Virus record (IMG/VR): IMGVR_UViG_3300033052_000130
Coordinates: 1-35,425 of that record
Strand: one strand, 5' to 3'
Length of the DNA: 35,425 nt
DNA from: a virus
Shown here one piece after another: positions 1 to 35,425 of the stretch. Each line of letters starts with the position of its first letter. Position 1 is the first letter of the stretch. A program made the translations under genes and the position numbers. The notes under the pieces were generated by a model. It saw only the letters and a list, made by a program, of their open reading frames with translations, searched no databases and was not told where the DNA came from.

Positions 1-486
1 TCAGTTCAGGTCCTGCTGTTGGCGTATCCATTCCTGCAGATCGGTCAGACGCTGCGCGGTTTCTCGGCAGGCGCCGTAGTTGCCGGCAACGGCGGCGGCA
101 GCGTCTTGAGCGGGGACGGCGGCTGCATCAGGGATGCGGGTGGGGTCGGGAACTTCGCCATGGGCAGCGGCGTCGTGGAGCACCCGGAAGCCACCAGGCA
201 GAGGGCAAGAATCAGACGGGACATAAACGGGCACCTCCTTGGTGATGGTCTTGGTGACGGTGCGGATGCGCTCCACAGCCTCGGCGTGCTGCTGGGCTAT
301 GGGCGCGGCCACAGCGGCGCGGGCAGCGTCTGTGCGGCTGGCCTGCTCTGCGTACTGCAGACGCACCTCTGCGCGGCCAAGCTCGCGCTGGTGCTCGCGC
401 CACGCAAAGTAGCCCAGCAGCAGCGCGGCCACCAGGGCGCCGTACAGCAGCCACCGGACTGGGTTAAGCCATGCCAGCGGGTTCAT
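1..486 (-). CDS. Rz-like i-spanin
   Basis: Inner-membrane spanin subunit, which joins the outer-membrane lipoprotein Rz1 to disrupt the outer membrane at the end of lysis. The 161-residue product has an N-terminal membrane anchor at about residues 10-29 and then a long charged, helical periplasmic part, as expected of Rz proteins. The assignment is supported by gene order (last gene of the lysis cassette) and by the lipoprotein gene nested inside it in another frame. Its ATG overlaps the stop of the upstream 56-aa gene by ATGA. The stop codon lies at base 1, so the gene is complete. Sequence family is judged from architecture only. Confidence 0.82.
   Translation of the reverse strand: MNPLAWLNPVRWLLYGALVAALLLGYFAWREHQRELGRAEVRLQYAEQASRTDAARAAVAAPIAQQHAEAVERIRTVTKTITKEVPVYVPSDSCPLPGGFRVLHDAAAHGEVPDPTRIPDAAAVPAQDAAAAVAGNYGACRETAQRLTDLQEWIRQQQDLN
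45..224 (-). CDS. Rz1-like o-spanin lipoprotein, nested inside Rz
   Basis: A 59-aa lipoprotein gene lies wholly within the Rz gene in a different frame on the same strand. It starts at an ATG (224-222) preceded by a strong AAGGAGG Shine-Dalgarno sequence. The product begins MSRLILALCLVASGC, a signal peptide with a lipobox ending in Cys15. The rest is proline-rich (PTPP, PPSPL, PPPLP), the classic make-up of Rz1 outer-membrane spanins. It ends TGA at 45-47, inside Rz. Known biology: Rz1 binds the Rz C-terminus across the periplasm. The RBS, lipobox and proline content together make a chance ORF unlikely. Confidence 0.88.
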   Translation of the reverse strand: MSRLILALCLVASGCSTTPLPMAKFPTPPASLMQPPSPLKTLPPPLPATTAPAEKPRSV

Positions 487-653
487 GGCACATACCTCCC
501 TTTCGGATCAGGCTCCGGGTAGAGCCGCTTCTTCTCACCGCGCTTGCGGAACTCGCTCACCTCTTGCGCATAGGCTTCGTTGATCGTGCGGATGCGGACC
601 TTCGGCGGCCGCTTGGCGGGAGTGGTGCGCCGGGATTTAGTTTTTTCGCTCAT
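483..653 (-). CDS. Small basic lysis-cassette protein, unknown function
   Basis: A 56-aa protein starting MSEKTKSRRT, very rich in Lys/Arg, with no membrane segment or Cys. The start was chosen because its ATG (653-651) overlaps the TGA of the M15 peptidase gene, and its stop overlaps the Rz ATG, both as ATGA. A longer in-frame ORF running up to 827 would lie antiparallel in frame space to the peptidase gene and is not needed. The function is not recognised. Placed between endolysin and spanin, it is probably co-translated with them. Confidence 0.6.
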   Translation of the reverse strand: MSEKTKSRRTTPAKRPPKVRIRTINEAYAQEVSEFRKRGEKKRLYPEPDPKGRYVP

Positions 654-1114
654 ACCATCGTCTTCCACTTGGCCGGTGCAGCGGCAAGGGCTGGTGCAGT
701 ACTTGGGATGTAGACCAGCTTTCCGGAGCCCGGCGGCACGTCCTGCAGGTGCACCCATGTCGGCGTCCACCGCGGGTCTTCCATGTGCAGGCCGCGCTTT
801 TCCAGTTCTTGGGGGTGTGCCAGGCACCAGCTGGCCAGCTGCCGGTGGGGGTCATAGACGTCGACCGCGCGACCGTTGCGGTGCTGGGAATCCTTCGCAC
901 CGACCTTGCAGTCCTGCGTTCGGAAACCGCCGTGGCCCTGGCCGGATACTTGGCTCCCGGTGTCGGGGTTCTCCGGCAGATCACAGCCGCCGGCTGCTGC
1001 CACCTCAAGAAGGTCGTTCACCACATCCAGCATGGCCGTGGCGTGGTAGCGCCGTTCGGCGGTGGCATCTGGATGGTCGGCGTAGAGGCCGAAGTATTGC
1101 GAGGACGTAATCAT
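650..1114 (-). CDS. M15-family peptidase, putative endolysin
   Basis: A 154-aa peptidoglycan peptidase of the VanY/M15 type, which would cut peptide cross-links of murein during lysis. The zinc-site motif SxHxxGxAxD is present as Ser76, His78, Gly81 and Asp85 (DSQHRNGRAVDV). A second His122 in WVHLQD and an acidic residue near Glu112 fit the rest of the M15 metal/catalytic set. There is no signal peptide, so export probably relies on a holin. A strong AAGGAGG lies just upstream of the ATG. The gene sits directly after two holin-like membrane proteins and before the spanins, which supports an endolysin role. Confidence 0.85.
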   Translation of the reverse strand: MITSSQYFGLYADHPDATAERRYHATAMLDVVNDLLEVAAAGGCDLPENPDTGSQVSGQGHGGFRTQDCKVGAKDSQHRNGRAVDVYDPHRQLASWCLAHPQELEKRGLHMEDPRWTPTWVHLQDVPPGSGKLVYIPSTAPALAAAPAKWKTMV

Positions 1115-1117
1115 GCT

Positions 1118-1438
1118 CTACCCCTCCTTCACACGTGTGCGGACAATCAGAACAGCAAAGCCCACCAGCACAGCCGTCTCGGCCATGGTAGGGCGATCAA
1201 GGCGCAGCAGATGCGTTGCTCCGCTCGGCACGCCGAGTGCCAGCAACACAGGCGCGGCAACGGCTCCGCCTGCGCCCAAGGCAAGGAAAAACCACGCCCC
1301 TGCCTTAAGCCAGTCCAGCAGCCGGTCATGAGCGCTGAGTCCTGCAGCGAGCGGGCAGGTGCGCTCCAGCTTGTTGAGGGCTTCGGCCAGCACAATGAAG
1401 CCGGCCAGCCAGTGAATGATCTGCAGCGCGGCCGTCAT
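1118..1438 (-). CDS. Small membrane protein, putative holin or holin partner
   Basis: A 106-aa protein with two or three hydrophobic stretches: roughly residues 5-20, 45-70 and 85-100 (the last near LVGFAVLIV). Its start overlaps the stop of the preceding membrane protein by ATGA, and it ends 3 bases before the endolysin start. A pair of small membrane proteins immediately upstream of an endolysin is typical of holin/antiholin or holin/pinholin arrangements. Which of the two forms the lethal hole cannot be told from sequence. Confidence 0.62.
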   Translation of the reverse strand: MTAALQIIHWLAGFIVLAEALNKLERTCPLAAGLSAHDRLLDWLKAGAWFFLALGAGGAVAAPVLLALGVPSGATHLLRLDRPTMAETAVLVGFAVLIVRTRVKEG

Positions 1439-1857
1439 GGCTGGCTCTCCTGCCCGGGCTCTGAGGGCAGCGGTTGGGGCCCCTTGCCACTCAGCCGACG
1501 GATCAGAAACGTCAGAACCGGCTTGGCGCCGCCGCCAACGGCAAAGGCACCGCTCAGCATGAGTGCTTCAGGCACATTGGCAACCAGCAGTGCCAGTGGG
1601 GTGAGGTAACCCGCCGTGGCGCTGCTGGCCAGCGCCCAGGCCATGCGCCGCAGCGTGGTGCGCACCAGGTGCGACCAGGTGTCACCCACGGCGGGCACGG
1701 TGTTGAGCAGGATGATGGCAACCAGCGCCCCTGCAAAGCCAGCCACAAGCACGTCAACGCGAAGGCCAAGAGGCACGCCGAGAATGGTCAGCACCGGGAT
1801 GGTTGCTGTGGCGGCGATGAAGGTGACGCCGGCAGTTGTTGATGCTGGTTCAGCCAT
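1435..1857 (-). CDS. Membrane protein, putative holin
   Basis: A 140-aa protein with several hydrophobic segments: about residues 10-28, 35-53, 72-95 and 98-112. The tail is polar and proline-rich. It is the first gene of the lysis block, preceded by AGGAGG 5 bases before the ATG and by an intrinsic terminator further upstream. Length and position match class I-like holins of phages from beta- and gammaproteobacteria. The assignment rests on topology and neighbours rather than a recognised motif. Confidence 0.62.
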   Translation of the reverse strand: MAEPASTTAGVTFIAATATIPVLTILGVPLGLRVDVLVAGFAGALVAIILLNTVPAVGDTWSHLVRTTLRRMAWALASSATAGYLTPLALLVANVPEALMLSGAFAVGGGAKPVLTFLIRRLSGKGPQPLPSEPGQESQP

Positions 1858-1881
1858 GAAGCCTCCTCACTTCTTGCAGGT

Positions 1882-1911
1882 AAAAAACAAAAGCCACCCG
1901 AAAGTGGCTTT
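1882..1911 (-). terminator. Intrinsic terminator after the tail genes
   Basis: On the minus strand an 8-bp stem (AAAGCCAC/GTGGCTTT, arms 1890-1897 and 1904-1911) with a 6-base loop is followed by TTGTTTTTT. It lies between the tail fibre partner gene and the lysis cassette, so part of the late transcript may stop here unless an antiterminated polymerase (Q) reads through. Confidence 0.75.
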
Positions 1912-1927
1912 GTTGGGGCAGCAGGCT

Positions 1928-2419
1928 TTAAACCGGCCAGGCCAGCGCTGGCAGCTCGGCCTCGAAGTCGGTAATGTCTGACGGCTGTTGCCCGGCCCCA
2001 TTGGTGGGCCAATTCCCGCCCTTCACCTTCGTCTCGATCAGTTCCGAAACAGCCCATGTCTCGGCTGTCTTGAGCACCAGGTATTCGCACTCCGAGCGAA
2101 ATCGCAGCACGATGGTCTGCAGCTCTGCAGGCAGAGTGGCGATCTGCGCATCCGTGAGGCTCTTGTACTTTTCCAAAGAGTCCACGTTCGTGTAGCGGCG
2201 CGTCGCCGCGAAGTCGTCGAGTCGCTTCTGGATCTGGTTGCTCAACCTGGCCAGCAACTGCGTTATCTCGATGCCCGCCTCTTCAACACCAACAAGCGCC
2301 CAATCGATTGCGATTTCGTTTCCATCCGCGTCCAGTGCCGTCGTCGCCTCCGGCGTGTCACCGTCCACCGTTACTGCGTTGGGGTAGGCCTTTCTGATGG
2401 CCTCATGCTTGGTGCTCAT
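1928..2419 (-). CDS. Tail fibre-associated protein, possible fibre assembly partner
   Basis: A 163-aa, mostly helical acidic protein. The N-terminus (KAYPNAVTVDGDTPEATTAL) is followed by a conserved-looking middle with Leu/Arg heptads (ITQLLARLSNQIQKRLDDF). It is translationally coupled to the tail fibre gene by ATGA overlap. Small proteins at this place in siphophages are often fibre chaperones or XkdW-like baseplate accessory proteins. I do not recognise a defining motif, so the role is inferred from position. It is the last gene before a terminator. Confidence 0.6.
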   Translation of the reverse strand: MSTKHEAIRKAYPNAVTVDGDTPEATTALDADGNEIAIDWALVGVEEAGIEITQLLARLSNQIQKRLDDFAATRRYTNVDSLEKYKSLTDAQIATLPAELQTIVLRFRSECEYLVLKTAETWAVSELIETKVKGGNWPTNGAGQQPSDITDFEAELPALAWPV

Positions 2420-3552
2420 GCGTCAATCTCCAGCAATGTGAGGGTTGAAATGCCACGGCCGTTGTCTGCACTATCGGCGTCGTTTTGCGAACGGTTAACA
2501 TAGGCCGTCGTTGCGCCCTGACCGGTCATGGCCTGGACCTTGTACGTTGTTGCAGAGGTTGTGGCTGGAGAGTCAAGGAAGTTTGCCGTCGCAGAACCGG
2601 ACACGTAGGTTGCGCTGCCAGTCACCGTGATGGTGGATCGTGTGCGGGAACCCGCAGAATCACCAATTCCGATCGGGGTGGACCCGCGAACGAGTTGGGC
2701 GTGCGCTGAAACCGTGCTTTGGCCGTTCAATGCGATGGACAGAATCGCCAGAATCTTGTTCGTGTTCTTCCGGGGCGTGATGGCGGCCGACATACCAGTC
2801 ACATCTGTCATGCTGGTGGAAGATGTTGACCATGTGTCGGTTTTGGTGACGGACACGACCTGCACGACTTGGCCGGTGAGATAGCTTCCAGCAGCGGACG
2901 GCAGCGGATTGAGCAAAACCCAGTCCGTTCCATCATCCATAAACGTGCACAACTGGCTGACCAGCCAGGTCGGGTTCGTCTTGGCGCCAGCACTGGTGTA
3001 CTGCTTGACCGACTTTGCAGTATCGCCATTCACAGCCAGCGTGGCAGCCACCCCGGCATTGGCTGCGTGCATGGTGGCGTGGACGATCTTTGCGCCGCTG
3101 GTGGCGGCCGACTGCGTAGCCACAAAGGCCGGCGCCGTGCCGGTGGTGGTGCAGGCGGTGGCTGCCAGCGTCTGTGAATTTGCCGCAGTTGCGGAAACCA
3201 CGTTCGACCCGGCGCAAAAGAGAACATCAGAGGTGCCCTGCTTCAGGAATACCCCGGTGCCTGCAGAGGTTTTAACCTTCAGAGAATAGGCGCCAGTGGT
3301 TCCATTCACGATGCGCCACTGCATCCCGAGCGCCGGAACGATGACGTTGATGTTGGCCGTCAAGGCCCCCGCCAGGATGATGATGCCGTTGTTGGCCTCG
3401 GCCGCCGAGAGCGTGACGTCGGCGCCGCCGGCCACGCTCTTGCTAAGCACGCCGCCGATGTTCTGTTGCAGCGAGTCGAAGCCTGTGTTGATGGCATTGG
3501 CCATAGCCAGGCCGCCGACGGTGCCAGTGACTGGCACATGAATGTCTTGCAT
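2416..3552 (-). CDS. Putative tail fibre / minor tail protein
   Basis: A 378-aa protein of low complexity, very rich in Ala, Thr, Ser and Gly, with many short beta-like repeats. The N-terminal part contains VTLSAAEANNGIIILAGAL and NGTTGAYSLKVKTSAG, a pattern seen in phage fibre/stalk proteins of the head-binding or beta-helix type. It lies directly downstream of the tail tip protein and upstream of a probable assembly partner. It is probably the receptor-binding or stalk component. The exact family is not certain. Confidence 0.7.
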   Translation of the reverse strand: MQDIHVPVTGTVGGLAMANAINTGFDSLQQNIGGVLSKSVAGGADVTLSAAEANNGIIILAGALTANINVIVPALGMQWRIVNGTTGAYSLKVKTSAGTGVFLKQGTSDVLFCAGSNVVSATAANSQTLAATACTTTGTAPAFVATQSAATSGAKIVHATMHAANAGVAATLAVNGDTAKSVKQYTSAGAKTNPTWLVSQLCTFMDDGTDWVLLNPLPSAAGSYLTGQVVQVVSVTKTDTWSTSSTSMTDVTGMSAAITPRKNTNKILAILSIALNGQSTVSAHAQLVRGSTPIGIGDSAGSRTRSTITVTGSATYVSGSATANFLDSPATTSATTYKVQAMTGQGATTAYVNRSQNDADSADNGRGISTLTLLEIDA

Positions 3553-3561
3553 GATGGTTCC

Positions 3562-6540
3562 TTAGTAGCCCTGAATTTGGACGTTGACCGTGCGCACGAC
3601 CCGCGCGCCGGTGTTGTAGACATCGATGGCGCAGCCGCTGAGCGTGGGGCTGCTGATCACAATGTCGTCTCCCGCCACCGCGCCAACGATCGTGCATTGC
3701 ACGAGCGGCAGGCCGCCGATACCGGCGCCCCCGTTGAACGGCTTGCTGTAGGTGATTACCGTGGCAGCTGACGCAGAAGTGACGGCTTGGTAGGGGTCGA
3801 TCCGGTCCGGCACATCCACGCTGAAATCGAGCGAGGTGATGAAGCCGGTGACCTTCGGATCGCTCGATGCCACCAGCAGGCGCGCCTTGAAATACCGTGC
3901 GTTGTAGAGTCCGGGCTGGTAGTTGAGCCATGGCCCATAGACCCCGTCATCCCCGGCAGTGGCGATTTGTGCCTGGATACCGATCTTTGCGCCCAGCGAC
4001 GCGCCAAACAAATCAGACACGCCGAGCACGTCGGCCATGGCGAGGAAGTTGTCGTAGATAGACTGACCGCGCGCCGTGTAACTGATGCTCACTTGGCATG
4101 GTGCAATGCGCCCTATGTCCACCGAATGACCGGCCGACAGGGTGTAACTGCCGGAGGCGGCTACACCGCCGAACCACAGCACATCCGGCAGACCAAGAAA
4201 GTCTGCCACGCCAAGGATGTCACCTGCAGCGCCCAGCATCAACTCGCCGCCAACCAGATCGAGGTTGCTGCGGGTACCTGGCCAGCCGGTGGACGCCTCG
4301 TCCCACACGGCTACCACGTTGCGCGCCAGGGTCGCACCGGTGACCACCACTTGCGTAGGGTTGAGGGAATACGCACTGACGCCGCCGATGGTCATGTAGT
4401 GCGCCGCCACCCAGTAGGTGCCGTTGCCAGGCGCCGTAAAGGTTGGCAGCGGCGTACGACCCAGCACGGTGCTCCCATCCCATGTGGCGCCGGCGCGGAT
4501 TTCGTAGTCCACATCGGGCTGGCGGAAGTCGTTTACCGTGTCCCAGTAGATCTGCTGCTGACCGCCCACGTAATTGGAGCCAATGCCGGTGAGGTCGGGC
4601 AGTGGCGACTGCAGGGCCGCGCCGGTGGGCGTGTAGGTGATGGCGCTCACGTCGGCCAGCGACTGCTGGGCGCCGCCATAAATATTCTTGGCCGGCAGCT
4701 TGATATGGAACTTCTGCCCGATTTGCGCTGCAGTGAAGGGCAGCTTGAAGAATGCATCGTCCACACGTGTGAACGAGACCCCCACCGGGTGGCTGGCCAC
4801 CGCCGTGTTGTAGGCGCCGCGGCGCAGGTAACTCAGTTCGTAACGGTTTGCAGCCACCAGGTTGGCGGTCTGGTAGCTCAACAACTCCCCCTCCAGAACG
4901 CACAGGGTGGTCAGGCTGTCGGCATCGGCCTGGCTGCCGCTAAGCAACTGGCCGCGGCTCATGGACATGTCTGCCGTCAGGGTATTGGTCACATCCGGGT
5001 CATCGCCGGAAGCCAGCGCCACCGCCAGCACGCCTTGGCGGGCCGGGCCCGGGAGTTCGCCCACCTGGCGGTAGGTGGCGCCGTCTTGCGACACCCACAC
5101 CTGGGCGCCGCCCCACAGCGGCCCGCCGCTGGTACCAATCCAGATCTCCAGGCCGTTGGTTGTCAGCGTGTCCGGCGCCTCGAAAACTGTGGGCGGATTG
5201 CTGTCACCCGGATTCGCGTTGTAGTTGTGAGAGAAACCGCTGCCGGCGGGCGCTCCATAGGCGGGCGCGCTGGCCAGGCCGACCGGGCAATCTTCGGCCT
5301 CGATCTCGAAATCGCCGGCATCCGTCTCTGTGATGGTATTGATGCGCACCGGGATACGCGCAAGCGCCAAAAAGTCGTCTGTCACGCTCACCAGGTCAAG
5401 CGGCTCCAGCAGCGCAAACGTCCATGGCAACGTGAACTTGTACAGGTTGCGCACCCCCATCTCGCGCTGCAGCAGCAGCGAGGCGAGCAGTTCAGCCACG
5501 ACGGCATCACAGATTGCGTGCGCTTCGACGGTGCCTTTGGTACGCAGGCCTCTCTCGTCAATATCGGCGGCGTCTTTGCGCTCGGCGATCTCTGTGTTGT
5601 AGTCGTTTCCCCGGTTGGTGTACTCAACCCGCACGTGGTTGAACACGTCGTCTGGCGGCCTGCGCTCTATGCGCAAAGGGTCTTCGTCGGCGCTGTCGAC
5701 GAGAAAGTGGTCTTCTGTCAGGTCGTAGACCGGTGTGGTATTGGGGGTGTAGTTGGCGCCGTTGGCCGAGCAGGCGGCATCGCCCAGTGGCACGTACTTG
5801 AGCACCCCTTGCGACCAGGTCACATCGGTGTTGCTCAGGTCAAGCAGGTAGCGCAACCATTCAGCAGCGGGCTTCTGCTGCAGCAATGCAGGGCTGCCGA
5901 CCAGGTTCTGCGCCAGGCAGTAATTGGCCCAGGCCGTGAAATCACCCGCTTGCCCGACTGGGAAGCTGGCGCCGGACCGCTGGTTGGTCAGCAGGTCTTG
6001 CGCCACGAGTGCCAGGTTGGCATCCCCCGTGCTGACGGCCTCCCATGCAGTGCTGACTTCAAAGCTGTGGTTCTCGATCGAGGCGTCCCCACCCAGGTCG
6101 TAAGCCGGCGTGTACACATAGGCCATGCCACTGTAGCCCAAGGCTTGTGCCGGGTAGTTGGTGCTGAGGTAGCCCCATACCGCCTGGCCCAGTGTGCCGC
6201 TCATCAGGCTCAGGCCGCTGCTACCGCTGTCTCCCGCCAGCTTGGCCTTGCCGCGCCAGACGGTGCGCACGGCACTGACCGGTCCCTCGCCCAGTGCCAT
6301 CATTACGGCGGCGGTGTAGGTGTAGGTGATGTTGCTCTGCGTAATGCCGCCGCCGCCCTTGCCGCCACTGCTTTGCGTTGTGGTGTGCGGTATCGCAGCA
6401 AAGCCGCCATACCAGAGCAGGTTGCCGCTGATGCGCAACCTGCCGTAGATCATGGCGATGGCCGACCCATAGACCGAACTCTGTACCCGCAGATTACCTG
6501 CGGCCGGCTCTACCGTGCTGACAGTGCTTCCGCCACTCAT
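3562..6540 (-). CDS. Tail tip / host specificity protein (gpJ-like, phage-tail_3 type)
   Basis: A 992-aa central tail tip protein that would form the distal tail hub and start DNA delivery. The N-terminal third resembles the GTA/phage-tail_3 hub (RIERRPPDDVFNHVRVEYTN, then YKFTLPWTFALLEPLDLVSV). The middle carries fibronectin-like beta modules, and the C-terminus is a collagen-poor beta region ending VNVQIQGY. Order DUF2460-DUF2163-NlpC-tip is the conserved tail tip module of rhodobacterial gene transfer agents and many siphophages. The start overlaps the NlpC stop by ATGA. Length is normal for the family. Confidence 0.85.
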   Translation of the reverse strand: MSGGSTVSTVEPAAGNLRVQSSVYGSAIAMIYGRLRISGNLLWYGGFAAIPHTTTQSSGGKGGGGITQSNITYTYTAAVMMALGEGPVSAVRTVWRGKAKLAGDSGSSGLSLMSGTLGQAVWGYLSTNYPAQALGYSGMAYVYTPAYDLGGDASIENHSFEVSTAWEAVSTGDANLALVAQDLLTNQRSGASFPVGQAGDFTAWANYCLAQNLVGSPALLQQKPAAEWLRYLLDLSNTDVTWSQGVLKYVPLGDAACSANGANYTPNTTPVYDLTEDHFLVDSADEDPLRIERRPPDDVFNHVRVEYTNRGNDYNTEIAERKDAADIDERGLRTKGTVEAHAICDAVVAELLASLLLQREMGVRNLYKFTLPWTFALLEPLDLVSVTDDFLALARIPVRINTITETDAGDFEIEAEDCPVGLASAPAYGAPAGSGFSHNYNANPGDSNPPTVFEAPDTLTTNGLEIWIGTSGGPLWGGAQVWVSQDGATYRQVGELPGPARQGVLAVALASGDDPDVTNTLTADMSMSRGQLLSGSQADADSLTTLCVLEGELLSYQTANLVAANRYELSYLRRGAYNTAVASHPVGVSFTRVDDAFFKLPFTAAQIGQKFHIKLPAKNIYGGAQQSLADVSAITYTPTGAALQSPLPDLTGIGSNYVGGQQQIYWDTVNDFRQPDVDYEIRAGATWDGSTVLGRTPLPTFTAPGNGTYWVAAHYMTIGGVSAYSLNPTQVVVTGATLARNVVAVWDEASTGWPGTRSNLDLVGGELMLGAAGDILGVADFLGLPDVLWFGGVAASGSYTLSAGHSVDIGRIAPCQVSISYTARGQSIYDNFLAMADVLGVSDLFGASLGAKIGIQAQIATAGDDGVYGPWLNYQPGLYNARYFKARLLVASSDPKVTGFITSLDFSVDVPDRIDPYQAVTSASAATVITYSKPFNGGAGIGGLPLVQCTIVGAVAGDDIVISSPTLSGCAIDVYNTGARVVRTVNVQIQGY

Positions 6541-6989
6541 TGCAGCACCTCGCCAGACGAATCAATGCCGTTGACGCGCCAGTACTGCACCGGCCGATCG
6601 GCCAGCGCGCTTTCGCTCAAGGTACCCAGCACCACACAACCGGCATCCATGTAGGCATGCACGATGGCACCATCAGCCCCCACCACGATGGCGCCGTGGC
6701 TATAGGTACGGCCGAAACGCCATACAGCCACGTCGCCTGGCTGCGGGCTTTGCACTTGCGTACCGTACTGGCCGAGCCAGCCCAGAAACTTTTCTTCGCT
6801 GCGGTGCAGGTGCCAGTCGTTCGGATAGGGGCGTGGGTCCAGCGTAGGGGGCACGAGCCCGACCGCCTTGAAAACGCTGACCAGCAGCATGGCGCAGTCC
6901 ACCCCCGCACCCTTGACGGCTGCCTGGTGGTGGTATGGCGTCTTGAGCCAGGCGCGGGCCTCGGCAACAACTTGCGCACGCAACGTCAT
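6537..6989 (-). CDS. NlpC/P60-family tail tip peptidase
   Basis: A 150-aa cell-wall hydrolase of the tail tip (lambda gpK-like role), expected to cut peptidoglycan locally at infection. The papain-like dyad is visible: Cys32 in GVDCAML, and His98 in YSHGAIV, with His111 as the likely third residue. The start (MTLRAQVV) was chosen because its ATG overlaps the DUF2163 stop by ATGA. The much longer open frame upstream (to 7451) is only a shadow of the neighbouring gene and has an implausible Arg/His/Gly-rich composition. Confidence 0.9.
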   Translation of the reverse strand: MTLRAQVVAEARAWLKTPYHHQAAVKGAGVDCAMLLVSVFKAVGLVPPTLDPRPYPNDWHLHRSEEKFLGWLGQYGTQVQSPQPGDVAVWRFGRTYSHGAIVVGADGAIVHAYMDAGCVVLGTLSESALADRPVQYWRVNGIDSSGEVLQ

Positions 6990-7858
6990 GTCACCGTCTC
7001 CGGCACCGGGATGTAGGGCTGACCACGAAAGCGCAGCAGGTTTGAAAACTTGCTCTGGCAGGTGCCTACAGCCTTGTCGCACCCGGCGGTGAGCGTGAAG
7101 GCATCGCCCACGGCCACAGCAAACGGGTACGGCCGTGCGAACTGCAGCACCAGACCAGTGCCGGTGCCAGACTGGATCTGCACCGTGCGTCCCAGGCCGG
7201 CATTGGCACCGGTGGTGAACCTGAGCGCCCCCAGTTCTGCCCAGCATGCCGGCACAGCCGTGGCCAGTGTGACTGTGAGCGCCGGGTTGCTGCCCACCGC
7301 CACAGCGCTGACGGTACCGGTTACCGTGTGCGCTGCTCGGCTGAGGGCGCAATTGCTGTCGTACAGATCGTTCAGGCAGCCGGCCTGGTAGAGGTTGCGC
7401 GGGGTCTGCTGATTGAGCTGGGTGAGCGGGCTCTTGACCACCAGCTCGCAACCCATACGGCTGGGAAGAACGTCAGCCACCACGCCGGTGAACCATACCA
7501 GCGCGCCCTGCACCGCGCCTGCATCGTTGAGGTATACGCGCTCCAGCAGCGCGCTGGCGGCATCAAAGCCACCGGCGGCAGAGAACGAAGAAAGCGGCTG
7601 GCCGTCCAATGGCACAGTAGGGCCGGCCAGCGTGGCCTTGCATTGGCCTACCTCGATGCCGCGCGTCCACTTGACTTTGTCGCGTGTGATGATGGGGCCG
7701 CGCGTGAAGGTGCGGGCATCAGGCAGGGTGATATCAACATCAGCATCCGTCCACCGGTATACGGTGCCAGAGGCCAGGGTGAACGTCCACAGGTCGAACT
7801 GCAGAGCCTGGCGCGCTGTGTTGAGGAATGTGACCAGAGTGGGGTCTGCGGTTTTCAT
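6986..7858 (-). CDS. DUF2163 / phage BR0599-family tail tip protein
   Basis: A 290-aa tail hub protein (GTA gp13-like). The N-terminal DUF2163 part (LASGTVYRWTDADVDITLP) is followed by the diagnostic C-terminal cysteine segment GCDKAVGTCQSKFSNLLRFR ending GQPYIP. The cysteines in that region, with the earlier NDLYDSNCAL, are typical of the family and may bind a metal. It overlaps both neighbours by ATGA, within the DUF2460-DUF2163-NlpC-tip block. Confidence 0.9.
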   Translation of the reverse strand: MKTADPTLVTFLNTARQALQFDLWTFTLASGTVYRWTDADVDITLPDARTFTRGPIITRDKVKWTRGIEVGQCKATLAGPTVPLDGQPLSSFSAAGGFDAASALLERVYLNDAGAVQGALVWFTGVVADVLPSRMGCELVVKSPLTQLNQQTPRNLYQAGCLNDLYDSNCALSRAAHTVTGTVSAVAVGSNPALTVTLATAVPACWAELGALRFTTGANAGLGRTVQIQSGTGTGLVLQFARPYPFAVAVGDAFTLTAGCDKAVGTCQSKFSNLLRFRGQPYIPVPETVT

Positions 7859-8448
7859 GGGCGGAAGGTTCGGAACTCGACCGACTTGGCGCTGTACAGG
7901 TTGGCCAGGAACTGCTCGAAGGTGGTCTCGTCTTGCAGGAAGCGGCAGCGGAAGTAGAAGGTGCCGCTCCAGGTGAGCTGCGCGCCGACGGCAGGCGGTG
8001 CGACGAAGGTGACCTGCGCCAGGTCTGCGCTGAAGGTGACCGCCGTGGTGACGCCGGCCACCTTGACCACGGCGGTGCCGGTGTCTACCGCGCCCACGGG
8101 CTCGATGAAGCCGCCCAGGGAACGGGTGAGAGGCCAGGTGACGGTGGTGCCGTCACCCACGCCAAATACTTCATCGGTGGCGGTGTTGTCGCGGGCATCG
8201 AGGTACAGCCAGTCGTCATAGCGGCCGCGCCGCGCATTGATGAAGCCCACCAGTTGCTGCCACTCGCTGAAACCACCCGAGGCGCGCAACACCTCGAATG
8301 GCAGCTTGAAGTGCCAGAGCGGGTACAGGCGCTTGCCCAGGGCGTACTGACGGCCGCTGGCCGAGTCTCGCACCTGCGTGGCCCACATGGGGTTGCGCAT
8401 GATGCCCCAGGCCACGCCAGGCAGCGTGGGGAAGATTGCGTTGGACAT
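7855..8448 (-). CDS. DUF2460 family tail tip protein
   Basis: A 197-aa distal tail protein equivalent to GTA gp12. The family pattern is clear: an N-terminal IFPTLPGVAWGIMRNPMW, then GFINARRGRYDDWLYLD, and a C-terminal FLQDETTFEQF. It connects the tail tube and tape measure to the hub. It lies between the tape measure (6 bases away) and DUF2163 (ATGA overlap). Confidence 0.9.
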   Translation of the reverse strand: MSNAIFPTLPGVAWGIMRNPMWATQVRDSASGRQYALGKRLYPLWHFKLPFEVLRASGGFSEWQQLVGFINARRGRYDDWLYLDARDNTATDEVFGVGDGTTVTWPLTRSLGGFIEPVGAVDTGTAVVKVAGVTTAVTFSADLAQVTFVAPPAVGAQLTWSGTFYFRCRFLQDETTFEQFLANLYSAKSVEFRTFRP

Positions 8449-8454
8449 GCTGGC

Positions 8455-10878
8455 TCAGAATGCAAAGTCGCGCTTGCGGCTGGCTAGCGCCTTGACCAGC
8501 GCGTCGCCGTTGTCGCGGAACAGGCGGGCCACACTCTGCGCGTCGGTCGCGTGGATGTGGATGACTGGTGCGCCACCCGTACCACTAGCGCCTTCAGTGC
8601 CATCGGCCATGCTGCGAATCACATTGGCGTGCTTGGCCGGCAGTACCATCTCTTGCTCGTGCAATTGGGTCAGGGGATTGAGGCCGGCCGGGATATCGAA
8701 ACCCTGGGAGGCGCTGGCGATTGGCGCGAAGGACATGGCCGCTGCCGCCATGGCGGCGCCGAAGGCTGGGGCGCCCATGTTGATAGGCCACGGCGCGGCA
8801 GCCCAGGAGGCAACACCCGCCGCGCCCGCCTTGGCCGACTCCTCAGCGATCTTGCCCATGGTGAGCGCTTTTCCGAAAAATCGCATCATCAGCTGCTGCA
8901 CCATCCACTTGGCTGCCATCTGAGCCAGCATGCCGATCACCGAATCCGTCACAGCTTGAAACATGTTGCGAATGCCAAGCCCCAAGCTCTGTGTGCCCTT
9001 GGCCATGCCGGCCATGGCGTTGGCCCAACCGCTCTCGATATTGCCGAACATGCCACGAAGCCGCGTCGTGTCTTCCAGGGCTTGCTGATTGCGCAACTGG
9101 CTGATCTGCAGCTGGTGTTGCTGTTCCAGCTGGAAGATTTCATTCTTGATGCGGGCGTACTCGACCGGGTTGAGGTTCGGGTCGACCATGGTCAGGCGCT
9201 GGGCCAGGGCTGCGGACTGGATGGCGTACCGCTGCTGTTCAAACTGGCGCTCTCCCTCCAGCAGCTCGCTGCGGTTGATCAGTCCGGCGTCGTACTGCAA
9301 TTGAAGGTGCTGGCGCTCCAGCTCAACCTTCTGTGCGTTGGCGGCCACGGTCTCAGAGAGTTCGATCTCGCGCAGCTGCCGCCGTTGGTCGCGCGCAGCG
9401 CGCTCGATGTCTTCGATCTTGCGCTGGGCGTCCTGGGCGGCTTTGCTCTCGGCTCCGAAGCGCTGGGTGACCAGCGCCAGTTCACGGCGGGCCAGGTCTG
9501 CCTTGAGGGTGAAGTTCTGCTCGGCCTCGGCCTGCTCGCGGTGCAGCTCGGCCAGGCGGGTCTCGAAGGCCGTCTTCTGGATCTCCAGCGTGGCTTCGGT
9601 GATCTTGGCCTGGACGCCAAAGGCGTCTTTGCTGCCAGCCGTGACGATGGCCTTCTTGGCGTTCCAGAAGGCCAGCTCCTGCGCCTTGCTGAATTCGTAG
9701 TAAGTGCCATCGGCAGCGTTCTTGGCCGCATGGGCTTGCTTGAGGGCATTGAGTTCTGCCGTCCACTTGGCGAGTTGCGAGTCGGACTGCATGAGCCCTG
9801 TGGCGCTCCTGCCGCCAGCGCCTTTGGGGGCAGTTGCAGCCGTGGGCTGACTCCACAGGTTGCCCACCTCTTTGAAGGTGCGCGCGCTGTCGGCCTTGAC
9901 TTTTTCCCACACGCCGGACAACTGGTCGCCCCAGCTTGCGAAAATGCCCCGCATATCGTTGGCCGCGCCGGTCATGTCGCCGCTGATGAGCTTGCGAATG
10001 GCGCTGCCCAGAACAAAAAGTGGGTCAGCCAGCGCGCGCAAAACATCCCACACGATCTTGAGCACCAGCAGGACACCCTGGAGGGCCGTGGCAAGGGCAT
10101 TCACAGCCACCTTGAATGCAAATACTGCAGCCGGCATGGCGGCGGAGAACATCTCTGCCAGCTGGGTGAGGATGGGGAGTAACGCATCGCCCAGCACCTT
10201 CTTGATGGCGAGCATGACGTCGCCCACATCATTCATGGCTGCCTTGTAGGCCTTGCTGGCCTCGACGTTCTCTTGACCCACAACCAGGCCGAGTTCTTCC
10301 TGCTTCTTGCGGGCGGCCTCCATCACTTCGGTATTGAGTTTGAGCAAGGAAGATGCCTCTTCGGCGCCCTTGCCCCACATCTGCTGGGCAGCGATGTTGC
10401 GATCGATACCCTGCTTGTAGCTGTTGACGACCTGGATGGATTCCATCATCAGGTCTTTCAGTGGTCGCAGGTTGCCATTGGCGTCGCGCGTCTTCAGGCC
10501 CATGCCCTGCAAGGCAGCTTCGTTGGTGCGCAGCTCCTTGGCCAGCTTGCTTGCGGCGGCGGTGTAGGTGTCGGTGTCGGTATAGATGTCGCCCAGGGCT
10601 ACGTTGAGGGTGCTGGCCTCGGTCGCGGTGGTACCAAGCACGCGGGCGAGTTTGTTGGACTCGGCGGTGAATTTCTGAGTGGCGTCTACCGATGCCTTGA
10701 GCATGGCGCCGCCAGCCAAGCCGGCAGCGGCCAGGGCCAGCGCCTGGTTCATTTTGCTGAACACGCCCGCCAGTTGGCCCTGTGCTGTGCTGGCCGCATC
10801 AACCATGCGGCGCATGGCAACCTCGAACGGGTTGATGTTGGCACCAACCTGGAAGCCTGTGGCTTGCGGTTCACTCAT
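8455..10878 (-). CDS. Tail tape measure protein
   Basis: An 807-aa tape measure, the protein that sets tail length and is ejected ahead of DNA. Features: an Ala/Gly-rich N-terminus, the LARVLGTTATEASTLNVALG and AAQQMWGKGAEEASSLLKL stretches typical of the family, hydrophobic helices around residues 230-300, and a long charged coiled coil at about 400-600 (repeated Arg/Glu/Gln). A Gly/Ala-rich C-terminal part resembles the lambda gpH C-terminus. It follows the frameshifting chaperone pair, its invariable place in siphophages. The 2.4-kb gene predicts a tail of roughly 120 nm by the usual 0.15 nm per residue rule. Confidence 0.9.
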   Translation of the reverse strand: MSEPQATGFQVGANINPFEVAMRRMVDAASTAQGQLAGVFSKMNQALALAAAGLAGGAMLKASVDATQKFTAESNKLARVLGTTATEASTLNVALGDIYTDTDTYTAAASKLAKELRTNEAALQGMGLKTRDANGNLRPLKDLMMESIQVVNSYKQGIDRNIAAQQMWGKGAEEASSLLKLNTEVMEAARKKQEELGLVVGQENVEASKAYKAAMNDVGDVMLAIKKVLGDALLPILTQLAEMFSAAMPAAVFAFKVAVNALATALQGVLLVLKIVWDVLRALADPLFVLGSAIRKLISGDMTGAANDMRGIFASWGDQLSGVWEKVKADSARTFKEVGNLWSQPTAATAPKGAGGRSATGLMQSDSQLAKWTAELNALKQAHAAKNAADGTYYEFSKAQELAFWNAKKAIVTAGSKDAFGVQAKITEATLEIQKTAFETRLAELHREQAEAEQNFTLKADLARRELALVTQRFGAESKAAQDAQRKIEDIERAARDQRRQLREIELSETVAANAQKVELERQHLQLQYDAGLINRSELLEGERQFEQQRYAIQSAALAQRLTMVDPNLNPVEYARIKNEIFQLEQQHQLQISQLRNQQALEDTTRLRGMFGNIESGWANAMAGMAKGTQSLGLGIRNMFQAVTDSVIGMLAQMAAKWMVQQLMMRFFGKALTMGKIAEESAKAGAAGVASWAAAPWPINMGAPAFGAAMAAAAMSFAPIASASQGFDIPAGLNPLTQLHEQEMVLPAKHANVIRSMADGTEGASGTGGAPVIHIHATDAQSVARLFRDNGDALVKALASRKRDFAF

Positions 10879-11198
10879 GGCGTTACCTCTGTGCTTGCGG
10901 GTGCTGGCGGAATCAGGTCGAACATGGGGTCGTTTGGGCGGCCTGCGAAGGCCGGCATGCCGGCTATGGCGGCGGCCGTGGCAATGTCTTGCTCGCTACT
11001 GGGCGAGCTGTGAACCGGCCCGTTGCTCATGCGCGGGGCACCTGGTTGTGCGTTTTCTTTCAGGCCCAGGTACTGCGCAATGCGCCGCAGCTGGATGGCG
11101 GGTGGTGGGACTTCCCGCCACCAGTCGCACAGGGCGAAGTAGGTGGGCAGGTCGCAGTGGTGCCGGACGTGTTGCCACGTCCAGCCCGTGCCGCTCAC
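10875..11198 (-). CDS. Tail assembly chaperone, downstream (T-like) frame
   Basis: A 107-aa ORF if read from the GTG at 11198, which overlaps the upstream stop as GTGA. The frame is open further upstream to the slippery site at 11243-11249, giving in-frame sequence GGIDWDRIVAHIVSGTGWTW before the GTG. This looks like real coding sequence continuous with the ORF. It is therefore probably made mainly as the C-terminal half of a -1 frameshift fusion of about 243 aa, analogous to lambda gpGT, which recruits tube protein to the tape measure. The WTWQHVRHHCDLPTYFALCD segment is typical of tail chaperones of this type. Confidence 0.8.
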   Translation of the reverse strand: MSGTGWTWQHVRHHCDLPTYFALCDWWREVPPPAIQLRRIAQYLGLKENAQPGAPRMSNGPVHSSPSSEQDIATAAAIAGMPAFAGRPNDPMFDLIPPAPASTEVTP

Positions 11199-11605
11199 GA
11201 TGTGGGCGACGATGCGGTCCCAGTCGATTCCCCCAGCGTGCCGCCCCCCTGGGCGGTGCTGCCGGAGGACTGCGCCTGGCGCTGTTTGCGGATCAGGCCA
11301 GAGACATCCAGGGCGGCCTGGAAGAATTCGACCATGGTGTCTACGCCGACGTGCTCGGCCAATGCCTCGGCGGTGATATCGGGGTAGTTGCGAGCCAGGG
11401 CCTCGGTGAGTACGGCGATGATGAGGTCGACGCCTTCACCGGAGAGCTCGATCTGGCCGCCTGCCTTTGCGAACTTGTCGATGCCAGCCGAGTGACGTTT
11501 GAGCGTGGCCAGGCTGCACGGCGGCAAGGTATAGGTCTGCCCGCCGAGCTGGATGGGGATGCCTTCCAGCGCGGGGGTACCCGTGGGTTGCGGGAGTTGG
11601 CTCAT
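11195..11605 (-). CDS. Tail assembly chaperone, upstream (G-like) frame
   Basis: A 136-aa protein placed between tail tube and tape measure, the conserved location of gpG-like chaperones. The core (TYTLPPCSLATLKRHSAGID, then an acidic helical part) is followed by a Ser/Gly/Gln-rich tail beginning near residue 112, where the -1 slip site sits. Stopping in frame gives the short form, slipping gives the long form. It starts 2 bases before the tube gene stop. Confidence 0.82.
   Translation of the reverse strand: MSQLPQPTGTPALEGIPIQLGGQTYTLPPCSLATLKRHSAGIDKFAKAGGQIELSGEGVDLIIAVLTEALARNYPDITAEALAEHVGVDTMVEFFQAALDVSGLIRKQRQAQSSGSTAQGGGTLGESTGTASSPTS
11243..11249 (-). promoter_or_regulatory. Candidate programmed -1 frameshift site G GGG GGC
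   Basis: In the reading frame of the upstream chaperone the codons CAG GGG GGC contain the heptamer G GGG GGC, which fits X XXY YYZ. The -1 frame from here (cgg cac gct ggg gga atc) is open through the whole downstream chaperone to 10875. Lambda G/GT slips at G GGA AAG at the same place. The efficiency cannot be judged from sequence. Confidence 0.72.
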
Positions 11606-11607
11606 GC

Positions 11608-12375
11608 TCAGTACTGGCAGATGTAGCCCACGCTTCCGGAGGCGTCAGCGAAAGCCTCGGCGTCCATGTCGTTGGTGGTGAAGTCGTCATTCTTGAACGG
11701 CAGGGCCAGCTTGCCGAGAACGCACTGGTTGAGCTTCATGGCCAGGGTCTTGCCAGCGTACTGGTTGTAGAAGATGGCGCTGAAGGTGGGGGTGTAGCCC
11801 ATCAGGTTGTTGCTGATGGTGAAAAGGTTGCTGGCGGGGCTGCTAGCGATGCTGTACTCGTAGCTGATGAGCACAGCCACGCTGGCGTCTGCCGCCGCGA
11901 ACGTATACACGCCGGTTCCGACATTCAGGCTGTATTGGCCCGTGGCAGGTGCGCTGGCCACGCGGGTCATGGGCACGCCGGTGGCTGCGTTGATGACGCC
12001 CAGATCTGCCACAAACACACCACTCGAAGGCGGCGTGATGGTGACGGTGTACGGACCTGCAGCGGCGGGGACCGTCTTGGCCTCGTCGATCACCGCAGCC
12101 TTGCGGCTGGCGGTGGGCGAGCTGCCCAGGAAGAGCGAGCCGAGGGCGGCGCCATTGAAGTCACCGGACTTGGCCTTCCAGCCGATCTTGGCCTTGCCGC
12201 GCGCAACGGCAACGGGGAACTGCTTTTCACCGTGCAGGATCTTGGTCTCGAAGTCGAAGTCGACGGAGACGTCCTGCAGGATGGCGATGGCGACCGGTGT
12301 GGGGTTGGCGATGACGGCGCCCGCCGCATCTTGCGTTGGCACGGCAATGAGCTTGCCTGCTCCAAATGTGATCAT
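11608..12375 (-). CDS. Major tail tube protein
   Basis: A 255-aa protein that should polymerise into the tail tube. The N-terminal half (VSVDFDFETKILHGEKQFPV, FPVAVARGKAKIGWKAKSG) and the central Ig-like insert (TVTITPPSSGVFVADLGVIN) are characteristic of siphophage tube proteins. The C-terminus (NDDFTTNDMDAEAFAD) matches the family pattern of an acidic end. It has its own SD (GGAGC) and sits between the terminator/joining proteins and the chaperones. Confidence 0.82.
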   Translation of the reverse strand: MITFGAGKLIAVPTQDAAGAVIANPTPVAIAILQDVSVDFDFETKILHGEKQFPVAVARGKAKIGWKAKSGDFNGAALGSLFLGSSPTASRKAAVIDEAKTVPAAAGPYTVTITPPSSGVFVADLGVINAATGVPMTRVASAPATGQYSLNVGTGVYTFAAADASVAVLISYEYSIASSPASNLFTISNNLMGYTPTFSAIFYNQYAGKTLAMKLNQCVLGKLALPFKNDDFTTNDMDAEAFADASGSVGYICQY

Positions 12376-12413
12376 GGTGAATGCTCCTGTGAACGCTGAT
12401 GCGTTGGGGTGGA

Positions 12414-12881
12414 TTACTGTGGCGCGAGCAGGTTGTGCTCACGCATGGCGAGAGTGATCTCGTAGGTATGCACGGCCCATCCGGCGGTGCCAGCTGCGCT
12501 TTCGGCACGCCAACTGGCCCGGCGCCAGCGCACGCGTGACGCGAGGCCGCCCAGGGTGGGGTCGGCCATGAGACGAGCGTGGGCGCTGGCCCAGATGGGG
12601 TTGGCGAGCTTGCGGGCTGGCAGTTCCACACCTGCGCCGTTCATGGCGGCGCGGGTGTAGATGGCCAGCTCGACCTGCAGCACGGTGTTGACAAGGCTGC
12701 GCAGGGGAGAGTTGTCACCAAAGGTCTGGCTATCAGCATCGCGCAAGTTGATCTCGATGGCCTTGTCGTCGTCGACGGTGAAGGCCTGTCGACGGTCTTC
12801 GAAGACGCCGCCAACGGCTTCAGGCGTACCGGTGACTGCAGCCACGAAGGCGTCAACCGCCTGGTCGATCAGCGTGGTCAT
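12414..12881 (-). CDS. Tail terminator / minor tail protein (gpU-like role)
   Basis: A 155-aa protein between the head-tail joining protein and the tail tube. The pattern of an N-terminal helix (DQAVDAFVAAV), a central beta segment (VLQVELAIYTRAA) and a C-terminal strand (AVHTYEITLAMREHN) is that of phage tail terminators, which cap the tube and bind the head connector. The assignment comes from order, size and fold pattern. The start overlaps the preceding stop by ATGA. Confidence 0.65.
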   Translation of the reverse strand: MTTLIDQAVDAFVAAVTGTPEAVGGVFEDRRQAFTVDDDKAIEINLRDADSQTFGDNSPLRSLVNTVLQVELAIYTRAAMNGAGVELPARKLANPIWASAHARLMADPTLGGLASRVRWRRASWRAESAAGTAGWAVHTYEITLAMREHNLLAPQ

Positions 12882-13183
12882 GCGCGAGCCTCTTGCAGGG
12901 AAGCACGGCTGAAGGTGCCGTCGCCCTGCTTGCGCGGGGCGTTTTGCACGCGGTAGGCCATGCCGCCGATGGTGAGGCTCTCGCCGACGACGAGCGCGGG
13001 CGCGTCAGCGGTGGCGTATTCGATCTCGATCTGCGCAGTGTGGACTGCATCACCCAGGATGAGTTCTTCCGGGCGAACGAAGCCCACCACGAAGCCGGCA
13101 TCACCCGGCACCGCGGTGCGCACGGCGCGCGTGGCCAGGCCATGCGCTTCGAAGATGCCCATAAAGCTATCGGGATCGAACAT
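12878..13183 (-). CDS. Head-tail joining protein (lambda gpFII-like)
   Basis: A 101-aa beta-rich protein beginning MFDPDSFMGIFEAHGLAT, followed by a segment ending IGGMAYRVQNAPRKQGDGT. This is the layout of the FII-like/'ATP-binding sugar transporter-like' head-tail connector family found between capsid and tail terminator. It would attach the tail to the filled head. Confidence 0.72.
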   Translation of the reverse strand: MFDPDSFMGIFEAHGLATRAVRTAVPGDAGFVVGFVRPEELILGDAVHTAQIEIEYATADAPALVVGESLTIGGMAYRVQNAPRKQGDGTFSRASLQEARA

Positions 13184-13203
13184 GCCAGCCGCCAGGCGAA
13201 AGG

Positions 13204-13536
13204 TCAGCGGGTGGCGCCGTCGAGCAGGACCGTGCCCAGCGCGCTGGGGTTGGAGGCGGCAACAGCGGCTACACCCACCAGGGTGTTGCTGGTGGAGGTG
13301 GTGGTGAACACCTTGGCGGTGTTGTCCCAGTACACCTTGGCGCCAACGGTCCAGGCTTCGGCCGAATTCTTGGCGTGCTCGAACACGCCCTCGCGCTTGA
13401 TCTCGACATCAGCACCCGATGCAGCAGCCGAGGTGGCAATGCCAAAGAGGCTGCCCACCAGAACACCAGCGCCGGACGCGACGGTATAGGGTGCGGCGAC
13501 GGTGACGACTTCACCTTCTTGCTTGAAGTTGTTCAT
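13204..13536 (-). CDS. DUF2190 family capsid decoration protein
   Basis: A 110-aa protein with the DUF2190 pattern: N-terminal NFKQEGEVVTVAAPYTVASG, the VGSLFGIA stretch, and VYWDNTAKVFTTT. These proteins decorate or cement HK97-fold capsids. It lies directly downstream of the capsid gene, separated from it by a terminator. A good SD (GGAGA) lies 6 bases before the ATG. Confidence 0.88.
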   Translation of the reverse strand: MNNFKQEGEVVTVAAPYTVASGAGVLVGSLFGIATSAAASGADVEIKREGVFEHAKNSAEAWTVGAKVYWDNTAKVFTTTSTSNTLVGVAAVAASNPSALGTVLLDGATR

Positions 13537-13565
13537 GAAAATCTCCAGAGAAAATTGAACGGTTC

Positions 13566-13598
13566 AAAAACGACAACGCCCCACGGCGGGGGCGTTGT
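13566..13598 (-). terminator. Intrinsic terminator after the capsid gene
   Basis: On the minus strand a perfect 10-bp stem (ACAACGCCCC/GGGGCGTTGT, arms 13573-13582 and 13589-13598) with a 6-base loop is followed by CGTTTTT. It lies between the capsid and decoration genes inside the late operon. It may lower downstream expression or depend on antitermination. Confidence 0.72.
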
Positions 13599-13615
13599 TA
13601 CTCGGGTGGCGTCAA

Positions 13616-15751
13616 TCAGGCGCCGGGGTTCTTGTAGAGGCCGCGGTACTCAATGGCCTTGGCCGCGAAGTCGTGGCGGGCCTTGAGCTTGACGCCGTCG
13701 CTGTCGAAGCCGTACTCGGTCTCGATGTAGACGCCCTCGCTGCCGTCGAGGTACATGTACTCCACGGTGTCGATGGCGCTGGCGTCGGCCGCCAGGTACC
13801 AGGCCGTGGTGGAGACGCCGTCGAGCACCGCCTCGATAACGGGCTCCAGCGCGGTGCGGCCACCAGCACGGAACTCGTTGACGTCACTGGACTTGGCCGG
13901 CACGTAGTTGGCGCTGGTGTACTGGTACGCCAGAGTCTCCTGCGTGGCAGGGGCAATCAGGAACGACGGCGCGAGGTTCAGCTCCTCGGACTGCAAGCCC
14001 TTTTGCAGGCGCATGGCGGCGCGGCCGGCATTGAGCGTGGTCAGGCCGATGGCGGCGCCCGCGCCAGCCAGATTGCCGTGCGTGCTGTGGAACAGCGCCA
14101 CGCCGTCGTTGCCGAGCGCCGCGTTGTTGGTGAGCTCCGCGTAGACCAGGCGGTTTTCCAGCCGGCGGCCCGAGGCGCCGAAACCTGCGATCATGCGGTC
14201 CAGCGCTCGCAGGTCGTCGTTGATGACCATCTGGCGCGTGAAGTTGATGATACGGCCGCGGGTGATGACGCTGTAGCTCTCTTTCCCGTCGGACACCTTG
14301 CCGTACTTGAACTCGCCGTGTTCGTTGACTTGCAGCAGGTCCGGCGCGGCGGACATCTGCACCACGTCCACGCTCTTGAAGTTCGGCGCGTTGGGAGCGC
14401 GGCGAGCCCAGCGGTTGTAGGTGACGGCGGTGGCCTCGTAGGCAGAGCGCAGGCGCTTGTTGGCGACGTTGCTGGTGATGGCCGGCAGGTCGCCGGTGGT
14501 CATGGCGCGGGAAGCGATCTCCAGCGGCGCCATATGCTTGGTGCTGATGCCACGCTTTTCCAGCAGCTCTTCGGCCATGCGCTGCAAGCTCATGTAGCGG
14601 TACTGGCCGCCGTTGTCGGTGATATTGGCGCGCGGGTCCATGCGGTGGGTGATGGCCTCGGCCATACCTGCGCGGCGGATTTCGACTTCGTCCTGCACGG
14701 TCTGGATATTGGCAGCGCCGCGAACGCCCTGGGCCGCGCTGCGCTGGCCCAACTGGTCCAGCACTTCGCGGCGGGCTTCCTCGACGCTAACGCCGGAGTC
14801 GATCAGGCGCTGCGCCAGCGCATCGGCATCGGCGCCGAGCGTGGAGCGGGCGGCCTGGGCGGCAGCGCGAATGTCAGCCTGCCGCGTGCGCTCGGCCCGC
14901 ATGCCGGCTTGGCGGGCGGCTTCGGTTGCATCGCCCGCAGCGGGAGCGCCACGGGTGGTTTGGTCGGCGGGGGCAGGGGTGCCGCCGCCATGGTTTTGCA
15001 GATCAGCTGCATTCGTCATGGTGGTTCCTTCAGAGTTACGGGTTTCGGCTTGTGCCCCCGCCGCGGGGGTTTCTGGCGTCGCTGCGGATGCAGCGGCGCG
15101 CTGTTCGGTGGTGGTGATGGCGCAGGGGTAGGTGCGCAGTTCGTGGCCTTCCTGGTCGATCAGGCGCCCGCCTTCGCTGCGGACCTGGCTGTCCATGTCG
15201 GCCGGGATGGGCACCAGGCTGACTTCCATGGGGGTCCAGCGCGTGACGCGGTAGACCCACATGCCGTTGTCTTCGCTGGGCGCGACCATTTCGATGGCGT
15301 CGCGCGAATAGCCCACGCTGACGTTGCGGATGACGCGGTCTTCCAGGTCTTGGACGATGCCGCGCACGCTCTCGCGCCGGCTGAGCTGGCTCTGCACGGT
15401 GCCGATGCCGCCTTCGATGGCGGGCTGGTCGCACACGCCGATTTGGTCTTCCAGCGTCCAGGCCCAGTGCGTGTTGAGCAGCGGCGCGCCGCGCTCCAGG
15501 CGGTCCAGGTTGACCGCCTCGGGCGAGACATCCAGTTGCTCCAGGTAGTAGCGGCCGTTGGCCCAGTCGTAGCGGCGAACGGGCGCGCCGGTGGTGAAGA
15601 CAAGCTCGAAGCGGGCGGCGGGCGCGGCAGTGGCGCTTTCACCCTCGCCATCGGCGGCGCGGGTGAAGTTGCGCACGGCCATCTGCAGGCTGGCCAGAGG
15701 CATGTCGGCCGTGCGCGCCTGGCGCGCTTCGGGGGCGTTGAGTGTGGGCAT
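13616..15751 (-). CDS. Prohead protease-major capsid protein fusion
   Basis: A 711-aa fusion. Residues about 45-200 are an HK97-type (U35/S78) prohead protease with probable catalytic His95 (LLNTHW), Ser145 (IRNVSVGY) and an acidic partner near Glu176 (TPMEVSLVPIP). Residues about 245-370 are a charged helical scaffold (delta-like) region. Residues about 370-711 are the HK97-fold major capsid protein (NRWARRAPNAPNFKSVDVV, and a C-terminal region ending YRGLYKNPGA). Separate genes are the common arrangement, but fusions are known. An internal ATG with its own SD at residue 245 could supply scaffold plus capsid without the protease. Gene order portal-protease/capsid-DUF2190 supports the call. 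Confidence 0.88.
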   Translation of the reverse strand: MPTLNAPEARQARTADMPLASLQMAVRNFTRAADGEGESATAAPAARFELVFTTGAPVRRYDWANGRYYLEQLDVSPEAVNLDRLERGAPLLNTHWAWTLEDQIGVCDQPAIEGGIGTVQSQLSRRESVRGIVQDLEDRVIRNVSVGYSRDAIEMVAPSEDNGMWVYRVTRWTPMEVSLVPIPADMDSQVRSEGGRLIDQEGHELRTYPCAITTTEQRAAASAATPETPAAGAQAETRNSEGTTMTNAADLQNHGGGTPAPADQTTRGAPAAGDATEAARQAGMRAERTRQADIRAAAQAARSTLGADADALAQRLIDSGVSVEEARREVLDQLGQRSAAQGVRGAANIQTVQDEVEIRRAGMAEAITHRMDPRANITDNGGQYRYMSLQRMAEELLEKRGISTKHMAPLEIASRAMTTGDLPAITSNVANKRLRSAYEATAVTYNRWARRAPNAPNFKSVDVVQMSAAPDLLQVNEHGEFKYGKVSDGKESYSVITRGRIINFTRQMVINDDLRALDRMIAGFGASGRRLENRLVYAELTNNAALGNDGVALFHSTHGNLAGAGAAIGLTTLNAGRAAMRLQKGLQSEELNLAPSFLIAPATQETLAYQYTSANYVPAKSSDVNEFRAGGRTALEPVIEAVLDGVSTTAWYLAADASAIDTVEYMYLDGSEGVYIETEYGFDSDGVKLKARHDFAAKAIEYRGLYKNPGA
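15017..15031 (-). promoter_or_regulatory. Internal ribosome binding site and ATG within the protease-capsid gene
   Basis: On the minus strand GAAGGAACC (15031-15023) lies 3 bases before an in-frame ATG (15019-15017) that starts MTNAADLQNH, residue 245 of the fusion. It sits exactly at the protease/scaffold boundary. Initiation here would make a 467-aa scaffold-capsid protein, so that capsid outnumbers protease. This is inferred from the spacing and position. Confidence 0.5.
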
Positions 15752-15775
15752 GGGGGTTCTCCAGGTTGGGATTGA

Positions 15776-17263
15776 TCAGTTCTCGGCCGTATGCTTGAGG
15801 GCGTCAGCGCCGGTGAGGCCGAGTTCGGTGACAGCGGCGTCGGTGTCGACCACGATGCCGGCGGCCTTGAGCTTCTCCAGCTCGGCCTGGCGCTCGGCGA
15901 TATAGGCGTCCAGGTCGGTGCCGTCCTCGCGCAGCACGTCGCTCAGGGTGCGCCCGCCACCACGGATAGCCTCTTTGTAGGTGAGCGTGTCCTTGAGCGG
16001 GTCGACCAGGTACTTGCGCGGCATGCTGATCTTGTCTTTGGCCACGTCGCCCAGGGACACGCCGGCCAGCTGGGCGGCCTCGCGCCACCACATGCGGATG
16101 GGCTGCAACACCTTGGGCACGACGTTGAGCCACTGCTCCTGCTCGATCATCTGGCGGAACTCGATCAGGCCCATGCGGTTGCTGGCGAAGTTGGCCTGGC
16201 TCATGTCGCCGGTGAGCTGGGCATAGGTGATGCCAGAGCCTACGGCCAGAGCGTGCAGTTGGTGGCGCATGAACTCGCCGCCGCCGGAGCTGGGAATGGG
16301 GTTGTTGAACGAGACCTGCTCGCTGTTGCCGATACGGCCGATCATGCCGGGACGCATGCGTTCCACGCCCGCCTCGCTGCCGGCCATACCTAGCGCCTTG
16401 TCGGGCTTGTCGCTGCTGACGATGGCTACCACGCAGGCTTCCATCTTCTTGCGGATGAGCTCGGCATCGTCCCAGTCCGCCGTATCGCGGTAGCGCATGA
16501 GGCTGACGGCCAGCTCGGAGACGCCGCGCACGGCGCTGGGCCGGTCGCGGCCGAAGTAATGGATGATCTCGCTGGCCGGCACGCGGCGGCTCTGGATGCT
16601 GCGCGCGCCCCAGGACACCAGCTCGCCCGGGTGCTGCGGATAGAGCCAGTAGGCCACGCAGTTGCCCAGCGCGTCGAACTCTTTGCCCAGGATGCAGATA
16701 TTGCCGGCGTTGCCCACCGGGCCGGTCTTGGTCTGGTCCAGGAAATCCGGCTCCAGCAACTGGATTTGCAGTGGGATGGCGTAGCCATCCTCGGGCCGCC
16801 GCCAACGCCGACGAATCAGAATCTCGCCCGAGCTGAAGCGCTCGCGCACGCCAAGACGCAATAGCCCAGCCAGGTTGTCGTTGCCGTCGGCATCGCAGAC
16901 CAGGCCTTCCGTCCAAGCCTTCCACGCCGCACGCTCGCGCGCGTCATCGGGCGTCAGGGTGATGCCGTAGCCCACGACATTGCTGGCAAACACCGAGACC
17001 GCGCGTTTGGCGTACTCGTTGTTCTGGATGGTATCGCGGCAGCGGTTGCGGATGCGGTCGAGCCCCTGCCCCAGCTCGGCATTGGCACTGCCGCTGGTGG
17101 CGTTCCAGCCGCTGGTGCGCCGGCCGATCTTGGCGGCATCGTAGCTGCGTGCATGCTCCAGGCCCATGCGCGCGAAGCTGCGGCGCAGGGCCCAGCCGGG
17201 GAATGCCACTTCGATGGCGCGGTCCAGGAAGTTGGTGCCGGCGATGGACTGGGGGTGGTTCAT
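15776..17263 (-). CDS. Portal protein (lambda gpB family)
   Basis: A 495-aa dodecameric portal, the DNA channel and motor docking site at one capsid vertex. Family features: N-terminal HARSYDAAKIGRRTSGW, AKRAVSVFASNVVGYGI, the wing/stem region FSSGEILIRRRWRR, and SQANFASNRMGLIEFRQMIE, the best-conserved lambda-portal block. It is placed between gpW and the protease-capsid fusion. Length is typical for the gpB family. Confidence 0.93.
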   Translation of the reverse strand: MNHPQSIAGTNFLDRAIEVAFPGWALRRSFARMGLEHARSYDAAKIGRRTSGWNATSGSANAELGQGLDRIRNRCRDTIQNNEYAKRAVSVFASNVVGYGITLTPDDARERAAWKAWTEGLVCDADGNDNLAGLLRLGVRERFSSGEILIRRRWRRPEDGYAIPLQIQLLEPDFLDQTKTGPVGNAGNICILGKEFDALGNCVAYWLYPQHPGELVSWGARSIQSRRVPASEIIHYFGRDRPSAVRGVSELAVSLMRYRDTADWDDAELIRKKMEACVVAIVSSDKPDKALGMAGSEAGVERMRPGMIGRIGNSEQVSFNNPIPSSGGGEFMRHQLHALAVGSGITYAQLTGDMSQANFASNRMGLIEFRQMIEQEQWLNVVPKVLQPIRMWWREAAQLAGVSLGDVAKDKISMPRKYLVDPLKDTLTYKEAIRGGGRTLSDVLREDGTDLDAYIAERQAELEKLKAAGIVVDTDAAVTELGLTGADALKHTAEN

Positions 17264-17274
17264 GGTGCGCTCGC

Positions 17275-17493
17275 TCAGTCGCGGCTGAATTCGGTGACCG
17301 TGGCCACGCCACGGGTCGGTGTGTCGGCCAGCAGGCCGTTGGCGATCAGCTCTTCGCGGATGACTTGGCGCGCGTTCATCAGCGCGGACATATCCTGGTA
17401 CTGGACTTCCTTGCCGTCATAGCGCACCTTCAAGGTGCCGCTGGCGATGGCTTTCTCGATGGCTTCGAGCTGCGTGACTGTGAATCCGGCCAT
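17275..17493 (-). CDS. gpW-like head-tail connector
   Basis: A 72-aa protein matching the gpW family: a helix-hairpin-helix small fold starting FTVTQLEAIEKAIASGTLKV and then VRYDGKEVQYQDMSAL. gpW closes the head after packaging and provides the site for FII/tail binding. It lies between terminase large subunit and portal, as in lambda. AAGGAA lies upstream of the ATG. Confidence 0.9.
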   Translation of the reverse strand: MAGFTVTQLEAIEKAIASGTLKVRYDGKEVQYQDMSALMNARQVIREELIANGLLADTPTRGVATVTEFSRD

Positions 17494-17506
17494 GGTGGCG
17501 TTTCCT

Positions 17507-19495
17507 TCAAATCCAGTTGTCGGGCACCTCGGGCACCCAGTTGTCGTGTTCCTGCGTCTTCGCCTTCGGTGCCGTCTGCTCTGGGATCGGTGCAGATGTG
17601 TGTACAGCCGGGGAGGCTTCCGCCGCTGGGCCGGCCGGCTGGGTGAACATGTCGTTCACGCGGGGCTCCAGAAGTCGCTCCAACTCATCCCAGTCCGCCG
17701 CTCTAGCGGTGTGAATCGCAATGCGCGGGTGGTGGGCTGCGGCATAGGCATAGCCCCAGGTGTCCAGTGGTTCGTTGCGCTTGCCTGGTCGCTTGACCCA
17801 CTTGCCGGTGTCGGCGTCGTAGTACTCGCTCGTGATGCCCTCGAAGAAGCTAGCCGGCAGTTCGGCGCTGTAGCGCACCATGCGGTCGGCCGGCTGCTCG
17901 TGCAGGGCATCGCCGTCGATGCGCGCGAACAGCGCGCTCTTGGCTGTGTCGGTGCCGACCAACCACAGGTCCACACCGTTGCGGTCCATCGCGCCGCGCT
18001 CGTTCTTCACGTCTTGCTTGGTGGGACGCCCCAGGATTGGTTTGTTCGGCTTGCTGGCGCCCTTGATGACAATCACATCGTCATGCCGGTATTTGCGCCC
18101 ATACTTGTAGGCCTCGTGTACTGTCACGCCATCGCCCGAGTCGATCGCGGTCATGCTGATCCGCATGTCGATGCCGAAGGCGTTGCGCACCGCGCGCCGG
18201 CGGTAGGTGGTGATCACCTCCCAGTCTTCGCTGCGCGACGGATCACCCGGGATCTCGGTGTAATCCACCGTGTGGCAGCGCTCGCCCCGGCCCCACGCCA
18301 CAAGGTGCAGGGCGAAGTAGCCGGCACGCTGCACGTCTACGCCCAGCGTCAGCACCAGGTAACCCGGCAGCACTGTTCGCAGAGGGTAGGTCTCGCCGCG
18401 CTGCTGCAGGGCGCTGGCCTGGACGGCGTCAGAGTGGTCCTCATACGGCTCGCCCAGGTGCAGGTTCACGAAGGTCTGCAGCTTGACGGGGTCGCCCTTG
18501 GCCTCCAGGAATTTCTGCGCTCGTTCGGGCCAGCTGAAGCCCAGGCCCACCGGGCTGTAAAGGCCATTGATGTGGAAGCCTCGCTTGGCCCGCTCGGGGT
18601 AGCGGTGCCGCCACTCGCCGCCGGCCAACATAGCGGGCTTGAACCGCTCCTCGATCTCGCTGCCGCAGTGCTCGCACACGTAGGCTGAAGTCTCTGGCCA
18701 GTGATGCGTCTTGCCATCTGCATCCTTGGTCTTCTTCCACCGCAGATTCGGGAACTGTAGCACCTGCATACCGCTGCAATGCGGGCATGGCACCCAGTAT
18801 TGGCCCATGCTGCTCGATTCGTACTCGTCGGTGATCACCGAAGCACCGCGCACCTTTGGCGTGCTGCTCTTGAGGATCTTCCGCCGGGGGAAGTTGGCCG
18901 TGCGCTGCTCGGCCAGCTTGACGGGACTACCCTCGTCTTTCAGGCTGACCGGGTAGCGGTCCACCTCGTCCAGCGCCAGCTTCTTGATCGGCTTGCTGGC
19001 CAGCTCGCTCGGGCTGTTGCTCCACCCCAGGTAGAGCACGCCGCCCGGGAAATTCTTCTCGGTGATCTTATTGCCACTGTCGCGCTTGCGCGCGCTGGGG
19101 ATCTTCTCCAGCAGACGCGGCATCATCAGGATTGCCGGGTCAAGCCGCTGACTGACAAAATCCTTGACCGCCTTCTCAGTCGGCTGCACCACCATCATCG
19201 GGCCGGGGTCCTGGTCGATCGACTCGAACACCCAGTTCAGCAGAACCTCCGTCTTCATCACCTGGGAGGCGGCCATGATGACCACCTCCTGTGTGCGCGA
19301 CATCGAGCTCAGCTCGTTCATCGGCTCGGCCGCGTAGGGTGTACGGCTGGTGCGCCACTGGCCGGCCTCCGGCGAGGATTTGCTGGGAACCATGCGGTAC
19401 TTGTCCGCCCAGTCCGATATCCACAGCCGCTCAGGCAGCTCCCAGGCGCGGGCCGCGGCCTCCATCACCGCTTGATATCCGTCACGCAAGTTCAT
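17507..19495 (-). CDS. Terminase large subunit (lambda gpA family)
   Basis: A 662-aa packaging ATPase/nuclease. A deviant Walker A is seen at 76-83 (ASQVMKTE, Lys81) and Walker B at 173-180 (LALDEVDR, Asp176-Glu177), with the coupling motif SSTPK near 210-214. Two CxxC pairs (Cys237/Cys240 and Cys274/Cys277) would bind zinc, as in the gpA family. The nuclease domain begins at LTLGVDVQRAG. gpA-type terminases cut at cos sites, so this phage is expected to have cohesive ends. The start overlaps the small subunit stop by ATGA. Confidence 0.95.
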   Translation of the reverse strand: MNLRDGYQAVMEAAARAWELPERLWISDWADKYRMVPSKSSPEAGQWRTSRTPYAAEPMNELSSMSRTQEVVIMAASQVMKTEVLLNWVFESIDQDPGPMMVVQPTEKAVKDFVSQRLDPAILMMPRLLEKIPSARKRDSGNKITEKNFPGGVLYLGWSNSPSELASKPIKKLALDEVDRYPVSLKDEGSPVKLAEQRTANFPRRKILKSSTPKVRGASVITDEYESSSMGQYWVPCPHCSGMQVLQFPNLRWKKTKDADGKTHHWPETSAYVCEHCGSEIEERFKPAMLAGGEWRHRYPERAKRGFHINGLYSPVGLGFSWPERAQKFLEAKGDPVKLQTFVNLHLGEPYEDHSDAVQASALQQRGETYPLRTVLPGYLVLTLGVDVQRAGYFALHLVAWGRGERCHTVDYTEIPGDPSRSEDWEVITTYRRRAVRNAFGIDMRISMTAIDSGDGVTVHEAYKYGRKYRHDDVIVIKGASKPNKPILGRPTKQDVKNERGAMDRNGVDLWLVGTDTAKSALFARIDGDALHEQPADRMVRYSAELPASFFEGITSEYYDADTGKWVKRPGKRNEPLDTWGYAYAAAHHPRIAIHTARAADWDELERLLEPRVNDMFTQPAGPAAEASPAVHTSAPIPEQTAPKAKTQEHDNWVPEVPDNWI

Positions 19496-20142
19496 GCTGC
19501 GGCCGTCGTGTGCTGGGTCGCCAGCTTCTGCAACTTGTCGCGCAGGTCCTCGCAGACCCGAACCACTTCGACCTCGATCATCCCGTACACCTTGACCGGA
19601 TCGGTCTCGGGCGTCACGAGGGGCGTCAGTCTGTCGGGCAATGCCAGCAACTCGGTTCTGGCCGAAACCATCGCATCGAAGACGGCGCGGGTGACGGGTT
19701 CAATCTCGGCGACTGTCCCCTTGAGCCTGGCCAGCTCGATCTGTTCGCGCTCGGCCCTGGTCTGCTCGCTCAACGTGCGTGCGGCCAGCAGGGGTGTATG
19801 AGCGTTGCCCCTTCCACCTCCGACGGCCATACCGCCGGATGTTTGGCTGGTGCTGCCCGGCAGGGCGAACAGCTCTGAACTCCCGCCGCTCGATTCGGTG
19901 GATCCGACCACTGGTGCCGTCGGTACCGCACCGAATACACCAGCCTCGCGCTGGCCGCCGCGGAACGGGTCTGCCGTCAGACTCATGCCCGTACGTACCG
20001 CTTCCACATCCACCGACTTGTCAGGGTGCTGGGAACAGCGGCCGGCCTTGATCGCCTTGTGAATAGCCGTGTCGCTGATGCCGAGCTGGCGCGCGCATTC
20101 CTTGACCGACACACCGATCAAGTTACGCGCTAACCTGCCCAT
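19492..20142 (-). CDS. Terminase small subunit (Nu1-like)
   Basis: A 216-aa DNA-recognition subunit. The N-terminal helix-turn-helix (SVKECARQLGISDTAIHKAI, residues 12-31) resembles the Nu1/gpNu1 winged helix. A Gly/Ser-rich linker of about 60 residues (about 55-115) follows. The C-terminal helical domain (TLSEQTRAEREQIELARLKG) is the part that would bind the large subunit. The long linker is unusual. It is the first packaging gene, and the non-coding DNA just upstream probably holds the cos binding region. Confidence 0.85.
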   Translation of the reverse strand: MGRLARNLIGVSVKECARQLGISDTAIHKAIKAGRCSQHPDKSVDVEAVRTGMSLTADPFRGGQREAGVFGAVPTAPVVGSTESSGGSSELFALPGSTSQTSGGMAVGGGRGNAHTPLLAARTLSEQTRAEREQIELARLKGTVAEIEPVTRAVFDAMVSARTELLALPDRLTPLVTPETDPVKVYGMIEVEVVRVCEDLRDKLQKLATQHTTAAA

Positions 20143-20264
20143 TCACCACCTATTCAAACTAAAGCAAACCAATTAAAAAACCCTGCAAACCCGCAAACCA
20201 TGGGGTCCGAATTACCCGCAGTGGGGGTGGGTTGGGGGAGGACCCGAGATAGTTGATGTCGATG
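20143..20264 (-). other. Non-coding region upstream of the small terminase, possible cos region
   Basis: No credible ORF. It contains an A-rich stretch (20161-20180), an inverted repeat GGGTCC (20203-20208)/GGACCC (20240-20245) and a G-rich run GGGGGTGGGTTGGGGG (20223-20238) on the plus strand. In lambdoid phages with gpA/Nu1 terminases, cosN and cosB lie immediately upstream of the small-subunit gene, so this is the natural place to look for the packaging site. No cohesive-end sequence can be proven from the window. Confidence 0.4.
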
Positions 20265-21059
20265 TCAAAGCAGCTTCATCTGCTGCCTTGGAATGGCCGT
20301 CAGCTTTGCCTGAGCGACTGCCAACCTGAGTTCTTCAGCAAAGCGATCTGTGATCACACGCTTAGCGATACCGGGTACATCAAGCCGCTGGCGATAGGTC
20401 GGCTTTGGGAGAAAGATGATGACGGGCTTAATGGCTGATCCCATCGCTCCGAATTCAATACGCTGCCATACCCCCAATGGCAAGCGGCCATTTCCAGGTC
20501 TACCCACGAAGTAGACAACACCCCGTTTTCCTGTGCGCTTGCTGCCACGCGCCAGATTGGCGCGCTTCTTGTCAGTCATGTTGGCCGAGTAGCCTTGCTC
20601 GCCGAACGCCTTGAAGTAGGACAGGATCTGCACGATTTGGCTCTGTGCCATGTTGCCGTAAGCGTCCAGCTTTGCAGCTGATCCTGGCAGCGCCATGTAT
20701 TGCGACGGCAGCAGCCCTGTGCCAGCCAGTGATCTCTCGAATGCCTTGAGCTTGCGCTCACCACCGTAGACAAGAGGCGCCAGGTAATCACGGGCCGATG
20801 TGCCCTTGCCGAATGCCGGTCGGAAGTCCACCTCGGCTACCAGCTTGCGCTTGGTGGCCGGGTAGAGGCGGAAGCCTCGCATGGTGTAGGGAGTGGGCCG
20901 GTCGATCAGGCTGGGCAACTTCCGCTCGATCTCTTCCTTCGCAGCCTTGGCCGTCCGGGTCAAGGCCACCGCTGTGGCGTAGGGCATCTGATCCCCAGCG
21001 ACACGTGCCCATCGTGAAACTGTGGCCTCCAGATCGCTCTTGATGCTGATCTGAATCAC
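20265..21059 (-). CDS. Putative minor tail protein Z-like / virion morphogenesis protein
   Basis: A 264-aa basic protein. The N-terminus (QMPYATAVALTRTAKAAKEE) and the C-terminal segment (VIIFLPKPTYRQRLDVPGIA) follow the layout of lambda gpZ-type and related joining proteins. The middle is Lys/Arg-rich. It starts with GTG (21059-21057), with AAAGGA about 6 bases upstream. It is the first gene of the late operon, ahead of the terminase, an odd place for a tail protein. The similarity is by pattern only, so a distinct late protein is possible. Confidence 0.5.
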   Translation of the reverse strand: MIQISIKSDLEATVSRWARVAGDQMPYATAVALTRTAKAAKEEIERKLPSLIDRPTPYTMRGFRLYPATKRKLVAEVDFRPAFGKGTSARDYLAPLVYGGERKLKAFERSLAGTGLLPSQYMALPGSAAKLDAYGNMAQSQIVQILSYFKAFGEQGYSANMTDKKRANLARGSKRTGKRGVVYFVGRPGNGRLPLGVWQRIEFGAMGSAIKPVIIFLPKPTYRQRLDVPGIAKRVITDRFAEELRLAVAQAKLTAIPRQQMKLL

Positions 21060-21110
21060 TGGTTTTCCTTTGGGTGCACGCTCTCCACAGCGTACCTGAA
21101 ATGTACCGAA

Positions 21111-21138
21111 AAGGTATATGTCGTAAAACCCCTGTCAA
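21111..21138 (-). promoter_or_regulatory. Candidate late promoter
   Basis: On the minus strand a perfect TTGACA (21138-21133) is followed after 16 bases by TACCTT (21116-21111). An alternative -10, TATACC (21118-21113), would give a 14-base spacer. The 81-base gap lies between the antiterminator gene and the first late gene, where lambdoid pR' and its Q-binding site sit. A direct repeat GGTAC-N6-GGTAC overlaps or follows the -10 region and may be a regulatory site. Confidence 0.5.
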
Positions 21139-21141
21139 ACC

Positions 21142-21522
21142 CTATCTGGCCGCGCGTTGCTTTTCCGCTTTCTCTACCAGCCATGCCTGGATGGCGGCAT
21201 CCGCGTCCTCCAGGTTGCGTTTGATAGTGCTCTCGGCCCGGCACATCTCGCGTGCTACCTTGTGGATCTCCAGGCTTTTCGCGTAATGCAGGGTAAGCAC
21301 CATGTACAGATGGGAGCGTGTAAACCGCAAGGAATTGACCGCTTCGTTGGTCTCAGCCGCCTCGACATCATTGGTCGGCACGACCGTCTCGTACCCGCTA
21401 CCGCGACCAGCCAGGCGGGCCAGTGTGTTGGTGGTTGGGTAGCCCAGCGCACCACCCTCGCATTTTGCGCACCACCGAGCCCAGTTCTCCAGCCGGTGAC
21501 GGATGCCTTCAATTCGCGCCAT
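21142..21522 (-). CDS. Phage antitermination protein Q-like
   Basis: A 126-aa protein that would let RNA polymerase read through terminators in the late operon. The pattern ENWARWCAKCEGGALGYP, a polar middle, then a sigma-like helix-turn-helix (HKVAREMCRAESTIKRNLED) matches Q-type antiterminators of the phage-82 kind. The start MARIEGIRHR was chosen at the ATG 21522-21520 with GGAGGT 6 bases upstream. The longer frame to 21699 is Arg/Trp-rich noise. It is the last gene of the early operon, next to the late promoter candidate. Confidence 0.65.
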   Translation of the reverse strand: MARIEGIRHRLENWARWCAKCEGGALGYPTTNTLARLAGRGSGYETVVPTNDVEAAETNEAVNSLRFTRSHLYMVLTLHYAKSLEIHKVAREMCRAESTIKRNLEDADAAIQAWLVEKAEKQRAAR

Positions 21523-21841
21523 TGTCGACCTCCATCGCCAGAATGCACGCGTGTGTACAGCCGAACTCCACCATGGCCTGCGCCACGTCCGTCTGGATGC
21601 CTGGCATTGAAAACGGCGCTCCCTTGACGCGCCCGCGCTCCATGGCCCAGAAGCAATTCGGCGTACCACGCAACCCATCACGAACCAGTTTGAAGACACC
21701 GCGGCGCTCTGCAGCCCGCTCCTGAATGGTCTTGTAGGTCTCGGGCATGTAGGCCTTGATCTCGGCTATGTCCTGCTCCACCTGCGCATCGATCCGGCCG
21801 GCCTCGGTTAGAGCTTCTGTCCTGGTGTCCATGGTGTCCAT
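21509..21841 (-). CDS. Conserved-looking phage protein of unknown function
   Basis: A 110-residue protein from ATG 21841 (a GTG one codon earlier, or an ATG at 21832, are also possible). No strong SD decides the start. The C-terminal half (CFWAMERGRVKGAPFSMPGI, then VEFGCTHACILAM) has the look of a folded conserved domain. It overlaps the Q-like gene by 14 bases. The function is unknown. It sits between the replication gene and Q, a slot often filled by Holliday junction nucleases or recombination genes, but no such motif is seen. Confidence 0.65.
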   Translation of the reverse strand: MDTMDTRTEALTEAGRIDAQVEQDIAEIKAYMPETYKTIQERAAERRGVFKLVRDGLRGTPNCFWAMERGRVKGAPFSMPGIQTDVAQAMVEFGCTHACILAMEVDNGAN

Positions 21842-21952
21842 CACTTTCTATAGAGAGAATCACAGGGGAACATGCCCTCGCGTGCGAGCGCGCATGCACC
21901 TGCACACGCCCGCCTCATGTATTAGTTCATCCACATCGGGCAATGCAGCGGC

Positions 21953-22147
21953 TCAACCCCTTGAAACAAGGAAGAACCGATACACCAAGGTCTCCATGGA
22001 AACCCGTGGCCACTGTGGACACTTGGACACTCCTACGTCATAGGCCCGTGCGACGCCCTCCCCGCCATGGCAGCGCACCGGGTGCCGCGAATCGCGCCTC
22101 CCGCAGCCGGTGCATTGCCAGGCGTATCGGATACCCTGACGGTCACG
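21953..22147 (-). pseudogene. In-frame zinc-ribbon-like extension after the primase stop codon
   Basis: Reading on in the primase frame past its TGA (22150-22148) gives 64 further codons to the next stop at 21955-21953. They encode WQCTGCGRRDSRHPVRCHGG followed by VSKCP, a plausible Cys/His metal-binding module. There is no ATG, GTG or TTG before the CxxC motif, so it is not a normal gene. It is either a remnant that lost its start, or a readthrough extension (the stop context is UGA-C, a leaky one). A 43-aa ORF starting ATGAACCC at the primase end overlaps in another frame and looks less protein-like. The rest of the 21845-22147 gap shows nothing else. Confidence 0.35.
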
Positions 22148-24814
22148 TCAAAAGGGTTCATCGTCGTCCTGTGGTTTGCCTATAGAAACCGCAGCGCCGG
22201 GCTGGCCTGCAGTGCGTTCGTCTTCGCCTTCGAGTTTCCTCAGCGGCCAAGTACGTGGCCTTTGCCAGCGGTAGTCCCGATCACCGTTAATCATTTTTTT
22301 GACCCGGGGCCAGCCTTCTTGCTTGAACCAGCCGCGCACCTGGCTTTCCAGCACGCTGCTACTCTTGCCGGCATCCACCCCCAGCGCCCGCACCACCTCG
22401 GCCAGCGTGACGTACTCCGTCAGCTCGTTGATCGACTCGGCCATGCCCGTGCCAGGTGGCCGGGTGAAGAGGTGCTGCAGCTCACTGGTGACCGCCGTCT
22501 CCACCACCCGGCTGTCTTGCATGGGAACGTAGAGCCGCTCCTCGTCTTCAGGCTTGGGTGAATATGGATCGCCGGCCAGGTAGGCCTGCATGGCCTCAGC
22601 AAACAGCTGGTCACGATGGCTGCGCAACCACTCCACCTTGACGCGGTTGCGCACAGGGATGGGCCAGAACCGCCTGTTGCCCGTGCGGTCACGCAGGTAG
22701 GTGTCTTCATTGGTCGTGCCCACCATCACACACTGGCGCGGGAAGGTCTCCACCGTGCGGCCGTAGCTCGGCCGGTAGCGGTCCACCATCATGCTGATGA
22801 AGGACTTGATCAGGTTCACTTCGGCCTTGCCCAGGTTGGCCAGCTCGGCCAGCTCGTACAGCCAGACGCCCTGCACCTGCTCCTGCCCTTCCTTGCCGCG
22901 CGTCAGGTCAAAGTGCGCATCGCTGAAGAACTCCGCACTGCCCAGCATCCGGGCCAGCGTGCTCTTGCCGAGTCCGCCCGGCCCTTCCAGCACCGGGCAA
23001 TAGTCGAACTTGCAACCCGGCTCCATCACCCGGGCGCACATGGCAATCAGCCAGAAGCGGCTCACCTGGCAGAGATACTCATATACGGATGGCGCCAGCG
23101 TCTCAGGCGACTCACCAATCACGTACACCAGCCACTTGTCCAGGCGCGGCTTTTGGTCCCACTCCAGTGCCGTCAGGTACTCCCGCACCGGGTGGAACGG
23201 CCGCATGTGCGCCACCGTCTCGATGGCCTCGATCAGCGCCGCACGGGGAATGCTGGGCAAGCCGTAGGTCTTGGAAAGGTACAGCCCCAGCATCAGATCC
23301 GTGCTGCCCTTGATCGGCCCCGACTTGCCGTGCATCCAGGGCCAGTCAATCCGGGCCTCGATGTTGCTGCTCAGCTCGTTCAGGCCCAGCACATCCACCA
23401 GCAATGGGTCACGCTCCAGGGCTGTGATGACCAGCTTGCGCGAGGTATGCCATCGCTCCTTATTCGGATCCCAGTAGAACGACAGCCAGCGCGGCACCTT
23501 GCGCCCGCCGCACATCACAAGGTCATCGTCATCGCCATGATCGCCGCCCTCAGTGTCAACGGGGCCGTCGATTTTTTTGCCCCCGCCCGATCCACCCGCT
23601 GCCGCTGAAGGCCCAGGAGTTTGCGCGCCCGCGGGCAAGGGCTGCGCCTGGCCAAAGAAGGCCAGCACGCGATCGAAGTCCCAGCCGTCTGCATTGATGG
23701 CATCGCCACAATCCCAGCCGTCAGCCACCTCGCCCGGCTTGGGGATAGGCAGCAGCTGAACTGTACATACGTGAGAATCTCGCAGCAGCGCACCAATGCC
23801 CAGCATGGCCTTCATACCAGGCTGATCCTGCTCGGGCAGCAGCGGCTGCATGGCCTGCGCAGTCTCGCGGGCTACATCGTCCAAGCAGGCATCGCGCTCC
23901 TTCTTGGTCAGCGGCACGCGCTTGGCATCGCAGTCCGGCCAGAGCAGCACCGTGCAGCCAGCCAGCCACTCCCACAGCGCTTTCTTCCACGCCTTGCAGC
24001 CACCCGGCCAGCTGGCCACCAAGTACACACCCGGCGCACCAGCGTCCAGTAACGTCTGCAGCACCTCGGCCTTTTTCTCGCCCTCCACCAGCACCACCGT
24101 GCGCGGCGGCTTGCCTTCGTCATACAAGGCGCCGGGTGATACACCGCCCGGGAAGAACAGCGGCCGCGGTTCATCCCACTGCTTCCAATGCCAGCGACTG
24201 GCACCGTCCCGGCTGCTGGTGCACCAGGTGTATGGCAGCGTTTCCTTGCCACCATCGCTTGTACGGAAGCGCACAACATACCCCAGCAAATGACCATCCT
24301 TGCGGTATGCGGCCTTATGCTCGATATCGCTCACCGCCCGGTACTGGTGCTTGAAGGTTGGCTGCGGTGCGCTCTCCGGCACCGGCATCGCGGTGCGCCA
24401 ACCCTCCCCGCTGTCCTGTTTTGTGGCCTGTGCTGGCGCTGGTGCTGGCCTGGGCGGTGGTGGCTTATGCTCACCGTCGCGCGTCACGCCGGCCACATCC
24501 TCAAGGCCATAGTCACGGGCTACCTGCACCGCGGCCTTGCCCATCTGTTGACTCAGCCCGTGAATGGCCGCGTACAGGCTCACCAGGTCAGGCCCTGCCT
24601 CATCGGTTGCAAAGTCCTTCCAGATGCCCTTCTTCAAGTTCACGTTGCAGCTGCTGCCCTTGCCACCGCTCAGGCCGGCACAGGCGTACTCCTGGCTGCC
24701 AGGTAGCTTGGCGCCACCAGGCAGCCAACTGGCCAGGAGAGACTCACCCATGGCCAGCAGCGCGTCATTCAGCGCCTTGAAATTAATGGGGGGAAGACGG
24801 TCCCGCTGCGTCAT
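22148..24814 (-). CDS. TOPRIM primase-helicase (VapE/DUF3987-like superfamily 3 helicase)
   Basis: An 888-aa replication protein. The N-terminus resembles a CHC2-like primase region (GIWKDFATDEAGPDLVSLYA). A TOPRIM domain spans about residues 235-320, with Glu in VVLVEGEKKAEV and the DxD in WPDCDAKR. The C-terminal helicase is of the virulence-associated E type: Walker A GPGGLGKST at about 608-616, then LYELAELANLGKAEVNLIKS, sensor-like MVGTTNEDTYLRD and the arginine finger region GNRRFWPI. It should start and unwind phage replication forks. SD GGAGGCG lies upstream of the ATG. Size is normal for such fusions. Confidence 0.93.
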   Translation of the reverse strand: MTQRDRLPPINFKALNDALLAMGESLLASWLPGGAKLPGSQEYACAGLSGGKGSSCNVNLKKGIWKDFATDEAGPDLVSLYAAIHGLSQQMGKAAVQVARDYGLEDVAGVTRDGEHKPPPPRPAPAPAQATKQDSGEGWRTAMPVPESAPQPTFKHQYRAVSDIEHKAAYRKDGHLLGYVVRFRTSDGGKETLPYTWCTSSRDGASRWHWKQWDEPRPLFFPGGVSPGALYDEGKPPRTVVLVEGEKKAEVLQTLLDAGAPGVYLVASWPGGCKAWKKALWEWLAGCTVLLWPDCDAKRVPLTKKERDACLDDVARETAQAMQPLLPEQDQPGMKAMLGIGALLRDSHVCTVQLLPIPKPGEVADGWDCGDAINADGWDFDRVLAFFGQAQPLPAGAQTPGPSAAAGGSGGGKKIDGPVDTEGGDHGDDDDLVMCGGRKVPRWLSFYWDPNKERWHTSRKLVITALERDPLLVDVLGLNELSSNIEARIDWPWMHGKSGPIKGSTDLMLGLYLSKTYGLPSIPRAALIEAIETVAHMRPFHPVREYLTALEWDQKPRLDKWLVYVIGESPETLAPSVYEYLCQVSRFWLIAMCARVMEPGCKFDYCPVLEGPGGLGKSTLARMLGSAEFFSDAHFDLTRGKEGQEQVQGVWLYELAELANLGKAEVNLIKSFISMMVDRYRPSYGRTVETFPRQCVMVGTTNEDTYLRDRTGNRRFWPIPVRNRVKVEWLRSHRDQLFAEAMQAYLAGDPYSPKPEDEERLYVPMQDSRVVETAVTSELQHLFTRPPGTGMAESINELTEYVTLAEVVRALGVDAGKSSSVLESQVRGWFKQEGWPRVKKMINGDRDYRWQRPRTWPLRKLEGEDERTAGQPGAAVSIGKPQDDDEPF

Positions 24815-24901
24815 GCGTCCGCGCCTCCGCTGCAGGGGGCACTATTCCCGGCCGGTGTCTCCAGCACATTGATTTTCTTGTTTTGCATTGAATTTCTCGG
24901 G

Positions 24902-25183
24902 TCAGCGCCACCCAGCCATGCACCCAGCCAACTCATGCCAGCAGGCGCCGTCGTTCAATTCATCCAGCACGGCGGCAGGCTCGTACACCGCTACCGGTCG
25001 GCGTGCGTGCGGCCTGGGTTCAAGTTTGTAGGTCAACTCGCCCGCCCGTACGCAATTGCTCAGCACCTGGCGCGCCTTTGTGTACTCCAGCCCTGTCAAA
25101 CGGACCACATCGCACAATTCGGCCCGCCCTGTGGTCTGGATCGTGTCAACGATCGTCCGGCGGGCATCACTTTGCGGTCGCAT
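24902..25183 (-). CDS. Small winged-helix-like protein, unknown
   Basis: A 93-aa protein. The N-terminal part (TIVDTIQTTGRAELCDVVRL, then TGLEYTKARQVLSNCVRAGE) has the spacing of a winged helix-turn-helix that reads like an initiator or regulator. It lies 87 bases upstream of the primase gene, so it may be a replication accessory factor. It overlaps the preceding gene by 17 bases. No specific family is recognised. Confidence 0.6.
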   Translation of the reverse strand: MRPQSDARRTIVDTIQTTGRAELCDVVRLTGLEYTKARQVLSNCVRAGELTYKLEPRPHARRPVAVYEPAAVLDELNDGACWHELAGCMAGWR

Positions 25184-25466
25184 ATGCCCCCCCGATTCCC
25201 CATCGATCCAGGTCTGCCTGGCGTTTCGTCTCCAGATCCTGTCGCTCTTTCACGCGCTGCGCCCACTGATGGGGATGCCAAGCCAACCGGCAACGATTGG
25301 CCGCGACCGGCGACAGGGTAAGTTGACCGTCTGGAACCTCACGCGCCCGGTGTACATCCACGTGGTGGAATAGGCACTCGCCGGAGTCTTGCTCCAAAAG
25401 CAAGGCAAATCGACCGCTGAGCAAACGGTAGACGCCGCCGACTTCAAGCTGGCTGGCGGGCTGCAT
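25167..25466 (-). CDS. Hypothetical early protein
   Basis: A 99-aa protein starting MQPASQLEVGGVYRLLSGRF, with a beta-like N-terminus and a charged helical C-terminus. It is coupled to the upstream gene by ATGA overlap and overlaps the downstream gene. I do not recognise it. Tight packing within the early operon supports it as a real gene. Confidence 0.6.
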   Translation of the reverse strand: MQPASQLEVGGVYRLLSGRFALLLEQDSGECLFHHVDVHRAREVPDGQLTLSPVAANRCRLAWHPHQWAQRVKERQDLETKRQADLDRWGIGGAYATAK

Positions 25467-25852
25467 CAGCCGACAACCCGAATGCCGCCACGCACCTGGA
25501 TATGGTCGAGCGCCTTCATCGCCCGTTCCATGGTGCTTGCAGCGTTGCTGATAACTTCCACCAGCTTGACCGCTTCATCCTCCGGCGCCTTGCGGTCTGG
25601 GCGGGCATGCAACGTATCGTCACAGGCGTGGTACAGCGGGTCGTACCTCTCGCAAAACTTCATGAGCCGGAGCACCTGGCCAAACGTCAGCCGTTGGTCA
25701 CCCGTCGGGCTGCAGCATTCCTTGAGTCGGGCGTAAGCAGACTCCGGTTTCATGTCCGGGAAGATATGCGCAGCCACCAGCTTGAACGGCTTGCCACTCT
25801 CACCGATCGCCGTGGCAATGGCATCAAATTCGTCGTCGTAGAACAGCTTCAT
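25466..25852 (-). CDS. Early phage protein, possible CII-position regulator
   Basis: A 128-aa protein starting MKLFYDDEFDAIATAI. It contains KPESAYARLKECC and LTFGQVLRLMKFCERYDPLY, which suggest a helical DNA-binding core. It is the first gene after the structured RNA downstream of cro, the position of cII in lambdoid maps. GGAGGC lies upstream of the ATG, and two tandem TAGGGGTGA repeats lie 19 bases before the start. The regulator role is inferred from position. Confidence 0.6.
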   Translation of the reverse strand: MKLFYDDEFDAIATAIGESGKPFKLVAAHIFPDMKPESAYARLKECCSPTGDQRLTFGQVLRLMKFCERYDPLYHACDDTLHARPDRKAPEDEAVKLVEVISNAASTMERAMKALDHIQVRGGIRVVG

Positions 25853-25870
25853 CCAAGCCTCCGTAATTTT

Positions 25871-25890
25871 TAGGGGTGATTAGGGGTGAC
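25871..25890. repeat. Tandem 10-bp direct repeat TAGGGGTGAT/TAGGGGTGAC
   Basis: Two copies of TAGGGGTGA spaced 10 bp apart, so both lie on the same DNA face. They sit between the structured RNA and the CII-position gene. Such spacing fits a protein binding site, or pairing in the leader RNA. Confidence 0.5.
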
Positions 25891-25929
25891 CGTTTCGGGC
25901 AAAAAAAACACACTGCAGTCATGCACATG

Positions 25930-26045
25930 AAAAAGCCCACCCGCCGCCCCGGCACACCAATGGCCGCGCACCTTCCCGCGCGCAGCCAGGGGGAGACAAA
26001 CAACCGTTCGGGCGCACCGGATTTGATGGTGGCGGGTGGGTGGAA
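25930..26045 (-). ncRNA. Structured RNA candidate, C4-antisense-RNA-like
   Basis: On the minus strand a closing stem CCCACCCGCC/GGCGGGTGGG (arms 26040-26031 and 25945-25936, 10 bp) encloses about 85 bases. An internal hairpin UGGCUGCGC/GCGCGGCCA (25988-25980 with 25969-25961, one U-G pair) lies inside, and the 3' side of the closing stem runs into CUUUUU, like a terminator. A 90-aa ORF (26096-25824) crosses it but has an odd composition and no RBS, as is common for spurious ORFs over phage regulatory RNAs. It lies just downstream of cro, where C4-type antisense RNAs and terminators occur. The C4 name is a suggestion. Confidence 0.5.
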
Positions 26046-26073
26046 ATTGACGGCAGAGCATGGGATGGCCTGG

Positions 26074-26328
26074 TTAGATGGCCGCGCTTGTTTCACCGGA
26101 CCCGACCTGCCGCGTCAGTTGCTCTGCCAGCTCGGGCCAGATCTCGCCGCCATCCCGACGGCGCAGCGCCAAGCGCAGACCAACAATCCCAGCCTCACGC
26201 TCGACACGCACAGCATCTGCCGGTTTCATGTCCTTTCGCCCAGACAGGCACTGGTACAGGTATGCAGCATTGACCCCCGTCTTTTCAACGATGGCGCTGC
26301 GCTCTTCAGCACTGAATTCGGTCTTCAT
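26074..26328 (-). CDS. Cro/YdaS-like regulator
   Basis: An 84-aa helix-turn-helix protein facing away from the repressor. The motif GVNAAYLYQCLSGRKDMKP, with KPADAVRVEREAGI after it, is typical of Cro/YdaS-type phage regulators. Upstream in-frame ATGs exist at 26340 and 26337, but the best promoter places transcription start at about 26329, so the ATG at 26328 is preferred. That would make the mRNA leaderless. It should bind the same operators as the repressor and set the lytic programme. Confidence 0.82.
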   Translation of the reverse strand: MKTEFSAEERSAIVEKTGVNAAYLYQCLSGRKDMKPADAVRVEREAGIVGLRLALRRRDGGEIWPELAEQLTRQVGSGETSAAI

Positions 26329-26335
26329 GCTTGCC

Positions 26336-26363
26336 ATCATAGCGATTCGCTAAGACTTTGCAA
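26336..26363 (-). promoter_or_regulatory. Promoter for the cro-like gene
   Basis: On the minus strand TTGCAA (26363-26358), 16 bases, then TATGAT (26341-26336). The -10 matches 5 of 6 consensus bases. Operator O1 overlaps the -10 and the spacer, and O2 overlaps the -35, so bound repressor would block it. Confidence 0.65.
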
Positions 26364-26399
26364 GCGATTCGCTAGATGCAAATACCTAGCGAAATGCTA
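26340..26399. promoter_or_regulatory. Operator cluster between cro and the repressor gene (OR-like)
   Basis: Three sites related to the 13-bp palindrome TAGCGATTCGCTA: O1 at 26340-26352 (perfect), O2 at 26362-26374 (first base A, otherwise identical) and O3 at 26387-26399 (TAGCGAAATGCTA, outer half-sites kept). Centres are 22 and 25 bp apart, about two helical turns, like lambda OR1-OR3. O3 lies just upstream of the repressor gene and may autoregulate it. Confidence 0.85.
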
Positions 26400-26409
26400 G
26401 AAACTCGAT

Positions 26410-26880
26410 ATGGAAACAAAAGACGAGCGTCGACGCAGGAAACTACAGCTTCTTGTCGCTGGGGTTGCAGGTGGTCTTGAGACTATTTCCGTGCGCTCTG
26501 AAACAAGCCCGCAGTATCTTCAGCAGATCATCAAGGGGGTATTACTTCCCCCAAAGAAAGATGGCACACGAAGCCCTCGAAGCCTGGGCGATGCTGCGGC
26601 CGAGGCTATCGAAGATGCCTTTGATCTGGGACGCGGCTGGTTCGACTCAGACCGTCCACTCCCCGCCATCGAACCGCCGAAGATATCCGAACGCGCGCCC
26701 AGACCGTACCCCAGCAAAGACTGGCCCTTTACTGAATTCACCCAGGAAGAATATGCACAGCTGGATACTCAGCAAAAGGGCTTAGTCGAGAGCATGATCG
26801 TTCAGTTCATCAAGACCCGCGAACCCCCATCAAAACATCAGCTGCCCGCGAACAATACCACCAAGGCCGGAGCAGCTTGA
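26410..26880 (+). CDS. Short phage repressor, CI-like N-terminus without peptidase
   Basis: A 156-aa protein divergent from cro. A helix-turn-helix-like part lies at about residues 15-46 (VAGVAGGLETISVRSETSPQ, then QYLQQIIKGV). Then follow a Pro-rich linker and an acidic helical tail (WPFTEFTQEEYAQLDTQQKG). The S24/LexA-like autoprotease domain of standard CI proteins is missing, so RecA-driven self-cleavage is not expected. The start at ATG 26410 has no clear SD. The position, with operators on both sides of the immunity block, supports a repressor role. Confidence 0.72.
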   Translation: METKDERRRRKLQLLVAGVAGGLETISVRSETSPQYLQQIIKGVLLPPKKDGTRSPRSLGDAAAEAIEDAFDLGRGWFDSDRPLPAIEPPKISERAPRPYPSKDWPFTEFTQEEYAQLDTQQKGLVESMIVQFIKTREPPSKHQLPANNTTKAGAA

Positions 26881-26982
26881 GCTCTTCGGCGCCCAGATTT
26901 ACTGCTTTCATACCTACAAGAGCAGCCGGGCGAGTCGTTTGGGAGAGAGAGTCCATAATCGAATTACTCAGGAGGAGATACG

Positions 26983-27384
26983 ATGAATAAAGCCTTCGCC
27001 GCCTTACTGGCAACCGCCCTACTAGCCGGGTGTGCAGCATCAGGGGTCCAGGTCTCGAAGGATGCCGCCCTACAGTTCAAAGAGGGCATTACCACCGAAG
27101 CCGAGATCTTGGAGAAGATGGGCCGGCCCACCACCGTCATGCTGAGTGGTAACACAAAGGTCATCGCCTACAGTGGCATGCAGTACCAGGTTAAAGGTGC
27201 CACATTTATCCCGATCGTTGGAGCCTTCGCCGGTGGATCAGACTTCAACCTCACATCGGTTACCTATGAAATTGACTCCAACGGGGTGCTAAAGAAAGCG
27301 ACCTACGCCCAATCTGGCGGCGGCAATCGGATGGGCGCTACTCCAGTTGAAATGTCGCCAACTGAGCCCAGGGCCGTCAAATAA
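26983..27384 (+). CDS. Lipoprotein with BamE/SmpA-like domain, lysogenic conversion candidate
   Basis: A 133-aa lipoprotein. The signal peptide MNKAFAALLATALLAGC has its lipobox Cys at residue 17. The middle follows the SmpA/OmlA pattern (EGITTEAEILEKMGRPTTVM, then VIAYSGMQYQVKG). It has an excellent SD (AGGAGGAG) and its own intrinsic terminator, and it sits between repressor and OL-like operators, so it can be expressed in the lysogen. Prophage lipoproteins in this position often alter the host surface or exclude other phages, but no function is shown here. Confidence 0.75.
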   Translation: MNKAFAALLATALLAGCAASGVQVSKDAALQFKEGITTEAEILEKMGRPTTVMLSGNTKVIAYSGMQYQVKGATFIPIVGAFAGGSDFNLTSVTYEIDSNGVLKKATYAQSGGGNRMGATPVEMSPTEPRAVK

Positions 27385-27402
27385 GAGGCTGAGTTCAACC
27401 GG

Positions 27403-27426
27403 AAAACCCGCTTCGGCGGGTTTTTT
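27403..27426 (+). terminator. Intrinsic terminator after the lipoprotein gene
   Basis: A stem AAAACCCGC/GCGGGTTTT with a UUCG tetraloop (arms 27403-27411 and 27416-27424) followed by more T residues. A run of A on the other side means it could also stop minus-strand transcripts. Confidence 0.9.
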
Positions 27427-27446
27427 GCGCCTCATTGAAAAATATT

Positions 27447-27496
27447 TAGCGAATTTGTAGCGATTCGCTTGACACTTTGTAGCGATTCGCTAAACA
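27447..27496 (+). promoter_or_regulatory. pL-like promoter with second operator cluster (OL-like)
   Basis: A perfect TTGACA (27469-27474), 16 bases, then TAAACA (27491-27496). Operator TAGCGATTCGCTT (27458-27470) overlaps the -35 and TAGCGATTCGCTA (27480-27492) lies between -35 and -10. Their centres are 22 bp apart, as for O1/O2 next to cro. A further half-site TAGCGAAT starts at 27447. The promoter faces the long plus-strand operon starting at 27540. Confidence 0.82.
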
Positions 27497-27539
27497 ATCC
27501 GCTCCAACCCGCAATCCAACGGCGGGAAAGGAGCGGAAA

Positions 27540-27947
27540 GTGCAGACACCCGACCAGCAGCAGGAGATCCTGCAGCACTACACCACAGAGCAGCTGTCCG
27601 CTGCCCTGCGCGTCTTCACCCTTGCCCAGCGGCACGACACAGGAGGTGGCCATGCCTGCGCCAGGCTGCTGCTGAGCCTCTACAACGGCCGGCGTTTCCC
27701 CCTCGATCCGCGCGAACTCTCGCGCCTGGATGACGGCAACCTCGAAGCCGCCTACACCGTGCTGCGCATGGACGTGCGTGGCCGCTGGACCGAGATCCAC
27801 AACGTCCTGGACGCCATTCGCCCACATGGCGCCAACACCCAGCATGACATCGAGCGCTGGGCGTTCGACCTCGGCCTTCCAGGTCACGCTACCTGCGCCC
27901 AGCTGCGTGCCATGAGCAAGGCCGGCGCTCTTGAGGTGCCAGCATGA
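27540..27947 (+). CDS. DUF7673-like early protein
   Basis: A 135-aa protein starting with GTG, preceded by AAAGGAG about 7 bases upstream. The core ARLLLSLYNGRRFPLDPREL and AAYTVLRMD fits a small domain common in phages and plasmids of Burkholderiales and pseudomonads (DUF7673, function unknown). It is the first gene of the pL-like operon, so it is probably made early on induction. Confidence 0.7.
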   Translation: MQTPDQQQEILQHYTTEQLSAALRVFTLAQRHDTGGGHACARLLLSLYNGRRFPLDPRELSRLDDGNLEAAYTVLRMDVRGRWTEIHNVLDAIRPHGANTQHDIERWAFDLGLPGHATCAQLRAMSKAGALEVPA

Positions 27948-28498
27948 GCGCCGCCCCCATCATCCTCAGCACCCCGCATGGTGCCGGCAAGGTGGTGAAC
28001 GCCGAAGCCCTGCGCCAGGAACACGGCTGCAGCCACGTAGTGGCCGACTGGCACCCCTGCATGGGCCTGCAGGCCGGTGCGCTGCACCTCACCAACATGC
28101 ACCCCGGCGACCTGGAAGACTGGGGCATTGACGTCAGCGCCATCAAGTTGCATGGCTGGGCGCGTGCTGCTGTTCCTATGGCCCAGGCCGGCTACATCTT
28201 CGCCCCGCTGGCCGGCCTGCTGCTCAGCACCTTCGGCACCGTACTGCTGGCCAGCATCCTGTCCACCTCCTTCCACCTGGACTCCCTCACCATCAGCGAC
28301 CACAGCACCGAGGTGGCCGTAGCGCAAGACTTGGAACAAGCCCAGCGCGAAGAGCAGCGCCGGGCCAGCCTCAACGTCATCTACCGCGCCGTCTGTGGCA
28401 ATGCCGAGTGGGAAGAACTGGGCAGCGGCGCCATCCGCTGCCTGCCCCGCCGCGGCATCGACCCCTATGTGGTGCAGCTGGCAGGAGCACAGCCATGA
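27944..28498 (+). CDS. Membrane protein with degenerate P-loop-like N-terminus, unknown
   Basis: A 184-aa protein. The N-terminus (ILSTPHGAGKVVNAEALRQE, then HGCSHVVADWHP) resembles phage P-loop proteins of the GPxGxGK(S/T) type, but the first Gly and the Ser/Thr of Walker A are both replaced, so ATP binding is doubtful. A hydrophobic segment at about residues 82-107 is probably a membrane span, followed by a charged C-terminal part. It is coupled by ATGA overlap at both ends. Confidence 0.62.
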   Translation: MSAAPIILSTPHGAGKVVNAEALRQEHGCSHVVADWHPCMGLQAGALHLTNMHPGDLEDWGIDVSAIKLHGWARAAVPMAQAGYIFAPLAGLLLSTFGTVLLASILSTSFHLDSLTISDHSTEVAVAQDLEQAQREEQRRASLNVIYRAVCGNAEWEELGSGAIRCLPRRGIDPYVVQLAGAQP

Positions 28499-28839
28499 AC
28501 TGCTGCGACGCTGTTCAGGTTGGCATGGAAACGGCCATGAAATGCTGCGCCGCCGATCAGGTTGATTCCGCACTCCTGGAGCCCTGCCGCAACTGCCCTC
28601 ACAGAGGCAAGGGCACCACCCCGCTGCAAACACGCAACGGTGGCGCCCAGGTAGACACGCGCCGCCGCACCGGTGAAGTGCCCCACATCAGCCTGGACGC
28701 TGACGACGACGAACCCCTGCTCCACGCCGCACCCTGCCAGGCCTTCGTGGCCAAGTGCGCGCTGCTGGCTGTGTTCGCCCCCATTGGCTTTGCCGTGGGC
28801 TGCTGGCTCCTGCGCGTGCCCAGCTGGTTCTGGGAGTAA
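28495..28839 (+). CDS. Cysteine-rich small membrane protein, unknown
   Basis: A 114-aa protein. The start at 28495 is set by ATGA overlap, and longer frames upstream are shadows. The N-terminus has two similar CC units, MNCCDAVQV and MKCCAADQV, and then CRNC. The C-terminus carries a membrane segment (about residues 85-108) ending PSWFWE. The cysteines might bind a metal. The function is not recognised. Confidence 0.6.
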   Translation: MNCCDAVQVGMETAMKCCAADQVDSALLEPCRNCPHRGKGTTPLQTRNGGAQVDTRRRTGEVPHISLDADDDEPLLHAAPCQAFVAKCALLAVFAPIGFAVGCWLLRVPSWFWE

Positions 28840-28842
28840 GCC

Positions 28843-29190
28843 GTGCACACGTCTGCACACCCCCCCATCCAGCCCGCCGCGCTGGCCGAATACACCGGCA
28901 CCCTCACCCGCCCAGGCGAGGCCCGCACCAAAGTGCTCGACCAGGAAGGCCACCACGTTCCTGTGCTCTGCCTGCACCTTGAGCTGGACAACCTGCTCCA
29001 CACCCACGTGCGCGTAGAGCAGCCCTTCCCCGCCGGCCACCTGGCGCAGGCCAAGGCCGCAGCCCACCGCTACCGCAAAGGCATGCGCGTCACCGTGCAG
29101 GCCCCGCTGGTGGGCATCAGCCTCGTGGCCGCCAACGCCACCCACATCCATGTCATCACCCCCGAGGAGGAAACCCCGTGCCAACCGTAA
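28843..29190 (+). CDS. Putative OB-fold single-stranded DNA-binding-like protein
   Basis: A 115-aa protein starting with GTG. The sequence alternates beta-like stretches (EYTGTLTRPGEARTKVL, VLCLHLELDN, GMRVTVQAPLVGISLVAANA) in the manner of an OB-fold nucleic-acid binding protein. It may bind single-stranded DNA in recombination or replication. This reading is from the pattern only. It overlaps the next gene by 13 bases. Confidence 0.5.
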   Translation: MHTSAHPPIQPAALAEYTGTLTRPGEARTKVLDQEGHHVPVLCLHLELDNLLHTHVRVEQPFPAGHLAQAKAAAHRYRKGMRVTVQAPLVGISLVAANATHIHVITPEEETPCQP

Positions 29191-29459
29191 CCATCACCCT
29201 CAGCGACACGCCCGCCGGCAGCGTCGCCATCACCAGCGACCACCGGCCCTGCGTCGGCGCCGCCTGCAGCCCGGCCCAAGCTGCCGCGCTGGACATCATT
29301 GCCCGCACCCGCAAGCAATGGTCTGGCACCACGCCCCTGCCGGCCGAAGTAGACATCGACGCCGTGCACCTCACGCGCGACCGAGTAGTTGCGGACCCCG
29401 TCACCATGGCCGGCCTCATGGCTCTGGGCCCGATGCGCGAACGCGGACGGGGCGGCTGA
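29178..29459 (+). CDS. Hypothetical early protein
   Basis: A 93-aa protein starting with GTG, with GAGGAGG upstream. It opens with beta-like MPTVTITLSDTPAGSVAITS and then a helix. It is not recognised. The overlap and RBS support a real gene in the accessory operon. Confidence 0.6.
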   Translation: MPTVTITLSDTPAGSVAITSDHRPCVGAACSPAQAAALDIIARTRKQWSGTTPLPAEVDIDAVHLTRDRVVADPVTMAGLMALGPMRERGRGG

Positions 29460-29462
29460 ACC

Positions 29463-29651
29463 ATGGAGCAGATCGTCTCAATCGACCAGATCGAGCGGCA
29501 GGCCCGGCTCGACGCTCAGCGCTACAGCGACGTCAATGCCGCCTGTCCTCACCCATTCCACACAGCCGCCGGCCGCCTCTACAGGAAAACCTTCGAGCAG
29601 GCGCGTGACGAGCTGAAAGCCCTGGCCAAGACGGAGGGCAACAGCAAATGA
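29463..29651 (+). CDS. Small hypothetical early protein
   Basis: A 62-aa protein (MEQIVSIDQIERQARLDAQR...), helical, with one Cys and His residues in the middle (NAACPHPFHTAAG). It ends in an ATGA overlap with the cupin-like gene. Function unknown. Confidence 0.55.
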   Translation: MEQIVSIDQIERQARLDAQRYSDVNAACPHPFHTAAGRLYRKTFEQARDELKALAKTEGNSK

Positions 29652-30262
29652 ACCTCATCTGGCAAATCATCGCCCTCACCCTGACCCGCAGCCCGCGCCT
29701 GGTTGACTGGCTTATCCGCCACGCCCAGCGCACCCCGTACACCCATATCCGCAGCGCAGACGGCCAAGACGTCTACATGGGCCGCTGGTGGCTCTTCAAC
29801 CCCTACGGCCGCAGCGCTGATGACGAGCAGACCCCCGCCCGCATACCGTGGCTGCCAAGCGTGCGCATCCACCACATCTGCCGCCCCGATCAGGACCGCG
29901 ACATGCACGACCACCCGTGGAACGCCCGCACCATCGTGCTGCGCGGCTGGTACCAGGAAGAACGTCCCTACGATTCGTGCGGCAAAGCTGACATCGAGCA
30001 GCACTGCGTCGAAATCTACCGCCCGCGTTCATCTGCTCCGCCTCGCGGCTATTACGGCCCACGGCGCGCCGTCCTCAACCGGAATGCAGGCTATACCGGC
30101 CCCCTTCTTTTCGGCCAATACCACCGCATCAGCAAAGTCAGCCCCGGCGGCGTGTGGACGCTCTTCATCACCGGCCGCAAGCGTGGCACCTGGGGCTTCC
30201 AGGTCAACGGCAAGAAAGTGCCGTGGCGCACCTACCTCGGTCTGGATCAACAAGGCACTTAA
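29648..30262 (+). CDS. Cupin-like phage protein, unknown substrate
   Basis: A 204-aa protein. The segment DRDMHDHPWNARTIVLRGWY holds His87 and His89, with His75/His76 before it (SVRIHHIC), a metal-binding cupin pattern often seen in phage-encoded cysteine-dioxygenase-like proteins of unknown role. The natural C-terminus seems intact (NGKKVPWRTYLGL). Residues 118-189 are encoded by a 216-bp stretch that occurs again, base for base, in the chimeric gene at 31724. No substrate can be given. Confidence 0.7.
   Translation: MNLIWQIIALTLTRSPRLVDWLIRHAQRTPYTHIRSADGQDVYMGRWWLFNPYGRSADDEQTPARIPWLPSVRIHHICRPDQDRDMHDHPWNARTIVLRGWYQEERPYDSCGKADIEQHCVEIYRPRSSAPPRGYYGPRRAVLNRNAGYTGPLLFGQYHRISKVSPGGVWTLFITGRKRGTWGFQVNGKKVPWRTYLGLDQQGT
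29999..30214 (+). repeat. 216-bp exact direct repeat, copy 1
   Basis: Every base from 29999 to 30214 is identical to 31844-32059, and both flanks diverge at once. This copy is in its natural setting inside the cupin-like gene. The shift between copies is 1845 bp. Confidence 0.97.
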
Positions 30263-30264
30263 TC

Positions 30265-30492
30265 ATGGAGTACTTCGATGTTGCTGCAACTCTTATCGCG
30301 GGCTTCGCGCTCGGATTCATCGCGGGCCACTGGCTCAGCAAACAAGACCGCCGGCTCGAATACGAGCGCGGGCGGCTGGACGGAATCAACCAGCTCTGGC
30401 CCCACCTGGTGTCCGCCTGGGTCGACGCAGCACGCGCCCGCCTTGGCCGGCCTGCCGGAGGTCCGGCGCCTGGTGGTGACTCAGGCGCTTGA
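30265..30492 (+). CDS. Small membrane protein, unknown
   Basis: A 75-aa protein: MEYFDVAATLIAGFALGFIA begins an N-terminal membrane anchor followed by a charged helix (SKQDRRLEYERGRLDG). The start at 30265 was preferred over earlier in-frame codons because of AAGG upstream and a sensible N-terminus. The C-terminal part overlaps the next gene. Function unknown. Confidence 0.55.
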   Translation: MEYFDVAATLIAGFALGFIAGHWLSKQDRRLEYERGRLDGINQLWPHLVSAWVDAARARLGRPAGGPAPGGDSGA

Positions 30493-30733
30493 TCACCTGT
30501 TTACCGCGTCGTACTTCTCCATCTGCCATTTGGACCCCGTCATGGACATCCTCAATGCTCCGCGCCATTCCGAAGCGTACAAGCTGCTGCGCGCGCTGCA
30601 CTGTGTGGACTACGCAGCCATGCGCCCAGAGCTGCGCGAGCGCATTCCTCAGCTCGTGAATGAGTGCCTCGCTCCGCCGGCAGTCGTTGATTGCCTTGCC
30701 ACCAACGTAGCACTGAATGGAGTCGCCGTATGA
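30473..30733 (+). CDS. Hypothetical early protein
   Basis: An 86-aa protein read from GTG 30473 (or GTG 30476), with GGAGGT about 10 bases upstream. The sequence TQALDHLFTASYFSICHLDP then HSEAYKLLRALHCVDYAAMR looks like a compact helical protein. Codons upstream in the same frame are a Ser/Thr-rich shadow of the membrane gene. Not recognised. Confidence 0.55.
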   Translation: MVTQALDHLFTASYFSICHLDPVMDILNAPRHSEAYKLLRALHCVDYAAMRPELRERIPQLVNECLAPPAVVDCLATNVALNGVAV

Positions 30734-30792
30734 AGCGCGACCTCCCCCGCCTGCAGCCCGAGCTGCTGGTCAAAAAACCCATCAATCCCTGA
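30730..30792 (+). CDS. Very short ORF, perhaps a gene remnant
   Basis: A 20-residue ORF (MKRDLPRLQPELLVKKPINP) that starts in ATGA overlap with the previous gene. It may be a real small peptide or a truncated gene ahead of the DGR-type genes. There is no other support. Confidence 0.3.
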   Translation: MKRDLPRLQPELLVKKPINP

Positions 30793-30823
30793 TCCCCTTA
30801 TCCCTCACTCAAAGGAAATCACC

Positions 30824-31192
30824 ATGAACATCGCATCCCTGCCTGCTCTGGGCGCCCAACTCGAAGGCGGTATCTTTGCCGGCGTCACAACCCTCAAAGA
30901 CGGCACGCACTGCGCCGTCGTCCTGCTGCACGAACAGGGCACCAACCTCACCTGGAAGAAAGCCCTGGCATGGGCCGAAAAGCAAGGCGGTGAACTGCCC
31001 ACACGCCCCGTGGCCGCACTGCTCTTCGCCAACGTCAAAGACAAGCTACAACCCCGCTGGCACTGGACCAGAGAGGAAGACGACGCCTCCTTCGCCTGGT
31101 ATTGCTACTTCCTCAACGGCGACCAGAGCATCTACCCCAAGAGCTACGAAGGCTCGGCTGTTGCCGTCCGCTTGATTCCCCTCACCGCCTGA
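30824..31192 (+). CDS. DUF1566/C-type-lectin-like protein, DGR variable protein 1
   Basis: A 122-aa protein of the DUF1566 type found as diversified targets of diversity-generating retroelements. The typical run is LTWKKALAWAEKQGGELPTR, ALLFANVKDKLQPRWHWT, then the variable end SFAWYCYFLNGDQSIYPKSY and EGSAVAVR. The ligand-facing residues fall in the last 45 residues, from about Trp79. AGGAAA precedes the ATG. It may display a variable surface for binding, but where it acts (virion or lysogen surface) is unknown, and it is short with no signal peptide. The neighbouring gene is a paralogue. Confidence 0.85.
   Translation: MNIASLPALGAQLEGGIFAGVTTLKDGTHCAVVLLHEQGTNLTWKKALAWAEKQGGELPTRPVAALLFANVKDKLQPRWHWTREEDDASFAWYCYFLNGDQSIYPKSYEGSAVAVRLIPLTA
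31058..31171 (+). repeat. Variable repeat (VR) of DGR protein 1
   Basis: Runs from the shared TGGCACTGG to the end of a 34-bp block (31138-31171) identical to the one in VR2. Over 20 aligned codons it differs from VR2 at 13 bases, all at codon positions 1 or 2. Confidence 0.8.
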
Positions 31193-31226
31193 GTCCTTCA
31201 GTCCTTTCAACCCACAGGAGCCAACC

Positions 31227-31688
31227 ATGCCCACCATCACCCTTGAAGCCGTCCAGGCCAAGCAAACCGAGCTTGCGGCCATGATCGCGCAGCTGACCAC
31301 ACAGGACCGGAAGACCACTGAAATCGAGATCGAAGGCCGCACCATCGAACTGCAGCCTGGCGAGCATTACGCCGGTGCCGCGCTGAACGAAGACGGCCAG
31401 CACAAGCACCACCTGGTGCTGATGGCTCAGCGCCCTGATGGCGACTTGAACTGGCAAGCCGCCATGGACTGGGCTGCCAGCGTCAACGGAGCGCTGCCTA
31501 CCCGCCAGGAGCAAGCCTTGCTCTACGCCAACTGCAAGCCGTACCTGCAGCCTGCGTGGCACTGGTCCAGCGAAACGCACGAGAACGACGCCTCCTCCGC
31601 CTGGGATTGCAACTTCGGCGACGGCTACCAGAGCGACCACGACCACAAGAGCTACGAAGGCTCGGCTGTTGCCGTCCGCAGAGTCTGA
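31227..31688 (+). CDS. DUF1566/C-type-lectin-like protein, DGR variable protein 2
   Basis: A 153-aa paralogue of the gene before it. An N-terminal helix (residues 1-30) precedes the shared core (LNWQAAMDWAASVNGALPTR, ALLYANCKPYLQPAWHWS), and the variable end begins near Trp111: SSAWDCNFGDGYQSDHDHKS, then YEGSAVAVRRV. The C-terminus AVRRV is the common end of DGR targets of this class. SD AGGAG lies upstream. The Avd-like ORF follows after 35 bases, as in the usual DGR order target-avd-template-reverse transcriptase. Confidence 0.87.
   Translation: MPTITLEAVQAKQTELAAMIAQLTTQDRKTTEIEIEGRTIELQPGEHYAGAALNEDGQHKHHLVLMAQRPDGDLNWQAAMDWAASVNGALPTRQEQALLYANCKPYLQPAWHWSSETHENDASSAWDCNFGDGYQSDHDHKSYEGSAVAVRRV
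31557..31679 (+). repeat. Variable repeat (VR) of DGR protein 2
   Basis: From TGGCACTGG to the end of the conserved block at 31646-31679. Asn/Asp/Tyr/Ser/His codons with third base C or T dominate, as expected from a template rich in AAC codons. It is one codon longer than VR1 near its 3' end. Confidence 0.8.
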
Positions 31689-31723
31689 GCCCTTTGGTCC
31701 TTCAGTCCTTTTGAGCTAAGCCC

Positions 31724-32680
31724 ATGGCCCTGCATACCGAACTCCCCATCCACCGCACTGGCGTGCGCCTGCTCGATCTGGCCATCAAGGCCCAGGTGCA
31801 GATGCCGCGCACTGTCAAGCGCGCGTTGGGCGAGAAGATTACCCAGCACTGCGTCGAAATCTACCGCCCGCGTTCATCTGCTCCGCCTCGCGGCTATTAC
31901 GGCCCACGGCGCGCCGTCCTCAACCGGAATGCAGGCTATACCGGCCCCCTTCTTTTCGGCCAATACCACCGCATCAGCAAAGTCAGCCCCGGCGGCGTGT
32001 GGACGCTCTTCATCACCGGCCGCAAGCGTGGCACCTGGGGCTTCCAGGTCAACGGCAAGCGCCCGGACCTGAGCGAAGACGGAGAACGCCCCACTACCCT
32101 GGGCCAGGCGTTGGGCAAAGACGCCCCCGCGCCCATCCTCTTCATTCACCCCAAGACCCAGGAGGCCATGGAGCTGGTGCCCGAAGACGAGGCCGAAGCC
32201 ATCCTGCTGGCCAAAGGCCTCATCAAGCCCGAGCAGGCCGAGGCTTCTCAAGTCAAGAACCTGCAGCAGCTCGAAGAGGAACTGCAGGGGCTGCAAAAGG
32301 AAATTACCCACAAGACTGAGCGCAGCGCTCACACCGAGCTCTTCAACACCACCCTGCAGGCCATCCACAAAACACCCACCGCCAAGGCCAAAACACTCCT
32401 CACAAGCGAAGCCCTGCGCGCCTGGCTGCACGCCGAACTGGAGATGAACGGCGACCTGTGGCCAGCGCACCCTCTCCTCTGGCGGCCCAAGCTGGAGCCT
32501 GCAGCACGTCTTGAAACCATCACCGAAGGCGACCGGATACACCGCAGCGCCAAGGAACTGATCGACCTGGCCGACAGCCTTGGCAAAGTTGTCACCATCG
32601 AACGCACACCACTTCACCCCTTGGCCATGGGCCACGCGGACTACGAGGTACACGTTCGGGAAAAGCGGGTGCGTTCATGA
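31724..32680 (+). CDS. Chimeric ORF: Avd-like N-terminus + cupin fragment + unknown C-terminal protein
   Basis: A 318-aa ORF in three parts. Residues 1-40 (MALHTELPIHRTGVRLLDLA, then MPRTVKRALGEKIT) match the start of Avd/four-helix-bundle proteins that partner DGR reverse transcriptases. Residues 41-112 are exactly residues 118-189 of the cupin-like protein, from the duplicated 216 bp, in frame. Residues 113-318 are unrelated: PTTLGQALGKDAPAPILFIH, then an acidic coiled coil (about 165-200) and a helical C-terminus. This looks like the back part of a phage ParB-like or DNA-metabolism protein, but the family is not certain. The Avd part is too short to fold as the usual bundle, so I regard this as a recombination product of doubtful function. 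Confidence 0.75.
   Translation: MALHTELPIHRTGVRLLDLAIKAQVQMPRTVKRALGEKITQHCVEIYRPRSSAPPRGYYGPRRAVLNRNAGYTGPLLFGQYHRISKVSPGGVWTLFITGRKRGTWGFQVNGKRPDLSEDGERPTTLGQALGKDAPAPILFIHPKTQEAMELVPEDEAEAILLAKGLIKPEQAEASQVKNLQQLEEELQGLQKEITHKTERSAHTELFNTTLQAIHKTPTAKAKTLLTSEALRAWLHAELEMNGDLWPAHPLLWRPKLEPAARLETITEGDRIHRSAKELIDLADSLGKVVTIERTPLHPLAMGHADYEVHVREKRVRS
31844..32059 (+). repeat. 216-bp exact direct repeat, copy 2
   Basis: Identical to 29999-30214. Here it joins the Avd-like start to an unrelated C-terminal sequence, so it marks a recombination junction. Perfect identity implies a recent event or ongoing exchange. Confidence 0.97.
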
Positions 32681-33180
32681 GCCGCAGCCACAAACCCCGC
32701 AAGGCCTACCGCCCGCGCCCCATCGCCATCAACACGCTGGAGCTTGCCATGCACCGCGCCGCCAAGCCCGCCCGGGCAGACCGCGAAGAGGTGCTCGGCA
32801 TGCTGCGCCAGGCCATCAAGGCGCTGCGCGAGGGCGTGGCCACCGAACTGCAATGGTCCATCGCCGCCGGCGCTGTGGACGTGGCCAAGGCCATAGAGCG
32901 CCAGGGCATCGTGCGCGGCCTGTCAGAGCACCTGAACACCGCCACGGTGGCCCTGCAGGCCATCTACGACCGCGCCATGGCCACCGGCACCTGGCGTTGC
33001 ACCGCGCTCTGGTACCACGAGCTGGACGCCCTGCAGACCTTCCAGGATCTCCACGCCTTCCAGATCCACCAACTCGGCCGCGCCGAGTACCGCGCCGCCA
33101 TCGACCAAGCCACCAACAAGGCACGCCTGGCGGGTGCGAACGTCACGCTGGTGCGTGATCTACAGGAGATGGCAGCGTGA
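32677..33180 (+). CDS. Hypothetical phage protein
   Basis: A 167-aa basic-start, helical protein (MSRSHKPRKAYRPRPIAINT; then AIKALREGVATELQWSIAAG). It overlaps the chimeric ORF by ATGA and ends GTGA at the next frame. It resembles small conserved proteins of early phage operons, but I cannot name a family. Confidence 0.65.
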   Translation: MSRSHKPRKAYRPRPIAINTLELAMHRAAKPARADREEVLGMLRQAIKALREGVATELQWSIAAGAVDVAKAIERQGIVRGLSEHLNTATVALQAIYDRAMATGTWRCTALWYHELDALQTFQDLHAFQIHQLGRAEYRAAIDQATNKARLAGANVTLVRDLQEMAA

Positions 33181-33437
33181 AGCGCCTACAAGGGGAAATT
33201 CTTGTCCACCCAACGGACTCCGATCTCAAGCCCGGCTGCAGCGGCGTCATCCTGAGCCGCTCTATACACGGCACCGCAATCAATCATGTGATCGATTGCC
33301 TCGCCGGCACGATGCTCCGTGACAACACACTTCGCACCCCAGCGGCCATCCTGGAGCGCCTGACCGTAGCCATGAATCAAAAACTGGCCGTCTCTGAGAG
33401 TTCTCTTCAAGATTTTCCTCTCTTCCATCATGCGTGA
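33177..33437 (+). CDS. Possible small protein on the plus strand (alternative to the minus-strand ORF here)
   Basis: An 86-aa ORF that tiles exactly between neighbours, with a GTGA overlap at its start and an 8-base overlap at its end. Its sequence (KPGCSGVILSRSIHGTAINH) is unremarkable. The opposite strand of the same stretch encodes a more protein-like product. Only one of the two is likely to be real. Confidence 0.35.
   Translation: MKRLQGEILVHPTDSDLKPGCSGVILSRSIHGTAINHVIDCLAGTMLRDNTLRTPAAILERLTVAMNQKLAVSESSLQDFPLFHHA
33186..33431 (-). CDS. Possible small protein on the minus strand, DUF6566-like pattern
   Basis: An ORF of about 81 residues from ATG 33431 (or 33428). The pattern LQDGRWGAKCVVTEHRAGEA, AIDHMIDCG, then AAAAGLEIGVRWVDKNFP is that of the many small bacterial proteins with a central GRW beta strand and a C-terminal helix ending WVDxx. 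It runs against its neighbours and has no clear SD, which counts against it. Taken as a candidate. Confidence 0.4.
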   Translation of the reverse strand: MMEERKILKRTLRDGQFLIHGYGQALQDGRWGAKCVVTEHRAGEAIDHMIDCGAVYRAAQDDAAAAGLEIGVRWVDKNFPL

Positions 33438-34128
33438 ACGCCCAATTCTATTCACCGCGGCCATGGTCAGATCGCTATTGCTCGGCACCAAAACGCAGAC
33501 GCGGCGGGTTGCCAAGGGCTTCAACTATGTGAGCAGCGGCGGCGCTCCGCTGAACATGAAGGAGAACGACATCCAGCCGGTGCCGTGCCCCTACGGCCAG
33601 CCCGGCGACAGGCTCTGGGTGCGGGAGACGTGGGCCTACTTCGACCCAGATGGCAGTGGCGAGGACTACGACAGCGACCATAACGATGACGGCAAGGCCG
33701 GCCCGTGCGGGGTCTACCGAGCCGAAATGCTGCAAGACGGCCACCCGCTGCGTGATTACTGGCGGCGGCGGATTGCCTACAAAGCAACGTTTGCCGAGCA
33801 GAAATACGGCATGGGGCCAGTTGGTCCCAGCAAGTGGCGCCCCAGCATCCACATGCCCCGCTGGGCCAGCCGCATCACCCTGGAGGTTACGGGCGTGCGC
33901 GTCGAGCGGCTGCTGGACATCAGCGAGGCGGATGCTATCGCAGAGGGCATTGAGCGCGCAGACGACTTCTTCGGGTGTCCATGCTGGAAATGCTACGGCG
34001 AAGATGCCGACGTTGTCGCTCCAGATGACCCGATCGGAAGTTATCGAAGCCTTTGGGAATCCATCAACGGCCCCGGAAGCTGGGACGCCAATCCGTGGGT
34101 CTGGGTCGTGGAGTTCAGGAGAGCCTAA
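33430..34128 (+). CDS. ASCH-domain-like phage protein
   Basis: A 232-aa protein. The opening RERPILFTAAMVRSLLLGTK with TQTRRVAKG and the block YGQPGDRLWVRETWAYFDPD are typical of ASCH-like phage proteins, and the end GPGSWDANPWVWVVEFRRA is the conserved C-terminus of this family. The ASCH fold is linked to RNA binding. The role in phages is unknown. A CxxC-like pair (CPCWKCYG) suggests metal binding. It precedes the integrase module. Confidence 0.82.
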   Translation: MRERPILFTAAMVRSLLLGTKTQTRRVAKGFNYVSSGGAPLNMKENDIQPVPCPYGQPGDRLWVRETWAYFDPDGSGEDYDSDHNDDGKAGPCGVYRAEMLQDGHPLRDYWRRRIAYKATFAEQKYGMGPVGPSKWRPSIHMPRWASRITLEVTGVRVERLLDISEADAIAEGIERADDFFGCPCWKCYGEDADVVAPDDPIGSYRSLWESINGPGSWDANPWVWVVEFRRA

Positions 34129-34130
34129 GC

Positions 34131-34358
34131 GTGAGCATCACCCTCTCGGCCGACGAGCTGTTCGCCATCACGGGCTATCAACGCCCGGGCGACCAGCTGG
34201 CCGAGCTGCAGCAGCGCGGCTTCTACCGTGCGCGCCGCTCCAAGGTGACCGGCCAGGTCATCCTGGAGCGCGCGCACTACGAGGCCGTGTGCGCAGGTGG
34301 TGGATCAAAGCCCGCGAATGTGCCAAGATTGCGCCCCAGCCTGAGAGCCATCGCATGA
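34131..34358 (+). CDS. DUF4224 protein, possible excisionase
   Basis: A 75-aa protein. It starts with GTG (34131), with AGGAGA 10 bases upstream. SADELFAITGYQRPGDQLAE and RARRSKVTGQVILERAHYEA are the DUF4224 signature, a small domain that nearly always sits directly upstream of phage tyrosine integrases and may act as a directionality factor. The stop overlaps the integrase ATG (ATGA). Confidence 0.9.
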   Translation: MSITLSADELFAITGYQRPGDQLAELQQRGFYRARRSKVTGQVILERAHYEAVCAGGGSKPANVPRLRPSLRAIA

Positions 34359-35425
34359 ATGACCGCAAGCACCTGCCGCCGCGCGTCTTCCCCAAGGGGA
34401 AGTGGTACTACCTCGTGCGCGCCGAGGGCAAGAAGCGCGTCTGGGACAAGCTCACCCGCATCAGCGAAGGCCTGCCTGCCCTCTTCCGTAAGCTGGCCGA
34501 GCTGGCCAGCGCCGAGATCCGCGACGACCGCATGCCCGCCCTGGTGGTGGCCTGGACGCGCGACGTCGGCAGCACCCACAGCGCCAAGACCCGCAAGAAC
34601 GACGACTACCAGACCACCGAGATCGCCCAGCGCTTCGCCGAGTTCCGCGCGGCCGACATCACCCCGCGCGATGTGAAGGAGTTCCTGCTGGCCTACCGCG
34701 ACCGGCCGCGCACCCACAATGCGTACCGCTCCATGATGCGCGAACTGATGCGCTACGCTGAAGAGCAAGGCTTCCGCGACCCTGGCACCAACCCGGTGGA
34801 CAGCATCAAGACCATGTCCGTCAAGGCGCGCGATCGCTACATCACCGACAGCGAGCTGCGCCGCATCAAGGTGGCCGCCATGTACGGTGACGACGACAAG
34901 CGCACCAGGTCGGGCGCCATGACGTGTGCGCTGATCGACCTGGCCTACCTCACCGGCCAGCGCATCGGTGACCTGCTGGATCTGCGCTGGAGCAAGCGCG
35001 TGGCCACCAACGCCAAGGGCGAGATCGAGGCGCCCTACATCGACGACGCCAACGGCATCTATTTCCAGCCGGCCAAGACGGCCAGGACCACCGGCGCCAA
35101 GGTGCTCATCGCCTGGACGCCGCGACTGGAGGAAGTCATCGAGCGCATACGCTCCATGAAGCGCCAGAACCTGCGCTACGTCATCACCACCCAGGACAGC
35201 CAGCCCTACACCTACAGCGGCGCCAGTTCAGCCTGGAAGCGCGCCGTCAAACGCGCCGGTGTGGCCAATGTGAAGTTCCACGACCTTCGGGCCAAGGCTC
35301 TGACAGACAAGGAAAGCCGCGAGGGGATGCAGGCCGCCAGGGCTATGGGCGCGCATTCCACAGAGCAGCAGACGGCTGACTACGTGCGCCAAAAGCAGGC
35401 CCGGAAGACCAGCGCGACGAGATAG
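34355..35425 (+). CDS. Tyrosine recombinase integrase
   Basis: A complete 356-aa site-specific integrase. The catalytic set is visible: Arg203 (LTGQRIGDLL), Lys241 (PAKTART), His309-xx-Arg312 (KFHDLRAKAL), His334 (GAHSTEQQT) and nucleophile Tyr343 (ADYVRQK). The N-terminal part holds an arm-binding region (FPKGKWYYLVRAEGKKRVWD), and the core-binding domain follows at about 75-150. It ends at the last base of the window (TAG 35423-35425), so the attachment site probably lies just beyond. Confidence 0.96.
   Translation: MNDRKHLPPRVFPKGKWYYLVRAEGKKRVWDKLTRISEGLPALFRKLAELASAEIRDDRMPALVVAWTRDVGSTHSAKTRKNDDYQTTEIAQRFAEFRAADITPRDVKEFLLAYRDRPRTHNAYRSMMRELMRYAEEQGFRDPGTNPVDSIKTMSVKARDRYITDSELRRIKVAAMYGDDDKRTRSGAMTCALIDLAYLTGQRIGDLLDLRWSKRVATNAKGEIEAPYIDDANGIYFQPAKTARTTGAKVLIAWTPRLEEVIERIRSMKRQNLRYVITTQDSQPYTYSGASSAWKRAVKRAGVANVKFHDLRAKALTDKESREGMQAARAMGAHSTEQQTADYVRQKQARKTSATR

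Follow-up and report, generated by a model that had tools for sequence, protein, structure and literature searches.

How did two neighbouring paralogous genes of a tailed phage come to carry the adenine-mutagenesis signature of a diversity-generating retroelement (DGR), in a genome where neither a reverse transcriptase (RT) nor a template repeat (TR) accompanies them? The stretch of DNA analysed here, hereafter called the window, is a complete virus record of 35,425 bp that consists of a single metagenomic contig; its gene content is that of a tailed, integrase-bearing phage, with a GpA-type terminase and with minus-strand capsid and tail genes, and the integrase is located at the right end. 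The comparison with related phage loci indicates that the two genes in the window are probably the targets of a phage DGR that acted in cis and whose core has since disappeared from this genome. The features on which this reading is based are listed in Table 1.

Table 1. Coordinates, strand and properties of the features of the DGR locus in the window.
Feature	Position	Strand	Properties
Source of 216-bp copy	29999..30214	+	Within cupin/cysteine-dioxygenase-like gene 29648-30262 (PHROG 4786, E 2.8e-39)
Target gene 1	30824..31192	+	122 aa, DUF1566/Lcl_C-like; 58-72% identical to target 1 of L001-L013; paralogue of gene 2
VR1 core	31083..31171	+	Aligned to L012 TR; 10/26 template-A sites changed vs 1/63 other sites
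CTTCAGTCCTTT, core of 8-nt-periodic repeat after VR1	31196..31207	+	
Target gene 2	31227..31688	+	153 aa, C-type-lectin-like fold; PF07603 E 1.3e-5, below curated cut-off
VR2	31588..31679	+	Versus L012 TR: 9/26 template-A sites changed, 1/63 others, plus 3-nt insertion
CTTCAGTCCTTT, core of 8-nt-periodic repeat after VR2	31700..31711	+	
avd 5' stub	31724..31861	+	First 46 codons; PHROG 3206 "Avd protein of DGR", E 8.9e-5
Fused ORF	31724..32680	+	318 aa; one reading frame through the avd stub, the cupin copy and the parB tail
216-bp exact copy of 29999-30214	31844..32059	+	100% repeat; replaces avd 3' end, TR, RT and parB 5' half
parB C-terminal remnant	32060..32680	+	From approximately residue 316 of L005 parB; 44% identity over 140 aa, E 1e-32

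The Target Gene Pair

The product of target gene 2 is predicted to contain a C-type-lectin-like domain; its AlphaFold model (pLDDT 93) found its best PDB match in the C-terminal domain of Legionella Lcl (8q4e, E 2.8e-5), and the fold comparison also returned C-type lectins. This match was supplied by the fold comparison after a PDB sequence search had yielded no relative. The sequence profile (PF07603, at a score below the cut-off) and the fold together place the targets among the C-type-lectin-like DUF1566/Lcl_C proteins.

Alignment of the two genes confirmed that they are adjacent paralogs with an identical 3' block of 34 bp, which is part of a 38-bp repeat with one mismatch, and that the differences in the stretch before this block avoid the third codon position. 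The original prediction had counted 13 differences over 20 aligned codons; the absence of third-position differences stands, but the alignment contains a gap opposite an additional codon of gene 2, and the count is 12 or 13 depending on the placement of this codon (8 differences fall on first, 4 or 5 on second and 0 on third codon positions). The upstream codons of the same pair differ at 20 first, 23 second and 30 third positions (Fisher p = 0.0066 versus the variable stretch); the third-position silence is therefore specific to the variable stretch. The homologous gene pairs of relatives show the same pattern of first- and second-position changes.

The Cassette in Related Phages

A search with gene 2 identified 32 related loci in viral contigs, and 21 of these 32 contigs contain a reverse transcriptase (RVT_1). 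In close relatives the genes are arranged in the order target1-target2-avd-TR-RT, which in locus L005 continues into a parB gene with the domains ParB_N (4-116) and HTH (119-217); parB is also found downstream in L002, L006, L009, and L010. The RT of the relatives matches PHROG 1423 (E 1e-107), and the L012 version is 31% identical to Brt (E 1e-40) and contains the motifs YVDD and IGNLSSQ; judged by these sequence matches, it can be assigned to the DGR clade. The L012 avd gene product was recognized as Avd by PF22296 (bAvd, over the cut-off) and by PHROG 3206 (E 1e-21). When the variable repeats (VRs) of nine relatives were compared with their own TRs (18 VR/TR pairs), 197 of 455 A sites were changed, versus 24 of 1150 other sites (p = 3e-95).

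Some targets are located away from the core, approximately 9 kb from the RT in L097 and several kilobases away in L098, L107, L113, and L140. In these five loci the distant target is followed by unrelated genes, and each target keeps the VR end and the 8-nt repeat described below. EBPR siphovirus 1 was considered as a further relative and set aside; it has a related target, without an RT and without a matching repeat.

Variable Repeats and Template Repeats

Tested against the actual TRs of relatives, the predicted adenine-mutagenesis signature holds for both targets of the window. In comparison to the L012 TR, the two VRs pooled are changed at 19 of 52 A sites and at 2 of 126 other sites, so that template adenines account for 19 of the 21 mismatches (p = 6e-10), and the 3' block of both VRs is identical to this TR. 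The two exceptions, in VR1 and in VR2, concern the same base, and the TR of L004 carries the window's base there; the lost TR of the window probably had this L004-type base as well. The segments 31083-31171 and 31588-31679, with their adenine-restricted differences, are thus confirmed as VRs of a DGR with two targets.

VR2 exceeds VR1, as well as the TRs of close relatives aligned with it, by one codon; the additional codon lies within the AAC-repeat part of the template, and slippage during cDNA synthesis is a possible origin. In L013, a second copy of target 2 (5983-6474) closes with the LIPITA tail of target 1, as if recombination between VRs had given rise to this third target.

A Truncated Cassette in the Window

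The predicted absence of an RT and a TR was correct for the window: PF00078 had 0 matches, the RT of a relative used as query found nothing, and a TR-like query matched the two VRs only. The prediction had noted no trace of the cassette beyond the targets, and thereby overlooked the start of an avd gene at position 31724. This stub is 71.7-97.8% identical to the avd genes of close relatives with intact core, and the homology ends at 31860/31861; the ORF continues into a duplicated piece of the cupin-like gene. The source of the duplicate lies 1.85 kb upstream; the cupin-like gene itself is in its normal place, and the homologs in relatives share its KVPWRTYLG tail end. At the left join, an 11-bp word (CAGCACTGCGT) is common to the cupin source gene and the avd of relatives. 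The remnant on the far side of the duplicate lacks both the ParB_N and the HTH domain; a peptide-pattern search for relatives of this parB tail confirmed none, and the relationship was found instead through comparison with L005. In total, where relatives have approximately 2.5 kb, made up of the remainder of avd, the TR, the RT, and the 5' half of parB, the window has 216 bp.

Of the two origins that had been envisaged for the target pair, a fossil of past diversification is favored, since the avd stub sits exactly where relatives have avd-TR-RT and approximately 2.5 kb are missing at this place; both a real rearrangement and a chimeric contig fit this observation. The gene order target1-target2-avd-TR-RT-parB in relatives, combined with the stub in the window, implies that the cassette was once complete and in cis.

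In the history that we propose, the ancestral locus would have had the L005 gene order, and the RT, together with Avd, would have reverse-transcribed the TR RNA, with bases incorporated at random wherever the template has an adenine; the resulting cDNA would have replaced the 3' ends of both targets, leaving differences at A sites only and identity at the remaining VR positions. A later rearrangement would have deleted everything from the end of avd codon 46 to the middle of parB, including the TR and the RT, and placed the 216-bp copy of the upstream gene in the gap. Template switching between short homologous words is the probable mechanism; the 11-bp word shared at the left join suggests such switching, either in the cell or during amplification. 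The C-type-lectin-like targets would now be fixed at their last versions. The 100% identity of the copy and the lack of third-position decay in the VRs indicate that the loss, if real, was very recent.

Probable Core Loss and Alternative Explanations

Incomplete cores recur among the relatives. In a tally of contigs with sequence on both sides, about 13 related contigs have no core or only a fragment of it, and the break points of the partial cores differ. The RT is reduced to residues 1-120 in L007 and L008, to 1-105 in L115/L144, to 1-246 in L141, to 1-69 in L023, to 15-52 in L099 and L123, to 296-362 in L013 with its three targets, and to 311-356 in L011, which has also gained an HNH gene; avd residues 1-33 are joined to RT residues 309-362 in L085 and L114, and avd 1-66 to RT 269-364 in L116, whereas L136/L145 retain avd only. 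L015 (with an HNH gene), L082, and L110 have no core remnant; in these the core is absent rather than demonstrably deleted. The HNH endonuclease-like genes (L011:6472-6963 and L015:6376-6954) occupy the place of avd-TR-RT in relatives.

These many partial cores favor a real and recent loss in the window as well; against it, an assembly or amplification chimera would look alike. The phage could then possess a complete and active DGR, and the contig would have joined avd, a cupin fragment, and parB in error while skipping the core. The exact 216-bp duplicate at the break, the simultaneous truncation of avd and parB, and VRs without third-position decay are all consistent with an artifact, and the junction was found in no other viral contig searched, a search that near-identical records may have escaped. 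Yet the word shared at the left join has only 11 bp, below the usual assembly k-mers, so that a molecule with this joined sequence probably did exist (which would hold for an amplification chimera too), and the fused ORF remains in frame through both joins. Partial cores in relatives also speak for natural loss, in particular the one genotype shared by L007 and L008, which is identical over 9609 bp with 0 mismatches in two metagenomes. On balance, a chimeric contig is a serious but unlikely explanation.

Continued diversification in trans, by a DGR of the host or of a co-resident phage that recognizes the repeat and the conserved VR end before it, had been offered as the second origin of the pair. 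It is not needed, as the cassette is complete and in cis in relatives, although it could operate at the present day: both VRs still end in the block that matches the L012 TR exactly, both are still followed by the repeat, and the distant targets of relatives lie as far as approximately 9 kb from their RT. The avd stub, on the other hand, marks a former cis system, and no RT acting in trans is known for this record, which has no linked host genome; we regard diversification in trans as quite improbable. Finally, ordinary paralogs under positive selection without any DGR would accommodate non-synonymous differences in a likely binding surface, but are refuted by the adenine restriction against actual TRs, the near-identity elsewhere, and the RT and avd genes of relatives, and retain hardly any probability.

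Relation to Known Systems

The cassettes of the relatives resemble the Bordetella phage BPP-1 DGR (mtd-avd-TR-brt) in the order target-avd-TR-RT, in the 3'-terminal VR within a C-type-lectin fold, and in the changes at A sites; they differ by two targets and by an 8-nt-periodic repeat instead of a GC-rich hairpin after the VRs, and in the window the core is missing. Two targets served by one TR are known from the phage DGRs nd4 and nd12 (PMC10743442), where the targets differ in topology and the cassettes are complete.

Orphan DGR targets as such are already known from Treponema and from cyanobacteria. In Treponema denticola, targets with A-type VRs occur in genomes without RT and TR, and were read as remnants of core loss (PMC4891356); those are genomes of bacterial isolates, whereas the present cases are phage contigs, with an avd stub and a visible break point in the window. 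The orphan variable protein all3226 of Anabaena has residual TR-VR homology and no nearby RT (PMC7517822), but is a dispersed chromosomal paralog without an adjoining cassette remnant. Orphan targets in phages would mean that a genome can shed its hypermutation machinery yet retain the binding proteins that it had diversified; such loci would escape surveys that start from the RT, such as PMC8144416.

An 8-nt-Periodic Repeat Downstream of the Variable Repeats

The word CTTCAGTCCTTT has two matches in the window, both after VRs, where 0.003 would be expected. In the clade of the window, CTTCARTCCTTT occurs 9-30 nt beyond the VR end, as the core of an 8-nt-periodic repeat (AATCCTTC AATCCTTT AATCCTTT). 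For flanks picked independently of the motif, the lag-8 self-match is 0.44 (z = 11.9), and neither the sequence preceding target 1 nor that following TRs gave a lag-8 signal. In the Janthinobacterium clade the sequence is another one, of ATTTA type, with the same 8-nt period (z = 7.8). Among the close relatives that were selected by protein and have an RT, the examined VRs show no more than one mismatch to the motif, which is missing from the TRs; the VRs that lack it (the second VR of L011, L020, and EBPR siphovirus 1) are all in records without an RT. The motif also accompanies targets that lie kilobases from the RT and adjoin unrelated genes. Loci L080-L143, which provide the majority of the 79 flanks in the hairpin test below, were fetched by the motif itself and are excluded as evidence for its conservation.

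In phage DGRs, a hairpin or cruciform with a GC-rich stem of 7-10 bp is located downstream of the VR (PMC3240598); it is not a strict requirement, and its deletion leaves residual activity (PMC12875486). A GC-rich hairpin was found in 0 of 79 VR flanks, with best stems of 3-6 bp at the level of shuffled sequence, while the same detector recovered the BPP-1 hairpin as a positive control. From this pattern of sequences we infer that the 8-nt repeat is a putative recipient mark that replaces the hairpin; alternatively, it may serve transcription or translation from its position between the genes. A broader proposal holds that this betaproteobacterial clade of phage DGRs marks its recipients by a linear repeat of 8-nt period directly behind the VR (RTYCTTCARTCCTTT in the clade of the window, ATTTA-type in the Janthinobacterium clade) in place of the BPP-1 hairpin, that this mark guides cDNA homing, enables the use of targets kilobases from the RT and distinguishes VRs from the TR, and that these phages repeatedly lose the core and freeze their targets; here we see belief and doubt evenly balanced. 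The repeat appears to be new, as no earlier report was found in the literature covered, with subscription journals largely outside its scope. If it is a recipient mark, DGRs would have at least two ways of labeling a target, which would be useful for directed evolution tools, and the idea is directly testable in reconstituted E. coli systems.

A stem of 4 bp that alternates within the repeat (TTGA-TCCT-TCAA) was rejected as a structural element; variants with TAA or TAG stop codons break it, and its stems are at shuffle level. Repeats after VRs span the loci L001-L015, L016-L031, and L080-L143, whose TRs have no such repeat. Motif matches without a target, in L092 and L126, were treated as chance.
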